A stretch of DNA of 64,000 nucleotides from Candidatus Zixiibacteriota bacterium (GTDB lineage: Bacteria; Zixibacteria; MSB-5A5; GN15; FEB-12), in NCBI GenBank assembly GCA_029860345.1, contig JAOUBJ010000001.1:445089-509088 (forward strand), given 5' to 3'. The notes beneath the pieces are model-generated. The model saw only the letters and a list, made by a program, of their open reading frames with translations. It was not told the DNA's origin and made no database searches. Shown here one piece after another: positions 1 through 64,000 of the stretch (positions are counted from its first letter, which is position 1; each line of letters opens with the position of its first letter). Both the position numbers and the translations under genes were made by a program.

Positions 1-141
1 CTTTTGCCCCTGTTCGACTTCCTCTTGAATCTGCTGGAGTTCTTTTCTCTGATCGAATATCTTCTCTTTTTGGTCCTTGGCCGAAAGCAAGCCGACCGGG
101 ATGCACACGGCCAAAAGAACTGTCAGGGTAGTCACTCGCAT
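1..141 (-). CDS. Exported coiled-coil protein, 5' part only (possible EnvC/M23 factor)
   Basis: Only the first 47 codons are in the window; the gene runs off the left edge. ATG is at 141, five bases after the ftsX stop, so it belongs to the ftsEX operon. The visible part is a signal peptide (MRVTTLTVLLAVCIPVGLLS) followed by a charged, heptad-like stretch rich in K, E and Q (KDQKEKIFDQRKELQQIQEE). An exported coiled-coil protein directly after ftsX is usually an EnvC-like murein hydrolase activator with a C-terminal M23 peptidase domain, which FtsEX controls at the septum. That identity is inferred from position and the coiled-coil start; the catalytic-like domain is not visible. Confidence 0.75.
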   Translation of the reverse strand, partial: MRVTTLTVLLAVCIPVGLLSAKDQKEKIFDQRKELQQIQEEVEQGQK

Positions 142-145
142 GGGT

Positions 146-1003
146 CTACCTGAGCATCTTTCTGATTCCGAGGTAGCCGCTCACCAGACCGACAAAAGAT
201 ACCACGCCTACGAACATGGCCATTTCTTCAAGTGGCGGCAGAACCAGCTCGAATCGGGCGAAGGACACCCGCGAGTGAACGTATAGCACCGCTGCCCATC
301 CGGCCAGGCCGGAAAGAGAGCTGATGACGAGTCCCTCCAGTAAAAACGGTGCAGCCAGAAACATGCGACCGGCTCCGAGAATCTGCATCTGGCGGAAACC
401 AATGGCCCGGGTCTGGGTCATGAGACGGATATTGTTGGCCGAACCAATTAACGCCGCCATCAGAATCAAGCCGCCCAGGATCATCCCCAGGCTCAGAGTG
501 ATGGCTCGCGTCTCTTCGGCTTTGGCCAACCAGCGTTGCCCGTAGAAGGCCAACTCAACCCCTTCCATCTGCAGTACCTGGGTCTCGACTTCGGTCATTG
601 CCTTGGTGGTGAGGGCATCATCTTCGAATGTTAGTATATATGAAGCAGGTAGCGGATTGGTGCTGTCGTAACCGACTAACAGATCGGCGCCGATCAGGTC
701 GGCCAGTCTGCGGCGCGCCTGATCGGTTGAGATGAAAGTCACACTCTTGACACCGTCGACCTCCTGAAGCTTCGGCTGCAAGTCGAGCTGGGTTGAATCC
801 GACGATGGTGCTTCTATGAACAACTCCATTTCCATCTCTGACAGCATCTGCGTATAGAAGCGATCCGATGTCCCGGCCGCAATCCAGAAAAGATCGAACA
901 ACAAAAACAACAGAGTGAGCGACATGAACGAACTGAAAGCGGCGCCTGGATGGCCGAAAAGATTGCGCAATAACTCTCTTGCGATGTGGGTCAGGGCTTT
1001 CAC
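146..1003 (-). CDS. ftsX: Cell division protein FtsX (permease-like)
   Basis: A 285-residue inner-membrane protein with FtsX topology: a short cytoplasmic start, a first membrane segment at about residues 22-44, a periplasmic domain of about 120 residues (roughly 45-165), then three membrane segments at about 170-190, 215-240 and 258-280. It ends with the basic tail YLGIRKMLR. It overlaps the ftsE stop by 4 bp (1000-1003) and is followed five bases later by an exported coiled-coil protein. In the known system FtsX carries the FtsE ATPase signal across the membrane to activate a peptidoglycan hydrolase at the division site. Length and order fit the family well. Confidence 0.93.
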   Translation of the reverse strand: MKALTHIARELLRNLFGHPGAAFSSFMSLTLLFLLFDLFWIAAGTSDRFYTQMLSEMEMELFIEAPSSDSTQLDLQPKLQEVDGVKSVTFISTDQARRRLADLIGADLLVGYDSTNPLPASYILTFEDDALTTKAMTEVETQVLQMEGVELAFYGQRWLAKAEETRAITLSLGMILGGLILMAALIGSANNIRLMTQTRAIGFRQMQILGAGRMFLAAPFLLEGLVISSLSGLAGWAAVLYVHSRVSFARFELVLPPLEEMAMFVGVVSFVGLVSGYLGIRKMLR

Positions 1004-1665
1004 AGCAGAGTACCGTTTTCGATTCGTAAGTGATCACTGGCCGGCAGGACTTTGCTGTCGGTCTCGGAGGTTAGAATGATCATCGACCGCCCGGACAACG
1101 AGACCCGCACCAGGTAGTCGAAAATGTCCCCATAGGTGGCCGGGTCCAGCCCTGCCGAGGGTTCATCGATTATCAACAACGGTTGGTGGGCTATCGAAGC
1201 GCGCGCAAACTGAGCCAGAGTGTATTCCACCCGCGTGAGTTGATATGGACGCAGTCCGGCCTGTTTGAGTAGCTTGAACTCGGTCAGTGTTTTCATCAGC
1301 CGCTCACGGCGGATACGTCGACGTTCGGCAATGAGGATCAGCGGGAAGAGTACGTTTTCGGCAACCGTCAAGCTCGGCACCAGATCATAGACACCACCCA
1401 CGCCGCCGACCCGACGTCGTAGTCGTTTCAGCCGATGCCTGCGCCCCGGCTTCAGAGTCTCACCAAAAAGCTCGACGGCGCCACTGTCGGGAAACTTCAG
1501 GCCCAATAACAGTTCGATCAGAGTCGTTTTGCCTGAGCCGGCCGCCCCGGATATGACAACCGACCTTCCGGCGGAGATAGACAAATTGACATCTTCAAAA
1601 ATCGGTTCGCCGCGATCCGAAGTATGAAAGACGTTGCTGAATTCGACTATCGGTTTGTTCGCCAT
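1000..1665 (-). CDS. ftsE: FtsE-like ABC ATPase with degenerate motifs
   Basis: A 221-residue single ABC domain, the usual FtsE length, overlapping ftsX by 4 bp. Walker A (GAAGSGKT, residues 40-47) and Walker B plus catalytic Glu (LLIIDEP, from about 163) are intact. Three other motifs are not. The Q-loop glutamine expected near residues 91-94 is absent (GGVYDLVPSLTV). The LSGGE signature reads LTRVE (143-147). The switch histidine region reads LTSETD where FtsE normally has ATHD. The family drives FtsX and septal wall hydrolysis; with these changes ATP may be bound without normal turnover. No Shine-Dalgarno is evident before the ATG at 1665. The frame is open and position-conserved, so this is not an obvious pseudogene. 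Confidence 0.88.
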   Translation of the reverse strand: MANKPIVEFSNVFHTSDRGEPIFEDVNLSISAGRSVVISGAAGSGKTTLIELLLGLKFPDSGAVELFGETLKPGRRHRLKRLRRRVGGVGGVYDLVPSLTVAENVLFPLILIAERRRIRRERLMKTLTEFKLLKQAGLRPYQLTRVEYTLAQFARASIAHQPLLIIDEPSAGLDPATYGDIFDYLVRVSLSGRSMIILTSETDSKVLPASDHLRIENGTLL

Positions 1666-1728
1666 AGACAGAGACCAGTGCAGGATTCTCAGATCGTTTG
1701 ACTTTGCAGGCGCAAGGTCGTAGTTTCA

Positions 1729-1743
1729 ATTGTTATCAACAAT
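1729..1743. promoter_or_regulatory. Short palindrome between divergent ftsE and an exported-protein gene
   Basis: ATTGTT-ATC-AACAAT is a perfect 6-bp inverted repeat in the 123-bp gap between ftsE (minus) and the plus-strand gene at 1789. A -10-like TATGAT lies about 20 bp further on, with no convincing -35. It may be an operator, but a repeat of this size in AT-rich spacer can also arise by chance. Confidence 0.3.
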
Positions 1744-1788
1744 CGGTCAACTTTACCGAACTATGATTGTAAAAAGGCTACGAACAAA

Positions 1789-2742
1789 ATGACAACAAAA
1801 AACCTCATGATCCGCTCACTGGTCGCCACCCTGATAACGCTGTGCACGGCCGGTCAAGTGTCCTCACAAGAGTGGCAAAGCATCAAGTTTCCCAGTCCGG
1901 CCAATCTTACCGGCGTATGCTTTGTGCATCCCGATACCGGCTTTGTGGTCACCGACTATGGTGAGTTTGGTCGCACCGTCGATGGTGGCAAACGCTGGTT
2001 CATGAAGCAAATCACTACCGGGGCAGCCCTTGAGGATGTGTCGTTTATCAGCGGAAATCTGGGTTTTGTTTGTGGTCGCGGAGCATCGCTCTATCGCACT
2101 CTTGACGGCGGTGCAACCTGGGATAACATGTCGCTAAAAGACACTATCCCCTGGCTGTTCGACATCGAATTGCTCACCGGTCAGGTTGTAATGGTGGCCG
2201 GCGCCACCCGGGCTCAGGCCGATCCGTATGAAGGTCTTATGCTCAGATCGACCGACGGCGGTAAGACTTTTGATCGCCAGAAAATAGTGGGTGTGGGATA
2301 CAAAGAGTTTTTCTATCGCCCCGGCGGGCCGCTCTTCTTGTTGACTATGGGTGGATTAAGCCGCTCCGAGGACCTCGGCGAGAGTTGGAAGACCAGCCTG
2401 ACATCCGACGGCAAACCGGGCCGAGCCTTGTCATTCGCCGGCGCCACCGCCGTTATCGCCGGGCCGCAAGGTATGTGCGCTTACTCAGCCGACAGCGGAC
2501 GGACCTGGCGGGTGAATGACCGATCGGATAAGGAAGTCTACATCGCCGTCGAGATGATCGATGAAAAGACCGGCTATATCGGTGGTCATCCCGGAGTATT
2601 GCTCAAGACCGAGGATGGCGGGCGCAGTTGGTCAGACGAGCCTATGGCGACCAAGTTCACCGTGCTCGATTTCTATTTGATGTCGGACAAACTCTACGCC
2701 GTCGGCACCGGCGGCGGGATGGCCGTCAAAAAAGTGAAGTAG
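1789..2742 (+). CDS. Exported BNR/YCF48-like beta-propeller protein
   Basis: A 317-residue protein with a signal peptide (about residues 1-27, ending in SSQ) and about six repeats of the form T.DGG..W: TVDGGKRW, TLDGGATW, STDGGKTF, SEDLGESW, SADSGRTW and TEDGGRSW. These are the Asp-box/BNR signature seen in YCF48/HCF136-like and sialidase-like propellers. It is probably a periplasmic or cell-surface protein. YCF48 homologues outside phototrophs have no settled role, so no function is assigned. It stands alone, diverging from ftsE and converging with the Yip1-like gene 24 bp away. Confidence 0.8.
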   Translation: MTTKNLMIRSLVATLITLCTAGQVSSQEWQSIKFPSPANLTGVCFVHPDTGFVVTDYGEFGRTVDGGKRWFMKQITTGAALEDVSFISGNLGFVCGRGASLYRTLDGGATWDNMSLKDTIPWLFDIELLTGQVVMVAGATRAQADPYEGLMLRSTDGGKTFDRQKIVGVGYKEFFYRPGGPLFLLTMGGLSRSEDLGESWKTSLTSDGKPGRALSFAGATAVIAGPQGMCAYSADSGRTWRVNDRSDKEVYIAVEMIDEKTGYIGGHPGVLLKTEDGGRSWSDEPMATKFTVLDFYLMSDKLYAVGTGGGMAVKKVK

Positions 2743-2766
2743 GCCGACGGGCCAGCCCGCTCTCCG

Positions 2767-3528
2767 CTACACCCAACTCAACTCGACGCCTGAAAAGCTC
2801 ATACCCAACACAATCAGTCCGACCATCAGGCCGATAACTATCACCGCCGGAATGGCCGCGACCATTATCCCTTTGCCTCGCGATATGCCAAAGACAGCAG
2901 CATACCCGATACCGGTCACAATGACCCCCCAAATGACGAAGAAATCCATCATGGAGAGTAGCGCGTAGAGGATTGAGGTGAAGTCTTTGCCCGGCATCAG
3001 GGCGGCGAATCCGAGAGAAACGTAGGCCGTGTCTTTGGCCAAAATCAGCGGCATTCTAATCAACCCGCCGACCACTGAAATCAGACTGCCCATAATGCCG
3101 ACCGCCCAGACCGCCGAAAACTTGGCCTTCCCGCCGAAAACGAAGCTGCCCAAGAACCAGGCGATCAGCGCCCCGATAATACTGCCGATCAAGATACCGA
3201 AAAACGGGCCGAGTGCGCCGCTGACCGGTCCGGAATCGAGAGCCTTTTGATGTATCTCTTCCAGGGCGGAAGCAGGAATGGTGGTCGAGGTCTTGAGCAT
3301 GTCATACTGAATCATGCCGGTCTGCTTGACGGTCACGGCGCCGGTTATCGCAGCCAGAATCAAAACCGTGATGAGGGGAACTATGAGTCTGGGGCGTTTG
3401 CAGAACTCGTCAAAGGTCTGACCGGGCGCCGTGAAAACGCCCATCATCAAGCTCGTGATGCTGCGGCCGGAATTCGAGCCGGCGACCGGGTAACCGCTCG
3501 GCGAATTGGAAATTGGAGGAGTTTCCAT
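2767..3528 (-). CDS. Yip1-domain-like membrane protein
   Basis: A 253-residue protein if started at the ATG at 3528, which has an AAAGGA-type ribosome site (AAAAGGACAAAGACA) upstream. The open frame extends to 3762 but that extra part is repeat-derived spacer. The N-terminal phrase SLMMGVFTAPGQTFDEFCKRPRLIVPLI resembles the start of bacterial Yip1 (PF04893) proteins. About five hydrophobic segments follow. The role of bacterial Yip1-domain proteins is not established. It converges with the BNR-like gene. Confidence 0.75.
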   Translation of the reverse strand: METPPISNSPSGYPVAGSNSGRSITSLMMGVFTAPGQTFDEFCKRPRLIVPLITVLILAAITGAVTVKQTGMIQYDMLKTSTTIPASALEEIHQKALDSGPVSGALGPFFGILIGSIIGALIAWFLGSFVFGGKAKFSAVWAVGIMGSLISVVGGLIRMPLILAKDTAYVSLGFAALMPGKDFTSILYALLSMMDFFVIWGVIVTGIGYAAVFGISRGKGIMVAAIPAVIVIGLMVGLIVLGMSFSGVELSWV

Positions 3529-4093
3529 TGTCTTTGTCCTTTTTGTTAATCTGTCCTGATTTAGGTACGAGTAACTTGATGGAAAATTCAACCAAAAGAT
3601 AGATGGAAATCGAGAGTGCCCGCGGGCAGCCTGGACTGCGCTTGGCATGACTTCGATGTCTTCTCTTTTGTAGCGGCTGGCTGAGCGACCCCGGACTTTG
3701 AAGTCTTCTCTTTTGTAGGGTGGGTCCGTCTTCGGACCCGCCAGCCTCGAATTGACTGACACGGTAGCCCACCCAGAGGCTTTGCGCCGGGTGGGTTCCT
3801 TGTCGCGGTATCAATCTCGTCATGGCGGATTGACCCGCATCCAGGTCTGTGTTCGAAGACTGGATTCCGGCCTTCGCCAGAATGACAATTCAAGAAGTTC
3901 GAAACATGGTGTACAGCACAATCGGTTCCTGTCACGCCGGCGAAGGCCGGGGTCCATCTTCTCGTGTAGGTCAAAACCCTGTCCCGAAAGGATCGTCACC
4001 CTTCGACTCCGCTCAGGGTGAGGTGGGCGCCTGCTCAGGTGAGGGTTGGAGACGCGCGGAGCGCGAAGAAGTGATTTATCACCGCGGAGCGCG
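3529..4093. repeat. Gene-free spacer made of dispersed repeats
   Basis: This 565-bp gap between the Yip1-like gene and rho has no credible gene. It holds a local duplication of GAAGTCTTCTCTTTTGTAG (copies near 3654-3672 and 3699-3717), an inverted GGGTCCG/CGGACCC pair near 3720-3740, copies of the ATTCCGGCCTTCG...GAATGACA type near 3865-3890 and 3934-3960, the palindrome TCACCCTTCGA...TCAGGGTGA at 3996-4021, and the unit GTGATTTATCAC flanked by CGCGGAGCGCG near 4054-4095. The same families recur in other gaps. Short frames crossing them are not genes. Confidence 0.75.
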
Positions 4094-4113
4094 AAAGACA
4101 GGTTTACCTGTCA
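4094..4113 (-). terminator. Hairpin overlapping the rho stop codon
   Basis: On the minus strand the stop TGA starts the stem: GACAGG, loop TAAA, CCTGTC, then TTTCG. The stem is 6-7 bp with only three T residues, so it is a weak intrinsic terminator candidate for the rho gene, or simply part of the repeat cluster beyond it. Confidence 0.45.
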
Positions 4114-5358
4114 GTCCTTCATCGAAGCTAAGAACCGTTCGTTGTTCTTGGTTTTTTTGAGGCGATCATTGAGGAACTCCATCGCTTCAATCGGATTCAT
4201 CTCAGCCAGGAACTTGCGCAAAACCCAGATCTTAGTCAGCACATCTTCGTCCATGAGCAACTCTTCCTTACGAGTCGATGAACGATTGATGTCCATGGCG
4301 GGGAAGATACGACGGTCGGACAGCCTGCGATCCAGCACCAGTTCCATGTTGCCGGTCCCTTTGAACTCTTCGAAGATAACTTCGTCCATTCGCGATCCGG
4401 TTTCGATCAGAGCGGTGGCGATGACCGACAGTGAGCCACCCTCTTCGATGTTGCGAGCGGCGCCGAAGAACCTTTTCGGTTTGTGCAGCGCGTTGGAGTC
4501 GACACCGCCGGAGAGAATTTTGCCTGAATGCGGCACGACCGAGTTGTGGGCGCGCGCCAGTCGGGTGAGCGAATCGAGCAGGATGACAACATCATGGCCG
4601 GATTCGGTCAGACGTTTCGATTTCTCAAGTACCATGTTGGCTACCTGAACGTGTCGCTCGGCCGGTTCGTCGAAGGTCGAGGAGATGACTTCACCGTTAA
4701 CCGAGCGCTTCATGTCGGTAACTTCCTCGGGACGTTCATCGATCAGCAGGACGATCAGCTTGACCTCGGGATGGTTGGTGGTTATGGCCTGGGCAATGTT
4801 TTGCAAAATGATGGTCTTACCCGCTTTGGGCGGCGAGGTGATCAGAGCACGTTGGCCTTTGCCGATGGGACACATGAGATCGATAATCCGGGTGGTCAAC
4901 CGCTCGGGGGTGACCTCAAGTTTGAAGGCCTCATCGGGATAGAGCGGCGTGAGATTATCAAACAGTATTTTGTGCTTGGTTTTCTCCGGATCATTGAAAT
5001 TGACCGACTCGATTTTGAGAAGAGCAAAGTATCGTTCATTGTCCTTGGGCGGACGCACCTGCCCGGCCACGATGTCGCCTGTGCGCATATCGAATCGTTT
5101 TATCTGCGACGGCGAGACATAAATATCGTCCTGCCCCGGCAGATAGTTGTAATCCGGCGAGCGCAAAAAGCCATAACCTTCATCCAAAATCTCCAACACG
5201 CCGTCGGCCAAAATCGTGCTGTCTGAGGATGAAGCATTTTCCATGATTTTGTAAATCAACTCCGACTTTCGCAGACCTGAGACACCGGGGATATCCATGT
5301 CCTCGGCCATCTTTAAGAGGTCGGCGATAGTTTTTGCTTTGAGATCAACTAACTCCAT
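4111..5358 (-). CDS. rho: Transcription termination factor Rho
   Basis: A 415-residue hexameric RNA-dependent ATPase that ends transcription at unstructured C-rich sites. Visible parts, in order: Rho N-terminal helical domain (about 1-40), cold-shock-like RNA-binding domain (about 50-125, with GYGFLR and [12 protein letters not shown]), then a RecA-like ATPase with P-loop SPPKAGKT (175-182), Walker B region [16 protein letters not shown] and the Q/R-loop segment [21 protein letters not shown]. Length matches E. coli Rho (419). ATG at 5358 has AAGGA seven bases upstream. It is followed on the same strand by repeat-rich spacer. Confidence 0.98.
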
Positions 5359-5411
5359 GATAAGTCCTTAAGTTAAGAATATGTTGTACTTGTCTTCGTC
5401 CCCGGGGAGGT

Positions 5412-5753
5412 TCAGTCGTCGGACAATTCCTCAACCGGGGCATCGCCCCATAATCGTTCGAGGGCGTAGAATTGACGTGTCGATTCCAGGAATATGTGTA
5501 CCACAACGTCGATATAATCCAGCAATACCCAGCTACCCTGTGAGTATCCTTCGCGATGATATGGCTTGTACCCTCTCTCCATCAAGCCGTCCTCCACCGC
5601 TCTCACGATGGCCTTCACGTGGACATCCGCTTCGCCTGATGCGATGACAAAGTAGTCGGCCACCGACGAGACAGCTTTGACTTTCAGGATTTTGACATCG
5701 AATCCCTTCTTCTCCAAAGCCAGTCTTCCGGCCAGTTGGGCCTGCTCGAGCAC
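5412..5753 (-). CDS. rsfS: Ribosomal silencing factor RsfS
   Basis: A 113-residue RsfS (Iojap/DUF143) protein. The family binds uL14 on the large ribosomal subunit and blocks subunit joining when nutrients are scarce. Diagnostic segments are DVKILKVKAVSSVADYFVIASG, the HVKAI helix, GSWVLLDYIDVVVHIF and the terminal FYALERLWGDAP. I chose GTG at 5753 because AAGGA lies seven bases upstream. An in-frame TTG at 5768 would add five residues but its nearest ribosome site, inside the end of the upstream gene, is about 15 bases away. rsfS next to a LytR_C gene is a common arrangement. Confidence 0.95.
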   Translation of the reverse strand: MLEQAQLAGRLALEKKGFDVKILKVKAVSSVADYFVIASGEADVHVKAIVRAVEDGLMERGYKPYHREGYSQGSWVLLDYIDVVVHIFLESTRQFYALERLWGDAPVEELSDD

Positions 5754-5777
5754 CGAAAGTTCCTTCAAGAGTTTAGG

Positions 5778-6299
5778 CTATTTCTCCTTGACGTGGTTTT
5801 TTAGCAGGTCAATGGTTTCCCAGTCTTCACCCAAAACCAGTGTGACCGAAACCTGACGGTAATTGTTTTCGAGCGGCCTGCAGCCAATTTCGTCTGCGGG
5901 CAGCCCCAGTTTGACGGCCAGCAAACCGGCAATGCTAACATCTTCATCCCGGGACAACATAAAGGTCTGTCTGACCGTGGAGACTTCGAAATTGTCGGTG
6001 TCAACCACTCGGATTTCCAGGTCGTCGTCGGCATAGTTGGACAACCCATCGGCCAACCGTGAAGCCAGGCCGGTGACACCACAGCCGTTGAGAATCTGTA
6101 GCCTGACCACATGCTCCGGTGATCCCAGAGTCCGCGAAACACCCTGACTTACCCGAATCGACATGCTGACCACGTAGACCAAAACGATTACAAACACAGC
6201 CGCGATCGACAGTTCCAAGAGCCGGGAGCGCTGTACACGCTGCCGCCACGAAACCGGATTGGCCCCATCGGTTCTTTGTGGCTTTGATGATTTATACAT
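5778..6299 (-). CDS. LytR C-terminal domain membrane protein
   Basis: A 173-residue protein: basic cytoplasmic start (about 1-27), one membrane segment (about 28-50, LLELSIAAVFVIVLVYVVSM), then a periplasmic LytR_C domain (PF13399, about 83-165) recognisable by VVRLQILNGCGVTGLASRLADGL and the later VTLVLGEDW. LytR_C domains occur alone or behind LCP ligase domains in envelope proteins; the standalone form has no defined activity. It sits directly upstream of rsfS, whose possible ribosome site lies in its last codons, so the two are probably co-transcribed. Confidence 0.85.
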   Translation of the reverse strand: MYKSSKPQRTDGANPVSWRQRVQRSRLLELSIAAVFVIVLVYVVSMSIRVSQGVSRTLGSPEHVVRLQILNGCGVTGLASRLADGLSNYADDDLEIRVVDTDNFEVSTVRQTFMLSRDEDVSIAGLLAVKLGLPADEIGCRPLENNYRQVSVTLVLGEDWETIDLLKNHVKEK

Positions 6300-6355
6300 T
6301 TGAGTTTTGAGTGAAAGAGGAAGGGAATCACGGAACCTGAGCCGGCCGCCAACGA

Positions 6356-6847
6356 CTAGCGCAGACCGATCGGACTATGCCAAGACCTACTCCTGTCAAC
6401 CAAAGGGTTCAAAACTGCATCGTATCGTTGAATCATAAAAGTCATCCGGAATTTGTCCGAAGGATGATAGTCCAAAGTAAAGCCCGGCAGAAGCGTGGCC
6501 TCACGGCCTTCACCCCAATTGCCGCCGGAGTGGGCGACGCCCAGGTTAAGACTCAAACTGAGCTTGGAGGATATCTCGTAGAACATCGTTGAATTCAACA
6601 ACCCCACCGAACCGGAAGCAGCGCCGCCGGAAAAGAAGCCCACGGAATAACTATGAGACCAGGTTATCCTGGAGAGGTCCAACAAAGAAAAAGGATTGGC
6701 CGCAGGCTTGACCGACAACCCGCCGGTCTTCGACAGATTCTCAAGCTCGGCGCGATCTGCCATCTGGGCCGACGCCAAAGAAGCCAACGTGACCAGCGCC
6801 AAGGCCATCAACAAGTATCTCAAATGATGGTTCATAATCTTATACAT
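6356..6847 (-). CDS. Small exported protein, possibly an outer-membrane barrel
   Basis: A 163-residue protein not recognised as a named family. It has a signal peptide (LLMALALVTLASLASAQ). The rest alternates short polar and aromatic stretches typical of beta-strands (TWSHSYSVGFFSGG, STMFYEISSKLSLSLNLGVAH, LLPGFTLDYHPSDKFRMTFMIQRY). That suggests a small barrel or half-barrel in the outer membrane, which is inference from pattern only. I chose ATG at 6847 because GGAG lies nine bases upstream; the ATG five codons earlier has its ribosome site immediately abutting. Confidence 0.65.
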   Translation of the reverse strand: MYKIMNHHLRYLLMALALVTLASLASAQMADRAELENLSKTGGLSVKPAANPFSLLDLSRITWSHSYSVGFFSGGAASGSVGLLNSTMFYEISSKLSLSLNLGVAHSGGNWGEGREATLLPGFTLDYHPSDKFRMTFMIQRYDAVLNPLVDRSRSWHSPIGLR

Positions 6848-6973
6848 AGAATCTATCTCCATTTCCTTGAGTCGTCAACCAAAAAAAGACAAAAGGTCTA
6901 TAATCTGCCGGACATCTTTCTCACCATTATAACGTTGCAGTTGGCCTCATAGATCAATCAAATCGTCAATTGT

Positions 6974-7717
6974 TCAAGTTTTTTCGGCAAACTTCCTGGC
7001 CAACAGGTCCAGTTGTTCGGTCGAATTGACACCCAAACCCTCATCAGGATCCTCTGTTGTTACCACAGCGACCTTTTGGCCGGAGCCGTGCAGTATCTTA
7101 ATCGTGTCGGTCAGGTAGTACTCCTGCTGACTGTTCTGATTTGTGATCTTGTCCAGCGACTGGTACAAGAGTCGGTTATCAAAACAAAAAGCTCCTGTGT
7201 TTATCTCTTTTATCGCAAGAATCTCGTCTGTTGCATCCCTATGCTCCACGATTTCCTGCAAAAGGTCCGAGTCCGGTACTCTGACAATTCGGCCGTATCC
7301 GGTCGGGTCGTCGAGAATAGCTGTCAAACAAGTAGCCGCGGCGCCGAGGCTTTCGTGAGTGTCGAACAGGTTCTTGAATGAGTCAGTCGACACAAAGGGC
7401 ATGTCGCCCAAGGCCACCAGAGTGGTCCCCTCGAAATCAGCTAATTCCCTGCGGGCCATCATAACTGCATGGCCGGTTCCGAGTTGCTCACGCTGCCAAA
7501 CAAAATCCACCCGGCTGTCAGCCAGTTGTTTCTGGACCAACTCGCCCTGGTATCCTATAACCAGCACCGTTTTGCTTATATTCAGAGTTTCCAGCCGCTC
7601 CAGTACTACGGAGATCATTGGACGACCATTGATCGTGTGCAGCACTTTCGGCAGGTCGGATTCCATCCGCTTGCCTTTCCCGGCGGCCAGGACGATAGCG
7701 GCTCTGTTTTTGGACAT
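6974..7717 (-). CDS. GlmU-type UDP-sugar pyrophosphorylase domain, standalone
   Basis: A 247-residue nucleotidyltransferase matching the N-terminal half of GlmU, which makes UDP-GlcNAc from GlcNAc-1-phosphate and UTP. Signatures are LAAGKGKRMESDLPKVLH (nucleotide loop), QLGTGHAVMMAR, GDMPFVS (metal Asp), GYGRIVR, EINTGAFCFD and QEYYLTDTI. The left-handed beta-helix acetyltransferase half of bifunctional GlmU is missing; the frame stops soon after the uridylyltransferase fold ends. ATG at 7717 fits the family start exactly; the frame extends upstream without homology. It may work with a separate acetyltransferase encoded elsewhere, or serve another sugar. Confidence 0.9.
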   Translation of the reverse strand: MSKNRAAIVLAAGKGKRMESDLPKVLHTINGRPMISVVLERLETLNISKTVLVIGYQGELVQKQLADSRVDFVWQREQLGTGHAVMMARRELADFEGTTLVALGDMPFVSTDSFKNLFDTHESLGAAATCLTAILDDPTGYGRIVRVPDSDLLQEIVEHRDATDEILAIKEINTGAFCFDNRLLYQSLDKITNQNSQQEYYLTDTIKILHGSGQKVAVVTTEDPDEGLGVNSTEQLDLLARKFAEKT

Positions 7718-7979
7718 CGGGTTCTTTCGTTCCTTGCTCAGATTGTGATCCCGCATAGCGGGCGGGTCGTGTCTCCACCGAACATTGTCACCCTGAGCGC
7801 AGTCGAATGGCGCCATTCTCCGGGGCGACGCAAGGCCGCCCCCTACGAGGCGTCATGCGATATTCCTGTTACCGTTTCGTCGGGTCTTGGCGTCCTGCCC
7901 TCGGTGGCCGCAAAACCTGACGAAACTCGCACTTTTGAGACAGTCCTCCAATCAGATAGCGGCCAAATCCCGTTAGCGG

Positions 7980-8330
7980 CTAATCCACCGGCCTGTTGTC
8001 TTTATCGACATGGACAATAGCCGGCTTGAAGAGTTCGGCCTCCCCTTTTTCGAGATGGCCGTAGGCAATGATGATGATCAGATCACCGATACTCCCCTTG
8101 CGAGCGGCCGCGCCGTTGAGGCCGATAGTGCCGCTGTCTGCCTTACCCTCGATGACATAAGTTTCGAAGCGTTCACCGTTGGCGATATTGGCCACCTGGA
8201 CCTTCTCAAATTCAACCAGATCAGCCCGACCCATCAGTTCGGAGTCGATGGTAATACTACCGACATAATCCAGATTGGCGTCCGTGATGGTGGCACGGTG
8301 GATTTTGGATTTACAGACAGTTATCAGCAT
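7980..8330 (-). CDS. panD: Aspartate 1-decarboxylase PanD
   Basis: A 116-residue pyruvoyl-dependent enzyme that converts L-aspartate to beta-alanine for pantothenate and CoA synthesis. The self-cleavage site Gly24-Ser25 is present in YVGSITID, where Ser25 becomes the pyruvoyl group. Also conserved are [10 protein letters not shown] at the start, [27 protein letters not shown], and [20 protein letters not shown]. Length is that of family members. The gene appears to have its own short leader, with a TATAAT box about 95 bases upstream on the same strand. Confidence 0.97.
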
Positions 8331-8423
8331 TCAGTTCATAGGCCTCATCATTTGGCGAAGCAATATAGCAAAAACAGCCGATCACGCAAGCGCTTTGGTC
8401 ACCTTTGCAGTCACCGTAACGTT

Positions 8424-8429
8424 ATTATA
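8424..8429 (-). promoter_or_regulatory. Possible -10 box upstream of panD
   Basis: TATAAT reads on the minus strand within TTATAATAACG, about 95 bases before the panD ATG. No good -35 is seen at 16-18 bp (GAACTG-like only), so this rests on the -10 match alone. Confidence 0.25.
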
Positions 8430-8481
8430 ACTTTGTGGTAAGCAGTCAGTTCCATCGAATCGGCAAAAACGGCGGGGTCAC

Positions 8482-8505
8482 AAAAAAACCGCCCTTAAGG
8501 ACGGC
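8482..8505 (-). terminator. Rho-independent terminator of rpmB
   Basis: On the minus strand GCCGTCC, loop TTAA, GGGCGGT, then a run of seven T. The stem is 6 bp with one G-U pair. It lies about 30 bases after the rpmB stop and is correctly oriented to end that transcript before panD. Confidence 0.8.
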
Positions 8506-8532
8506 TAATTCGTTACCGGCTGGCCGGGTCCC

Positions 8533-8766
8533 TTAGGGCGTGGCCTCAGGTGCAGCCGGTGCAGCCTTGCGGCCGCGGACGTTCTTGATCACCTTACCGG
8601 CTCGCAGACAGGAGGTGCATACACTGACCCGTTTCGGTTTGCCGTCGACCAGGGCTCGCACCCGCTGGAGATTGGGGTACCAGCGCCGTTTGGTGGTATT
8701 ATTGGCGTGAGAGACGTTATTTCCGAAACCTGGCTTTTTGCCGCATACTTCGCACATTTTGGACAT
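8533..8766 (-). CDS. rpmB: 50S ribosomal protein L28
   Basis: A 77-residue bL28. Diagnostic parts are [31 protein letters not shown] near the N-terminus, a four-cysteine zinc-ribbon pattern (CxxC at the start and CTSC later) and [13 protein letters not shown] near the end, followed by a short Ala/Pro tail. The start is the ATG at 8766, nine bases after AGGAG; an upstream in-frame TTG abuts the ribosome site. It is a monocistronic unit with its own intrinsic terminator. Confidence 0.96.
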
Positions 8767-8955
8767 TTCAGTCAACTCCTTTCAGTCAAGCTGCCTAATC
8801 TATGAAATCTATCGGAAAAGGCAAGCGATATTTGAGCAGCCCGCAAAGTAGAAATGTCCGGTTTTTGTTCGCGGTGGTGTCTTCACTCGCTCGGACTACG
8901 GGCAGTCCGTAGGTATCGAAATCGGACACACCCCGCAGATCGACCGAGCAACCTT

Positions 8956-9082
8956 GTAGGTCAGGTCCTTCACGAACCTGACAAGATAGTCAGGACCACA
9001 ATCCGCCGCGGCGGACTGACCTACCTGCCCATCGGAGGCGGGTCCACGCTGCGGCGTGCAGGCAAAAACGGTCCCGCCCTAC
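8956..9082. repeat. Dispersed palindromic repeats downstream of the metalloprotease gene
   Basis: The gap holds GTAGGTCAGG and CAGGACC pairs, the 14-bp palindrome TCCGCCGCGGCGGA at 9001-9014, and a GGCGGGTCCACGC...GTCCCGCCCTAC unit at about 9029-9082. The palindrome recurs at 53203-53216, and the GGCGGGTCCACGC unit recurs at 16470-16516 and 46655-46700. No gene is visible here. Confidence 0.7.
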
Positions 9083-9086
9083 AGCC

Positions 9087-12000
9087 CTACGGGCAATCCG
9101 CGGGGTCGGGGCCGCCGGTGAACATGAAGTCGACCAAGTACACCAAGTCGGCGATGTCGAGATCATCTGATGTCTCCTCGCCCGGTGACTGATCATCGCT
9201 GCCATTGACATTGGCCTCAGCCCAACAGGCAGGATCCGGACCGGCCGTAAACATGTAATCTACCAGCCAGACCAAGTCGGAAATATCAATCGCATCGGCC
9301 AGGTCGTAGTCAACATTGCCGCGAATCGGCTTGATACAGCAACCGTCACAAGCATCGCCGAGTCCATCCTGATCTTCATCCTCCTGACCGGGGTTGGGTA
9401 CATCGATACAATTATCGCACGAATCACCGACACCGTCAACATCCAGGTCTTCTTGAGTCGGATTGTCGATCAGATCACAATTGTCGCAGGCATCACCGAC
9501 TCCGTCTGTGTCTGATTCCAACTGGTCGGGGTTATAGGTGTTAACACAATTGTCACACACATCACCCACCTCGTCCAGATCAGCGTCCTCATGCGATGGG
9601 TTGGGAATCTCCGGACAGTTGTCGCATGCGTCTCCTGAGCCATCGTCGTCGGTATCCAACTGGTCTGAGTTGCGATCGGCCGGGCAATTGTCACAGAGAT
9701 CACCCACTCTGTCGCCGTCGACATCTTCCTGCGCCGGGTTTTCCAAGCCCAGACAGTTGTCACAAGCATCCCCCCGTCCATCGCTGTCGCCGTCGTCCTG
9801 GCTGTTGTTGGCAACGGCCGGGCAGTTGTCGCACAGGTCGCCGAAACCATCGCCGTCAACATCGCGCTGATCGGTATTGGCCGTTGAGGAACAGTTATCA
9901 CAAGCATCGCCGACACCGTCGCCATCACTATCGGTCTGACTTGAATTGGGTTCGGTCGGACAGTTGTCTGCCACATTGGCCACGCCGTCCGAGTCCAGGT
10001 CGCCGCCTTCACATGCATCAAGGACCCGGTTTTGGTTTAAGTCATTGCCGGAGGCGGGCAGAAAGCACAGACCGGCCGGCTCAAATAAGACATCGGTGCC
10101 ACGCACGAATGACCGGTAGTATCTGGCGTCGTTCACATCGTACTCAAATATCCGCCCCTGGCTGCCGGAGAAAGCGGAAAAATAGACGTTGCCGTTGGGT
10201 CCGATGCACATCCCCCATGGGGAGGTGAAACCATATTCATCACTGAAGACGCGAATGAACGCGCCGGAACTGCCGTCGTATTCGAGGATCTGATCGCTGC
10301 CGTAGCTGCTTACCAGAAGGTTTCCGTCCGGCTTGAAGGCCAACCCGCGCGGATCGTTCAGTCCGCCGGAACCGGGGCCGGCGAAAGCATCGATAAAGGC
10401 ACCGGTAGCGCCGTTGTATTCGTAGACGGCATGGTTGCCGCTTGAAACGAAAAGGTTCCCATTGGGACCAAAGACGAGGCCCATTGGCTCCGTCAACGAA
10501 CCGGCTCCACCAGCCACTAAATCACCCATGGAAGCCCCGGTGGACCCGTTGTACTTCTTCACGGCGTCGTTGGTTTCGTCGGCGACATATAGATGTCCGT
10601 CGGGCCCGAATGTCAAGGCGGTGGGTCGGCCCAGGCCTCCTGTGCCGGCCGAAACAAAGGCTTGACTGGTCCAGGTCGACAACTCCAGGCTCCAGACTTC
10701 AGACAGATGCCATCCAGCTATGAAAATGTGGGTACCGGCATCGTTGGCAATTACATCGTAAGGATTCCGTATGCTCACAAAGGCCGAGGGCACACCGCTG
10801 CGTCCGTGGAATTCCTGAACCCGCACGGCGGCGTTGTCACACACCATGAGGTTGTGCTGGCGGTCCATATCGATCCAGTCGGGCTGAGAATTTCCGTTGC
10901 AGTCCTGGCATTCATCCAGCACGCGATCACGGTCCAGATCGAGGGCCATGTTGTTCTGCATCTCAGTATAGTCCAGGGTTCCGTTGTTGTTACAGTCCGG
11001 ATCGCACTCGTCGGGGATGTTGTTGCCGTCCTCATCCGGTGCCGACCCAACCCAGGTCTCATACAGATCCGGTATATTGTTGTTGTTGCAGTCCGGCTCG
11101 CATTCATCGAGGATTCCGTTGCCGTCGACGTCGGGCGCGCCACCGGCAATCTCCACCGGGTCGAGGATGGCGTTGCCGTTGCAGTCTTCGCATTCGTCCG
11201 GAATACCGTTGAAGTTGGTGTCGTCGCTGGTGCCCAGAAGGATGTCCTCATCGTCACCGATATTGTTGCCGTTGCAATCACGCGGGTGGCAGCCGCCCCC
11301 ACCCACATCAGCTGTGATGGTCTCCTGTATTCGTCGGTGAAAACGCAAATCGATGTTGCTCTGATAGCCGGGATGACTGTGGCAGTAGCTCAAGATAGTG
11401 CCGCGGGAGGGTACGCCGTTACCGCAGTCATCGATGTGCGGATCATAGTAGTCGCTGTGCGTGTGCGGTCCGCCGCAATTGTGCCCCATCTCGTGCGCCA
11501 CGACATTGATGTCCCAGTTGCCATTGTCCGGATATGTCACCGGCGCCAGGAAACTACCGTTCAAGTATGCATCGATGCCATAGGCGCCGTTGCCACAGGT
11601 ACCGCCAACGAATGCGATGCCACCGAAAGGTGCATCGCGATCACCGCTGAACAAGTGGACGATGCTGAGGCCGGTCGTGTCCTCGTTGTTCCACCAGTAG
11701 TCACGAAAGCCACCTACGTCGTAGGAACTGAACGGCTCCCCGCCGGACGGCCAGAGCCGGGCAAAGGCCAGGGCCATGCGAATGTTGGTATCTCGTTCAT
11801 AGATGGCTGAGACCGCGCCGATCAATTGCACGATGTAGTCTCTCGCTTCTGTCTCACTGTCGAATATATCGACGTATGACTGGTTGGCATCGATAGCGAC
11901 ACGCAAAAGGAGCGGTCCGCCTTCCTCCGGCGGGGCTGCGACAGATTTGTCGAGTTCAGGAATCAAGTCCAACTCAATCTCAGTACCGCAAAAGGGTACA

Positions 12001-12557
12001 TCCAAACCACCGATAGCAGTAACCGGGCTGATCGTCAGAGCACCGTTACCGGCTTTCAGATCATCGGGCAGCGTGGTCATCGCGTAGCCGGGATGCCCCG
12101 CGCGGTCGACAAAGCCGTTAATCATTCCGGATGACGAAATGGCAAAATAGGCGTGCGAACTCTCGTCGCCCGACACCCGTCCCTTGAACAATGTAATGTC
12201 CGAACGCTCCATGGGAGCATCGCCTGAGGGACTACCGATCAGAAAACGGGCATCGTCCGCCACGACGTCAAAGCGTTCAAGTTCCAGCAACAGGGTCTCA
12301 TTCATGCTGACCGGGAGTTCCAGACTCTGATAGTCCGGACCAAGTTTCGCTCTGTCAGAGGCATCGGGCGCGACTGTGGCGCGGATTGCTCGGCCGTCGT
12401 TGGTTGCTTGCAGCTCGGTGAAAACCGATGCATCCAATCCCGGTGCTGAATCGGTCCTGGCCTGACTGGGGCTCAAGACAAAGATGCTCAAAAGTAGGAT
12501 GGCCAGAGTTGCTACCCGTCGAGGGCTACACGTTGAGATACCAGAGTGATGATACAA
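9087..12557 (-). CDS. Secreted zinc metalloprotease with NHL propeller, TSP3 repeats and dockerin-like tail
   Basis: A 1156-residue exported protein. The signal peptide ends near SPSQA. A propeptide-like region precedes a reprolysin/M12B-like catalytic domain whose [11 protein letters not shown] motif (HExxHxxGxxH, near residue 355) supplies three zinc histidines. Next come DCNGN..PDECE calcium-type repeats (about 430-580), an NHL-like beta-propeller with [11 protein letters not shown]-type blades (about 630-850), nine 23-residue thrombospondin type 3 repeats, and a dockerin-like pair ([13 protein letters not shown] and [13 protein letters not shown]). The start is TTG at 12557, seven bases after GAGGAG; an earlier GTG would contain that ribosome site. 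It is probably a calcium-dependent extracellular protease; its substrate is unknown. Confidence 0.9.
9348..9968 (-). repeat. Nine tandem 69-bp repeats (thrombospondin type 3)
   Basis: Nine units of exactly 23 codons, each running from DNC to a final cysteine (for example [11 protein letters not shown]...GVGDAC), fill 621 bp in frame within the metalloprotease gene. Each unit carries acidic positions that bind calcium and two cysteines. Units differ in sequence, so the array is old rather than a fresh expansion. It is a protein repeat, not a CRISPR array. Confidence 0.9.
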
Positions 12558-12827
12558 GTGAATTCTCCTCACTGTTGTTTGGACTATCTTGTCTGAAGGC
12601 GTTCTAACGCTTGCAGTATTGTAGCCTGTCGGACAGGCTTGGGGTCAATCAGTTACAATATAACAACGAAATACGAGGTGTCAATGCTCAGCGCAAGGTA
12701 TGCGCCGCGAAAGCCGGTTCGCAGCCAGTTCCAGCAGTAAGCCTGATCACCGAGTTCGCGTCTCCAAAACTACTGGCGCTCGGTGAACTTTTGCGTATAT
12801 TGGGCGATAGAATAAGTGAAAGAGATA

Positions 12828-12855
12828 CCCCGGTCAAAATCGATCCGGGGCTTTT
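12828..12855 (+). promoter_or_regulatory. Terminator-like hairpin in the mfd leader
   Basis: CCCCGG (12828-12833), an 11-base interior, then CCGGGG (12845-12850) followed by CTTTTG. It lies about 30 bases before the proposed mfd start and just before its AAAGGAG ribosome site. A weak promoter (CTGGCG, 17 bp, TATATT at 12797-12802) is placed to transcribe it. It could attenuate mfd or end stray upstream transcription. Confidence 0.4.
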
Positions 12856-12880
12856 GTGCTGTCTGAAAGGAGCCATCCGC

Positions 12881-15800
12881 CTGGAAACAACCACCGACAC
12901 GATCAAGTCAAGCCGGAACCTGCCCGCGGTGCTGGCCCGACTGAAGGATCATGCGCCGTACCGGCAATTGCTGGGCTCCCTGGAAGATTCATCATCGCGG
13001 ATGATCGCCGGCCTGTCCGGGTCGGCGGCCTCATGTCTGATCCATGCGATGTCCGGGGACTTGAACCGCCCGATTCTGGTCATCGCCCCGGATGCGGAAA
13101 AGGCCAACGACCTCTACGACGATCTGCATTTTCTTATGGGACCGCACCGAGCCGGCCACTTTCCGGCCCGGCAGATCTTGCCATACGATTTCCGCGCACC
13201 AGTCGGGGAGGTGATGGGTCGACGTATCTCCACGCTGGCCGGGATGGTCGACGGTCATCTTAAAGTGGTGGTGTGCTCGCTACGCGCTTTGATGGAACCT
13301 ACCATTGAGCGCGACTACCTTAGAGATAGTATGATCGCCTTGACCAAAGGTGAAGAGATCGACCTTGACGATCTGGTGACGCGGTTGGTGCGGCTGGGTT
13401 ACAGACGGGTGTCGGTAGTCGAAGAGGTGGGTGATTTTGCCGTGCGCGGCGGCCTGATCGATTTCTTTACGCCCGACTCGGACGCACCGGTGCGGGTGGA
13501 ACTGTTCGGCGACGAGGTCGACACCATCCGCGAATTCGATGTCGCCACACAGCGCACTCTGGCTCGTATAGATCGCGTACATTTGTTACCGAAGCGCGAG
13601 ATACCTATAACGCAGGAAACACTGGAGGGTTATCTGGAGCGCCTGCCCGCCGATGACGCCGATGTTATCCGTGCACGATACTTGAACGACCCCGAACTGC
13701 CCGGCCTGGAGTGGATGTCGATCTTGTTCGGTCTCAAGCAAGGGAGGTTACTGGACTACTTTGCTGCCGATGGCGTCGTCTACATGCAGGGCGAGGGGAC
13801 CCTCAGGGTGGAAGCGGATTCTATAATGGCCGAGGCGGCCACACTTCAGCAGCGACTGCAGGGGCGGATATCCAGACTGCCCGACCCGGAGGAGTACTAC
13901 CAGCCGATCGACGCTCTCTTTGCACACCTCAATGAACATGCACGAGTCGACCAGGTACCTTTCCGCGGCGGACGCGGCGGCACTATCGATTTTGGATGTC
14001 AGAACCACCCATCGGTTGGATCGAGATTCGATCTTCTCGAAAAGATAATCTCTGAATACAATGCGCTGGGGTTGCGGTTTCTAATCGGGACCGACACCGA
14101 TGGCCAGGCGGCCCGGCTGGAAGAACTGTTCACGGAGCGCACTTCGCTCACCGTACCGCCGCCGTTGGAAGTGGCTAACCTCAAAGGTGGTTTTGTATGC
14201 AAGGACGGTGGCTTTGCCATACTGACCGACCATGAGATATTCGGACGCTATCACCGTCGCGTCCGTCGCAAGAAATTCAAAGAAGGTGTGGCCATTTCGG
14301 ACTACTCCAACTTGACCGTTGGGGACTTCGTTGTGCACACCGATCACGGGGTGGCCAGGTACCTCGGGTTGGAGACACTCCAGGTGGACGGTAAGAATCG
14401 AGACTGCCTGACCCTTCAGTATGCCGAAAAAGATCGGTTGTATGTGCCCATCGAGGAGTTTAACCGCGTCTCCAAATACTCGGGGAAAGATAGCGCTCCG
14501 CAATTGATGCGACTCGGCGGGCAGGCCTGGGAGAAGCTCAAGACAAAGACCAAGAAAGCCATCGCCGACATGGCCGCCGACCTGATAAAGCTATACGCCG
14601 AGCGCAAAGCCAAAAAGGGATTCTCCTGCGGCGAGGACACAGTCTGGTTGAAGCAGCTTGAGTCATCGTTCGTTTTCGAGGAGACGCCGGATCAACTGAG
14701 AGCGATCAACGATACCAAGCGGGATATGGCCGATGACCGGCCGATGGATCGATTGATCTGCGGCGATGTCGGTTTCGGTAAAACCGAAGTGGCCGTGCGA
14801 GCCGCCTTCAAAGCCATCGAAGCCGGCAAGCAGGTAGCGGTGCTGGTGCCGACAACGATTCTTGCCCAACAGCACCACGAGACTTTTTCCGAACGGCTCA
14901 AAGAGTTTCCGCTCAGAGTTGAGATGCTGTCACGTTTTCGCAACCGGGCGCAGCAGTTGGAGGTTATCGACGGTCTGGCCGACGGCACCGTTGATTTGGT
15001 GATCGGCACGCATCGGTTGCTATCCAAAGATGTGTTTATTAAGGACCTCGGTCTTCTGGTAATCGACGAGGAACATCGGTTCGGCGTGCGGCACAAAGAG
15101 AAACTGCGTCAGCTTCGCAGTATCGTTGACACGATCTCCATGACGGCCACGCCTATTCCACGGACGATGCAAATGTCGATGATGGGTGCGCGCGACATGA
15201 GTCTGATCACAACCTCGCCCAAAGATCGGTTGCCGATTATTACTGAGATCGAGGAGTTCGATCCGGCCATTATCGCGACAACGATTCTGCGCGAGATTGA
15301 TCGCGGCGGACAGGTCTTCTTCTTGCACAACCGGGTGCAGACAATCGATGCCATGTACAACTATCTCAAAAAGATCGTACCGCAGGCGGAGATTGCAATC
15401 GCGCACGGACAGATGCATGAGAAATCGCTTGAAGGAATCATGCTGGCTTTCATGCGCGGACGCTACGACGTTTTGTTGTGTACTTCGATCATTGAATCCG
15501 GCCTGGACATTCCGTCGGCCAATACGATTATTATCAACCGGGCCGACCGCTTCGGTTTGGCGCAACTCTACCAGATTCGCGGACGGGTGGGACGGTCGGC
15601 ACGACGGGCTTATGCCTATCTGTTGACCCCGCCGATCCGTCGCCTGAAAGCGGACGCCGTCAAGCGGCTCCGGGCGCTGGAAGCACATTCCGATCTGGGC
15701 AGTGGGTTTGCCCTGGCCATGCGCGACCTTGAGATTCGTGGCGCCGGGACAATCCTGGGCGCCAAACAATCAGGGTTCATCGAAGAGATCGGGTTTGACA

Positions 15801-16303
15801 TGTACAACCGGCTTTTGGAAGAAGCGATTGCCGAACAACGAGGACTCAGTGTGCAGCCGCTGCCACAGACCAAGCTGGAGCTGGATTGCGAGCTGCATAT
15901 CAACGAACAGTACATTAGTGATCGTCATCAGAAGGTCGACGTGTATCGACGATTGGCCGATGCGTGCAAACTGGAAGAGGTCGAAAAGATTCGCGACGAA
16001 ATCACCGACAGGTTTGGCAAGGTTCCGCAGTCGACGGTCAATTTGATTGAAGCAACGGCGGTCAAGATCGTCGCTGCCGCTCTGGAGATCGACAAGGTCA
16101 GATTGAAATCCGGTCAGGCACGTCTGGCGTTCAAAGAAAGCCGTGCCTTAACGCGACCCGAAGTGGAGGCTTTTCATAAAGCGACCGATTGCCCGTTGTC
16201 GTTCGACCTGGCCGGACGCGCCACGGTACGGATTGATCTCGGAACGATCAGCGAAGCTACCCGTCTCAACTACCTGCGCGGCGTGCTGAGTAAGATTGGG
16301 TAA
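12881..16303 (+). CDS. mfd: Transcription-repair coupling factor Mfd
   Basis: A 1140-residue Mfd, an ATP-driven translocase that removes RNA polymerase stalled at lesions and recruits UvrA. In order: UvrB-like N-terminal module ([44 protein letters not shown]), RNA polymerase-interacting domain ([21 protein letters not shown]), helicase motor with Walker [14 protein letters not shown] box, [18 protein letters not shown] and the [28 protein letters not shown] translocation segment, then the TRCF C-terminal domain. The frame is open from 12611, but the first 90 residues resemble no Mfd. CTG at 12881, eight bases after AAAGGAG, gives the normal length. The start remains uncertain. Confidence 0.96.
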
Positions 16304-16676
16304 GCGATAAATCGCTTTCTCGCGCTACGCGCACATTGCCCAAAGCACTCTGCCTAATGGCACCACAGGCCACGAAGAGCATGAACAGAGCCGATTTATC
16401 GGTGTCATGCCGGACTTGATCCGGCATCCATCTTCGTAGGTAAGGTTTGTCTTCAAACCTGCCAACAAAGGCGGGTCCACGCCTCGGCGCGCAGGCGAAG
16501 ACGGACCCGGCCTACAATATAGACGGTTGCACGGTCTCATTTTGCATCGAGTTGGTAACGTTCTTGTGGGGAGGGCTGCTTGACCTGGGGTACCAATTGT
16601 CTTGACTCGCACGCAGCGCATCGTTATCAATTGTGGAGATGGAATTCCGTAGGCTCTTATCGCATGGCGAGGGGTT
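16304..16676. repeat. Gene-free spacer with dispersed repeats after mfd
   Basis: It contains AGCGATAAATCGCT directly after the mfd stop (a possible short hairpin), GTCATGCCGGACTTGATCCGGCATCC (inverted GCCGGA/TCCGGC, near 16404-16430), and the unit AAACCTGCC...GGCGGGTCCACGC...GACGGACCCGGCCTAC at about 16435-16516 shared with 46622-46704. No credible gene is seen. The last 100 bases before 16677 are unremarkable. Confidence 0.65.
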
Positions 16677-17858
16677 GTGACTTTTGTTCAACTACAACTG
16701 CTGATTGCATCGACCAGCGATCAAACCGCCGAGCCCGCTGTGTTCTGGAGTTGGGCGGGGATCGTTGCCATCTGCGCCATACTGATTGCTGCTTTTAGTG
16801 CCGTCGATTGGCTGTTGCGCCGACGGCACAAGGATCACATTCTGCTCGTGATGAGTGATTTACAAGACAAACTCGAACACTTGCCGGTGAAGGATTGGCA
16901 GGTCACAATAGCTAACGCGGGAATCGTCGTTTGGGGTTCACTTGGGAATCCGATAGGTTGGGTTGCTGACAAGCTCGAGCCCTTCTATCATTCTCATTCT
17001 CATGCGCTCAGAGTTTTCGCAAGGGCTGGTGTAGGTGCAATGGCTATGATGGGAGCTTTGATCATATTTCCATTTTCGGAGCGATGGACTGTGTTTGAAG
17101 ATATGCCTTGGTACGGCAGAACTCTTTCTCAAGGGCTGGCTGCAATAATGGTTGGCATCGCTTCTGGGGCTGCCCGAATATACGAGGCTCCGGCCCGATT
17201 CAAACCTCATGTACTTCGCTGGATGTATGTAAAATCCCTGCCCGTGTTTGGCATCAGCATTGTGTTAACAACACTCGCCGCTCTAATCGGCACGGAGCTT
17301 CTTTATTGCGACAGTCACAGCGTATGGTTTACTTGCACAGAGTCCGGAATTGAGATTCCGACGGACCTGCGAGGGCTGACCGTTTTGAACTTTCTATTCG
17401 ACCTCGCGACTTTTGTGATAACCCTCAGACTTCTTCGTCTAGTGAGCCAGACCAGTAAGTGGTTTATCTGTGCGGCCATCGTTGACATTGCTGCCAGCGC
17501 TGTCCTGCTAATCCTTCTACATTCTATCCTGCTGATGCCCACGGGCGGAAGCGTGTCGACCGCTTGGGACTGGTTCATTCAGGTGATCACATTTAGTGCG
17601 TCTTCCACTGACCCCAACTGGCCGCTGACGCCTATTTTGTTCACGACGTTCATCCCTGTCGCGCTCTACATGTCTGCATTTCTGTTCTTGGGAATACTCG
17701 TCAAGCCATTTGCTAGAGCATCCGCATACCTCTGTGGTCTAATGTGGGAGAAGGAGCAGACGCCGTTTCTCGTTTTCGCGTTGGCGCTATCCGGCATGTT
17801 GACCTTGACGAAGGCCATCTCTGAGTGGAGGTGGGTTGTTGACAAACTCGGCGGATGA
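16677..17858 (+). CDS. Polytopic membrane protein of unknown function
   Basis: A 393-residue protein I do not recognise. It starts at GTG 16677 with a purine-rich GAGGGG just upstream. Roughly seven to nine hydrophobic segments can be drawn, including WAGIVAICAILIAAF (about 26-40), GVGAMAMMGALIIFPF, SLPVFGISIVLTTLAALIG, a pair near 235-285 and two near the C-terminus. A cytoplasmic stretch with RRRHKDHILLVMSDLQDKLEHLP follows the first segment. It is flanked by repeat spacer and is not in an operon. The text is less GC-rich than that of mfd. It might be a recent arrival, but no mobile gene is nearby. Confidence 0.7.
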   Translation: MTFVQLQLLIASTSDQTAEPAVFWSWAGIVAICAILIAAFSAVDWLLRRRHKDHILLVMSDLQDKLEHLPVKDWQVTIANAGIVVWGSLGNPIGWVADKLEPFYHSHSHALRVFARAGVGAMAMMGALIIFPFSERWTVFEDMPWYGRTLSQGLAAIMVGIASGAARIYEAPARFKPHVLRWMYVKSLPVFGISIVLTTLAALIGTELLYCDSHSVWFTCTESGIEIPTDLRGLTVLNFLFDLATFVITLRLLRLVSQTSKWFICAAIVDIAASAVLLILLHSILLMPTGGSVSTAWDWFIQVITFSASSTDPNWPLTPILFTTFIPVALYMSAFLFLGILVKPFARASAYLCGLMWEKEQTPFLVFALALSGMLTLTKAISEWRWVVDKLGG

Positions 17859-18023
17859 GATTGCCGCGTCGTCTCCGCCAAAGGCGGAGCCTCCTCGCAA
17901 TGACGAAAAACAAAATTCTTGCAACACTCACGGAAGAAAAGCCCCTCTGCCCTGTATTGACAAGCATGGACAATTATGTATATTCAAGACAGCTTGTGAA
18001 CACGGAGTACGGAGGAAGAATCG

Positions 18024-18812
18024 TTGCATCGAATGAATCGTCATCTAATAGTCCTCGTTGGTGTCGGGTTGATCGCGTTGCTGATGCTCGGCTGTTCTAG
18101 GTTCAAAGGATCGGACAGTCCGCTCGAAGTTCAAGTGTCGGGTCGCGTGCTGGCCTATATCTGCGGCCCGTTGGGCGAACCTGAAGTCGGCCACTACCCC
18201 GACACGTTGCCGTATTCGGTTCAGACAGGACTCCCGGCAGAGATTGAGTTCACCAGTGAGTCAGGCGTCACAACCAGCCTTGAGACCAACAAACTATCGA
18301 CGTTCGAGCTAACTCTCCCCCTTGGCCTGTATTCGATCAGAATCGAAACCGACCACACCCGTCCGGATGTTTTTGACAAGGTGGCGCTAACCGCAGACAC
18401 TGCGATGAATCTGGTTATACGTTACGACTACGCCGTGACCAATTTGATTTACCTGGCTTTCTGCTACGAGTCAAGCGGAAGTATGCCGCTTACGCCCGAA
18501 GCCGAACGAGCGATACTTGATGAATTGAATGATGATGTCGGTGGCTTGTTGCTGCTCGATGATGCCACCAGATTCCCCTCATCATGCGTACTATACCGCA
18601 TCCCGACGGTCCCCGACCACCGTTTGTGGGAGGTGGCCCAGGCGGTTGGTTTTCGGGTGAGGACGACCAATGTGCACGAAGCGTTACGCATGTCGGTTCC
18701 CAATTACGGAATCTGTCCTGAGGATTTCGTGGTAATCGGGGACACCATCTTTGTTATACCCTTTGACTCAATGATAGTGATGGACCCGCCGGACAGCATT
18801 GTTGTCTACTGA
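18024..18812 (+). CDS. Lipoprotein of unknown function
   Basis: A 262-residue protein with a lipoprotein signal: LIVLVGVGLIALLMLGC, cysteine near residue 24. It is probably anchored in a membrane. The start is TTG at 18024, eight bases after GGAGGAAG-type sequence; the ATG nine bases later is too far from it. Residues from about 35 to 135 resemble a beta-sandwich of the carboxypeptidase-regulatory kind (LSTFELTLPLGLYSIRIETDH). The C-terminal half (PLTPEAERAILDELNDDVGGLL...VGFRVRTTNVHEALRM) matches nothing I know. It is monocistronic. Confidence 0.72.
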   Translation: MHRMNRHLIVLVGVGLIALLMLGCSRFKGSDSPLEVQVSGRVLAYICGPLGEPEVGHYPDTLPYSVQTGLPAEIEFTSESGVTTSLETNKLSTFELTLPLGLYSIRIETDHTRPDVFDKVALTADTAMNLVIRYDYAVTNLIYLAFCYESSGSMPLTPEAERAILDELNDDVGGLLLLDDATRFPSSCVLYRIPTVPDHRLWEVAQAVGFRVRTTNVHEALRMSVPNYGICPEDFVVIGDTIFVIPFDSMIVMDPPDSIVVY

Positions 18813-19111
18813 GCCGGCCACCCTGTCAGTCGCGGCGCATGAGGACATACACCGCGCACGAAAGAGAGAAGATGGATTCCGGGTCAAAGCCCGGAATGAC
18901 AGATGTGGGAGCAGCCTTCGACTCCGCTCAGGGTGACACGGTCAAGCCGCCCATAAATGGGTTTGTGGTGGCTGAGTCTTCAGACTCGGCGGCGATAACC
19001 CGCGCGATCTGAAGATCACGCGGGCACAACGACAGACGCAGATTCACCCCTCGACTCCGCTCGGGGTGACATAGCAAGCGATGGGTGACGGGCAAGCCGC
19101 CCATCTATGGG
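18813..19111. repeat. Gene-free spacer with three repeat families
   Basis: It contains GGATTCCGGGTCAAAGCCCGGAATG near 18874 (inverted ATTCCGGG/CCCGGAAT), CCTTCGACTCCGCTCAGGGTGAC at 18915-18937, and a second copy at 19044-19069 in which the arms read CACCCC and GGGGTG, so the change on one arm is matched on the other. AAGCCGCCCAT...ATGGG appears twice (near 18945 and 19093). No gene is visible. Confidence 0.7.
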
Positions 19112-21457
19112 CTAGTCAAAACTTCCGCCCACGCTCAATGTGAACTTGTTGGTGTTGTAGTTGGACAACTGCCAACTGAAGAAAAGTTTGAGGCCAATCG
19201 GTGGAATCTGCCCTAACCCGAATCCGATCTCTTCATACGAAGTCGGTGCGATGACTATCAGGTCATCGCCCGGCATGTGCGCGTCTTTATCCAGATCGGT
19301 CCAGAACACTCCGCCGTACACGCTAAGAGAAAACGGCAGACTTTTCACAATGGGAAGACCGCTCCGACGGAACAGCCATTTCCCGAAATCATGATTGAGG
19401 TAAACATAAGCAGCCGGACTGCCTCTAAAATTCTTCTCGCCGAGCGTCTTGAAATTCATGTTGCCCGACAGGAATTCATCGCCGAAATCGACTGAAAAAT
19501 ACCGTTGAGGCGGCAGGTGTCTCTCAGAACCCCCGACCATAGCGTGAATAGTGGTCAATCCCGAACCAAAAGTCCGCTGCTGACGCCGAAGTTGTAGTGA
19601 GTAGCGCACAAAATCGAAATCGTTGTCGATGAAATCGGGCGAGGCGTACTCGACATTGAATTCCAGTCGGGTCATCGGTACGCCGGGGAATATGACCACT
19701 TCATTTTTGAGTTTCACCACCGGGCGGGAATCGTAGACCAACCGTGCGAATCCGGAACGAAGGGTGCCTTCAAGTATCTCAGGATTGGGTCTGTGGGCTG
19801 TGTCGGAACGGAAGAAACTGTAGCTGGTGTTGTTGACTTCGTTGTAGTGACGGTGATCGTTGTAGCCTACTCTGAGCCCGATCCGGTTGACCAGTTTCAC
19901 TCTTGTGTAGGCATGTACGCCACGGCTGCGGTAGTAGTCAAGTGGATCGATCTTGTTGAACAGAGCCATCAATGTGGGGTTATAGCTGGTCGTGATCATA
20001 CTCGACACCGGTAGGATATCATCGGTGTAGGTAAGGCCGATGTCGAGTAGCCGCTTTTGCCACAACCGGAAGCGTAACGAGTAACGATGCTGCCATCGCT
20101 GTCGGTCAAAGGCATAGCCGGTTTTGTACCATAGCCTGGTTCTCGGAATTAATCCGCGCTGAGTTCCGGAATACCCAAGGTAGGCGCCTTCGACGCGATT
20201 GAAATGAAAGAAGTCTTCATCGAACAAAGCGCGCGCAACGGTCCTGACCGCACCTCGCAGCAACTTTTTCCCCAACGGTTTGGGAGCGTTCTCAACAGAG
20301 TCGATCCGTTCATAGCCTCGTTGTTCCATAGTTGTCAACGGGATCAACTGGCCGGAGTGCCATGTGGCTGAATCAATGTCGTCGGCTTCGGCGTCGACTT
20401 CGAGAGCGTAGTCAAAAACATCCTTTTCATGCTCGATTTCGAACGAGTAGTTGTGCAGCGCGGCCACATAGTCGGCCGAGTAGATCGGCATTCCCGGAAT
20501 CGGCAGGTCAATATTGGCTGAAAACCCGATTTCGACCGGCATCCAATACTCGTTGTCAAACTGAGTACACCGCTGGCGGTACTTCAGGCTGTCGATAAAC
20601 GGTGTCTCGAAGCCCTCCGAGAAACTGCCGTCGACCCCGACTACTTCGAACGATGAATCGGCGATGTCTATGGTCCCGACGAACAACGGGTCGGCGTTGT
20701 TTTTCGGTTCCAGTTCGAGACGGAAGATCAATTGATCGTCAATGAACACCGTGTCGATCAGGTAGTAATTGTAGTAGTCGAGTGCATCGGTGGCCGTCGG
20801 CGACACCACGGCATAACGGTCAATCTCGATCCGGTTAGCATTGAAATTGAGGATTTCACCGATTGTGACCAGCGTCCCCTCCGCCTGCACATTCGAGCTT
20901 ACTTTTCGCGCGGTGATAATTTCTTTGTATTTATCCGGCTGTTCCCAAAAGCCTTTCATCTGCATCTCGGTGATGAGAACCACGCTCTCAGTGTCCGATT
21001 TGGATTCATCCAGGATCACCAGGCGCGTGTATGCATCGAAATCATAGCTGCCGAGCCGCGACAGGATTTCTTCTTTTCGTCGGATGGCCTCCATTATGAT
21101 GCGCTGAGCAGGATCATAAGCGCGACTGTAAACAGTGGTGCCGGGAACTTCGATCAGTGCCGAAGGCAGCTCGGCATTCAACATCTGGTCGATCTCGGTG
21201 ACCTCAATCTCGCTGATTACCGAGTAATGGGCGACATGGCTGAACTTAAGTTGGTAGCTGCCCGGATCGAGACGAATCCGATACGATCCCTGGTCGTTGG
21301 CCAGCATCGAGCGTGAAGTTCCCACCACCCGCACGGTGGCGCCCGACAGCGGCTCGCCGGTTTCCTGGCCGGTCACTTTGCCGGTGACAACACCCGCCCG
21401 GATTTGCGACACCAATAGGATCACCCCCAGAAGAACAGTTAAAACTGACAATCGCAT
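19112..21457 (-). CDS. CarboxypepD_reg-like / DUF5686 outer-membrane protein
   Basis: A 781-residue protein. After a signal peptide (LSVLTVLLGVILLVSQIRAG) comes a carboxypeptidase regulatory-like domain (GVVTGKVTGQETGEPLSGATVRVVGTSRS, about 22-105), then a long region typical of DUF5686 (AYDPAQRIIMEAIRRKEE..., YDFDAYTRLVI), and a C-terminal half of alternating strands ending in SLSVYGGVFWTDLD and KFTLSVGGSFD, which suggests a beta-barrel. Family members are common in Bacteroidetes outer membranes; their substrate is not established. ATG at 21457 follows AGAGGA by about six bases. A frame extension to 21490 has no such site. Confidence 0.87.
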   Translation of the reverse strand: MRLSVLTVLLGVILLVSQIRAGVVTGKVTGQETGEPLSGATVRVVGTSRSMLANDQGSYRIRLDPGSYQLKFSHVAHYSVISEIEVTEIDQMLNAELPSALIEVPGTTVYSRAYDPAQRIIMEAIRRKEEILSRLGSYDFDAYTRLVILDESKSDTESVVLITEMQMKGFWEQPDKYKEIITARKVSSNVQAEGTLVTIGEILNFNANRIEIDRYAVVSPTATDALDYYNYYLIDTVFIDDQLIFRLELEPKNNADPLFVGTIDIADSSFEVVGVDGSFSEGFETPFIDSLKYRQRCTQFDNEYWMPVEIGFSANIDLPIPGMPIYSADYVAALHNYSFEIEHEKDVFDYALEVDAEADDIDSATWHSGQLIPLTTMEQRGYERIDSVENAPKPLGKKLLRGAVRTVARALFDEDFFHFNRVEGAYLGYSGTQRGLIPRTRLWYKTGYAFDRQRWQHRYSLRFRLWQKRLLDIGLTYTDDILPVSSMITTSYNPTLMALFNKIDPLDYYRSRGVHAYTRVKLVNRIGLRVGYNDHRHYNEVNNTSYSFFRSDTAHRPNPEILEGTLRSGFARLVYDSRPVVKLKNEVVIFPGVPMTRLEFNVEYASPDFIDNDFDFVRYSLQLRRQQRTFGSGLTTIHAMVGGSERHLPPQRYFSVDFGDEFLSGNMNFKTLGEKNFRGSPAAYVYLNHDFGKWLFRRSGLPIVKSLPFSLSVYGGVFWTDLDKDAHMPGDDLIVIAPTSYEEIGFGLGQIPPIGLKLFFSWQLSNYNTNKFTLSVGGSFD

Positions 21458-21742
21458 AGATTTCCTCTCATATCTGTGGTCTCGATTCACCGGGGGCCGC
21501 GTTGAATCTACAGCGAACCCGTGACGTAATCAAGGGCAAAATCGGTCGTGAGCGGTCAGACAAGTTGGAGTGGTGTGATGATCTTCCTTGCTCATCGGTT
21601 GGCAGTCTCTTAGATTCAATCATTGTGCTCAAGAACTCGACAGTCGGTCATAATAAACAGCCAAACAAACCGGCAACACTTGTTGGAACCTGACAGTGTG
21701 GCGTTTGTTGCATACTGGTAACGAAAGACAGGAGAATGCGAA
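21458..21742. other. Divergent spacer upstream of the respiratory operon
   Basis: No gene is seen between the DUF5686 gene (minus) and the operon leader (plus). A promoter for the respiratory operon is expected here. CATAAT near 21650 and CTGACA...CATACT near 21694-21720 are the best boxes, but spacing or -35 match is poor in both, so I do not assign one. Confidence 0.4.
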
Positions 21743-21799
21743 GTGACTAATAAACCGAAACACCGAATCAGGCTTGATGCCATAGCGGACCGGACTTGA
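21743..21799 (+). CDS. 18-codon leader ORF coupled to ctaB (or ctaB 5' end with a frameshift)
   Basis: GTG at 21743 lies eight bases after AGGAG and starts an 18-residue peptide (MTNKPKHRIRLDAIADRT) whose TGA ends two bases before the ctaB ATG at 21801. The ctaB ATG itself has no clear ribosome site. One reading is translational coupling from a leader peptide. The other is that these codons are the true N-terminus of CtaB, split by a one-base insertion near 21796: removing one T gives a continuous frame into MRAYLELTKP. CtaB proteins usually have more residues before the first membrane segment, which fits the second reading. Confidence 0.45.
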   Translation: MTNKPKHRIRLDAIADRT

Positions 21800-21800
21800 G

Positions 21801-22649
21801 ATGCGCGCCTATCTGGAACTCACCAAACCGACTATAATGTTGCTGGTCACTTTCACCGGTGCGGCTGCGCTGATCGTCGAGGGAAGTTTGCTTTCGTCTC
21901 CTATCCGCTTGTTTTTGGTGCTGATCGGGCTTTTTCTGACCGGCGGCGCGGCCAACGGTCTTAACCAATATTTCGAACGAGAGATCGATGCCAAGATGTC
22001 TCGCACCGCAGGACGACGCCCTCTGCCGACCGGTCGGGTCAAACCGTCCCATGCGCTGGCTTTTTCGATATTGATCGGCGTGGCCGGTGTTGTCTTGTTC
22101 GCCACCTGGTTCAACCTGCTCACGGCGGCGCTGGCTTTGGGCAATATTCTCTTCTACGGTCTGTTTTACACATTATATCTAAAACCGTCGACCCCACAGA
22201 ACATCGTAATCGGCGGGATTGCCGGCGCTATGGCGCCAGTCGGGGCCTGGACAGCGGCCACCGGCCGGATGGAGGCACTACCGTGGCTGATGTTCCTGCT
22301 CATATTTCTGTGGACTCCGCCGCACTTCTGGACACTGGCCATGAGGCTCAAAGATGATTACAAAAAAGCCGAGTTGCCCATGTATCCATTGGTCAAAGGT
22401 GATCAGGCGGCGCTGGACAGCATTTTTCGGTATACATTGGTTTTGTTCGGGCTCAGCTTGAGCCTGGTGTTCTTTGGCATGCAGTGGCTGTATATGACCG
22501 TGGCGCTGCTTTTGGGCAGCGTGTACCTGGTTAAGACCTGGATCGCCAAGCGGGGCGCCGGACCGAACCGTCTGGCGGGGCTCTTCAGGTTTTCTCTGAT
22601 TTACCTGTTTGGCCTGTTTACGGCCATTATAGTGGATCGCTTTGTCTGA
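21801..22649 (+). CDS. ctaB: Protoheme IX farnesyltransferase (heme O synthase)
   Basis: A 282-residue UbiA-family membrane enzyme that adds a farnesyl group to heme B to make heme O, the precursor of heme A for the downstream oxidase. The first Asp-rich site is in ANGLNQYFEREIDAKM (N...D..M) followed by RTAGRRPLPTGR. The second region is DDYKKAELPMYPLVKGD, after the family phrase WTPPHFWTLAMR. Eight to nine membrane segments are expected and seen. The N-terminus before YLELTKP is unusually short. It opens the respiratory operon. Confidence 0.95.
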   Translation: MRAYLELTKPTIMLLVTFTGAAALIVEGSLLSSPIRLFLVLIGLFLTGGAANGLNQYFEREIDAKMSRTAGRRPLPTGRVKPSHALAFSILIGVAGVVLFATWFNLLTAALALGNILFYGLFYTLYLKPSTPQNIVIGGIAGAMAPVGAWTAATGRMEALPWLMFLLIFLWTPPHFWTLAMRLKDDYKKAELPMYPLVKGDQAALDSIFRYTLVLFGLSLSLVFFGMQWLYMTVALLLGSVYLVKTWIAKRGAGPNRLAGLFRFSLIYLFGLFTAIIVDRFV

Positions 22650-22854
22650 GGAGCGGCGTGGTACGATGATTTGTCCGGACATTGGCGCAGGTGGGAACCG
22701 TCCGAATGATGTACTGTTATGGTACACAATGAGCGGCGCCGACATTTGCCGCAGAAGAAAAACGATGCAGGATTAGAGAAAGTGACCACCCACCGAGCGG
22801 ACACGGTGGGGCAATGACAACGACTGAGAAACGAAGACATAACGAGACGCAGGT

Positions 22855-23502
22855 TTGGCACAATTCTTTCCCAAATGGACCAATCGGCTGCCGCTATACG
22901 TCGGCCTCGGCGTAGTTCTGACAGCGGTCGGCGTGGTTGCCTCGGTCTGGTATTTTGGATCGCCCTGGTACACCGATGTAGGCTATCAACCGGTACAGCC
23001 GGTTGCCTACAGCCACAAACTGCATGCCGGTGATCTGGGCTTGGACTGTCGTTACTGCCACACCAACGTCGAACGGTCGGCGGTAGCATCGTTGCCGCCG
23101 ACTCAGACTTGCATGAACTGCCACAAGTTTATCCTGCCGGAGAGCGAAAAGCTGGCCCCGGTGCGAGCCAGTTGGGAATCTGGCCAGCCGATAGAATGGG
23201 TGCGCGTTCACAATCTGCCCGACTATGCCTACTTTGACCACAGCGCACATGTCACGGCCGGAGTTGGGTGTGTCTCCTGCCACGGCAACGTGGCCCGGAT
23301 GGAGGTAGTGCGGCAGGTTGAGCCGTTGAGCATGTCCTGGTGCCTGGACTGTCATCGCAATCCGGAGCCGCACCTGAGGCCGGTTGAAGAGGTGACCAAC
23401 ATGACCTGGTCGCCGCGCCAGGATCATGACCAGTTCGCCAAAGACCATATCGAAAAGATGAAGCTCTCCCCCTCGACCGATTGTTCCAGGTGCCACCGAT
23501 GA
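22855..23502 (+). CDS. actA: Alternative complex III subunit A, pentaheme cytochrome c
   Basis: A 215-residue membrane-anchored multiheme cytochrome of alternative complex III, the quinol:electron-acceptor oxidoreductase that replaces bc1. One N-terminal membrane helix (about 12-34) is followed by five CxxCH sites: CRYCH, CMNCH, CVSCH, CLDCH and CSRCH. The phrase YTDVGYQPVQPVAYSHKLHAGDLGLDC is typical of ActA. The start is TTG at 22855, giving MAQFFPKW, which matches the family N-terminus; the nearby ATG at 22814 is out of frame. It overlaps actB by 4 bp. The 205 bp after ctaB holds no recognised gene. Confidence 0.95.
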   Translation: MAQFFPKWTNRLPLYVGLGVVLTAVGVVASVWYFGSPWYTDVGYQPVQPVAYSHKLHAGDLGLDCRYCHTNVERSAVASLPPTQTCMNCHKFILPESEKLAPVRASWESGQPIEWVRVHNLPDYAYFDHSAHVTAGVGCVSCHGNVARMEVVRQVEPLSMSWCLDCHRNPEPHLRPVEEVTNMTWSPRQDHDQFAKDHIEKMKLSPSTDCSRCHR

Positions 23503-26465
23503 GTGACAAGATAAAGATCGAACAGCAACAATACTGGCGCAGTCTCGAAGCAAGAGCCGCCGGCGGCGAAGTCTTCGACCCGGTACCTGACAGCGCCGGG
23601 CATAGCAGCGACAACTCCTGGTCGCGACGCAGTTTTCTGACCCTTATGGGCGCTTCAATGGCCATGGCCGGGTTGGCCTCATGCCGCCGTCCCAAAGAGA
23701 GAATCATCCCCTACGTGCAGGCGCCGGAGGAAATCGTTCCCGGCAATCCCAAACAGTATGCCACCACCATGCCGTTCGGCAATCGGTCCTACGGCGCCCT
23801 GGTGACAACCCACGAGGGCCGACCGACCAAGATCGAGGGGAACCCGCTGCATCCGTCGTCGTTGGGTGCGGCCAGTGCTTACATGCAAGCGTCGATCCTT
23901 GATCTGTACGATCCGGATCGGGCCGGTGGCGTGGTGCACGACGGTGTCGACGCATCATGGGATTATTTCGTGGCACATTGGAAGACGCTCGAAGAGAAGT
24001 TTCTTGCCAACGAAGGTGAGGGGCTGGCCGTTCTGGCCGAACCGTTCGCCTCGCCGACACTGTTCAGGCTCAAACGTGAGTTTGAGAAACGCTTCCCCAG
24101 AGCGACCTGGGCGACATGGGAGCCGGTGAGTGATGAGAATGTGGTTAAAGGTCGAAAACTGGCCAGCTATACACCGTCCGAAGATCACCGACAGGTTTAC
24201 CGACTTGATCTTGCGAAGGTGATCGTAGCCGTCGACTCAGACTTCCTGCTTGGCGAACCGGAGAGTATCACGATGGCTCGCGGGTTCGCCAGTGGCCGCA
24301 AAGTGGCGACTGAGAACGATGAGATGAACCGGCTATATGTGGTTGAAAGCGCTCACACCGTTACCGGTGCTTCTGCCGACCACAGACTCCGGCTCAAACC
24401 GTCGGAGATCGGGCCATTCCTGAAAGCCCTGGCGGTCGAGTTGAAAAAACAGGGGCTCAATCTCGGCGACATTCCGGAAAGTCACGGTTTCGGTGAACAT
24501 TCTCAGAGCATCGCAGTCATGGCACGAGACCTAATGGCTGCACAAGGAAGCGCTGTCATTCTTGCCGGACTCCATTTATCGCCGGAGGTACACGGTCTGG
24601 TTGCGCTCCTGAACGATGTTATGGCTGGAGAACCAATTGTCCGTTGGGTTCGTGGGGGTTCATCGTCGGTAGCCGACACAAGCGCTTTAGGTTCTTTTGC
24701 CGCCGACGTTTCTGAAGGTCACATCGACACAATGGTTATCTTGAGTGGTAACCCTGTCTTCGATATGCCGGCCGATGTGGATTTTAAGAGACTACTGAAG
24801 AACACCAGAAACACCATGCATGTCTCGCTTCACCGAAATGAGACGGCGCAAGAGTGCAACTGGTATCTTCCTAAGGCTCATTACCTCGAATCCTGGTCTG
24901 ACGCGCGCGCTGCTGATAGTACCTACAGTGTAATTCAGCCCACGATTGAACCGCTGCACGGCGCGAAAAGCGAAGTGGAACTGCTGTCGCTCATGGTGTC
25001 GGGAACTGATAAATCCAGTCATGAAATCGTTCGTGATACGTTTAAGTGGATGATGTCCTCCGGTGACTTCGAGAAATCCTGGCAACGTGTGCTCCACGAT
25101 GGTATTGTCCGCCTGGAACCGGAAGGACCCGGGCCACGACCGAATCCGAACGCTGCGAAGTCGATCCTCGAAAACCGCGTGTTCGCGCGACAAGTGACTG
25201 AGGCCTCTAACCTTGAAGTCATCTTCACGCCCAGCTACTCTACTTATGATGGGCGATTCGCTAACAACGGTTGGTTGCAGGAGTTGCCCGACCCGGTCAC
25301 CAAACTGGCCTGGGACAATGCAGCGCTGATCAGTCCGACAACAGCCAACGAGTTTGATCTTGTCAACGGTGATATCGTAACGCTGGCCCTAAAGGGACGC
25401 AGTATTGAGATACCTATCTGGATCGTGCCGGGGCAAGCTGACCAAACGGTGATACTGCCGCTGGGCTACGGACGGACCCAGGCCGGTCGTGTCGGCAGCA
25501 ATGTCGGCGTGAACACATACGAGCTTCGCACCACCGACGCCATGCATTTCGCCACCGGTCTCTCAATGACCAAAACGGGACGTCGCCGCGATGACATGGC
25601 CAACACGCAGGATCATTCCAGTATGGAGGGCCGTCCCATCGTGCGCGAAGCAACTCTTGACGAATACAAAAAACATCCGGAATTCGCGCGTGAGATGGTT
25701 GAACATCCGCCTTTGACATCGCTGTGGGAAGAGCATGATTACAGCGAGGGATACCAGTGGGGCATGGCCATTGATCTCAACGCCTGTATCGGCTGCAACG
25801 CCTGTGTGGTGGCCTGCCAAAGTGAGAACAATATTCCGGTGGTCGGGCGCGAACAAGTGCAAAAAGGTCGTGAGATGCACTGGCTGCGAGTCGATCGCTA
25901 TTTCAACGGCGAGCCTGAGAATGCGCTCATGGTTCATCAGCCGGTGGCTTGTCAGCATTGTGAGAACGCCCCCTGTGAGCAGGTTTGTCCGGTGGCCGCG
26001 ACCGTGCACGACAAAGAGGGCCTGAATACGATGGTGTACAACCGTTGTATCGGGACGCGCTATTGTGCCAACAATTGCCCCTACAAAGTGCGCCGGTTTA
26101 ATTTTTTCAATTTCACCAAAGACATTCCGGAAACGACTCAGATGGCGCAGAACCCGGATGTCACCGTGCGCTCTCGCGGCGTTATGGAAAAGTGTACATA
26201 TTGTACTCAACGAATCAATCGCGCCCGTCGCGACACCAAACTTGCCGGGGCCAAGTTGAATGATGGTGACGTAGTCACAGCTTGTCAACAAACCTGCCCG
26301 ACCGGCGCTATCGTGTTTGGTGATATTAACGATCCGAACAGCGAAGTCTCCAAAGTGAAAAAACGCAACCGTGGCTATGAGTTGCTGTCCGAGTTGAATG
26401 TCAAGCCGCGCACGTCGTTCCTGGCCAAGATACGCAACCCCAACCCGGAGCTTGAGGAAAGTTAA
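23499..26465 (+). CDS. actB: Alternative complex III subunit B (molybdopterin-like plus iron-sulfur)
   Basis: A 988-residue fusion typical of ActB. It has a twin-arginine signal (SRRSFL, residues 42-47) with a lipobox-like LASC after it, a long molybdopterin-oxidoreductase-like region that in this family binds no cofactor (about 65-740), and a C-terminal ferredoxin-like domain (about 755-945). The latter carries four cysteine clusters: [37 protein letters not shown] and CTYCTQ...CQQTCP. Electrons from quinol pass through these clusters to the c-hemes. ATG at 23499 overlaps the actA stop (ATGA); the frame's earlier ATG at 23481 lies inside actA. Confidence 0.95.
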
Positions 26466-26468
26466 GGC

Positions 26469-27875
26469 GTGAGTTCTGATACCCACAAATCGGACACGGC
26501 TGTCCTGGAGCCACCACTGATCGGTGGCGATCCGACATTTGAATCGATCACCCAGGATGTCTCCCGGATCGTCGAGCGAAAGCCGCCCAAGTACTGGTAT
26601 CCGGCTTTTACAGTTTCGTTGGCCGGTGCGTTGATGTTGTTCGGCTTGATCGGCTATCTTGTCTGGGAGGGGACCGGTATCTGGGGTCTGAACAATCCGG
26701 TTGGATGGGGTTGGGCCATTGTCAATTTTGTCTTTTGGGTCGGTATCGGTCATGCCGGAACATTGATTTCCGCAATTCTATTTTTGCTTCGTCAACGCTG
26801 GCGGACATCGATCAATCGGTTCGCCGAGGCCATGACGATTTTCGCGGTGATATGCGCCTTGATGTTTCCGACTATACATGTCGGTCGCATGTGGGTCATT
26901 CACTGGACCCTGCCGCTGCCGAACCAGATGAGCATGTGGCCGAATTTCCGCTCACCTCTGTTGTGGGATACCTTTGCAGTTGGGACGTACTTTATATGCT
27001 CGTTCTTGTTTTGGTATGTCGGCCTGATACCGGACCTGGCAACGCTGCGCGAACGCGCCGTGGGACGTATCAGGAAATTCTTCTACGGCATCTTCTCGCT
27101 CGGCTGGCGCGGCGGCAACCGTCAATGGCGCCATTATGAAGTCGCCTACCTGGTGCTGGCCGGTATCTCAACACCGCTGGTGCTCTCAGTACACAGTATC
27201 GTCAGCACCGACTTCGCCACCAGTTTACTTCCCGGCTGGCACACCACGATTTTCCCGCCGTATTTTGTCGCCGGTGCTATCTTTTCAGGTTTCGCCATGG
27301 TGATGACTTTGTCGGTGATCGCACGGCAACTGTACGGCCTGACCCACATCATCACTCTCAAGCATCTCGAACGCATGTGCATTATCATGTTGGTAACAGG
27401 AAGCATGGTCGGCTACGCCTACGCCACTGAGTTTTTCATCGCCTGGTATTCCGGCAACGAGTACGAATCCTTTGCCTTCATAAATCGTGCTTTCGGCCCC
27501 TATGCCTGGGCCTACTGGATAATGATCTCGTGCAACGTGATAGTGCCGCAATTGTTTTGGTTCAAGAAACTTCGCACCACCATCTGGGTCATGTTTATAG
27601 CGTCGATTCTGATTAACGTCGGCATGTGGTTCGAACGGTTCGTGATCGTCATGACCCTGCACCGCGATTATCTACCATCGGCCTGGGACTACTACTCGCC
27701 CACGATTTACGACATTGGAATCTTCGTGGGATCGTTTGGGCTGTTCTTCACTCTCTTCTTATTGTTCCTGAGATACATGCCGATGGTGGCCATGTCCGAA
27801 GTGAAAGGTGTCCTGCCACAGGCGGAAGTACATCACAAGGAAGCTTCCACCGTTGCCGCCGGAGAGGTGCCATGA
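26469..27875 (+). CDS. actC: Alternative complex III subunit C (NrfD-like quinol-binding membrane subunit)
   Basis: A 468-residue NrfD/PsrC-type protein with about ten membrane helices. Family phrases are [98 protein letters not shown] and [16 protein letters not shown]. ActC holds the quinol site in alternative complex III. The start is GTG at 26469, three bases after the actB stop. It overlaps actD by 4 bp. Confidence 0.95.
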
Positions 27876-28414
27876 GCAGGGCCACCGCGAAACTGGTCGG
27901 ACTGCTGGCGCAATTTGACACGCCCCAGGCATTGCTCGATGCAGCCCAGGTCGTGCACAAAGCCGGCATCAAAAAGTTTGACAGTCATTCGCCGTTCGCG
28001 ATTCACGGTATGGACGATGCTATGGGGCTGAAACGTTCGCCCCTTGGTTACATTGTCGGTGTGATGGGGACCATCGGTCTTCTGGGCGCGCTTGGTTTGC
28101 AGTACTGGACCAGTTCACAGGCGTATCCGTTGGTAATTTCGGGCAAGCCGCTCTTCTCATACCAGGCATTCGTGCCGGTGACGTTTGCAATCACGGTGTT
28201 ACTGTCGGCCTTTGGAGCTTTCTTCGGTCTGCTCGGTCTTAACCGCCTGCCGCGACTGAACCATCCGCTGTTCAACTCCGATAAGTTCAGCCGCGTGGTC
28301 GATGGTGGCTTCTTTATCAGCATAGAGGCCGACGATCCTGAGTTTGAAGATGCGAAGGTGAGACAATTACTGACCTCGTTGGGGGCGAATTCGATAGAGG
28401 AGGTGCGCGAGTGA
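27872..28414 (+). CDS. actD: Alternative complex III subunit D (DUF3341)
   Basis: A 180-residue protein with the DUF3341 layout: a soluble N-terminal part beginning [50 protein letters not shown], two membrane helices (about 60-85 and 100-120, separated by [21 protein letters not shown]), and a C-terminal ferredoxin-like piece ([23 protein letters not shown]). The start is ATG at 27872, overlapping the actC stop; a longer frame upstream is inside actC. It overlaps actE by 4 bp. Confidence 0.95.
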
Positions 28415-29049
28415 CGCGATGCGCCCTAAAAACGATTGTTTCGGTGTCGCTTCTGGCGCTCGTATGTTTGGCTGGCATCTCCTGTGTTCGTGAGCGGGTA
28501 TCAGAACGCGAACCTATCCATCTCAATCCCAACATGGACGATCAACCCAAGTACAAAGCGCAATCTTCAAGTGAGTTTTTCGACGATGGTTCAGCCATGC
28601 GCCGGCCGGTCGAGGGAACGGTGGCCCGCGGTGACTTGCGCGACGACGTAGCTTACTTCACCGGTAAAGACGGCTTTGGAACGTTTATTGCCCACATGCC
28701 GACCGCGATAACCAAGGCATCCTTGAAACGCGGCCGAGAACGATTTGATATCTACTGCGCGCCCTGCCACGGACGGGTCGGCGACGGACGCGGGATCATG
28801 ATCCAGTACCAGTATGCACCACCGCCGTCGTTCCATAACGAACGTGTTCGCAGAATGTCGGATGGAGAAGTTTTCGACATAGTTACCAACGGTGTCCGCA
28901 ACATGCCGTCATATAAGCATCAGCTACCGGTCGATGACCGCTGGGCCATCATCGGATACCTGAGAGCCCTCCAACGCAGTCAGAATGCTACTCTCGACGA
29001 CCTGCCTGAGCAGATTCAAGATAGCCTGAAGCAGGTGGAACAACCATGA
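28411..29049 (+). CDS. actE: Alternative complex III subunit E, monoheme cytochrome c lipoprotein
   Basis: A 212-residue lipoprotein cytochrome. GTG at 28411 overlaps the actD stop (GTGA). The signal ends in the lipobox LAGISC. One heme site, CAPCHG (about residues 116-121), and a downstream Met in NGVRNMPSYKHQLP provide the axial ligands; the fold closes with DDRWAIIGYLRALQRSQ. ActE passes electrons from the complex, here most likely to the heme c on oxidase subunit II encoded downstream. It overlaps actF by 4 bp. Confidence 0.95.
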   Translation: MTRCALKTIVSVSLLALVCLAGISCVRERVSEREPIHLNPNMDDQPKYKAQSSSEFFDDGSAMRRPVEGTVARGDLRDDVAYFTGKDGFGTFIAHMPTAITKASLKRGRERFDIYCAPCHGRVGDGRGIMIQYQYAPPPSFHNERVRRMSDGEVFDIVTNGVRNMPSYKHQLPVDDRWAIIGYLRALQRSQNATLDDLPEQIQDSLKQVEQP

Positions 29050-30230
29050 ACCTGACGAGCGAGAATTTCTATCTGCATAATCCCGGTGCGACCGGTACGG
29101 CTTTTCTGGTTGTGGGTATCGCGGGCCTGGCCATGAGTGCGATTGGTTTCGCCACCGATGCAGCCCAGTTTTTCCACTCGTATCTGACCGCCTTCGTCTT
29201 CTGGCTGTCGATCAGCCTGGGTGGACTGTTCTTTACTATGCTGCATCACCTCGTCGGCGCCAATTGGAGCACGGTACTCAGACGATTGTCGGAGTCTATC
29301 ATGATGGTCCTACCGTTGATGGCCGTTTTATTCTTGCCGGTCCTGCTGGGGATTTCAGAATTGTACCATTGGAGCCACGATGACATTGTGGCGGCCGATC
29401 AACTCCTGCAAAAGAAAGCTGCATATCTCAATATTCCGTTCTTCGTGACCCGTGCCGTGATCTTCTTTGCCATCTGGTCGACCACTGCCTGGCTATTGTA
29501 TCGGCTATCCATTCGACAGGATTCCGAACATCAGGCAAAGATGCCGTTGGCTTCGAGGCGGATCAGCGCGGCCGGGATGCTGTTGTTTGCCATAACCACC
29601 ACGCTGGCGGCGTTTGACTGGTTGATGTCTCTCGACGCCCACTGGTATTCGACGATTTTCGGCGTTTACGTTTTCTCGGGTAGTTTTCTGGCTGTGCTGT
29701 CGTTTGTCATACTTTCTGCTTTGTATATGCGCAGACGCGGGGTGTTAAAAAACGTGATCAGCATTGAGCACTTTCACGACGTCGGCAAGCTGACTTTTGC
29801 CTTTGTAATTTTCTGGGCTTACATGGCTTTCTCGCAGTATTTTCTCATCTGGTACGGCAACATTCCGGAGGAAACCGTTTGGTTTTTGCACCGCTGGGAA
29901 AACCCGTGGCGTTACATCAGTCTGATAATTATCTTCGGCCATTTCGTGCTGCCGTTTGTTGTTCTTTTGACGCGCAGGGCCAAACGGAGCCCGCTGGTAT
30001 TGACCATCATGGCACTTTGGATACTCACCATGCGCTGGGTGGATCTGCACTGGCTGGTACTGCCGAATCTGCACCGCCACGGACCGCATTTTTCCTGGAT
30101 GGATATTTCTACTATGATTGGCGTTGGTGGTTTGTTTCTTTGGTACTTCTTCAGGCTCTGGTCCAGGAAAGCGCTGGTGCCGGTGAATGATCCCGGACTG
30201 GAGAAATCGATTGGTTTTGTGAACCATTAG
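29046..30230 (+). CDS. actF: Alternative complex III subunit F (NrfD-like membrane subunit)
   Basis: A 394-residue polytopic protein of the ActF family, a second NrfD/PsrC-like integral subunit. About ten membrane helices are visible. Typical segments are FFHSYLTAFVFWLSISLGGLFFTMLHHLVGANWSTVLRRLSE, AFDWLMSLDAHWYSTIFGVYVFSGSFLAVL, LTFAFVIFWAYMAFSQYFLIWYGNIPEETVWFLHRWENPW and LHWLVLPNLHRHGPHFSWMD. ATG at 29046 overlaps the actE stop. Confidence 0.95.
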   Translation: MNLTSENFYLHNPGATGTAFLVVGIAGLAMSAIGFATDAAQFFHSYLTAFVFWLSISLGGLFFTMLHHLVGANWSTVLRRLSESIMMVLPLMAVLFLPVLLGISELYHWSHDDIVAADQLLQKKAAYLNIPFFVTRAVIFFAIWSTTAWLLYRLSIRQDSEHQAKMPLASRRISAAGMLLFAITTTLAAFDWLMSLDAHWYSTIFGVYVFSGSFLAVLSFVILSALYMRRRGVLKNVISIEHFHDVGKLTFAFVIFWAYMAFSQYFLIWYGNIPEETVWFLHRWENPWRYISLIIIFGHFVLPFVVLLTRRAKRSPLVLTIMALWILTMRWVDLHWLVLPNLHRHGPHFSWMDISTMIGVGGLFLWYFFRLWSRKALVPVNDPGLEKSIGFVNH

Positions 30231-30238
30231 AGTGAAAC

Positions 30239-30598
30239 ATGACAAGCGAAAACTCAGACAAACAGACAGAGCACAAAGACGACGGCTACGACCGCCACGA
30301 CATAAATGTGCGATGGGTAGGTGCCATCACGATTATTACGATTATCGTGATAGCCGGGTCGGTGATAGCCCTCTACGAATACTTTGTGTATGAAAAAGAA
30401 CGACAGATTTACGAGCTTACACTTGAACCTGAATCAGAGAAGTTGCTGGAGCTGCGCGTGCTCGAAGAGAAGACCCTGACCACCTACGAATTGAAGCCGT
30501 CCGTCACCGGCACCTATCGAATACCGATCGACAGCGCCCTTAAACTGATGGCCGAGGAGAACAGCCCCAGCAGGGCAACATCCGGAGGGAACCGTTAG
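30239..30598 (+). CDS. Small single-span membrane protein in the respiratory operon
   Basis: A 119-residue protein I do not recognise. It has a charged cytoplasmic start (about 1-26), one membrane helix (about 27-47, GAITIITIIVIAGSVIALYEYF), and an acidic outer part with two similar phrases, KLLELRVLEEKTLTTYEL and GTYRIPIDSALKLMAEE. It starts eight bases after actF and its stop touches the next ATG, so it is translated with the operon. The RIPID..LKLMAEE phrase recalls short motifs in other respiratory-operon proteins, so it may be an accessory subunit of the complex III-oxidase assembly. That is inference from position. Confidence 0.8.
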   Translation: MTSENSDKQTEHKDDGYDRHDINVRWVGAITIITIIVIAGSVIALYEYFVYEKERQIYELTLEPESEKLLELRVLEEKTLTTYELKPSVTGTYRIPIDSALKLMAEENSPSRATSGGNR

Positions 30599-31462
30599 AT
30601 GCACGGTACTGCAATCATGCTCCGGAATATGGCGGTTCTTTTGCCTCTTTTGCTCTTGATGGTGACACCGTGTTCACGCGCCCAGATCGTGCGTGACCAA
30701 CCGGTCGAGTTGAAAGCTATCGATGTCGAAGAGCATCTCGGAGAGAAAGTACCGTTGGACCTGGTCTTCACCGATGAAACCGGTCGCACCGCCGCGCTTG
30801 GTGAGTTCATGCAAGGTGACAAACCTTGCTTGATAATCCTGGGGTATTATCGTTGTCCCATGTTGTGCAATCTGGTTTTCAACGGACTGGCCGACGGCCT
30901 TAACGACCTGGGCTGGCCGCTGGGTGACAAATACACTGTACTGTCGGTGAGCATTGCGCCTGATGAGCGACCCGAACTGGCCGCAGCCAAAAAAGAAAAC
31001 TATGCCCAGACAGTTACGGCCAACGGGTTTGACGCAGGCTGGCTCTTTCTCACCGGCGTGTCCGAACAGTCCGGGGCTTTGGCCGACGCCGTCGGTTTCA
31101 AGTACTACTGGGATGAATCGAACGAACAATGGGCACATCCCGCCCTGGTGACAATACTTGCACCCGATGGAACCATTAGCCGCTACCTCTACGGCATCCA
31201 GTTTAACGAACGTGATCTTCGACTCGGACTGGTGGAAGCGTCGCAGGGGAAAATCGGCAGCACCATGGATCGCATAATCCTGTACTGCTTCCACTACGAC
31301 CCCGATGCCGGAGGTTATGTGGTATTTGCCGGCAACGTAATGAAACTGGGTGGATTGTTAACTCTGGCCCTTTTGGGCGCCTTGCTTTTGTTTCTTTGGT
31401 TGCGTGAACGAAAACGAAAATCAGTCAATCCGGCACCGACAACGCAGGGTGCAGGATTTTGA
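30599..31462 (+). CDS. SCO1/SenC copper chaperone with C-terminal membrane anchor
   Basis: A 287-residue SCO1/SenC protein that delivers copper to the CuA site of oxidase subunit II. A signal peptide is followed by a thioredoxin-like fold with the copper ligands CPMLC (about residues 86-90) in the phrase LIILGYYRCPMLCNLVFNGL, and the later histidine segment WAHPALVTILAPDG. Unlike most SCO1 proteins it has an extra C-terminal helix (about 247-266, LGGLLTLALLGALLLFLWL) and a basic tail, so it is anchored at the C-terminus. ATG directly follows the previous stop. A second SCO1 gene lies at 36167. Confidence 0.93.
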   Translation: MHGTAIMLRNMAVLLPLLLLMVTPCSRAQIVRDQPVELKAIDVEEHLGEKVPLDLVFTDETGRTAALGEFMQGDKPCLIILGYYRCPMLCNLVFNGLADGLNDLGWPLGDKYTVLSVSIAPDERPELAAAKKENYAQTVTANGFDAGWLFLTGVSEQSGALADAVGFKYYWDESNEQWAHPALVTILAPDGTISRYLYGIQFNERDLRLGLVEASQGKIGSTMDRIILYCFHYDPDAGGYVVFAGNVMKLGGLLTLALLGALLLFLWLRERKRKSVNPAPTTQGAGF

Positions 31463-31468
31463 GGAAGC

Positions 31469-32423
31469 ATGGATAGCAGTTTTACAACGATAATGCCGCC
31501 GCAATCTTCGACTATCGCCTCAGAAGTAGATGCTCTTTTCTATTTCATATTGTACGCCGGGCTGGTCATTTTCAGTATTGTGGTCGTGCTGTCCGCATTG
31601 TTCGTGCTGAAATACCGGCGGAGCAAACGAGCCAAAACATCCGGGGTGGATCACAACACGGCTTTGGAGATAGTCTGGACGGCCGTACCAACGGTGCTGA
31701 TCATCATCGTGTTCATCTGGGGATTTCGGGGGTTCATGAAGATGAACGTGGTGCCCAAGGATGCTATCGAAATCAAAGTGACCGGCCAGAAGTGGTTCTG
31801 GAGTTTCGACTATCCGGACGGTGTCACCACCGTGAACGAACTGGTGGTGCCCATCGACAAACCGGTTAAGCTCCTTATGTCGTCAAAAGACGTGATCCAC
31901 AGTTTCTTCGTTCCTCAGTTCCGCGTAAAGATGGATGTGCTGCCCAACCGATACACCGTAACGTGGTTTGAAGCTACCCGACAAGGGACATACAACTTAT
32001 TCTGCACCGAGTTCTGCGGCAAAGGACACTCGGAGATGATCGGCGCGGTCAAGGTGGTTTCGAACGAAGACTACCTGGCCTGGCTCGAAGAAGGTGCGTC
32101 ACTGGGCTCCGACTTGCCACCTGAAGAGTTCGGCGCCCGGCTGTTCGTGGCCAAGGCGTGCAACACCTGTCACAAAATGGACGGCTCGTCATCAACCGGT
32201 CCCAGTTTGAACAACATCTTTGGACACTCGGTCCCGCTTGAAGACGGTACCGAGACAACGGTCGATGAGAACTATCTGCGGGAATCGATGTTGAACCCAA
32301 TGTCCAAAGTGGTGGCCGGGTATCAACCGGTGATGCCGACCTATCAGGGACTCTTGAGGAACCATGAGATCGACGCTTTGATCGCTTACATCAAGTCGCT
32401 GAACAAAGGCGAGGAGCCGACGC

Positions 32424-32431
<8 letters not shown>
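31469..32431 (+). CDS. coxB: caa3 oxidase subunit II with fused cytochrome c
   Basis: A 320-residue subunit II. Two N-terminal helices (about 22-48 and 65-88) are followed by a cupredoxin domain with the aromatic patch [13 protein letters not shown] and the CuA ligands [12 protein letters not shown] (about residues 179-190). A C-terminal class I cytochrome c domain carries CNTCH (about 230) and a distal Met in [13 protein letters not shown]. This fusion defines a caa3-type enzyme that takes electrons directly from a c-type donor, here probably ActE. It overlaps coxA by 8 bp. Confidence 0.96.
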
Positions 32432-34055
<1,624 letters not shown>

Positions 34056-34059
34056 CCCC

Positions 34060-34707
34060 ATGCACGACCCTTCGGCCACCCCGCATCATCTGGAACACCA
34101 CTTCGCCGACGTGGAACAACAGCGTGAGTCGGCCAAGCTGGGCATGTGGATTTTCCTGCTGACCGAGGTGCTGTTGTTTGGTGGCTTGTTCGTTGCCTAT
34201 TCGATATATCGCGCATGGAATCCGGACATTTTTCACAACGCCCACGTACACCTGGATGTCACGCTCGGTGCCTTGAACACGGTTGTGCTTATTATCAGTT
34301 CGGTGACTATGGCCTTGGCTATTCGTAGTATGCAGCTCGATCTGAAGCGCGCCACTTTGATCAATCTCGGCATCACGCTGGCCTTGGCCCTGGTGTTCCT
34401 GATTGTGAAGTACTTTGAATACAGTCACAAGATACACCTCGGCCAGTTGCCGGGGAAGTTTTACAGTTTTGAAGGAGTAGCCGGCAGTAACCCGCACATT
34501 TTTTTCAGCATCTACTTTTTGATGACCGGCCTGCACGGTATTCACATTCTCGGCGGTATGGCCACGATTGGATGGATAATGTGGCGCACCACCCGCGATC
34601 ACTTCTCGCCGGAATATTACACGCCGATTGAGATGACCGGACTCTACTGGCATTTGGTGGATTTGATCTGGATTTTCCTTTTCCCGCTTTTCTATTTGAT
34701 AGGTTGA
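34060..34707 (+). CDS. coxC: Cytochrome c oxidase subunit III
   Basis: A 215-residue subunit III with five membrane helices. Typical segments are KLGMWIFLLTEVLLFGGLFVAYSIYR, LDVTLGALNTVVLIISSVTMALAIRSMQ, IFFSIYFLMTGLHGIHILGGM and the final YWHLVDLIWIFLFPLFYLIG. It stabilises subunit I and its lipids. ATG at 34060 lies four bases after the coxA stop with AAGGAG some 13 bases upstream; the longer frame from 33967 lies inside coxA. Confidence 0.96.
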   Translation: MHDPSATPHHLEHHFADVEQQRESAKLGMWIFLLTEVLLFGGLFVAYSIYRAWNPDIFHNAHVHLDVTLGALNTVVLIISSVTMALAIRSMQLDLKRATLINLGITLALALVFLIVKYFEYSHKIHLGQLPGKFYSFEGVAGSNPHIFFSIYFLMTGLHGIHILGGMATIGWIMWRTTRDHFSPEYYTPIEMTGLYWHLVDLIWIFLFPLFYLIG

Positions 34708-34710
34708 ACG

Positions 34711-35151
34711 ATGACCGCACATGACGACAAAACCAAACCGCACATTCTCCCGTTGTCACTCTATCTGACAATCGGTGGTGCTCTGCTGGTGCTCACCGCT
34801 GTTACCGTGCTCGTCTCGTTCTTCCAGTTCGGAGCGTACAATCTGGTCGTGGCCATGTTTATCGCCGCCATCAAGGCAACGCTGGTGGCGCTGTTTTTCA
34901 TGCACCTCAAATATGACAACAAGGTGTATCTATTGGTGTTCGTGCTGGCCATATTGTTCCTGGCTGCCTTTATTATCTTCACCATGTTCGACACCATGCA
35001 GCGCGACCAGATTTATCGAATCAAGTCGGGACCGATTGACAAGGACGCGATAATTTACGAGACTCAGACCGGTGCAGATTCGACATCGGTAGAAGCAGAT
35101 TCAACAGCGAATCGTGCAGATACTGTCACTATCATGGATGAAGGTCATTAG
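34711..35151 (+). CDS. coxD: Cytochrome c oxidase subunit IV
   Basis: A 146-residue small subunit of the caa3 type. Three hydrophobic helices (about 15-40, 45-67 with the conserved IAAIKATLVALFFMHLKYDNK, and 70-92) are followed by a polar, acidic tail (about 95-146) longer than in most relatives. It starts three bases after coxC. Its tail is low in complexity (ADSTSVEADSTANRADT) and probably extends into the periplasm or cytoplasm unfolded. Confidence 0.92.
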   Translation: MTAHDDKTKPHILPLSLYLTIGGALLVLTAVTVLVSFFQFGAYNLVVAMFIAAIKATLVALFFMHLKYDNKVYLLVFVLAILFLAAFIIFTMFDTMQRDQIYRIKSGPIDKDAIIYETQTGADSTSVEADSTANRADTVTIMDEGH

Positions 35152-35240
35152 ATGGCGTAACTGCGGGCGTTTGTCGTTCACGGGACGCCAATGAAGACAA
35201 CGGCATCGTGACGTAACCGGACAGAGGAGGTTCACAGGCG

Positions 35241-36170
35241 ATGAACGATTTCAGAAAAGTGGCCCTGGCGGCGACGATAGCAACCTATCTTCTGATTCTC
35301 ATGGGCGGTTTGGTGCGCGTCTCCGGCGCCGGGCTGGGTTGTCCCGATTGGCCGACATGTTTCGGGCGATGGATTCCCCCGACCAGTGTCGAACAACTAC
35401 CGCCCGACATAGATACCGAACAGTTCAACTTCAGGCTGGCCTGGACCGAGTACATAAATCGGCTGTTGGGGATGATAGTCGGACTGTTGATTGCATACAC
35501 GGCGATCCTGGCCTTGATGCAATACCGTCGCACGCCGCGTATCCTCTATCCAAGTATCGCTGCTGCTGTGCTGGTCGCGATCGAGGGCTGGCAGGGTAGC
35601 CAGGTGGTCGCATCAGAACTGAAACCGATCATCGTCTCCGCCCACATGGTCCTGGCGCTCATAATTGTCTGCCTGCTGACCTACGTTGCACACCTGGCCC
35701 ACATGCTGGAGGCGGACGCATCCTCGAGCTACCGCCTGCCCAACACCTCACGAAACCTGCTGGCCGGTCTGGGCGTCATAACTGCCCTGCAAGTTGCGCT
35801 GGGCATCCATCTGCGAGAAACGCTTGAGATCATCGCCGCGGGATTTTCCGGACTAACCGAACAGGAGTGGCTGGCCCGAGTTGGACTTCCTAATCACATT
35901 CACTTGTTTATCGGCATACTGCTGGCTGTCTCGACATGGCTGGTGATGCTCAAAATCCTTCGGATAAAAGACAACTGTTCACCGATGGTCAAAAAAGCGG
36001 CCCGGGTGCTTTTGGTCCTGTCGCTTCTGCAACTAATGGTCGGTCTTAGCTTCATCCCGTGGGGCCGGGTACCGGTGTTGCAGCTTATGCACATGTGGCT
36101 GCCGACGCTTTATATAGGCACCTTGCTGCTATTGTACCTGGCCGGTCGTTCGTCAAGGAGGTTGGCATGA
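35241..36170 (+). CDS. ctaA: Heme A synthase CtaA
   Basis: A 309-residue COX15/CtaA protein that oxidises the heme O methyl group to a formyl, giving heme A for the oxidase. The N-terminal phrase GGLVRVSGAGLGCPDWPTCFGRWIPP, with its paired cysteines, is diagnostic. Eight helices with conserved histidines (about 135, AHMVLALII; about 220, HIHLFIG; LQLMHMWLPTL) follow. GAGGAGG lies upstream of the ATG. The 90-bp gap from coxD is the largest in this part of the operon and may allow partial independent expression. It overlaps the next gene by 4 bp. Confidence 0.95.
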   Translation: MNDFRKVALAATIATYLLILMGGLVRVSGAGLGCPDWPTCFGRWIPPTSVEQLPPDIDTEQFNFRLAWTEYINRLLGMIVGLLIAYTAILALMQYRRTPRILYPSIAAAVLVAIEGWQGSQVVASELKPIIVSAHMVLALIIVCLLTYVAHLAHMLEADASSSYRLPNTSRNLLAGLGVITALQVALGIHLRETLEIIAAGFSGLTEQEWLARVGLPNHIHLFIGILLAVSTWLVMLKILRIKDNCSPMVKKAARVLLVLSLLQLMVGLSFIPWGRVPVLQLMHMWLPTLYIGTLLLLYLAGRSSRRLA

Positions 36171-36757
36171 GAGGTATTGGCCTGATCGTGGCGTTGTTCA
36201 TTCTGACCCTGATACTGATCGGCAGCGCTGTATTTATGAAATGGACAACCGAGGAGTCAGAGCCACTCGCGCTCTTCGGAGAGCTGCCTGAGTTTCAGTT
36301 TACCGATCAGTCGGTCAAGGCTTTTGGAAAAACGGAAATGCTGGGCAAGGTTTCGGTGGTCGATTTCATTTTCACAAGGTGCAAAGGTCCGTGCCCTTTG
36401 ATGGCGGTTAACATGGAACAGCTTTACCGCGATTATGCAACAAACAGTAATATTCAGTTTGTTTCGATTTCGGTCGAACCTTCGCACGACACACCGGAGG
36501 TGTTAAGCCAGTACGCCATCGCACGAGGTGTGAACGATGATCGATGGAGATTCCTGCACGCGCCTATCGAAAAAGTGGTCGAGCTTTCCGAGCTTGGATT
36601 CAAGCTGGCCGCCGACGATCTTCCCGGCGCCCATACCACCCGCTTTGTGCTGCTGGATACGCTGGCACAAATACGTGGCTACTACAGCGGCACCGACACG
36701 GCCAGCGTTGCTGTGATCCAGGCCGATATCTCAAGACTGACCGGGACGGCCAGGTGA
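36167..36757 (+). CDS. Second SCO1/SenC copper chaperone
   Basis: A 196-residue SCO1/SenC protein with an N-terminal anchor (about 5-26). Copper ligands are CKGPC (about residues 72-76) in VVDFIFTRCKGPCPLMAVNM, and a histidine in PGAHTTRFVLLD. SISVEPSHDTPEVL is the usual SCO loop. It differs from the first SCO1 of this operon (30599) in anchor position and metal loop, so the two probably act at different steps or on different sites. ATG overlaps the ctaA stop, and its own stop overlaps the next GTG. Confidence 0.94.
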   Translation: MRGIGLIVALFILTLILIGSAVFMKWTTEESEPLALFGELPEFQFTDQSVKAFGKTEMLGKVSVVDFIFTRCKGPCPLMAVNMEQLYRDYATNSNIQFVSISVEPSHDTPEVLSQYAIARGVNDDRWRFLHAPIEKVVELSELGFKLAADDLPGAHTTRFVLLDTLAQIRGYYSGTDTASVAVIQADISRLTGTAR

Positions 36758-37167
36758 CTTTCAACGACCTGCCGACAATCAACGCCGCGTTGAACTGCAC
36801 CGGTACAGTATTGCTCATATTCGGCTACAGGTTTGTCAAACAAGGACGACAGACGGCACATAAGAGATGCATGATTTCCGCCCTATGTGTGTCGGCCTTG
36901 TTTCTGACTTGCTATCTTATATATCATGCCGAGGTTGGATCGGTACCGTATCCGCATCACGACTGGACTCGCCCGCTCTACTTCGCCATTCTGGTGCCGC
37001 ATGTAATTCTGGCTGCATTAATGGTGCCGTTCATCCTGATCACGGTCTGGCTGGCCTGGCGCGAGAAGTTCATCAGGCACAGACGGCTGGCGAGACTCGT
37101 CTGGCCGGTCTGGTTGTTTGTTTCGATCAGCGGCGTGGTGATTTATCTGATGTTGTATCGGCTGTAG
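36754..37167 (+). CDS. DUF420 membrane protein (oxidase assembly)
   Basis: A 137-residue DUF420 protein with four helices. Typical phrases are LPTINAALNCTGTVLLIFGY, AHKRCMISALCVSALFLTCYLIYH and YFAILVPHVILAALMVPFILITVWLAWR...RHRRLARLVWPVWLFVSISGVVIYLMLY. Members (YozB/CtaM-like) sit beside oxidase genes, and in Staphylococcus a related protein is needed for oxidase maturation. The start is GTG at 36754 overlapping the SCO1 stop (GTGA); the longer frame to 36544 lies inside SCO1. It is the last gene of the respiratory operon. Confidence 0.93.
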   Translation: MTFNDLPTINAALNCTGTVLLIFGYRFVKQGRQTAHKRCMISALCVSALFLTCYLIYHAEVGSVPYPHHDWTRPLYFAILVPHVILAALMVPFILITVWLAWREKFIRHRRLARLVWPVWLFVSISGVVIYLMLYRL

Positions 37168-37560
37168 CACGATCTGGGTGGCCGTCTCAAACCTTCAAGC
37201 TGTGTCATAAACGGGTTTCGCGGGGTCCTGACCACGCCAACAGCGTGGTTGTGACCCTGCGATTCTCGGCATGGTGTTGTGGCAGAACAATCTCAGGAAC
37301 CACCGGTTCACACGCTCGCCTTCGGCGAACGCAGGAACCAGTGGAACATACAATTACGACACAGCCTGCTTGTTTGGGACGGCAGGTCACCCTTCGACTC
37401 CGCTCAGGGTGAGGTTACAAGATTCTGTAGGGCGGAACCCTCTTAGCGGTTCCGCCACGTTGCGGTATGGGGCAGATGTGGACTTCTGCCGCCCACGAAG
37501 TCAGGCGAGTCGCCAGACAGCACCTGCATGGTAGACGGCAGAACCGAAAACGGCTCCGCT
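37168..37560. repeat. Repeat-filled spacer after the respiratory operon
   Basis: There is no gene. In order: GGGTGGCCGTCTCAAACCTT near 37178 (also at 55649); a two-part hairpin at 37220-37260 (outer GCGGGGTC/GACCCTGC, inner ACCACGC/GCGTGGT) that may act as a terminator or RNA element; GTTCACACGCTCGCCTTCGGCGAACGC; TCACCCTTCGA...CAGGGTGA at 37387-37412; GGCGGAACC/GGTTCCGCC at 37430-37456; and TCAGGCGAGTCGCCAGACAGCACCTGCA at about 37501-37528, whose near copy is at 63661-63688. Confidence 0.75.
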
Positions 37561-40128
37561 CTACTTGATAACGGCCAGTTTACCGATCTGAGACCCATAG
37601 TCCGACTCGACCACCCAGTAGTACAAGCCCGTCACTACCCACATGGTGTTGCGCGTTATGAGATTCCATCGATGTGTCGAGGCCGTGCCGGATTCAGGCT
37701 GTTCGTCATGCTGGAGCTTGCGCACCAGGTCGCCATCAAGTGTGTAAATGGATATCGTACACTTGTTGGGCAGATTTGCGAAATAGACAGTGGCCGAACG
37801 TGACGGTGCAAATTGGCCGGCCCGATTTTCAAGGCCGCGATCGGCATAGTCGGCATCCAGCCGGTACGGGTTGGGATAGCAGTAAACATCAAGTTGGCCG
37901 TTGTTCAGCACCGCCTCGCCTTGCTTTACCGCCATAACCTCGATCATGTTCTTATAAGGTGAGGACTCCAAAGCCTCCAGGCTCTTGGGGGGATGACCGA
38001 AGTCAAAAGCAGTTACCGTTACGAAATAAGGCAGGGTTGGAAGCAGGTTGTCCATGACGTACTCGTACTCATAAAAGCGCATGCGACCTTCTTCGTCGAC
38101 GTCGGTAGTGTCGTTCAACGCATCCGGATAGAGTTTGTGGATACCTTCGGGGCGGCCCAACTCTGATGCGTTGTAGTCGACTTTCTCGAAGTAATAGGTG
38201 TTGCCGTCGGCCACCAGCGGGAAGCCGTATCGGTATTCGAGGGGATCGAAGGATTCTCCGTAACGGGCTTGTAGGGAGTCAAGGGTGAACGGCAGTTCCT
38301 TGAGCATAAAACGTTTGCGGCGCCTGTCCCAGGTGTAGCGGTTGAAATCATGCCGATCATAACTGGCCAGCAGAGTCGGCTCATCGGCGATCTCCGAACG
38401 CGACATATAGACGCGGTATCCTTCGAAATCGTGGGCGCGGCTGAACTGATCGAAATGCGTTTCGGTGAGACGACCGTTCCAACGAAGAGTAATCCGGCCG
38501 TTATCCGGGATCACTCGCAACTCCGGCGGTGGCGGCGGGGCGGCGCCGTTCAAATCCGGTACGCCGTCACCTTCGTAGTAGACCCTCACGGTGTCGTTAA
38601 CCTCCGGGTCGTAGCGGTCGAAGTACTTTCCGGAGTCGCCATCAAAATCGGTATCGACGCCGGGATTGTCGAATATGAGTCGTGCCCATCGGACATTGGT
38701 GACAAGGTCGTCGAAATCCAACTGGGCTACAAATGGATCGGGCTGAAGCGGATCAAAAAGCCGATGGAAGGCTCCCCGGTCGTAGTGCACCTCTTTGCCG
38801 ATTGCCATGGCTACCGAAAAATTAACGGCGCCGCCCGGCGGTATGGTCGACGGTCCGTATGAAACCACGACTTCCGGCAAGAACCCATTGGCGATTTCTT
38901 CGGCATACTCATGCGGTGGTAGCCAGCCACCGTTCGAGTAGTCGATAGCCGCGCGGTAGCCTGAGTAGTCGATTTCCGGTTTGGACATCAGGTAGTATTT
39001 CTCGCGGTCGCTGAGCGGAACACCCAGGCCACCTTCGAAGAGTCTGAGCGGCCAGTCAGCCGTGCCCTTTTTTCGCGGACCCCAATTGTAATGGGTGCCT
39101 ATGTTATCGTACCACCAGTTGAAATTGTACAGGCTGGCGCCCTGGGGAATCCTTAGCGGCGCAATGGCGAAGGCGCTCGAGGTGTTGACCATATCCCATC
39201 CAAACGAGTGCGACCAGCCGTCGGCATCCAACAGCCAGGCCGTATTGAGAAGTTCATCGCCAAGCTCCTCGAATTCGTGCGGCCAATATCGGATGTACCC
39301 GACGACGTCATCATCCGGCGGCGCGAATTGCTCACTTCGATGTTGATTGCAGCCGACATAGTAGATGCCCACGAAGGCATCGTAAATGGTATCGACGCCG
39401 ACGTTTTCGATCTGATAGTCGACAATCATCACATCGCGGATATATTTGTAGGACCAGCTATAGGTCGTTTGCGCGACAGAGAGGCCGAGCGGTTTGTGAC
39501 TGCGGGCGTCGTAGTCGTTGTATGGAATCCACCAGCCGGACCCAATCGTGTCCATATAGGTAGTGGTGTGCTGCAATTCCGCTTTCGCCTCGGGGCTAAA
39601 GTATTCCGACGTTGGATCATCCGATGTGGTGTAGATAAAACTCGACGGCCACTCGAACGGCCAGAACTCCATGGGTGGCATCCAGGTGTTGCCCTTCCAG
39701 TCCGTCTCAATCGCCGTTGAAACCAGCGTGTCGCCGTTAAGTACGCCACCCACCCAGAGAGCGGTGTAGTATCCATGTTGGACGCGGCTCATACGTGGAT
39801 GGTAAAACGTGGGTGCTTGCTTGGATTCCTCCGGCATCTGAAAACGGAAGACATTGCCCATAGCGCCGTTGTTGTGAATAGTGGTCCAGAGGTAACCGTT
39901 GTTCTGTAACTGGTAATCAATCCAGGGCCAGTACTCGGCCGCTTTCAAGGCGGGACGCGCATGCACGGAACTGTCCGGGTGAAACAACAGAGGTTCACGC
40001 GCCAACGCCTGCTCACCCAAAGTGGTACATACAATCAGCAACAGGGCCAAGATCAGCGATATTCGAACAGGCGTTGTTGCGCCGGACCATCGCCGAACAT
40101 TCAGCAAGAAACAGAGGGGCTCTCTCAT
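37561..40128 (-). CDS. Large exported protein with C-terminal sorting-type domain (paralog 1)
   Basis: An 855-residue exported protein, first of three tandem paralogs. Signal peptide (VRISLILALLLIVCTTLGEQALA); a long conserved region with NNGYLWTTIHNNGAMGNVFRF, YHPRMSRVQHGYYTALWVGGVLNGDTLV and PEIDYSGYRAAIDYSNGGWLPPHEY; a D.D.D.GKYFDRYDP calcium-like loop; PPPPPELRVIPDNGRITLRWNG opening a fibronectin III-like domain; and a C-terminal FlgD/T9SS-like domain starting CYPNPYRLDADY and ending YYWVVESDYGSQIGKLAVIK. Probably surface-bound or secreted; function unknown. I prefer ATG at 40128, which puts the signal peptide near the start; the frame runs to a TTG at 40173. Confidence 0.85.
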   Translation of the reverse strand: MREPLCFLLNVRRWSGATTPVRISLILALLLIVCTTLGEQALAREPLLFHPDSSVHARPALKAAEYWPWIDYQLQNNGYLWTTIHNNGAMGNVFRFQMPEESKQAPTFYHPRMSRVQHGYYTALWVGGVLNGDTLVSTAIETDWKGNTWMPPMEFWPFEWPSSFIYTTSDDPTSEYFSPEAKAELQHTTTYMDTIGSGWWIPYNDYDARSHKPLGLSVAQTTYSWSYKYIRDVMIVDYQIENVGVDTIYDAFVGIYYVGCNQHRSEQFAPPDDDVVGYIRYWPHEFEELGDELLNTAWLLDADGWSHSFGWDMVNTSSAFAIAPLRIPQGASLYNFNWWYDNIGTHYNWGPRKKGTADWPLRLFEGGLGVPLSDREKYYLMSKPEIDYSGYRAAIDYSNGGWLPPHEYAEEIANGFLPEVVVSYGPSTIPPGGAVNFSVAMAIGKEVHYDRGAFHRLFDPLQPDPFVAQLDFDDLVTNVRWARLIFDNPGVDTDFDGDSGKYFDRYDPEVNDTVRVYYEGDGVPDLNGAAPPPPPELRVIPDNGRITLRWNGRLTETHFDQFSRAHDFEGYRVYMSRSEIADEPTLLASYDRHDFNRYTWDRRRKRFMLKELPFTLDSLQARYGESFDPLEYRYGFPLVADGNTYYFEKVDYNASELGRPEGIHKLYPDALNDTTDVDEEGRMRFYEYEYVMDNLLPTLPYFVTVTAFDFGHPPKSLEALESSPYKNMIEVMAVKQGEAVLNNGQLDVYCYPNPYRLDADYADRGLENRAGQFAPSRSATVYFANLPNKCTISIYTLDGDLVRKLQHDEQPESGTASTHRWNLITRNTMWVVTGLYYWVVESDYGSQIGKLAVIK

Positions 40129-40288
40129 ACTCTGGTGTCTTTGACTGACAGTCGGTGCTTTGGCCTTGTCCAAAGCTACCTGTCTCGTTCCGTCAATGAT
40201 AACTTACGACCGGACTGCCGCGATAGCCAGCACTAATTCAGAAGACGCAGATTATGCGGGCTTGTCAGAGGTGGAAAGAGCTTTCCAA

Positions 40289-42817
40289 TTACTTGATAAT
40301 AACCAGCTTACCGACCTGGCTGTCGAACGTAGTTTCGACCACCCAGTAGTAAAGACCGGAGACAACCCATTGCGTGTTTCTCGAAATGATATTCCAGCGA
40401 TGAACCGACGCCGTGCCCGAACCTTCAGCTTCATCGTGTTCCAGTCGTCTCACCAGGTCACCATCCAGGGTGTAGATTGAGATACTGCACTGGTGCGGCA
40501 GGTTTGCAAAGTAGATCGTCCCGGCTCGGGCGGCCGGGAGTTCGTTGCCGCGGTTTTCGTAACCGCGCTCCGGATAGTTGGCATCAACTCGATACGGGTT
40601 GGGATAACAGTAAACATCCAGTTTGCCGTCGCGAAGCACATCTGCACCCTGCTTGATAGCCACTGCTTCCACCATGTTCTGGCGTGGATGTGACTCCAGT
40701 GCATCCAGACCCTTGGGCGGATGCCCGTGATCGAAGGCGGTCACCGACACCCAGTAAGGAACCGTAGGCAGAAGGTTTTCAATGAAGTACTCGTACTCAT
40801 AGAATCGCATCCGTCCCTCTTCGTCTACATCGGCCGTATCGTTGATGGCATCGGGATAGAGTTTGTGTATACCTGACATCGTTGATAGATCGGAAACATT
40901 GTAGTCGACCGGCTCGAAATAGAACCACTCATCACCCACTTCCAGAGGATCTGCATAGGAGTAGGCATAGGGATCGAGATCGTCACCATACAGAACCAGC
41001 AGCGAATCGAGTGTGAACGGCAACTCGGTCAGCATGTATCGCAGGCGACGCTGATCCCATTTGTAGCGGCTGTAATTATGTTTGTCGTATGAGGTCAGCA
41101 TTGCCGACTGGTCGAAATTGGCCGATCTGGAAATATACACGCGATATCCTTCGAAGTCGCGGGCATAGCTGAGGGGGTCAAAGTAGTTCTCGGTGTTGCG
41201 ACCGTTCCACCTGACGATAATGCGACCGTCCTGTGGGGTAACCCGCACATCCGGCGGTGGCGGTGGCGTAGCGCCGCGAAAGTCGGGTACACCGTCACCC
41301 TTGTAGTAGATTCTGACGCTGTCGCCGGTCATGGTATCGAATCGATCAAAGTACTTGCCGGAATCACCGTCAAAATCAGTATCGATACCGGGATTGTCGA
41401 AAACCTGTTTGGCCCAGCGGACGTTGGTGATCAGATCATCGAAATCCAATTGTTCCATGAAGGGATAGGGGTTGAGCGTATCGAAGGTCTCACGATAGGC
41501 CACGCGGTCGTAGTGTACATTCTCTCCGATGGCTATAACCATGGTAAGATTGGTTGCCGCGCCGGGCGGCAGTGTCACCGGTCCGTATGAAGTGAGCACC
41601 TTGGGGAAATGCCCGCGCGCCGTTACACCGGCATACTCATGGGGTGGCAGCCAGCCTTCGTCGGAGTGGTCTACCGCCGTCTCGTAGCCATTATAATCGA
41701 CCTCGGGTTTGGACATCAGGTAATACTTGTGTTCGTCGCTGTAGGGAATTCCCAGGGCTCCGGCAAACCGGCGCAGGGGCCACTCATGAGTTGCTCTTTT
41801 TCGAGGTCCCCAGGCAAACCGCGCCCCTTCCTGATCGGTCCACCAGTTGAAATTGTACAAGCTGGCGCCCTTGGGTACCCGCAAGGGTGCAAAGGCCGAC
41901 GCTGAGGCAGTGTTTATGAAGTCCCAGGCGATGGAAAAAGAGTGCCCGTCATTGTCGAGAACATAGGCCAACCAGAGATCCTCCATGCCGACCTCTTCGA
42001 ACTCATGGGGCAATGATCTGATGTAACCTTCAACATCGTCATAAGGAGGCCACGGTTGTTCGCCGCGATGAAAGACACCACCCACGTGATAGAAACCAAC
42101 GAATCCATCGTAGATCGTATCCCTGCCCTTGTTCTCGATCAGGTAGTCGATCAGAATGAAATCACGCGCGTATTTGTAGGACCACGAGTAACTGGTCTGG
42201 GTCACCTTTAGACCCATTGATTTATGGTCGCGACCATCATACGGGTTGTAGGGAATCCACCAGTAGTCTTCGGCCGTGTCGGTGTACACCGCTTCGACTT
42301 CAAGCTCTGCTCTCGCATCCGTATCGAAGTAGGGTGAGCCGGGGTCGTTGGAGCGAACCGTCATGTTGCCGAACGGCCATTCATCCGGCCAGAATTCCAT
42401 CGGATAGCCTCTATCGTAGACATCCCAGAAGTCCCAGGCGACATCCATACCGACCGTGACCAGAGTGTCCCCACGAACTACGCCGCCGACCCACAGCGCG
42501 GAGTAACGGCCATGCTGCTTTCGATTATAGCCCGGATGGTAGTATGACGGCGCCTGTTTGCTTTCATCGGGCATCTCAAAGCCGAAAATGTTGCCGATAA
42601 TGCTGTTGTTGTTCACGACATTCCACAGGTATCCGTTGGCGTGAAGCCGGTATGTAATATATGGAAAGGCAGCAGCCTTTTGATCAGGCCGATCGCTTTT
42701 CTTGGGTGCTTCATAGAACTGTGACAAGCGTTGAGCCCAGCTATCGCCGGTTATCAACCCTGAAAGCATGACTACCATCAGAGAGACCAAAACTGACTTG
42801 TTACAAACCCTGTGCAC
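40289..42817 (-). CDS. Large exported protein with C-terminal sorting-type domain (paralog 2)
   Basis: An 842-residue paralog of its neighbours, with the same order: signal peptide (SVLVSLMVVMLSGLITGDSWAQ), ANGYLWNVVNNNSIIGNIFGF, YHPGYNRKQHGRYSALWVGGVVRGDTLV, the DTDFDGDSGKYFDRFD loop, PPPPPDVRVTPQDGRIIVRWNG with a fibronectin III-like domain, and the final YYWVVETTFDSQVGKLVIIK. The frame is open to 42883, but a promoter (-35 at 42883-42878, -10 at 42860-42855) lies in that part. GTG at 42817, nine bases after GGAG and about 30 bases after the predicted transcript start, is the best start. Function unknown. Confidence 0.85.
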   Translation of the reverse strand: MHRVCNKSVLVSLMVVMLSGLITGDSWAQRLSQFYEAPKKSDRPDQKAAAFPYITYRLHANGYLWNVVNNNSIIGNIFGFEMPDESKQAPSYYHPGYNRKQHGRYSALWVGGVVRGDTLVTVGMDVAWDFWDVYDRGYPMEFWPDEWPFGNMTVRSNDPGSPYFDTDARAELEVEAVYTDTAEDYWWIPYNPYDGRDHKSMGLKVTQTSYSWSYKYARDFILIDYLIENKGRDTIYDGFVGFYHVGGVFHRGEQPWPPYDDVEGYIRSLPHEFEEVGMEDLWLAYVLDNDGHSFSIAWDFINTASASAFAPLRVPKGASLYNFNWWTDQEGARFAWGPRKRATHEWPLRRFAGALGIPYSDEHKYYLMSKPEVDYNGYETAVDHSDEGWLPPHEYAGVTARGHFPKVLTSYGPVTLPPGAATNLTMVIAIGENVHYDRVAYRETFDTLNPYPFMEQLDFDDLITNVRWAKQVFDNPGIDTDFDGDSGKYFDRFDTMTGDSVRIYYKGDGVPDFRGATPPPPPDVRVTPQDGRIIVRWNGRNTENYFDPLSYARDFEGYRVYISRSANFDQSAMLTSYDKHNYSRYKWDQRRLRYMLTELPFTLDSLLVLYGDDLDPYAYSYADPLEVGDEWFYFEPVDYNVSDLSTMSGIHKLYPDAINDTADVDEEGRMRFYEYEYFIENLLPTVPYWVSVTAFDHGHPPKGLDALESHPRQNMVEAVAIKQGADVLRDGKLDVYCYPNPYRVDANYPERGYENRGNELPAARAGTIYFANLPHQCSISIYTLDGDLVRRLEHDEAEGSGTASVHRWNIISRNTQWVVSGLYYWVVETTFDSQVGKLVIIK

Positions 42818-42854
42818 TAATCGGGTCTCCAATCCTAAACATACTCCACAGTAT

Positions 42855-42883
42855 AATATACGATTCCAAATCTTTTGTAACAA
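42855..42883 (-). promoter_or_regulatory. Sigma-70-type promoter for paralog 2
   Basis: Minus strand TTGTTA, 17 bp, TATATT. The predicted transcript start near 42848 leaves about 30 bases to the GTG at 42817. This supports separate transcription of the second paralog although the gap to the third is short. Confidence 0.6.
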
Positions 42884-42941
42884 CTGTTCAGTGGCATCAC
42901 ATGATTGGTCGGATGAGCGTTGCAGCCCTTACAAGCTACGC

Positions 42942-45458
42942 TCATTTCAGAATGACCAGTTTGCCGATTTGGTTGCCAAAATCCGATTCCACTGTCCAGT
43001 AATAGAGACCGGTAACAACGGCTTCGGTGTTGCGGGTGACCAGGTTCCAGCGATGAACCGACGAAGTTCCGCTTCCGGGTGGTTCGTCATGTACCAGATT
43101 CTGCACAAGGTCGCCGTCGAGTGAGTAGATCCTGATACGACAGCGGTGCGGGAGATTGGCGAAATATATCGTTCGCGCCCGGTCGGCGCCGGATTCATCA
43201 TGACGGTTCTCCAGACCCCGTCGGTAGTAGTCGTTATCCACTTTGTACGGGTTTGGGTACACGTACACATCCAGCTTGCCGTCTTTCAGGACCGCGTCGC
43301 CATGATCGAGGGCGAAAACTTTTATCAAAGACTGACTGATTGATGACTCCAGCGGGTCCAGAGACTTGCCCGGATGACCGAAGTCGTGGGCCGTGACCGC
43401 GACCCAGTATGGAACCGTCGGCAGCAGACCGTCTATTATGAACTCCCACTCATAGTAACGCATGTTCCCATCTTCATCGACGTCGGAAGTATCCAGCTCG
43501 GCATCGGGGTAGACCTTGTGGATGCCTCTTGGGTCCAAGAAGTCAGACTGATTGTAATCCACCGGCTCGAAGTAATACAAGACACCGTTGTGTTCGAAGG
43601 GCGTGACACGCGTGTATTCCAAAGGGTCGAACGACTCGCCGTAGAGTATCTGCAATGAGTCAAGGCTGAACGGTATCTCACGCAGTTCATACCGATTTCG
43701 CCTGGGGTCATAGCGAAAGCGGCTGAAGTTTTCATGGTCAATCGAAGCCAACAGTGTTGCCTCCTGCTCCAGGCTCGAACGTGACAGATAGACCCGGTAG
43801 CCTTCGAAGTCCTGGGTTCGTGTCATCGGGTCGATGTGGTTCTCAGACTCATAGCCGTTCCACCTGAGCTTGATACGCCCGTTCTCAGCCGACACACGAA
43901 CAATCGGCGGCGGGGGTGGGGTGGCGCCGCGATAGTCCGGGACACCATCGCCCTCGTAAAACACCAGGACGGATTCCAGGGTTACAGGGTCCCAGTGAAT
44001 AAAGGACTTGCCCGAATCGCCATCCTGATCGGTATCGACGCCGGGGTTGTCGTAGATCACTTGAGCCCAGCGAACGTTGGTGACGAGGTCATCCAGGTTG
44101 AGGTAATCCAAAAACGGCTTCGGGTTCCTGGCGTTGAACAACTCTCGGTAGGCCATTTGATCGGTGTGGGCATCCTCACCTATCACAATGGCCACCGCAA
44201 AGTTCTCGACACTTCCCGGGGGCAGAGTGAAGGGTCCAAAAGAGGTCACGATGTTCGGTTGCTGGCTGGTTACGTTTCTTGTGGCGCTGTATTTGGGAGG
44301 TTCCAGCCAGCCATCGTCGGAGTGATCCAGAGCGGACACGTATCCCCCGTAATCGATCTCCGGCTTGGACATCAGATAGTAGCGGTTGCGATCGCTCAAC
44401 GGCATCCCCAGCCCACCGTAGAACGACCTAAATGGATATAACACTGTTTTGGCACGACGCGGACCCCAATTGTAAGTCGGTCCCCTGGCTCCATTCCACC
44501 AATTGAAATTGAATTGGATAGCGCCGGTTGGAACATGCAGCGGCGCGATACCAACCGCATGAGGTGAGCGGGCAAAGTCCCAGCCGAAGGTCTGCGCCCA
44601 ACCATCCTTGTCCACCAACCAGGCAATTTTCAACAGCTCGTCGCCGAGTTCTTCAAACTCATGGGGCCGGGAATAAATGTACCCTTCCACGTCGTCCGGA
44701 AACGGATAAGGCATCTCGCTACGATGATGGGCGCAGCCTGAGTAGTACATACCCACCCAGGCCGACTTGATGGTATCCATCCCGATGTTGGCGATACGGT
44801 AATTGACAATCAGAAGGTCCTGCGCATACCGGTGTGACCAGGAGTAGCTGGACTGCAAGACATGCAAGTTCAGGGATTTATGCGTGCGGTTGTCGTAACT
44901 GTTGTAGGGTACGAAGGGATTATCTTCGAATGTGTCGGTGAAAGTGGCGTGGTATTCTATCTCGCCTGAGGCTTTACGGTCATAGTGCGGTGAGGTGGGC
45001 ACGTTTGACCTGGCCTCAATACCGCCGCCCGGATAGAAATCCGGAAAAAACTCGCGTTGACCAATCTCGTCGATGGCCGTAGTCACCAGCGTATCATCGC
45101 CGACTACGCCGCCCACCCACAGGCCGGCATAGTAGCCATACTGAACACGACTATACGTCGGATAATAGAAAGTCGGCGCTGTCTTGCGCTGATCCGGAAG
45201 TTGGGCGCCGTACATATTGCCGATAATACCGGCATTGGTGATAGTCGTCCAGAACAAGCCGTTCATGTGGATTCGTGAAGTGTAATTCGGATAACCGGCC
45301 GTGGCCATCGGAGGAGGGTCAAAACGGGTTTGGTCTCTGGGCGGCGGGATCGAGTCCGTCACCTGGGCAGAGCTATCCGCACAAAAAACGGCTGTCAGCA
45401 AGAGTAGTATTAGCGACAGCCGGGCGATATTTACGGCAGCCAGGATCAAAGACGTCAT
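42942..45458 (-). CDS. Large exported protein with C-terminal sorting-type domain (paralog 3)
   Basis: An 838-residue protein, third of the tandem paralogs and first in transcription order. Signal peptide (LSLILLLLTAVFCADSSAQ), MNGLFWTTITNAGIIGNMYGA, YYPTYSRVQYGYYAGLWVGGVVGDDTLV, DTDQDGDSGKSFIHWDP, PPPPPIVRVSAENGRIKLRWNG and the ending YYWTVESDFGNQIGKLVILK. Compared with paralogs 1 and 2, a loop after the first third is shorter. No ribosome site precedes the ATG, and the predicted transcript start is only about nine bases upstream, so it may be translated from a nearly leaderless mRNA. Function unknown. Confidence 0.85.
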   Translation of the reverse strand: MTSLILAAVNIARLSLILLLLTAVFCADSSAQVTDSIPPPRDQTRFDPPPMATAGYPNYTSRIHMNGLFWTTITNAGIIGNMYGAQLPDQRKTAPTFYYPTYSRVQYGYYAGLWVGGVVGDDTLVTTAIDEIGQREFFPDFYPGGGIEARSNVPTSPHYDRKASGEIEYHATFTDTFEDNPFVPYNSYDNRTHKSLNLHVLQSSYSWSHRYAQDLLIVNYRIANIGMDTIKSAWVGMYYSGCAHHRSEMPYPFPDDVEGYIYSRPHEFEELGDELLKIAWLVDKDGWAQTFGWDFARSPHAVGIAPLHVPTGAIQFNFNWWNGARGPTYNWGPRRAKTVLYPFRSFYGGLGMPLSDRNRYYLMSKPEIDYGGYVSALDHSDDGWLEPPKYSATRNVTSQQPNIVTSFGPFTLPPGSVENFAVAIVIGEDAHTDQMAYRELFNARNPKPFLDYLNLDDLVTNVRWAQVIYDNPGVDTDQDGDSGKSFIHWDPVTLESVLVFYEGDGVPDYRGATPPPPPIVRVSAENGRIKLRWNGYESENHIDPMTRTQDFEGYRVYLSRSSLEQEATLLASIDHENFSRFRYDPRRNRYELREIPFSLDSLQILYGESFDPLEYTRVTPFEHNGVLYYFEPVDYNQSDFLDPRGIHKVYPDAELDTSDVDEDGNMRYYEWEFIIDGLLPTVPYWVAVTAHDFGHPGKSLDPLESSISQSLIKVFALDHGDAVLKDGKLDVYVYPNPYKVDNDYYRRGLENRHDESGADRARTIYFANLPHRCRIRIYSLDGDLVQNLVHDEPPGSGTSSVHRWNLVTRNTEAVVTGLYYWTVESDFGNQIGKLVILK

Positions 45459-45473
45459 TTTTGCAACCGGGCC

Positions 45474-45502
45474 AATATAGTATAAACAGCGGCCATGTTC
45501 AA
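45474..45502 (-). promoter_or_regulatory. Sigma-70-type promoter for paralog 3
   Basis: Minus strand TTGAAC (45502-45497), 17 bp, TATATT (45479-45474). It lies 16 bases before the ATG at 45458, giving a very short leader. Confidence 0.6.
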
Positions 45503-45524
45503 CCTCTATCTACAACTACCGGCA

Positions 45525-45561
45525 GTGCGGTTTTGTGCAAAAATAAATCGCACAACCGCAC
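45525..45561. repeat. Inverted repeat in the divergent spacer
   Basis: GTGCGG-TT-TTGTGC, an 11-base interior AAAAATAAATC, then GCACAA-CCGCAC. Twelve paired positions with a two-base bulge. It sits between the divergent promoters of paralog 3 and the exported gene at 45786, in a 327-bp gap with no gene. It could be a shared operator or an RNA hairpin. The rest of the gap shows nothing else. Confidence 0.45.
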
Positions 45562-45716
45562 AGAATGGTTTGTAACCCTTCATTCTCTTGCAGTACGGCA
45601 GCAATAGGCAAATTGTTCTGAAATATGATCGGACACTCGTATTCCACGCACAAAACAGCAAGACTCTGCACAGAAAACTGCCCAGAAACAGCACTAAACG
45701 CATGATAATAAACCAC

Positions 45717-45744
45717 TTGCCACTACAGAGCAGGACGGTATAGT
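45717..45744 (+). promoter_or_regulatory. Sigma-70-type promoter for the exported protein at 45786
   Basis: TTGCCA (45717-45722), 16 bp, TATAGT (45739-45744). The predicted start near 45751 leaves about 35 bases of leader containing the GAGGA ribosome site. Confidence 0.6.
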
Positions 45745-45785
45745 TGTTGCTTCTGTATAGCCAATAAACCTATGAGGAAATAAAC

Positions 45786-46622
45786 ATGAGAATCTGCCTT
45801 GCCCTTTTGACTTTGGTGATGGTTGTCGTGTCCGGCGCTTTCGCATCCGACGCCTACTACCAGGAACAGATCGATGATGACGCCACACTCCGATGGACTT
45901 CGTTGTCCGATGACAGCGCCAAAGTGTACTGGAGCGCAGTGCTGCCCGGCAACGACGAGTTCGGCCAAGCGACGTCATATCTGAGTTTCGTTCACTCGGT
46001 GAACGACATCGACCCATCCCTGATACCGGATGGTGTCATCAGGCTGGTCAAGCTGAAACTGTTCCTGCATAACGCTGCCACCGGCGAGTTGGAAGTCACG
46101 GTCGATTCGCTGGACCTTGACAGTATCCGTCGGCGTCACTTTCTCATCGGACCCGACCTGGCCGATTCGATCAGCGTTCATGAGTCTGTCCTTGAGGACG
46201 GTGACTTGGAAATCGTAATAAGCGGTTCCTCAGGTGACTCGAAACGCCCAGACCCGACTTTTGTACTGCGTCGCTCGGTGTTGGACGTTTCATACACGCC
46301 CGCTCTACCGATGGCTGCGCCGGCCGACGGTGAGGGCATGCCCGAATCTTACATTTTGTCAGCCAACTATCCCAATCCGTTCAATCCTTCGACCACGATA
46401 GAGTACAATCTTCCGACCCGCTCGCAAGTGCGCGTGGAGGTGTTGAATGCTCTTGGCCAGACAGTACGTCTGCTGGTAGATGCGCCGGTTTCGGCCGGAC
46501 TCCATCGAGTGGTGTGGGACGGTCACAGTCAGGACGGTACGCCGGTCGCCAGCGGAGTTTATTACTATCGCATCGTGGCCGGAGATTTGATCAACGCCCG
46601 CAAGATGATCCTGCTAAAATAG
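45786..46622 (+). CDS. Exported protein with YPNPFNP C-terminal sorting domain
   Basis: A 278-residue protein: signal peptide (LALLTLVMVVVSGAFA), a beta-rich middle (about 20-180) with LSFVHSVNDIDPSLIPDGVIRLVKLKLFLHNAATGELEVTVDSL that recalls DNRLRE-type domains, then a FlgD-like/T9SS type A sorting domain (about 192-278) beginning ESYILSANYPNPFNPSTTIEYNLP and ending SGVYYYRIVAGDLINARKMILLK. Such tails direct export and attachment in FCB bacteria. AGGA lies eight bases before the ATG. It diverges from the three large paralogs and may share regulation with them. Confidence 0.82.
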   Translation: MRICLALLTLVMVVVSGAFASDAYYQEQIDDDATLRWTSLSDDSAKVYWSAVLPGNDEFGQATSYLSFVHSVNDIDPSLIPDGVIRLVKLKLFLHNAATGELEVTVDSLDLDSIRRRHFLIGPDLADSISVHESVLEDGDLEIVISGSSGDSKRPDPTFVLRRSVLDVSYTPALPMAAPADGEGMPESYILSANYPNPFNPSTTIEYNLPTRSQVRVEVLNALGQTVRLLVDAPVSAGLHRVVWDGHSQDGTPVASGVYYYRIVAGDLINARKMILLK

Positions 46623-46968
46623 TAGGGCAGGTCTGTCCTCAGACCTGCCGATAAAGGCAGGTTCACGCCGCGGCGCGCAGGCGAAGACGGACCCGCCCTG
46701 CAAGACTCCGCTCAGCATGAGGTGAGATGACTCAGAGTGAGGTAAAGGACGCACGAAGCGCAATGAGTGATTTATCACCGCGAAGCGCGAAAAAGTGATT
46801 TATCACCTTCGACTCCGCTCAGCATGAGGTGGGACGACTCAGAGTGAGGCGAAGGACGCACGAAGCGCAATGAGTGATTTATCACCGCGAAGCGCAATGA
46901 GTGATTTATCACTGCGAAGCTCGGAGAAGTGATTCATCACCGCGAAGCGCAAAAGAATCATTTATGAC
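46622..46968. repeat. Dense array of palindromic repeats
   Basis: 46622-46704 is a GTAGGGCAGGT...GACGGACCCGCCCTGC unit like that at 16435-16516. From 46705 a unit of about 107 bp (ACTCCGCTCAGCATGAGG... to GTGATTTATCACC) is repeated directly from 46812. Within these, GTGATTTATCAC occurs four times (starting about 46767, 46794, 46874 and 46900) and once as GTGATTCATCAC (about 46929), alternating with CGCGAAGCGC. The next element lies against the trkH stop. Units are too irregular and lack unique spacers, so this is not CRISPR. Confidence 0.8.
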
Positions 46969-48567
46969 TCACTTCCGCCAAAACGACGACCGGAAAATCA
47001 CCAGCACTGTGAATATTTCAAGCCGACCCAACAGCATAGAGAACACTAGAATCCACTTACCCGGCAACGGAATCCAACCATAATTCTCAATCGCGCCGAC
47101 ACCGGACAGACCAGGACCGATATTGCCGATAGTCGCTATCGAACAAGCCACCGCCGTGGTCAGGTCGGGCACGAACAAGGTCATCAGGAATGCCACCACC
47201 ACGAACAGCCCGACAAACAGGATTGAAAAAGTGACCACGTTAATGATCAACTTGTCGTCGATTGCCTCCTCGCCGATTTTGACCGGCGCAACCAGCCTGG
47301 GTTGGGTCAGCTTGCGCAACTGATTGATGGCCATCCGCACTACGATCATTATTCGAATCATTTTCATGCCGCCACCGGTGGACCCGGCGCAACCACCGAA
47401 GAACATCAGGGTCACCATCAGTATCAAAAGAAAACTAGGCCAGAGATCAAAGTCGAATGTAGCAAACCCGGTCGTGGTCACAACGGCCACCGTCTGAAAG
47501 ACAGCCACTCGAAAAGTATGTCCGAAAGTCTCAAGCTTGGCCTGTTGATCGTTGTAGTGCTCATTGAATTCGACAGTGGTCATCGGTTCGTTTCGAAAGT
47601 GTTGGCTGGTGGCTTCCGCCGTGTCGAGCTTGCCGAAATAGAGCACACCCGTGATCACCACCACCGCCGCCACGATGACGCCATTGTAGAACAGGAATTC
47701 CTTGTTGGTCAACATCGAACGGACGTCGCCCCGGAGGGCGCGAAAGTGCAAGACGAAATTCACCCCGGCCAGGTACATGAAGATGATCACCACCCATTCG
47801 ATGAAGGCAGAGTTGTAGCCGGCGATAGATTGGTTACTGTTGGAGAAGCCACCGGTGGCCATGGTTGCAAAAGCATGGCAGACCGAATCGAACAGACTCA
47901 TGCCACCGACCATCAAGAGAACGGTTTCGGCCGCCGTGAAAATCAGGTAGACACCCCACAGGATGGACGCGGTTTGCTTGAGCCGTGGCATCAGTTTGTC
48001 TTTGCTGGGTCCCGGCACTTCGCCGCGAAACATCTGGTAGCCGGAAGCACCCATTGTCGGCAGGATGGCTATAGCCAAAGTAATAATGCCCATCCCACCC
48101 AACCAGTGGGTCAGAGCGCGCAGGAATAACAACGAGCGCGGCATGGCCTCAACGTCGCTTAGAATGGTTGCGCCGGTAGTGGTGAACCCGGACATGACTT
48201 CGAAATAGGCATCGGTGAAGGCATAAGCTATACCGCCCAGGTTGCCAGCGCGGCCGGCCATGAAATAAAGGCAGAAAGGAATAGCGGCCACAAAGGCCAG
48301 CGCAAACCAACCGAAGGTAACGATTGCATAGCCCTCCTTGACCCCTTGATAACCACTTCCCCGCCTGAACAACAAGGCCAAAGCGGTTCCGCAAAGAAGC
48401 GAAAACAGAATGGCCACGGCAAAGCCGCTGACTTCCGGCAACTGAAAGGCCGAGGAAATATCGGTCGACCAGCCGTCATAAATGCCGATAGCCAACGGCA
48501 CCATGAGCACCAGCCCCAGCACCTGCATTAGCTTGCCGACAGTATAAGCGACGGCTGTTTTATGCAT
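46969..48567 (-). CDS. trkH: Trk potassium uptake system, membrane subunit TrkH
   Basis: A 532-residue TrkH/KtrB-type potassium channel subunit. The four pore loops are visible: SGFTTTGATILSD, ATMATGGFSNSN, AVVTTTGFATFDFD and ATIGNIGPGLSGVG, each with the filter glycine. HWLGGMGIITLAIAILP and FFGGCAGSTGGGMKMIR are family hallmarks. It forms the potassium path gated by the cytoplasmic TrkA ring. It lies 21 bases after trkA on the same strand, a classic operon. The C-terminus runs to the edge of a repeat array. Confidence 0.97.
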   Translation of the reverse strand: MHKTAVAYTVGKLMQVLGLVLMVPLAIGIYDGWSTDISSAFQLPEVSGFAVAILFSLLCGTALALLFRRGSGYQGVKEGYAIVTFGWFALAFVAAIPFCLYFMAGRAGNLGGIAYAFTDAYFEVMSGFTTTGATILSDVEAMPRSLLFLRALTHWLGGMGIITLAIAILPTMGASGYQMFRGEVPGPSKDKLMPRLKQTASILWGVYLIFTAAETVLLMVGGMSLFDSVCHAFATMATGGFSNSNQSIAGYNSAFIEWVVIIFMYLAGVNFVLHFRALRGDVRSMLTNKEFLFYNGVIVAAVVVITGVLYFGKLDTAEATSQHFRNEPMTTVEFNEHYNDQQAKLETFGHTFRVAVFQTVAVVTTTGFATFDFDLWPSFLLILMVTLMFFGGCAGSTGGGMKMIRIMIVVRMAINQLRKLTQPRLVAPVKIGEEAIDDKLIINVVTFSILFVGLFVVVAFLMTLFVPDLTTAVACSIATIGNIGPGLSGVGAIENYGWIPLPGKWILVFSMLLGRLEIFTVLVIFRSSFWRK

Positions 48568-48588
48568 GATCCACCTGTGTTAGCGGCC

Positions 48589-49944
48589 TCATTGCGCTTG
48601 AAACAGTTTCGATATCGCCTTAAGATTCTTGTGGTGCGTGATCATGATAACATGATCCCCGGCCTCAATCACTGTATCTCCACTCGGCAGGATCATACGA
48701 TCCTCGCGCACCACGACACCGACTATCGAACCCTTCTTAAGCTTGCTTGACATTTTCTTGATAGGCCGCCCGGCTGCGTAACTGTGGAGTTCGACATTGA
48801 ACCGTACCGCTTCGATGTCGACGTCGGAGAGACGCACCACCGCACCGATATGACCGCGCGATATTGTCTCCAGAATCTCGCGCGCCGTGGTCAGCCTTGG
48901 GTTCAGGACATGGTCGATCCCTATAGAGGAAAATATCTTGCCGTGATGTGACTCGGTCGTGATAGCCATCACTTCATGGGCACCTTCGGATTTGGCCAGA
49001 AGGGCTGAGAGCATGTTGTAGTCCGCGGCGTCGGAACAGGCGATGAAGAACGATGCGGCATCGACATTGATCTCGCGCAGGACGTCGTGCTCGGTGCAGT
49101 CGCCGTGGATCACTTCGACATTGTTGAATTCGGGCGCCCATTTTTCGGCGTGCTCAATATCGGGATCGACAAAAACCACTTTGTGGTCGGTATCGTCCAG
49201 AGCCTCGGCCAGTTGTACGGTTGAATAGGAATTGCCGGTAATGACAATTTTGCGACTCGACTTGGATTCCACCCCGACCAGTTCGAGGAATCTATCCATC
49301 GATTCCCGTGGGAACAGTGAGTACAGTATATCGCCCGGTTGAATTCGCTCATCACCATCGGGAATGATTCCACTGCCGTTGCGCACGACAGCAGCGAAGA
49401 GCACGACATGCGGGGCGATCTCGTTGCGAATCTCACCCGGCGTTTTGCCGGCCAATTCCATGGATTCGGTAATCCGATAACCCCGCATCAGAATCTTCCC
49501 GGACTCGAAATTGGCCGACTCGACAGCATGTGGAGTTTCGACAAACTGCATGATATGATCGACCAGGACGTTTTCCGGATGAATAACCGAGGTAACGCCA
49601 ATCTTCTCCAGGTCGATGGCCGATTGCTCTTCTGAGAATTCACGATTGCGCAGCCGGGCGATACGGCGGCCAACTTTGTACTGAGCGGCAAAAGCGCACA
49701 CCACCATGTTGACTTCGTCATTGGGTGTCACGGCCAGCACCATGTCGGCGCCGTCGAGCCCTGCCTGAAGCAAAGCTGACGGGGATGAACCGGAGCCGTT
49801 GAGCAGTTGGATGTCGAGTTTACTCGATATCTGGCCGCACAACTCCGGGTCCGACTCCACCATCGAGAGTTGATGTTTTTCTTTCAGCAGGTGTTCGGCC
49901 AGGCTGTAGCCGACCACACCGCCACCGACAATGACTATCCTCAT
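48589..49944 (-). CDS. trkA: Trk potassium uptake system, regulatory subunit TrkA
   Basis: A 451-residue TrkA with two RCK units. Each has a Rossmann NAD-binding half and a smaller C-terminal half. The first starts MRIVIVGGGVVGYSLAEHLLKEKHQLSMVESD; the second, near residue 228, starts KIVITGNSYSTVQLAEAL and has a worn glycine motif. RCK_C halves include SGIIPDGDERIQPGDILYSL and MILPSGDTVIEAGDHVIMI. It binds TrkH and gates transport in response to nucleotides. The start is ATG at 49944, with GGAAAG eight bases upstream; the frame extends to 50100 without homology. Confidence 0.96.
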   Translation of the reverse strand: MRIVIVGGGVVGYSLAEHLLKEKHQLSMVESDPELCGQISSKLDIQLLNGSGSSPSALLQAGLDGADMVLAVTPNDEVNMVVCAFAAQYKVGRRIARLRNREFSEEQSAIDLEKIGVTSVIHPENVLVDHIMQFVETPHAVESANFESGKILMRGYRITESMELAGKTPGEIRNEIAPHVVLFAAVVRNGSGIIPDGDERIQPGDILYSLFPRESMDRFLELVGVESKSSRKIVITGNSYSTVQLAEALDDTDHKVVFVDPDIEHAEKWAPEFNNVEVIHGDCTEHDVLREINVDAASFFIACSDAADYNMLSALLAKSEGAHEVMAITTESHHGKIFSSIGIDHVLNPRLTTAREILETISRGHIGAVVRLSDVDIEAVRFNVELHSYAAGRPIKKMSSKLKKGSIVGVVVREDRMILPSGDTVIEAGDHVIMITHHKNLKAISKLFQAQ

Positions 49945-50054
49945 CTCATTTCTTTCCAAGTTCAACGGCCAGGGTTTCGAGCCCCCGGCGACTGAGCTAA
50001 TCTCTGCTTTGGCCGTCCGATACGCAAACTTTTTCTTCGGCCGGCGAATTCGGC

Positions 50055-50088
50055 CAATTAATAAGCCGGACGCAAATAGCGTCCGGCT
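50055..50088 (-). terminator. Terminator of the dockerin-tailed exported protein
   Basis: Minus strand AGCCGGACGC, loop TATTT, GCGTCCGGCT, then TTATTAATT. The 10-bp stem is perfect and GC-rich and lies about 30 bases after the stop at 50118. The tail is T-rich rather than a pure T run. It also separates that gene from trkA. Confidence 0.65.
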
Positions 50089-50117
50089 CGGAGAGACCAA
50101 TATACACTAAAATCAGG

Positions 50118-53051
50118 TTATTGACCGAACATTAATTCTATCATCAGCAGCAAATCGGTGATATCGGAGTTGCCGTTTTGGTCTAAGTCCGCTGTTTCCA
50201 ACAACTCAGGCGCCTGTCCGCCGGTGAAGAAATACTCCACCATAAAGACCAAATCAGATATGTCAATCTTGCCGTCGAGGTTCAGATCACCTGAACGATG
50301 GCCGTAAATCGTCAATTCGGTCTCGAAACTGAACAACTCCACTCCGACATACTGACCGCTTACCGTATAGCCGTGCTGCACAAAATCAAACAGCGGCTGA
50401 TAAGGTGTCAGAAGATCGGCCAAGGGGAAATATAGTCTGGCCACGGCACCCTGAAAGCCCGGCCAACCGGGCAGAACCACCATCGAATCGACCGGCGGCA
50501 ATCCGTTGAGAGCCAATGAAGCAAAATCGATTTCGTTATAAGTCTCAGCATCCGCATCGAATCCAAAAGTGATCACCGCCTCGACAGGCTCAAGAGCGTT
50601 GAGCATCATCATGGACACCGGGTCGGGGTCGATCTCTGTCTTAAACACGACCGGGAGCGGCGGTGGTTTAACCAACTCCCAAATCAGTGCGGTGATGGAC
50701 GACAACCGGTCCGGACCCTGACCGACAGCCATTTTGATGAAGATATACTGGCTGTCGCCGGGCATCATTGTGAACGGTCCGCAGCTACCCATCATGCGAC
50801 GGTCATAGGGATCAAAGTCCAGGTCACCATAGTTTGTTACCGGATCACCGGAGTGCATAAAAGACAGTACATTCCCGTTGTACATGTACGGAGTACCGTT
50901 GGCGTAGAGACCTCTCATGTAGTTGTATGTTTCCACAAAGTTGTTCGGGTCGGTCCCGTTGATATACTTGCTGAAAGCCGTCATTGGCAGATTCTTGTAC
51001 CCCGGCATAAGCACGCCGTCAAAATCGGCGGTGTCATCAGGGTTGCCGGGTACAATCGGTCCGGACATGATTCTGAAACCTACCGCCGGTGGCGTGTCTT
51101 CATAATGTCCGGCATCATGGTTGTCGGAGTTATAACAGTAGAACAGATCAAGCATGGTGTCGCAGCCGACAAGATCGTCTGTGTATTCACCGAGATCAGG
51201 ATCGGCCCAGAGCGAGATGTAGGCGTCCTCGATGACGTTGCCGCCTTTGTTGAACAGCTTGTATTTGGTATAGATTGTCCGGTCGGGGGAGACGGCAACA
51301 GTGCTGATGGCGGAGCTTGGTATGAAAGTAAACAGATCGGCATCAAGTTCCAAATCGGGCGTTAGAATTCTGAAAACGGTACCTTGTTCGGGACACTCCT
51401 GATCAAAGGGGGGCGTTTCACCACCGTTCCAGCTAACCAGAACAGTGCGGGCGAAGACTTCGTCTGCCAAGTTCGCGAAGCTATACCCATTTCCATCCAG
51501 CATATCCGCTTCGGCTTCGAGGTATCCGGCTTCACCAGGTGACATGTCGGTCGATGTGTACCAGTAGACCCAGTCGGTAAAGGGATCGTCATCGCCGTCG
51601 GATACGGAGTGCTCACATGCGCCTGAGCAGGTTCCACCGGGACCTGACCCCCAGTTCTCAAGATTGTAGATGTTGTTTTCGTTCCAATCGATTATAAGGG
51701 GGATCAGGCGAATGTCATCACTCGGATCATCCGGTGTCCCGACGCCTGTGTTCCACAACTCGAACGGCACCCAAAAAACGTTGTCATCCTCGAATGCCTC
51801 GACCGCGTAGCTTCCTCCCACACCGGGATTGCTGTTGTCACCGGTAAATCGCATCTCGTAGTCACAGTTGCCGATAACGCCGTCATTACCACCGTTGCGA
51901 GTAACGCGGACTTCGAAGGCTTCAAATGATCCACGGTTTCCGCCACCCGAGGTGCCACCATTGTCCCCGGTATGGAACAACCAGCGCCCACCGCCGACTT
52001 GCTGCCCATCGGTCGGAAAGCCGTCGGGGTCTACGTCGGTCGGTACCGGGAAACCGGCTGTGGGATGAGCGCCCGATTCCGGCGGATCAAGCTCTCCGGC
52101 GCCGTTTGCCACCACCTGAAACGATCCAAATATCGAGGTCGATGCCTCCACCTGGACTGCGAATCCCTCGTCTGTGTGCATCGTGGTTCCGGAAAAGTTA
52201 GCCTGGTCGGCAATGAGAACGGTTGCATTGGTGACATTACGCAGCTGCCACATCGGACCTGCGACCGGGTCATTGAAGATATCAACTGCATAAGAATCCA
52301 ACGTCAACTGAGACTGGTCGGTAACAAAGGCATGCACCTCGACCTCTGAGGACCCGGCCTGAGTTACTTCAATCTCGTTAGTTACAACGATACTATCCTC
52401 CCCGTGCCCACCGGATGCCCAAGTGGTCTGTTGGACTTCGATACCCAGCGGAGCCGTTTCACCGGCGTCGTTCAGGTGCTGGTTCGGGTCGGCGTCGTTG
52501 AAAACCGACCAGAGCATCTGGTCACCGAGCATCAGCGGCTGGCCCAACTCATTCACCGGCGCACCTTGTTGGACCGGCCAGTTCAAATAATCGAGGTTGG
52601 GATTGTCGGCCAGGCTATCGCGGTAAAGTTTGTAGACCTTGAACGATGGATCATCCGGTTGATAAGTTCCGTTGGCCATCGGACCCGGAACATATTCGTC
52701 GGAGTATTCGGCTATGGCTACTCGTGTCTGGCCGTCGACTTTGCCCCCCAGCCAGAGACCGACTGAGTAGAGCACGAAATTGGTCAGCGCACCACTCTCT
52801 ATGTTGTCGATTGATACGAATGGGAAAAAAGTCCCGCCGTCGTATCCAAATACCCCGGCCAGGTCGCGTCCGAAATTGCCGTGGTTGGTCACGAACATCA
52901 GAATACTATTGGCGTTGATATATTCTTCGTTGTCCCAGGCTCGCTCCTGATTGTAAGTGGGCGGTTCAAAGCCGACCGGGGGTATGGCCAACGATGTTGC
53001 CGCAAACAGAATAAGCCCGAACATTGAAGTCATCACATAGGTGCATTTCAT
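50118..53051 (-). CDS. Exported protein with C-terminal dockerin-like domain
   Basis: A 977-residue exported protein. After a signal peptide (MFGLILFAATSLA) comes NANSILMFVTNHGNFGRDLAGVFGYDGGTFFPF and YSVGLWLGGKVDGQTRVAIAEYS, which echoes the ALWVGGVV...GDTLV phrase of the three paralogs at 37561-45458. The middle is beta-rich and unassigned. The last 65 residues form a dockerin-like pair of calcium loops: GDLNLDGKIDISDLVFMVEYFFTGG and ADLDQNGNSDITDLLLMIELMF. Dockerins bind cohesins; a cohesin-like domain exists in the protein at 57847. ATG at 53051 follows GAGGA by nine bases. Confidence 0.85.
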   Translation of the reverse strand: MKCTYVMTSMFGLILFAATSLAIPPVGFEPPTYNQERAWDNEEYINANSILMFVTNHGNFGRDLAGVFGYDGGTFFPFVSIDNIESGALTNFVLYSVGLWLGGKVDGQTRVAIAEYSDEYVPGPMANGTYQPDDPSFKVYKLYRDSLADNPNLDYLNWPVQQGAPVNELGQPLMLGDQMLWSVFNDADPNQHLNDAGETAPLGIEVQQTTWASGGHGEDSIVVTNEIEVTQAGSSEVEVHAFVTDQSQLTLDSYAVDIFNDPVAGPMWQLRNVTNATVLIADQANFSGTTMHTDEGFAVQVEASTSIFGSFQVVANGAGELDPPESGAHPTAGFPVPTDVDPDGFPTDGQQVGGGRWLFHTGDNGGTSGGGNRGSFEAFEVRVTRNGGNDGVIGNCDYEMRFTGDNSNPGVGGSYAVEAFEDDNVFWVPFELWNTGVGTPDDPSDDIRLIPLIIDWNENNIYNLENWGSGPGGTCSGACEHSVSDGDDDPFTDWVYWYTSTDMSPGEAGYLEAEADMLDGNGYSFANLADEVFARTVLVSWNGGETPPFDQECPEQGTVFRILTPDLELDADLFTFIPSSAISTVAVSPDRTIYTKYKLFNKGGNVIEDAYISLWADPDLGEYTDDLVGCDTMLDLFYCYNSDNHDAGHYEDTPPAVGFRIMSGPIVPGNPDDTADFDGVLMPGYKNLPMTAFSKYINGTDPNNFVETYNYMRGLYANGTPYMYNGNVLSFMHSGDPVTNYGDLDFDPYDRRMMGSCGPFTMMPGDSQYIFIKMAVGQGPDRLSSITALIWELVKPPPLPVVFKTEIDPDPVSMMMLNALEPVEAVITFGFDADAETYNEIDFASLALNGLPPVDSMVVLPGWPGFQGAVARLYFPLADLLTPYQPLFDFVQHGYTVSGQYVGVELFSFETELTIYGHRSGDLNLDGKIDISDLVFMVEYFFTGGQAPELLETADLDQNGNSDITDLLLMIELMFGQ

Positions 53052-53399
53052 GGTTTCTGTCCTCGCCTGATTACGAACGGTGTGTCTTTGTGCTGTGATA
53101 ATATACCAACAGGGCTCTGTTTGTCAAGCGATGGTGGGGGTATTCGGGCTGTAACGGTAGGTCGAAACCCCTGTGGTTTATCGCCGTTCAGCAGGGTCCT
53201 GGTCCGCCGCGGCGGAGTGTGACCCTGCTGGTCGTCCAAGCGCAGAGTCTCACCCGCTTTCAGCGGGAAAGGACCCGGCGCAACGGTGTGTTCGGATGTC
53301 GTGGGCGGTTTGGCCACCCAGTGATCAATGTAGGAGGTCGGTTGAACTTGCACGGTATGTGATTCATTGACTGGCATGCGCTCAATAACAGCCCCGGGA
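53052..53399. repeat. Spacer with hairpin repeat, gene-free
   Basis: It contains the hairpin GCAGGGTC (53191-53198)...GACCCTGC (53221-53228) with an inner palindrome TCCGCCGCGGCGGA at 53203-53216, matching the element at 37220-37260. A second inverted pair, CCCGCTTTCAGCGGG, lies near 53250. The frame that crosses this region on the minus strand has no protein-like features. Confidence 0.65.
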
Positions 53400-54131
53400 T
53401 CACTGTAATGATGCCCTGAAAAACAGGTAGTAATTTCTTTCCTCAAATTCCAGAACATAGTCTTTGCTTAAGATCTCGATGAAACAGTCCCCATTAACAG
53501 GCTCTATCCGTGCAAACCCTTTCTCACGCACCAGCGCCTGGATTGTTGAGGGCATCCATTTGTAAAAGAACTTTGTTAAACTGTTGGCTGAAGACCTAAT
53601 GAATGATCTTGTGTAACCATATTTGCACCTATCCCATTCCTTGTATTTCTCTTCTAGAAAACAACTCCCAATAAGAACGCCGCCAGGTTTCAAGGAGTCT
53701 TTTATTGAATTCAATAGAATTCTTAGTTGTGAAACATGATGAAAGAACTCCATACAAATAACAACGTCAAACTCACATGGATACATATGGCCCACATTAT
53801 AAGCATTTGCACATACGGTCTTTACACAGTCACCAAACACTTGCTCCGCCATATCGAGTGTAGATTGGTTCAAGTCTAGCGCTGTAATTATGCACTTTGT
53901 TCCGAAGAGGTCTAAAACGATCTTCGAGAATCTCCCGGTTCCGCAAGCCAAGTCCAACAACTGAATTCGTTTGTGTGCCTCTCCACGATTTACAACTACT
54001 CCAAGGCTGTCAATTAACATTGCCTCCTGATTCAAGAACTCCTCTCTGATCTTCGTCGGAACCTCTCGCAACTGAGAGTATCTGTCCCAAGTGGTTTTTA
54101 GCCAATACTCGTTACTATCAAACCTGATCAT
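53400..54131 (-). CDS. Class I SAM-dependent methyltransferase, AT-rich island
   Basis: A 243-residue Rossmann-fold methyltransferase. Motif I is LLDLACGTGRFSKIVLDLFG (about 59-78), the acidic adenosine-binding loop is ITALDLNQSTLDMA, and motif IV-V is EFDVVICMEFFHHVSQLRILLNSIKDSLKPGGVLIGS. The C-terminal third (YKEWDRCKYGYTRSFIRSSANSL... to YYLFFRASLQ) is specific to this protein. The substrate is unknown; the family spans small molecules and proteins. It overlaps the upstream gene by 14 bp with its ribosome site (AAAAGG) inside it, so the two are co-translated. Base composition is markedly more AT-rich than neighbours, which suggests acquisition. Confidence 0.88.
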   Translation of the reverse strand: MIRFDSNEYWLKTTWDRYSQLREVPTKIREEFLNQEAMLIDSLGVVVNRGEAHKRIQLLDLACGTGRFSKIVLDLFGTKCIITALDLNQSTLDMAEQVFGDCVKTVCANAYNVGHMYPCEFDVVICMEFFHHVSQLRILLNSIKDSLKPGGVLIGSCFLEEKYKEWDRCKYGYTRSFIRSSANSLTKFFYKWMPSTIQALVREKGFARIEPVNGDCFIEILSKDYVLEFEERNYYLFFRASLQ

Positions 54132-55380
54132 CGGTGCCTTTTAGTTTTCGATTCTCCATAAGCGCCTCTAGCTGTTTTATGGCCAAAGCCAAAGTGAATG
54201 CACTTCCATATTGAATCCTGTGGTTCTTCAACCATGTCTCCAACCGTTCATCATAAATATCGATAAACTCAATAGATTCACTGGTGGAGCTTCCCGCCCC
54301 AACCTCCCAGTTTGCTTTCATTGACATCCTTATTGACTTAATAGTGTCGATATCCTCGATTATCGCTAAGAGAGCTATGTTGCCAGTACCATTCAACGCA
54401 TCGATCCCAAAACCCAAAAAATACAACTCAAATTTCCCATCAGACTGCAGTTCAAGAATCTTTGATGCTTCTGGCAACTGCGTAAACCAGTCAGGAGAGG
54501 GGCGGCGCTCTTTCTGTGTATCAATGAGTTGTTCGTAATCGAATAATTCCTCACAGTACTCCCGCAGGAAGTTGTGAAATAATATGCTGTATTCACTTTT
54601 CCCTCGTTCAGATGAATTCGGTTCTAACCCAAAATTGGGAATTACTGCCTTAGTACCACCAAATGTCATTGTCGAGTGTGATCTCGTATGCAAAGCGAGT
54701 TCATAGCTATTCTCCTCTCGAAAGGCGAGCGCTACAGTGCAACCTGTTGAATAAGGTAGGGTGTTTACTTTTCCTGCTACCTCCAGGCTGGATAAGCTCT
54801 CATCTCGAATTGGAGTATGGAAGAGTCTCCCCCACCTGGCAGTTCTGAATGTTTCTTCTTCAAGGGATACTAGCGCAGTGGCCATTTGGTAAAACCGACA
54901 ACGCCTGACGTGTAACTGCAGGCTTCCATGATCTGTTATTCTATCGAGGCAAAGAGTATCTCCGCCACCAAAAATCCTTTGCCCCAGATTATGCCTTTTC
55001 TTCAGCATTCGCATGTTTACTTTAGCAACATAGGGTGAAGCTTGTTTGTGAACTACGATATCATCGGAATGAGGCGCTATTAGCGTAGTCCCTTGCCAAT
55101 CTCTTTTTGTGAAAAAGGGTATTCTTGATTCACTTCCACCAATAACGCAAACATAGAGATCGTTCAGTGCTCCTCTGCCCCGATAATAATCGAGAAGCCA
55201 CTTGTGTACCTTACCGGACTCAAGAAACTTCTTTCGCTGATTTCTTTTGAAACTCATAATCGCGGATGATAGAGAAACAGCGATCCTCGGAATCAACATG
55301 CCACACACAGTACCGAGGATGGCGCCTGCAGCAAGGGATGCCATATTCAGTTGATTGTAAATACTCGATACCCATTCCAT
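54118..55380 (-). CDS. Membrane-anchored unknown protein, possible diverged Nudix fold
   Basis: A 420-residue protein I do not recognise. One N-terminal hydrophobic helix (about 14-40, ASLAAGAILGTVCGMLIPRIAVSL) and a basic stretch (KRNQRKKFL) suggest an inner-membrane anchor with the rest in the cytoplasm. LYVCVIGGSESRIPFF and APHSDDIVVHKQASPYVAKVNMRMLKKRHNLG lead into strands STGCTVALAFREENSYELALHTRSHSTMTFGG and a helix FLREYCEELFDYEQL. The REYCEEL helix after a glycine turn resembles the Nudix REUxEE element, but the full box is not met because spacing is wrong. It precedes, and overlaps by 14 bp, a methyltransferase gene. AT-rich like its partner. Confidence 0.8.
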   Translation of the reverse strand: MEWVSSIYNQLNMASLAAGAILGTVCGMLIPRIAVSLSSAIMSFKRNQRKKFLESGKVHKWLLDYYRGRGALNDLYVCVIGGSESRIPFFTKRDWQGTTLIAPHSDDIVVHKQASPYVAKVNMRMLKKRHNLGQRIFGGGDTLCLDRITDHGSLQLHVRRCRFYQMATALVSLEEETFRTARWGRLFHTPIRDESLSSLEVAGKVNTLPYSTGCTVALAFREENSYELALHTRSHSTMTFGGTKAVIPNFGLEPNSSERGKSEYSILFHNFLREYCEELFDYEQLIDTQKERRPSPDWFTQLPEASKILELQSDGKFELYFLGFGIDALNGTGNIALLAIIEDIDTIKSIRMSMKANWEVGAGSSTSESIEFIDIYDERLETWLKNHRIQYGSAFTLALAIKQLEALMENRKLKGTDDQV

Positions 55381-55760
55381 ACCAGATCCATCCTCCTCTC
55401 ACATCCACACGTCTCCACACAAATCGGACGGGTGATGTTGGAATCTAAGACGTACTTTCTCTCATGGCAACGGTTCTTTTTTGAGTTTGTCTACTCGCTT
55501 TCACTCCTTGTTCTATGATTCGGTTTTCTCTTTCGGGCATCCGTCGAGCCCGACCAGATCAAACATCGACCCGACTTCATAATTGAACCTCTGAAGTTAC
55601 CGGCGGCGGTGATCCGCTTCCTCCGTTTTGAACGGGGTGGCCGGCCATGGGTGGCCGTCTCAAACCTTGTTTGGGGCGGGGAATTAAGAGGAGTCACCCC
55701 CAAACCGGGTCTGAGGGTGCCACCCAGAAACGCGCATAGCTCGAAAAAGCGATCTGTCGC
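55381..55760. repeat. Spacer with a 79-bp palindromic element
   Basis: 55381-55640 shows no gene. 55648-55726 is a large imperfect palindrome: TGGGTGGC ... GTTTGGGG ... CCCCAAAC ... GCCACCCA. Its left arm (GGGTGGCCGTCTCAAACCTT) also occurs near 37178. AAAAGCGATCTGTCGCC, just before the potassium channel gene's stop, is a short hairpin. Short frames here (for example 55491-55703) come from the repeat. Confidence 0.65.
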
Positions 55761-56807
55761 CTAGATACTCAGCTCCTCGCCAAGCCGTTCGAGGCCGTCG
55801 GTCGGGCCGATCAGAACGAGCGTGTCGGAAGTCTCCAGCAGAGTCTGAGGTCCAGGCGCAACCGACATTTGTTCGCCTGTTTTCTTTATGCCGATAATCG
55901 TCGCCTCGTAGTCATTTTTCAAGCCGGAATCCATTATGCACTTGCCGACTAACCGACACCCATCCGGTATGACCACTTCCTCGATTGATAATCCACCCTC
56001 ACCCAGGGTAGTGATGTGCATGAAGTCTACGACGTTCGGCCGTAGCGAAGCCAGCGCCATGCGGTGGCCACCCAGAACGTGCGGCGAGACGACATGGTCG
56101 GCCCCGGCTCTCATTAGCTTCTTCTCTCCTCCTTCGACATCGGCGCGCGCGATAATGTGGAGATCCTTGTTCATTGCCCGAGCCGTCAGGGTCAGGTATA
56201 CGTTTTGAGCTTCGTCGGGCAAAGTAGAAATCAGTGTCCGCGCCCGTTCGACCCCGGCATGCAGTAAGACTTTGTCGTCGGTCGCCTCACCTTTCAGAAA
56301 AACAAAGCCGTTGGTTCCGTTTTCCATTTCCGGTTCCGGTTCTTTTTCGATGATGACAAAAGGCACCTTGCGGCGGGCAAACTCCTCGGCCACCTGGCGA
56401 CCTACCCGCCCGAGCCCGGCAATAATATGATGATTGCTCATCTTCTTCAGTTTCTTTTCCATTTTCTTCCTGCCAAAAACCTGTTTGAGTTGACCTTCCA
56501 GAATAATCTGTCCAATTGTCGACGCTGCATAAGCACCCAGCCCGACCCCGAAAACGATCAACAACATAGCCAGCACCCGACCGGCATCATGCAGTGGCGT
56601 GATTTCACCGAAGCCGACAGTTGATAGAGTAATCACCGTCATATACAAGGCATCAAATGGAGCCATGTTTTCGATAATGACAAACCCGATCGTGCCCACC
56701 ACCAGCACCAAGGCCAGCGCCGCCATGACGCTGAGCAGTTTGGTAAAATTGGTCTGGGTGGGTGTCGTCAATTCACCTTTGGGCGGAGATAGATACTTTG
56801 GCAACAT
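55761..56807 (-). CDS. Two-helix potassium channel with RCK domains
   Basis: A 348-residue MthK-like channel. Two membrane helices (about 22-45 and 80-105) flank a pore loop with the filter TVGFG in ITLSTVGFGEITP. A cytoplasmic RCK_N (TrkA-N) domain begins NHHIIAGLGRVGRQVAEEFARRKVPFVIIEKEPEPE, and an RCK_C domain begins GGLSIEEVVIPDGCRLVGKCI. It carries potassium across the inner membrane under ligand control. I chose the ATG at 56807, eight bases after AAGGA; the frame runs to 56897 but that part overlaps the divergent gene. trkAH lies on the same strand 7 kb away. Confidence 0.93.
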   Translation of the reverse strand: MLPKYLSPPKGELTTPTQTNFTKLLSVMAALALVLVVGTIGFVIIENMAPFDALYMTVITLSTVGFGEITPLHDAGRVLAMLLIVFGVGLGAYAASTIGQIILEGQLKQVFGRKKMEKKLKKMSNHHIIAGLGRVGRQVAEEFARRKVPFVIIEKEPEPEMENGTNGFVFLKGEATDDKVLLHAGVERARTLISTLPDEAQNVYLTLTARAMNKDLHIIARADVEGGEKKLMRAGADHVVSPHVLGGHRMALASLRPNVVDFMHITTLGEGGLSIEEVVIPDGCRLVGKCIMDSGLKNDYEATIIGIKKTGEQMSVAPGPQTLLETSDTLVLIGPTDGLERLGEELSI

Positions 56808-56884
56808 CGACATCTTCCTTCTATCAGGCGGCCAATTGGGCCACCGAGTAACGTAGCCGCTCTTTCCGGGCGCTGACGACACAG

Positions 56885-57346
56885 GTGAATTACTCATTTT
56901 GGTTGACCGAAATCAATAATATGTTTAACCATTCGCCCATGCAGAATTCGAAAAACCCGAGCGGAAAATGGCATCGCTTTCTGTACTACCATTTTCCGAT
57001 GATCCTGTACGGTGGTCTGATAATCACGATCTCATCGATTCCGGACCTGCACACGCCTCAAGTGCGGAATATCGCCTTTGACAAGGCAGCGCACTTTGTG
57101 GAATACGCCCTTTTTGCCTTTCTTACTTTTCGTTCGTTTTCCAACTGGGACTGGATGAACCGGCTGGGGCGAGGTTGCATTTTCGCTGCACTTTTTCTGA
57201 CGCTGTTTGCGGTTTTTGACGAGTTCTACCAATCTCTGATTCCGGGCCGGTTTGCCTCGGTTTACGACGTTTTTGCCGATCTTTGCGGCGCTCTTCTGGT
57301 GCTGGCCTTTTTCGAGGTCCGCAGACGCCGTTTATCGCGATCCTGA
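56885..57346 (+). CDS. VanZ-like membrane protein
   Basis: A 153-residue VanZ-family protein with four helices. The diagnostic phrase SSIPDLHTPQVRNIAFDKAAHFVEYALFAFLTFR is followed by LTLFAVFDEFYQSLIPGRFASVYDVFADLCGALLVLAFF. VanZ gives low-level teicoplanin resistance in enterococci by an unknown mechanism; most bacterial relatives have no known role. The start is uncertain: GTG at 56885, or the ATGs at 56921 or 56939, all upstream of the conserved part. It diverges from the potassium channel. Confidence 0.88.
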   Translation: MNYSFWLTEINNMFNHSPMQNSKNPSGKWHRFLYYHFPMILYGGLIITISSIPDLHTPQVRNIAFDKAAHFVEYALFAFLTFRSFSNWDWMNRLGRGCIFAALFLTLFAVFDEFYQSLIPGRFASVYDVFADLCGALLVLAFFEVRRRRLSRS

Positions 57347-57374
57347 CCAAGCTGTTCAAAGATAGTTCAGGCGC

Positions 57375-57399
57375 CAAGGGCTTAGGTCCTAAGCCCTTG
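57375..57399. promoter_or_regulatory. Perfect 25-bp palindrome overlapping a promoter -35
   Basis: CAAGGGCTTAGG, one central T, then its exact inverse. It starts 29 bases after the VanZ-like stop. Its right end covers the first three bases of the TTGACA box at 57397-57402. It could be an operator for a dimeric repressor or a hairpin ending the VanZ transcript, though no T run follows. Confidence 0.55.
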
Positions 57400-57424
57400 A
57401 CATTCCAAGCGTAAGTGCTATATT
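57397..57424 (+). promoter_or_regulatory. Sigma-70-type promoter upstream of the large modular protein
   Basis: TTGACA (57397-57402), 16 bp, TATATT (57419-57424). This is the best promoter match I found in the window. It would give a leader of about 415 bases before the ATG at 57847. Confidence 0.65.
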
Positions 57425-57846
57425 TTCATGGGCGATGGCATAGTTTGCCACTGGCCCACGTATAAACAAAGAAGGCCATTACTACTGCCTGCTTGGTCTG
57501 ACATGAAGGCTGCACACGGGCGGCTCTACTGACTGCCGCAGCCACGATTTAACTGGTCTGATCTGGGTCCTAAACTGGGGAAGCCATTTGTCTGTTGAAA
57601 AACTCGGAGTGCCGAGGATTGTCCCTTGAGGCTATAATCGGCCGGAATACATGACATGGTTTCCATCAATCTCAGGCATCAATGGCCAAAAGGTCATCCC
57701 AGCGGCGGCATTGGTTTTGCTTTGAGGCATGTCAGAAAAATATCGCCGGGACCAAAACGGCTCCCCGGGGAGATATAGCGACTCGGTTTTTTACGAGTCG
57801 GATATAAGTTGTGTTGTTAAAGAGCTTTTTCAGGAGAATAAGCAGT
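57425..57846 (+). other. Long leader region without a gene
   Basis: No gene is visible. It contains CTCGG-AGTG-CCGAG (near 57603-57616), a TATAAT near 57635 with a poor -35, ATGGCC-AAAA-GGTCAT (near 57680), and a hairpin just before the ribosome site: CGACTCG (57779-57785), loop GTTTTTTA, CGAGTCG (57794-57800). I tried to fit known riboswitch cores, including the two cyclic di-GMP classes, and could not. Confidence 0.45.
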
Positions 57847-60800
57847 ATGAGATTGAGAAATCTGGTCTTCATAGGCGCCATGTTGATCTTGCCGTTCGGC
57901 CTGGCTTATGGTCAAAGTATGTCGCTCGACCATGTTGACGGACTGAATCCCGGCAACTATCTGGAGCTCGATGTCCCGATAACTTACCACATCCGACTTA
58001 CCGGCGATGGCGACGCCCACGGCGGTATCACCAACGGATTCCGCATTTATTCTCCGGAAGGAGCCGGCTGGAATACCACGGTCGGTGACACCGTAGGCAT
58101 CGGTAAGGCGCAGTTTGACGGTGGCTTTTTTATCAGCCCCTTCAGCGTGACAGGCTCCGGCGCCGATACTATCGGCTTCGGTGGTTTCCGCTTCTTTGGT
58201 ACCGGCTTGCCGGCCGGGTTTGACGTTGTCGCTTACACTCTGGACGTGGGCCCCCTCACGGCTGCCGATGAGGGCAAAACGCTTTGTCTGGATTCAGCCT
58301 TCTATCCCCCGTCCGGTATTTGGAAATGGGCCGGACCGGATGTGTTCCCCGCCTGGGATGGACCCCACTGCTATGCTATCGGTCAGGGTTCACCACCGCC
58401 GACGATTGACTGTCCCGACCAACCGCTGGCTGCATCGGCCTGCCCCGGTGGAGAGATTTGCATCCCGCTGGCTATTACCGATGCTGAGACGGTAACAGTT
58501 GAAGGCGCCACCTGGGTTGATGGACAGCTCTGTTTCACGGCAGACATTACCGGCCCGATGGGCTTCCATGTTGAAGCCACCAACTCAGGTGGTACTGTTT
58601 CTTGTGATATCGAGGTCAATGTCTCCTGGGACCCGGCACCCGTCATCACCTGCCCCACCGAGCCGATTGTCATAACCAATCTGGCCACGACTATCTGCGA
58701 CGGCTTGCCAATCAGTGACGCCGATGCGGTTACGGTTACCAGTGACAATCAAGATTACACCGCAACGTGGGCAAACAATCAGATTTGTTTCAATGCCGAC
58801 ATAAACGGTTCGTTCACAGCTACTGTAATAGCTTCCAACGCCTGCGGCGCCGACACCTGCTCGATCCTGATTGAAGTGGGTGAACAACCGGCCGCTCCGG
58901 TTATCGACTGTCCGACCGAGCCTCTGGCCTTGGAAGGCTGTGCCGGCTCGTTTGCTTGTTTTCCCCTGGCCATCTCTGGTGCCACGACCGTAACCTCCAG
59001 CAACGGCACCTGGGAAGCGGGCCAACTCTGTTTCAATCTCGATCCCGGTAAAGCAGTTTATGCATTCACGGTGATAGCCACCAACGACATCGGCGCCGAT
59101 ACCTGTGATTTCACGGTCGATGTAACGCTGTTGTTCCCGCCGGTGATTGCCTGTCCGGACCTGCCGATCGATGAATTCCTCTGTGCTCCCGGGGACATTT
59201 GCATACCCCTGGTAATTGAGAACAGCGTCCTCCCGGTGGCCGTCTCCTACGGCACCTGGGCAGATGATGTTTTGTGTTTCAACGCCGACACGGCCGGCCA
59301 ATATGTTATTAATCTCGGTGTCTCGGAGTCCTGCGGTGAAGCTTTCTGCGAGGTCGTTATCAATGTATCTATGGGCAGCGGACCCGTCATAAGCTGCCCC
59401 GATGAACCGAGCGTGACGGTCGACTCAACCGACGCCCTGATCTGTGAGGAAATGATGATTGCAGGCGCCGATGAGGTTGAGATCCTTGTTGACAATCAGG
59501 ACTACCAAGTCACCTGGGCCAACGACACCGTCTGTTTCAGCGCTAATGTCGTCGGCAGTTTCACCGCCACGTTCATTGCGGCCAACTCTTGCGGCGCCGA
59601 TACCTGCGCTGTGTCTGTGACTGTATTACCGCCGCCGTGCGTTGAGATGTTTCTGTCGCAAACCGAATTTGTGTTTAATATGACAACCGCCGACGGCGTC
59701 AATCCGGACGACCAGTATCTCACCGTCTATTCTGATGAGTTACCGTTTGATTTCGAGATCGTCACGGCCGGCGAGAGTTGGCTGACAGTCGATCCGCTGT
59801 TTGGTGGCAGCCAGCAAACAGTTACTATCAGCGTGGACGGACTGGCCCTGGAAGCCAACACCTATGAAGCGGTTGTGGCCGTCGTTGGCAATCCCGATGT
59901 TGTCTGTGAGCCCATGACACAGTACTTCACCGTCACCCTGAACGTGACTATCCCGCCCTCCGACGACGATGTTATAAGCATTCCCACCGTGCCCGCCGTA
60001 CTGGGTGCACGAGTGGCGGTACCGATTTCGATGGAGTTCCTATGCGATCTGGCCGAGCTTGATGTCTGGCTGGAATTCACCACCAACGACCTGGTGGAAC
60101 TTGACTCCATATCGTTTGCAGGCTCCCTGATCGAAAGTTGGGCCAACAAAAGTGTCACGCTGGGCAACGACGATCTTAACCTCGCCGCCGCCGTGTCGGC
60201 CGGTGAGAGTTTGATCCCGGGCGCGACCGGCTTATTGATGACCATGCACTTCAACGTACATGGCCATGCCGCGCCGGGATTCTACCCGATCACCGGCATC
60301 TTACCCGATCCGATCTTCACCTACGATTGCGGTTCCGGACCGGCCTCGGTGGTACCGACGATAATCAACGGTGGTATCGTCATCGGTACTTCCGAAAACT
60401 ATGTCTGCGGCTACGTCGTCGATCCGAACGGTCACTCCATCGAAGGCGCCACGGTCGAACTGTGGCCCGACTTCCCGTATGACACCTGGGACGATCAGAC
60501 GCACTCGGATGCCTCCGGTCTCTTTGAGTTCTTTGACTCTGAGATTATTCCCTTCGATGTTTACGCTTACAAACAAGGTTACTACCCCGGAAAGGTGGAG
60601 AATATCAACTTCGCCCAAACCGGTATCATGATAGTGCTGACCCCGGTGCAGCCGATCACGCCAACTTTGGAGTGGGTCAACTTCTACTGCGAGACCAATC
60701 TTTACATGAACGCTCCGCTGCCGGTCGGTTCGGTGATCGATGCCTTTGATCCCGACGGCGTACATTGCGGCAGTTGGTTTGTCTCAGAAGCCGGACGCTA

Positions 60801-62163
60801 TGGCTTCATGCCCATCTACCGGGATGATCCGTATACTCCAGACGTCGACGAAGGGGCCGATCCCGACGACAACATCCGCCTCTATGTCAACGGCGTCCAG
60901 GCCTACACTCCCGACCCGACGGTGTGGACGGCCAATGGTGATATCCACCAGGTTTGTCTGGATGTCGGGGATATCATTGTCAAGAGTTGTGACCTGCTGG
61001 AAGGCTGGAACCTGGTGAGTTGGAATGTCGACCACGAAAACGACGATATTATCGAGGTGCTGGCTTCTATCGAAGGTTGTCTGGAAGTCGTGCTCGGCTT
61101 CGAGGGCGAGGGTCTTACCTACGATCCGAACCTGCCGATGTTCTCCAACCTGAAATTCGTCGACCATCTCTCAGGCTACTGGATCAAAGTTAACTGCGAT
61201 GTGACGCTTGAGATCGCCGGTGAGGCGGTTCCGGTAACGACCGGCATTCCGTTGATCAACGGCTGGAACCTTGTTTCCTATCTGCCGGACTACAATCTCC
61301 CGACCGAGGAAGCGCTGGCTTCGATTCACGACGATCTTATCGTAGCGCTTGGTTGGGACCCGTCAATCGGCAATTTAGTCTATCAGCCGGGTGATATCCT
61401 GCACAACGATCTTTTGGAAATGGGTCCGTGCAGCGGTTACTGGCTCAAGAACGACTTCCCCGGCGTCCTGGCCTATCCGGGCGCAGGGCCAAAAATCGCG
61501 CCGCAGCCCAACCGCCACATCTTCGCGGCCAAGGGTAGCCTTGAGGGCGTCACCGCTACCAACAGTTGGATGAACGTCTACGCAGAGCGTCTGACTGTCG
61601 ACGGCGCCACGGTCAAAGCCGGCAGCATAGTCAGTGCTCACAACGAAGAGGGTCTTATGATCGGCCGCTTCATAGTCGAGCAGGATGGTCTGTTCGGATT
61701 CATGGCTGTCTATGGCGACGACCAGACAACCGACGAAATCGACGGCGCCCGTCCCGGCGAGGCGTTCTCGCTGCGCATAAACGGCCTGGAAACCAACGAG
61801 GACTTTACATTCAGCGGTGCTACCGGCGGCAAAATGGAAATCTCTGCCCTGACGGCCAAAGGTAACTCGGACGGCACGCTGCCGACTAAGTACTCGCTCG
61901 GCCAGAACTATCCGAATCCGTTCAACCCCAAAACGACCATCAGTTTCGTCCTGCCGACCTCAGGTAAGGCGACCATTGAAGTCTACAACGTACTCGGTCG
62001 TTTGGTTTCGACACCGTTCGACGGCGTGGCCCAAAGCGGCGTCAATGAGGTCATTTGGGAAGGTACAAATTCCGCTGGCGAAGCTGTTGCTTCCGGCATA
62101 TACTTCTACCGCCTGAAGACCGAAGGTTTCACTGAAACGAAGAAGATGACTTTGTTGAAATAG
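57847..62163 (+). CDS. Large modular exported protein with cohesin-like and sorting domains
   Basis: A 1438-residue exported protein. Signal peptide (LVFIGAMLILPFGLAYGQ); N-terminal beta domain (about 20-180); five cysteine-bearing Ig-like modules of about 80 residues, each opening with a phrase like IxCPxEPL and closing with ADTCxxxV (about 185-595); a BACON-like domain (FLSQTEFVFNMTT...SWLTVDP, about 600-700); a cohesin-like domain (about 706-850); a carboxypeptidase regulatory-like domain (GYVVDPNGHSIEGATVELWPD); two DPDGVHCG-type modules around two SxGWNLVS-type segments; and a FlgD/T9SS-like tail (QNYPNPFNPKTTISFVLP to KKMTLLK). ATG at 57847 follows AGGAG by about ten bases. Probably a surface scaffold or adhesin; inference. 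Confidence 0.87.
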   Translation: MRLRNLVFIGAMLILPFGLAYGQSMSLDHVDGLNPGNYLELDVPITYHIRLTGDGDAHGGITNGFRIYSPEGAGWNTTVGDTVGIGKAQFDGGFFISPFSVTGSGADTIGFGGFRFFGTGLPAGFDVVAYTLDVGPLTAADEGKTLCLDSAFYPPSGIWKWAGPDVFPAWDGPHCYAIGQGSPPPTIDCPDQPLAASACPGGEICIPLAITDAETVTVEGATWVDGQLCFTADITGPMGFHVEATNSGGTVSCDIEVNVSWDPAPVITCPTEPIVITNLATTICDGLPISDADAVTVTSDNQDYTATWANNQICFNADINGSFTATVIASNACGADTCSILIEVGEQPAAPVIDCPTEPLALEGCAGSFACFPLAISGATTVTSSNGTWEAGQLCFNLDPGKAVYAFTVIATNDIGADTCDFTVDVTLLFPPVIACPDLPIDEFLCAPGDICIPLVIENSVLPVAVSYGTWADDVLCFNADTAGQYVINLGVSESCGEAFCEVVINVSMGSGPVISCPDEPSVTVDSTDALICEEMMIAGADEVEILVDNQDYQVTWANDTVCFSANVVGSFTATFIAANSCGADTCAVSVTVLPPPCVEMFLSQTEFVFNMTTADGVNPDDQYLTVYSDELPFDFEIVTAGESWLTVDPLFGGSQQTVTISVDGLALEANTYEAVVAVVGNPDVVCEPMTQYFTVTLNVTIPPSDDDVISIPTVPAVLGARVAVPISMEFLCDLAELDVWLEFTTNDLVELDSISFAGSLIESWANKSVTLGNDDLNLAAAVSAGESLIPGATGLLMTMHFNVHGHAAPGFYPITGILPDPIFTYDCGSGPASVVPTIINGGIVIGTSENYVCGYVVDPNGHSIEGATVELWPDFPYDTWDDQTHSDASGLFEFFDSEIIPFDVYAYKQGYYPGKVENINFAQTGIMIVLTPVQPITPTLEWVNFYCETNLYMNAPLPVGSVIDAFDPDGVHCGSWFVSEAGRYGFMPIYRDDPYTPDVDEGADPDDNIRLYVNGVQAYTPDPTVWTANGDIHQVCLDVGDIIVKSCDLLEGWNLVSWNVDHENDDIIEVLASIEGCLEVVLGFEGEGLTYDPNLPMFSNLKFVDHLSGYWIKVNCDVTLEIAGEAVPVTTGIPLINGWNLVSYLPDYNLPTEEALASIHDDLIVALGWDPSIGNLVYQPGDILHNDLLEMGPCSGYWLKNDFPGVLAYPGAGPKIAPQPNRHIFAAKGSLEGVTATNSWMNVYAERLTVDGATVKAGSIVSAHNEEGLMIGRFIVEQDGLFGFMAVYGDDQTTDEIDGARPGEAFSLRINGLETNEDFTFSGATGGKMEISALTAKGNSDGTLPTKYSLGQNYPNPFNPKTTISFVLPTSGKATIEVYNVLGRLVSTPFDGVAQSGVNEVIWEGTNSAGEAVASGIYFYRLKTEGFTETKKMTLLK
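58405..59635 (+). repeat. Five Ig-like protein modules in tandem
   Basis: Five in-frame modules of 80-85 codons starting at CPDQP, CPTEP, CPTEP, CPDLP and CPDEP. Shared features are a two-cysteine pattern, TW...G/N..LCF/ICF.AD in the middle and SCGADTC or similar at the end. They have diverged, so the expansion is not recent. Confidence 0.75.
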
Positions 62164-62240
62164 GCGCAAGCCGTACTGGATTGAAAGTAATGAACCACCG
62201 ATCGGTTTAGAAGCCGGTCGGGAAGAGATAAGGATCAAGC

Positions 62241-63620
62241 GTGAACAAGAGATACACGATCGGAAGTCTGGCGATAGGGTTGGTGTTGATGCTGGCTTTG
62301 GCGGTGACCGCCGGTGTAACACCTACACCGTGGTACAAGGGATTCATCGGCGAAGCGTTCTACAACGGACAGCCGGCACCCCAGGGAAGCAAGATCGACG
62401 CATACGATCCCGATGGTGTTCACTGCGGTTCCTTTACCGTGGGCGCCAACTACGACACGGTCGGCATTTTTGGGATGTTGTTCGCTTACGGCGATGATAT
62501 TTACTCAGACGATATCGATGAAGGTGCGCTTACCGGCGATTTGATCACGTTCACGGTGAATCATCGCAATCCAAGCACATCGATTCTTGACGGTGATTTA
62601 TACTGGCAGGACAAGGCGCAGGCTGAGGTCAATCTGTCTGTCGATGATGCTGTGATGTGCCTGAGTCCGATCAATCTGCCTGCCGATCGGATCGGAAAGC
62701 CAAACAGTATTGTCCGGGTCGAAATTGACGTTAGAAACTGCGGCAACGGCTTGGACTTCTACACGGTCGAAGCGATATCCACCAAAGGCTGGTCGTTGAA
62801 CATCCCCAGCGGTTTCACCTACGCCGCTTCAGGCGAAGTGGTTTCGGTCTACTTTGATGTTTCACTGCCCATCTGGCCGGGATCATCAGAAAGTGATCGT
62901 ATCGACACCGTTGAATTCGCCGTCACTTCAGAGCTCGATGCCTCTGAGACGACCACCGGCTCGTTGCAGGTCACTGTCGATGCATCCGACGTTTACGCCA
63001 TCGAACTGACCGACCCGCCGATAGCCAAAGAAGGCCAGCCCGAGGAATGGGTACAGTTTGTGGTCGGCGTTCGTAATGTGGGTAATGTCTTCGATGAGTA
63101 CTCGATCACGGCTGAATCCGATTTGGGTTGGGGCATCAGCGTCGAAACGAAAGGGTTGGTCAATGCCAATCCCGGCGAGGAAGTGTACCTGTCGTTTGAG
63201 GTGTTGATCCCCACCGACGCCCCCGACGGGGCAGCCGACCTGCTGAGCTACACAGTGAACTCATTGAATGATGTGTCTGTCTTTGTCGATGGTGAAGTTT
63301 TACTGACCTCCCACTCTCCCACCGATGTCGGCGATGACGGCGCGGGGCTTCTGCCCAATTCGATTCAACTGGCTCAGAACTACCCGAATCCGTTCAACCC
63401 GAGTACGACAATCTCGTATACGCTGCCGTCACGCTCCCGGGTGAGTCTGGCTATCTACGACGTCCTGGGACGGGCGATAGAGCAGATCGATCTCGGAACG
63501 ATGCCGAGCGGTACTCACGAAGTCGAGTATGATGGTTCATCGCTGGCCAGCGGCGTTTATTTCTACCGTCTGGTGACGGACTTGGGACAGGAAACCCGCA
63601 AGATGGTGCTGCTGAAGTAG
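62241..63620 (+). CDS. Exported protein with YPNPFNP sorting domain, partner of the large modular protein
   Basis: A 459-residue exported protein. The start is GTG at 62241, six bases after AAGGA. Signal peptide (IGLVLMLALAVTAG); a DPDGVHCG module (PQGSKIDAYDPDGVHCGSFTV...GIFGMLFAYGDD, about 45-110) shared with the preceding gene; two CARDB/NEW3-like beta domains (about 140-240 and 245-350, with VEIDVRNCGNGLDFYTVEA and VVGVRNVGNVFDEYSITA); and a FlgD/T9SS-like tail from LAQNYPNPFNPSTTISYTLP to RKMVLLK. It lies 77 bases after the large protein and is probably co-transcribed, ending at the terminator at 63706. Confidence 0.85.
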   Translation: MNKRYTIGSLAIGLVLMLALAVTAGVTPTPWYKGFIGEAFYNGQPAPQGSKIDAYDPDGVHCGSFTVGANYDTVGIFGMLFAYGDDIYSDDIDEGALTGDLITFTVNHRNPSTSILDGDLYWQDKAQAEVNLSVDDAVMCLSPINLPADRIGKPNSIVRVEIDVRNCGNGLDFYTVEAISTKGWSLNIPSGFTYAASGEVVSVYFDVSLPIWPGSSESDRIDTVEFAVTSELDASETTTGSLQVTVDASDVYAIELTDPPIAKEGQPEEWVQFVVGVRNVGNVFDEYSITAESDLGWGISVETKGLVNANPGEEVYLSFEVLIPTDAPDGAADLLSYTVNSLNDVSVFVDGEVLLTSHSPTDVGDDGAGLLPNSIQLAQNYPNPFNPSTTISYTLPSRSRVSLAIYDVLGRAIEQIDLGTMPSGTHEVEYDGSSLASGVYFYRLVTDLGQETRKMVLLK

Positions 63621-63660
63621 TGGTGTTGGGCGACCGCGCCCCAACTCGTTGACAGGGCAG

Positions 63661-63688
63661 TCAGGTGAGTCGCCATACGGCACCTGCA
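63661..63688. repeat. Second copy of a 28-bp dispersed repeat
   Basis: TCAGGTGAGTCGCCATACGG followed by CACCTGCA; differs at a few bases from the copy at 37501-37528. Both contain inverted AGGTG/CACCT-type ends. Confidence 0.6.
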
Positions 63689-63705
63689 AATAATTGAGAT
63701 TTATG

Positions 63706-63738
63706 AAACCCCGATTGACTAATCGGGGTTTTTTTTAT
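63706..63738 (+). terminator. Strong Rho-independent terminator
   Basis: AAACCCCGATT, loop GACT, AATCGGGGTTT, then an unbroken run of T. The 11-bp stem is perfect. It lies about 85 bases after the stop at 63620 and closes the two-gene exported-protein unit. Confidence 0.92.
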
Positions 63739-63839
63739 TGTCAGACAAGCACACTTTCCTGATATTGCGTCAGGTCAATTTCGTTTCGTTGAAGGGACCA
63801 AATAGCCGTGAACGAATCTGAAAACAGCAGGGTTACATA

Positions 63840-64000
63840 GTGGCACTTCGTTATAATGTCGTCGGGCGAACCGACGTAGGGTTGGTCAGGCCCGGCAATG
63901 AGGATACTCTCCACATCGACCGCGAGAGCAATGTCCTGGCTGTCTGCGACGGTATGGGCGGGCATCAAGCCGGCGAAGTTGCCTCGCAGTCGGCCTCGCA
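63840..64000 (+). CDS. PP2C-type serine/threonine phosphatase, 5' part only
   Basis: The first 53 complete codons are visible and run off the right edge. GTG at 63840 begins [22 protein letters not shown], followed by [17 protein letters not shown]. These are PP2C motifs 1 and 2 (TDxGxVRxxNED; DGMGGxxxGE), with the metal-binding aspartates. Bacterial Stp/PrpC enzymes of this type reverse Hanks-type kinase phosphorylation and are usually next to the kinase gene, which would lie outside the window. A poor ribosome site (AGCAGGGTT) precedes the GTG. Confidence 0.93.

Follow-up and report, generated by a model that had tools for sequence, protein, structure and literature searches.

A horizontally acquired gene pair encoding a membrane-anchored protein of an apparently undescribed bacterial family with a predicted NUDT22-like fold

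An AT-rich gene pair in an acquired segment

The window, by which we mean the whole 64,000-nt stretch of DNA analysed and which served as the reference for all G+C comparisons, contains two overlapping genes on the minus strand, as the initial annotation had described. The upstream member of the pair (54118-55380) encodes a 420-residue protein that its open reading frame and family match identify as a membrane-anchored, NUDT22-like protein of the Nudix clan. The downstream gene (53400-54131) encodes a 243-residue class I SAM-dependent methyltransferase, and the list of open reading frames gives the two genes 14 bp in common. On reading the sequence, we found AGGAGG just 5′ of the start of the upstream gene and AAAAGG just 5′ of the methyltransferase start; the latter lies within the upstream gene, where a ribosome site had been claimed. 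The G+C content was 44.2% for the upstream gene and 41.5% for the methyltransferase gene, compared with 54.0% for the window. At 43.3%, the block covering both genes (53400-55380) was the minimum among 1981-bp blocks of the window sampled every 20 bp, which bears out the description of the pair as an AT-rich island in GC-rich surroundings. The row at 53761-53820, given as having 25 G/C of 60, has exactly 25.

The pair is flanked by dispersed repeats on both sides, again as proposed. An intergenic repeat of about 100 bp (53186-53284, no strand assigned) borders the segment downstream. This flank had 43 matches elsewhere in its own genome, of which about 11 are near-full-length copies of the repeat; fragments occur beyond them. 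A second dispersed intergenic repeat marks the upstream edge (55649-55729, no strand assigned) and was recognized by its recurrence in the same genome, where similar sequence accompanies further copies of the downstream repeat (L069, L070 and L072). A distinct, shorter repeat (about 27 bp) was observed at 53151-53179 and has some 20 copies in its own genome (G000).

Synteny analysis by tblastn (on locus L063) revealed that a segment at 50101-55760 (no strand assigned) is extra relative to a genome of the same genus, G043. In that genome, the genes for a K+ channel and a TrkA-like protein are only 96 bp apart, and their counterparts in the window lie at 55761-56897 and 48589-50100, respectively. 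The missing segment of about 5.6 kb consists of the AT-rich island and a gene for a 977-residue protein (50118-53051), which is of secreted type and has the base composition of the host. Because the G043 locus lacks this gene too, the variable segment exceeds the AT-rich island. Across the 131 other genomes of the phylum, nothing matched the methyltransferase at an E value of 1e-10 or below, and the 420-residue protein had a single other relative, a distant and frame-broken one in genome G129 (2/132 genomes). Since the segment is absent from G043 and the genes are otherwise missing from the phylum save for the G129 relative, we conclude that the pair was acquired, and recently so, in agreement with the earlier suggestion of a transferred segment; that the two genes were gained together, as a unit, by horizontal transfer is well supported.

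The assignment of the downstream product to the class I methyltransferases was upheld by its match to Pfam Methyltransf_11 (E = 4.4e-15) and related Pfam models, and by SAM-binding motif I, LLDLACGTGR, which was located in the translation at 53931-53960 (minus strand). The protein shares the SAM-binding fold and motif I with BioC-, UbiG- and UbiE-like class I enzymes. It is a generic enzyme of this class that scored below the NCBIfam cut-offs of all listed models and thus has no assigned substrate. Among proteins of solved structure, its relatives (at best E = 2e-5) methylate small molecules or tRNA; those found on plasmids share only about 24-32% identity with it.

A family sharing a conserved Nudix helix

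The 420-residue protein has a single hydrophobic helix at its N terminus, placed at about residues 13-37 (55270-55344, minus strand) within a hydrophobic stretch at residues 11-38 whose Kyte-Doolittle 19-mer maximum is 1.78; the hydropathy scan thus agrees with the membrane anchor initially described. The positively charged stretch KRNQRKK follows the helix, which implies that the C terminus is cytoplasmic. A helix is found at the same position in four relatives from Balneolaceae (L013, L017, L042 and L043). The protein had no match in Pfam, NCBIfam, PADLOC or the sequences of solved structures, and the Pfam search found no HTH domain in it.

Searches of genomes and viral contigs with the protein on its own returned no matches. 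The family was opened by a tblastn match on a Ruegeria plasmid (138 residues aligned at 30% identity; E = 2e-5 across the collection and 3e-12 pairwise), and searches of plasmids, genomes and viral contigs recovered relatives from Actinomycetota, Alphaproteobacteria, Balneolaceae and Planctomycetota. These proteins have a core of about 370 residues in common and vary at the N terminus. Actinomycetota members carry an XRE-type HTH there, the Balneolaceae members and the 420-residue protein carry a membrane helix, and the other members have neither. The family is rare and patchy, occurring in 5/296, 4/294 and 1/337 genomes of three sampled groups. Comparison of 19 members with Pfam, NCBIfam and PHROGs gave no convincing family match, and neither the 420-residue protein nor its 19 relatives matched Pfam Nudix at E = 1 or better. 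No profile library that we searched covers the family, and annotations of its members go no further than 'hypothetical protein' or 'HTH transcriptional regulator'. Judged from these searches, it looks like a real, undescribed family that has no name in those libraries.

The nearest relative of the 420-residue protein is a 375-residue protein from genome G375 (L044), with 28% identity. On the tree, they group together with support of 98/96, and the branch of the 420-residue protein is long. L044 has no membrane helix, so the 420-residue protein and the Balneolaceae members may have gained their anchors independently. A profile built from this pair matched an independent alignment of the 19-member family with a probability of 99.2 and E = 2.3e-19 over residues 133-411, the match beginning at residue 133, before which the N-terminal domain is not secured. 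The same profile, used alone, found the Balneolaceae members at E values of 7e-15 to 1e-10. Three alignments (A2, A5 and A6) were set aside for excess diversity or poor patterns; A5 and A6 held edited rows intended for searching only. We discarded a weak match in G063 (L003), which lies within the frame of a sigma-54-type response regulator. A phage origin was likewise considered and rejected, there being no relatives among annotated phages; members of the HTH type do occur in IMG/VR contigs.

The family alignment, together with profile and structural comparisons, places a C-terminal Nudix-fold domain at about residues 208-411 (54148-54759, minus strand). The equivalent of the NUDT22-type N-terminal domain would span about residues 86-205 (54766-55125, minus strand) and is sure only from residue 133. 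Within the Nudix domain, the helix LREYCEELFD (54538-54567, minus strand) contains R273, E274, E277 and E278, and this R-E-x-x-E-E pattern is invariant in 20/20 family members, the 420-residue protein included. P248, G323 and E359 are likewise invariant in all 20 aligned members. The initial annotation had seen a worn Nudix box here. The Nudix resemblance held up, in the profile and in the fold of a relative; the helix itself is not worn. Given its invariance, we regard the Nudix helix as intact, with only the spacing of the box departing from the canon: a lengthened loop separates the R-E helix from a conserved Pro-Asn-Phe-Gly, which is Pro-Ala-Gly in relatives. The family therefore shares its fold and R-E-x-x-E-E helix with canonical Nudix hydrolases (Pfam NUDIX) but differs in spacing, and the 420-residue protein does not contain GX5EX7REUXEEXGU with exact spacing. 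It also had no Pfam match to the SMODS-associated Nudix domain up to E = 1, a result compatible with remote kinship, and no adjacent SMODS gene was noticed.

Fold comparison with human NUDT22

An AlphaFold2 model of the 420-residue protein made without an alignment was uninformative (pLDDT 31). We read the fold from a model of L013, a Balneolaceae protein with an identical domain layout and about 19% sequence identity to the 420-residue protein; this model was built with 18 aligned sequences, the 420-residue protein among them, and reached a pLDDT of 87 and a pTM of 0.85. The top three matches in a Foldseek search of the PDB were all human NUDT22 (E = 3e-9 to 9e-8). A DALI-like comparison with VIA-align gave a Z score of 19.1 for NUDT22, with 260/290 residues aligned at an rmsd of 3.5 over model residues 86-435. 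The next fold was that of IPP isomerase (Z = 12.5), followed by other Nudix hydrolases at about 9-10, and the regulators NrtR and AraR were also among the structural matches. Foldseek searches of viral structures returned mainly ordinary Nudix proteins.

The L013 model is thus predicted to have the two-domain fold of NUDT22, as far as this relative is concerned. It contains a Nudix beta-grasp fold (many Nudix structures match at Z scores of 9-19), to which the 420-residue protein is joined by the profile match at E = 2.3e-19, and a NUDT22-like N-terminal domain packed on the Nudix domain, which extends to the 420-residue protein by homology from residue 133. By contrast, when two family alignments were compared with PDB sequences, neither NUDT22 nor another Nudix protein of solved structure was matched at E values up to 10.

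Human NUDT22 (PDB 5lor, 5lou and 5lf9), a UDP-glucose and UDP-galactose hydrolase, shares with the family both this two-domain fold and an unconventional Nudix box. Its UDP-recognition site is reportedly an unusual N-terminal domain, which binds the UDP part of the substrate. NUDT22 converts UDP-glucose to UMP and glucose-1-phosphate (PMC10101856); it has been described as having no conventional Nudix box and, among human Nudix proteins, as a phylogenetic outlier (PMC5688067). The 420-residue protein differs from it in having an N-terminal membrane helix, its relatives differ in having XRE-type HTH fusions, and there is no detectable sequence match between NUDT22 and the family. Our literature searches for bacterial NUDT22-like proteins found nothing relevant, and the present comparison suggests that the human Nudix outlier has structural relatives in bacteria.

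Genomic neighbourhoods and possible functions

We found the methyltransferase family of the pair beside none of the relatives examined. No methyltransferase gene adjoins L044 or the Balneolaceae members L013, L017 and L042, and the one other adjacent methyltransferase, a class I enzyme about 310 bp from the broken homologue in G129, is unrelated (pairwise E = 0.007 against the 243-residue protein). The idea of a constant pairing was therefore not borne out, and as far as seen the pairing is local. In Balneolaceae, the Nudix-like gene lies directly downstream of genes for a SatD-family protein (PF16264, E = 2.7e-18) and a 111-residue membrane protein in two genomes (L013, 6341-8648; L017, 6332-8654), and the same gene set occurs in a different order in a third (L042, 6338-9114). 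In Actinomycetota, HTH-bearing and HTH-less copies are frequently arranged in tandem.

Our preferred reading, to which we assign a probability of about 0.6, is that the 420-residue protein is a membrane-tethered NUDT22-type protein whose ligand is a nucleoside-diphosphate-linked metabolite, which it probably also hydrolyses, and that the methyltransferase was transferred along with it. The protein would be a divergent member of the undescribed bacterial family, with a NUDT22-type N-terminal domain followed by a Nudix fold, tethered by its one helix to the cytoplasmic face of the inner membrane. It would most likely bind a nucleoside-diphosphate-linked metabolite there; a shared fold with NUDT22 does not fix the substrate, and a UDP-sugar type of ligand is our best guess by analogy with that enzyme. 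Hydrolysis of the bound metabolite near the membrane is probable given the intact E-x-x-E-E metal-binding helix, and on these conserved residues the protein is probably a hydrolase. The methyltransferase, which is translated from the same mRNA, may share this metabolite as a substrate in a joint function or may be a passenger; perhaps it is an incidental partner that was co-transferred.

The last possibility can be taken further: the methyltransferase and the Nudix-like protein may be functionally unrelated accessory genes swept together in a repeat-bounded variable segment, which we rate at somewhat below even odds. Such an origin is consistent with the dispersed repeats that bound the segment, with the finding of no further adjacency between the family and this methyltransferase, and with the lack of any methyltransferase match at the above threshold in the 131 other genomes of the phylum; however, the 14-bp overlap, the ribosome site within the upstream gene and the alike base composition of the two genes suggest that they travel as one unit. 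Another reading, which we consider rather unlikely, is that the NUDT22-like module is a ligand sensor and not an enzyme, with its output passing through an HTH, a membrane helix or a partner, as in NrtR, AraR or TRPM2. The fusion of the module to an XRE-type HTH in Actinomycetota, often with a tandem copy that has no HTH, and the presence of NrtR and AraR among the structural matches argue for this, although such fusions suit an enzyme no less than a ligand sensor; NrtR and AraR, too, link a Nudix-fold domain to regulation. A pure sensor, however, need not keep a metal-binding helix, and E-x-x-E-E is invariant in 20/20 members. Moreover, the 420-residue protein has no DNA-binding domain. The family also differs from NrtR and AraR in that the HTH of the Actinomycetota relatives is of the N-terminal XRE type; NrtR and AraR are not known to have a NUDT22-type N-terminal domain.

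The initial annotation had also raised a conflict or signalling role. As a two-gene anti-phage or conflict system, the membrane protein would sense or degrade a nucleotide signal and the methyltransferase would modify or protect a target. The family's rare and patchy spread (2/132, 5/296, 4/294 and 1/337 genomes), the acquired nature of the segment, the position of L044 among SIR2, HNH and nuclease-like genes as read from open reading frames, and the proximity of the distant broken G129 relative to HEPN_Swt1 and DUF5343 are all consistent with such a role. Nevertheless, pairing with the methyltransferase is not conserved, most Actinomycetota members resemble ordinary regulators, and PADLOC has no match for the 420-residue protein and, for the methyltransferase, only the generic methyltransferase stretch of mad2. 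As just a few relatives lie near SIR2-like or HEPN genes, the proposal did not gain ground, and we regard a conflict system as improbable. Panoptes optSE (PMC12657218) and CBASS offer a loose analogy, in that a membrane-anchored Balneolaceae relative shares its operon with a protein of the SatD family that is possibly nucleotide-related; unlike those systems, the protein has no OptE/S-2TMbeta domain, and neither mCpol nor CD-NTase was noticed beside the window gene. A broader scheme, in which the NUDT22-type module is a general nucleotide-diphosphate sensor or hydrolase with varied outputs (an XRE domain in Actinomycetota, an anchor with SatD in Balneolaceae, or an anchor with a methyltransferase in the present pair, possibly as a nucleotide-signalling conflict system), seems to us doubtful.

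Under the preferred reading of a tethered NUDT22-type protein, the family gains a name and a testable biochemistry, namely the hydrolysis or sensing of nucleoside-diphosphate sugars. The main interest lies in this unnamed family as a whole; the methyltransferase pairing, which looks local, matters less.

Several further observations concern individual loci. A HAD phosphatase was considered as a second conserved partner, being adjacent in L012 and near in L007, and was rejected, as the two HAD genes match neither each other nor other loci. Literature searches for SatD and DUF3307 found nothing relevant, and a PDB sequence search with the SatD protein gave nothing useful; by eye, its motifs ILMGDVV and TLGDDF recall the palm domains of nucleotide cyclases. 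In G206 (L043, 8265-9602), a copy of the Balneolaceae type is broken into two open reading frames and a SatD partner was not found adjoining it, which looks like decay of the system. At L005 (5583-9141; G129), genes for DUF5343, HEPN_Swt1, the frame-broken NUDT22-like protein and a class I methyltransferase stand in a row. At L044 (4327-9747; G375), open reading frames of SIR2-type, HNH, thermonuclease-like, NUDT22-like and SIR2-like character are adjacent, and the region is possibly an accessory or defence island. The Planctomycetota member (L020, 7242-9284) is 680 residues long; its Nudix domain is followed by a C-terminal extension of about 200 residues for which Pfam gave no match. The actinobacterial tandem (L014-L019 and L008, 4409-7053) comprises an XRE-HTH and NUDT22-like protein together with a shorter copy that has no HTH; their annotation says only that they are transcriptional regulators.
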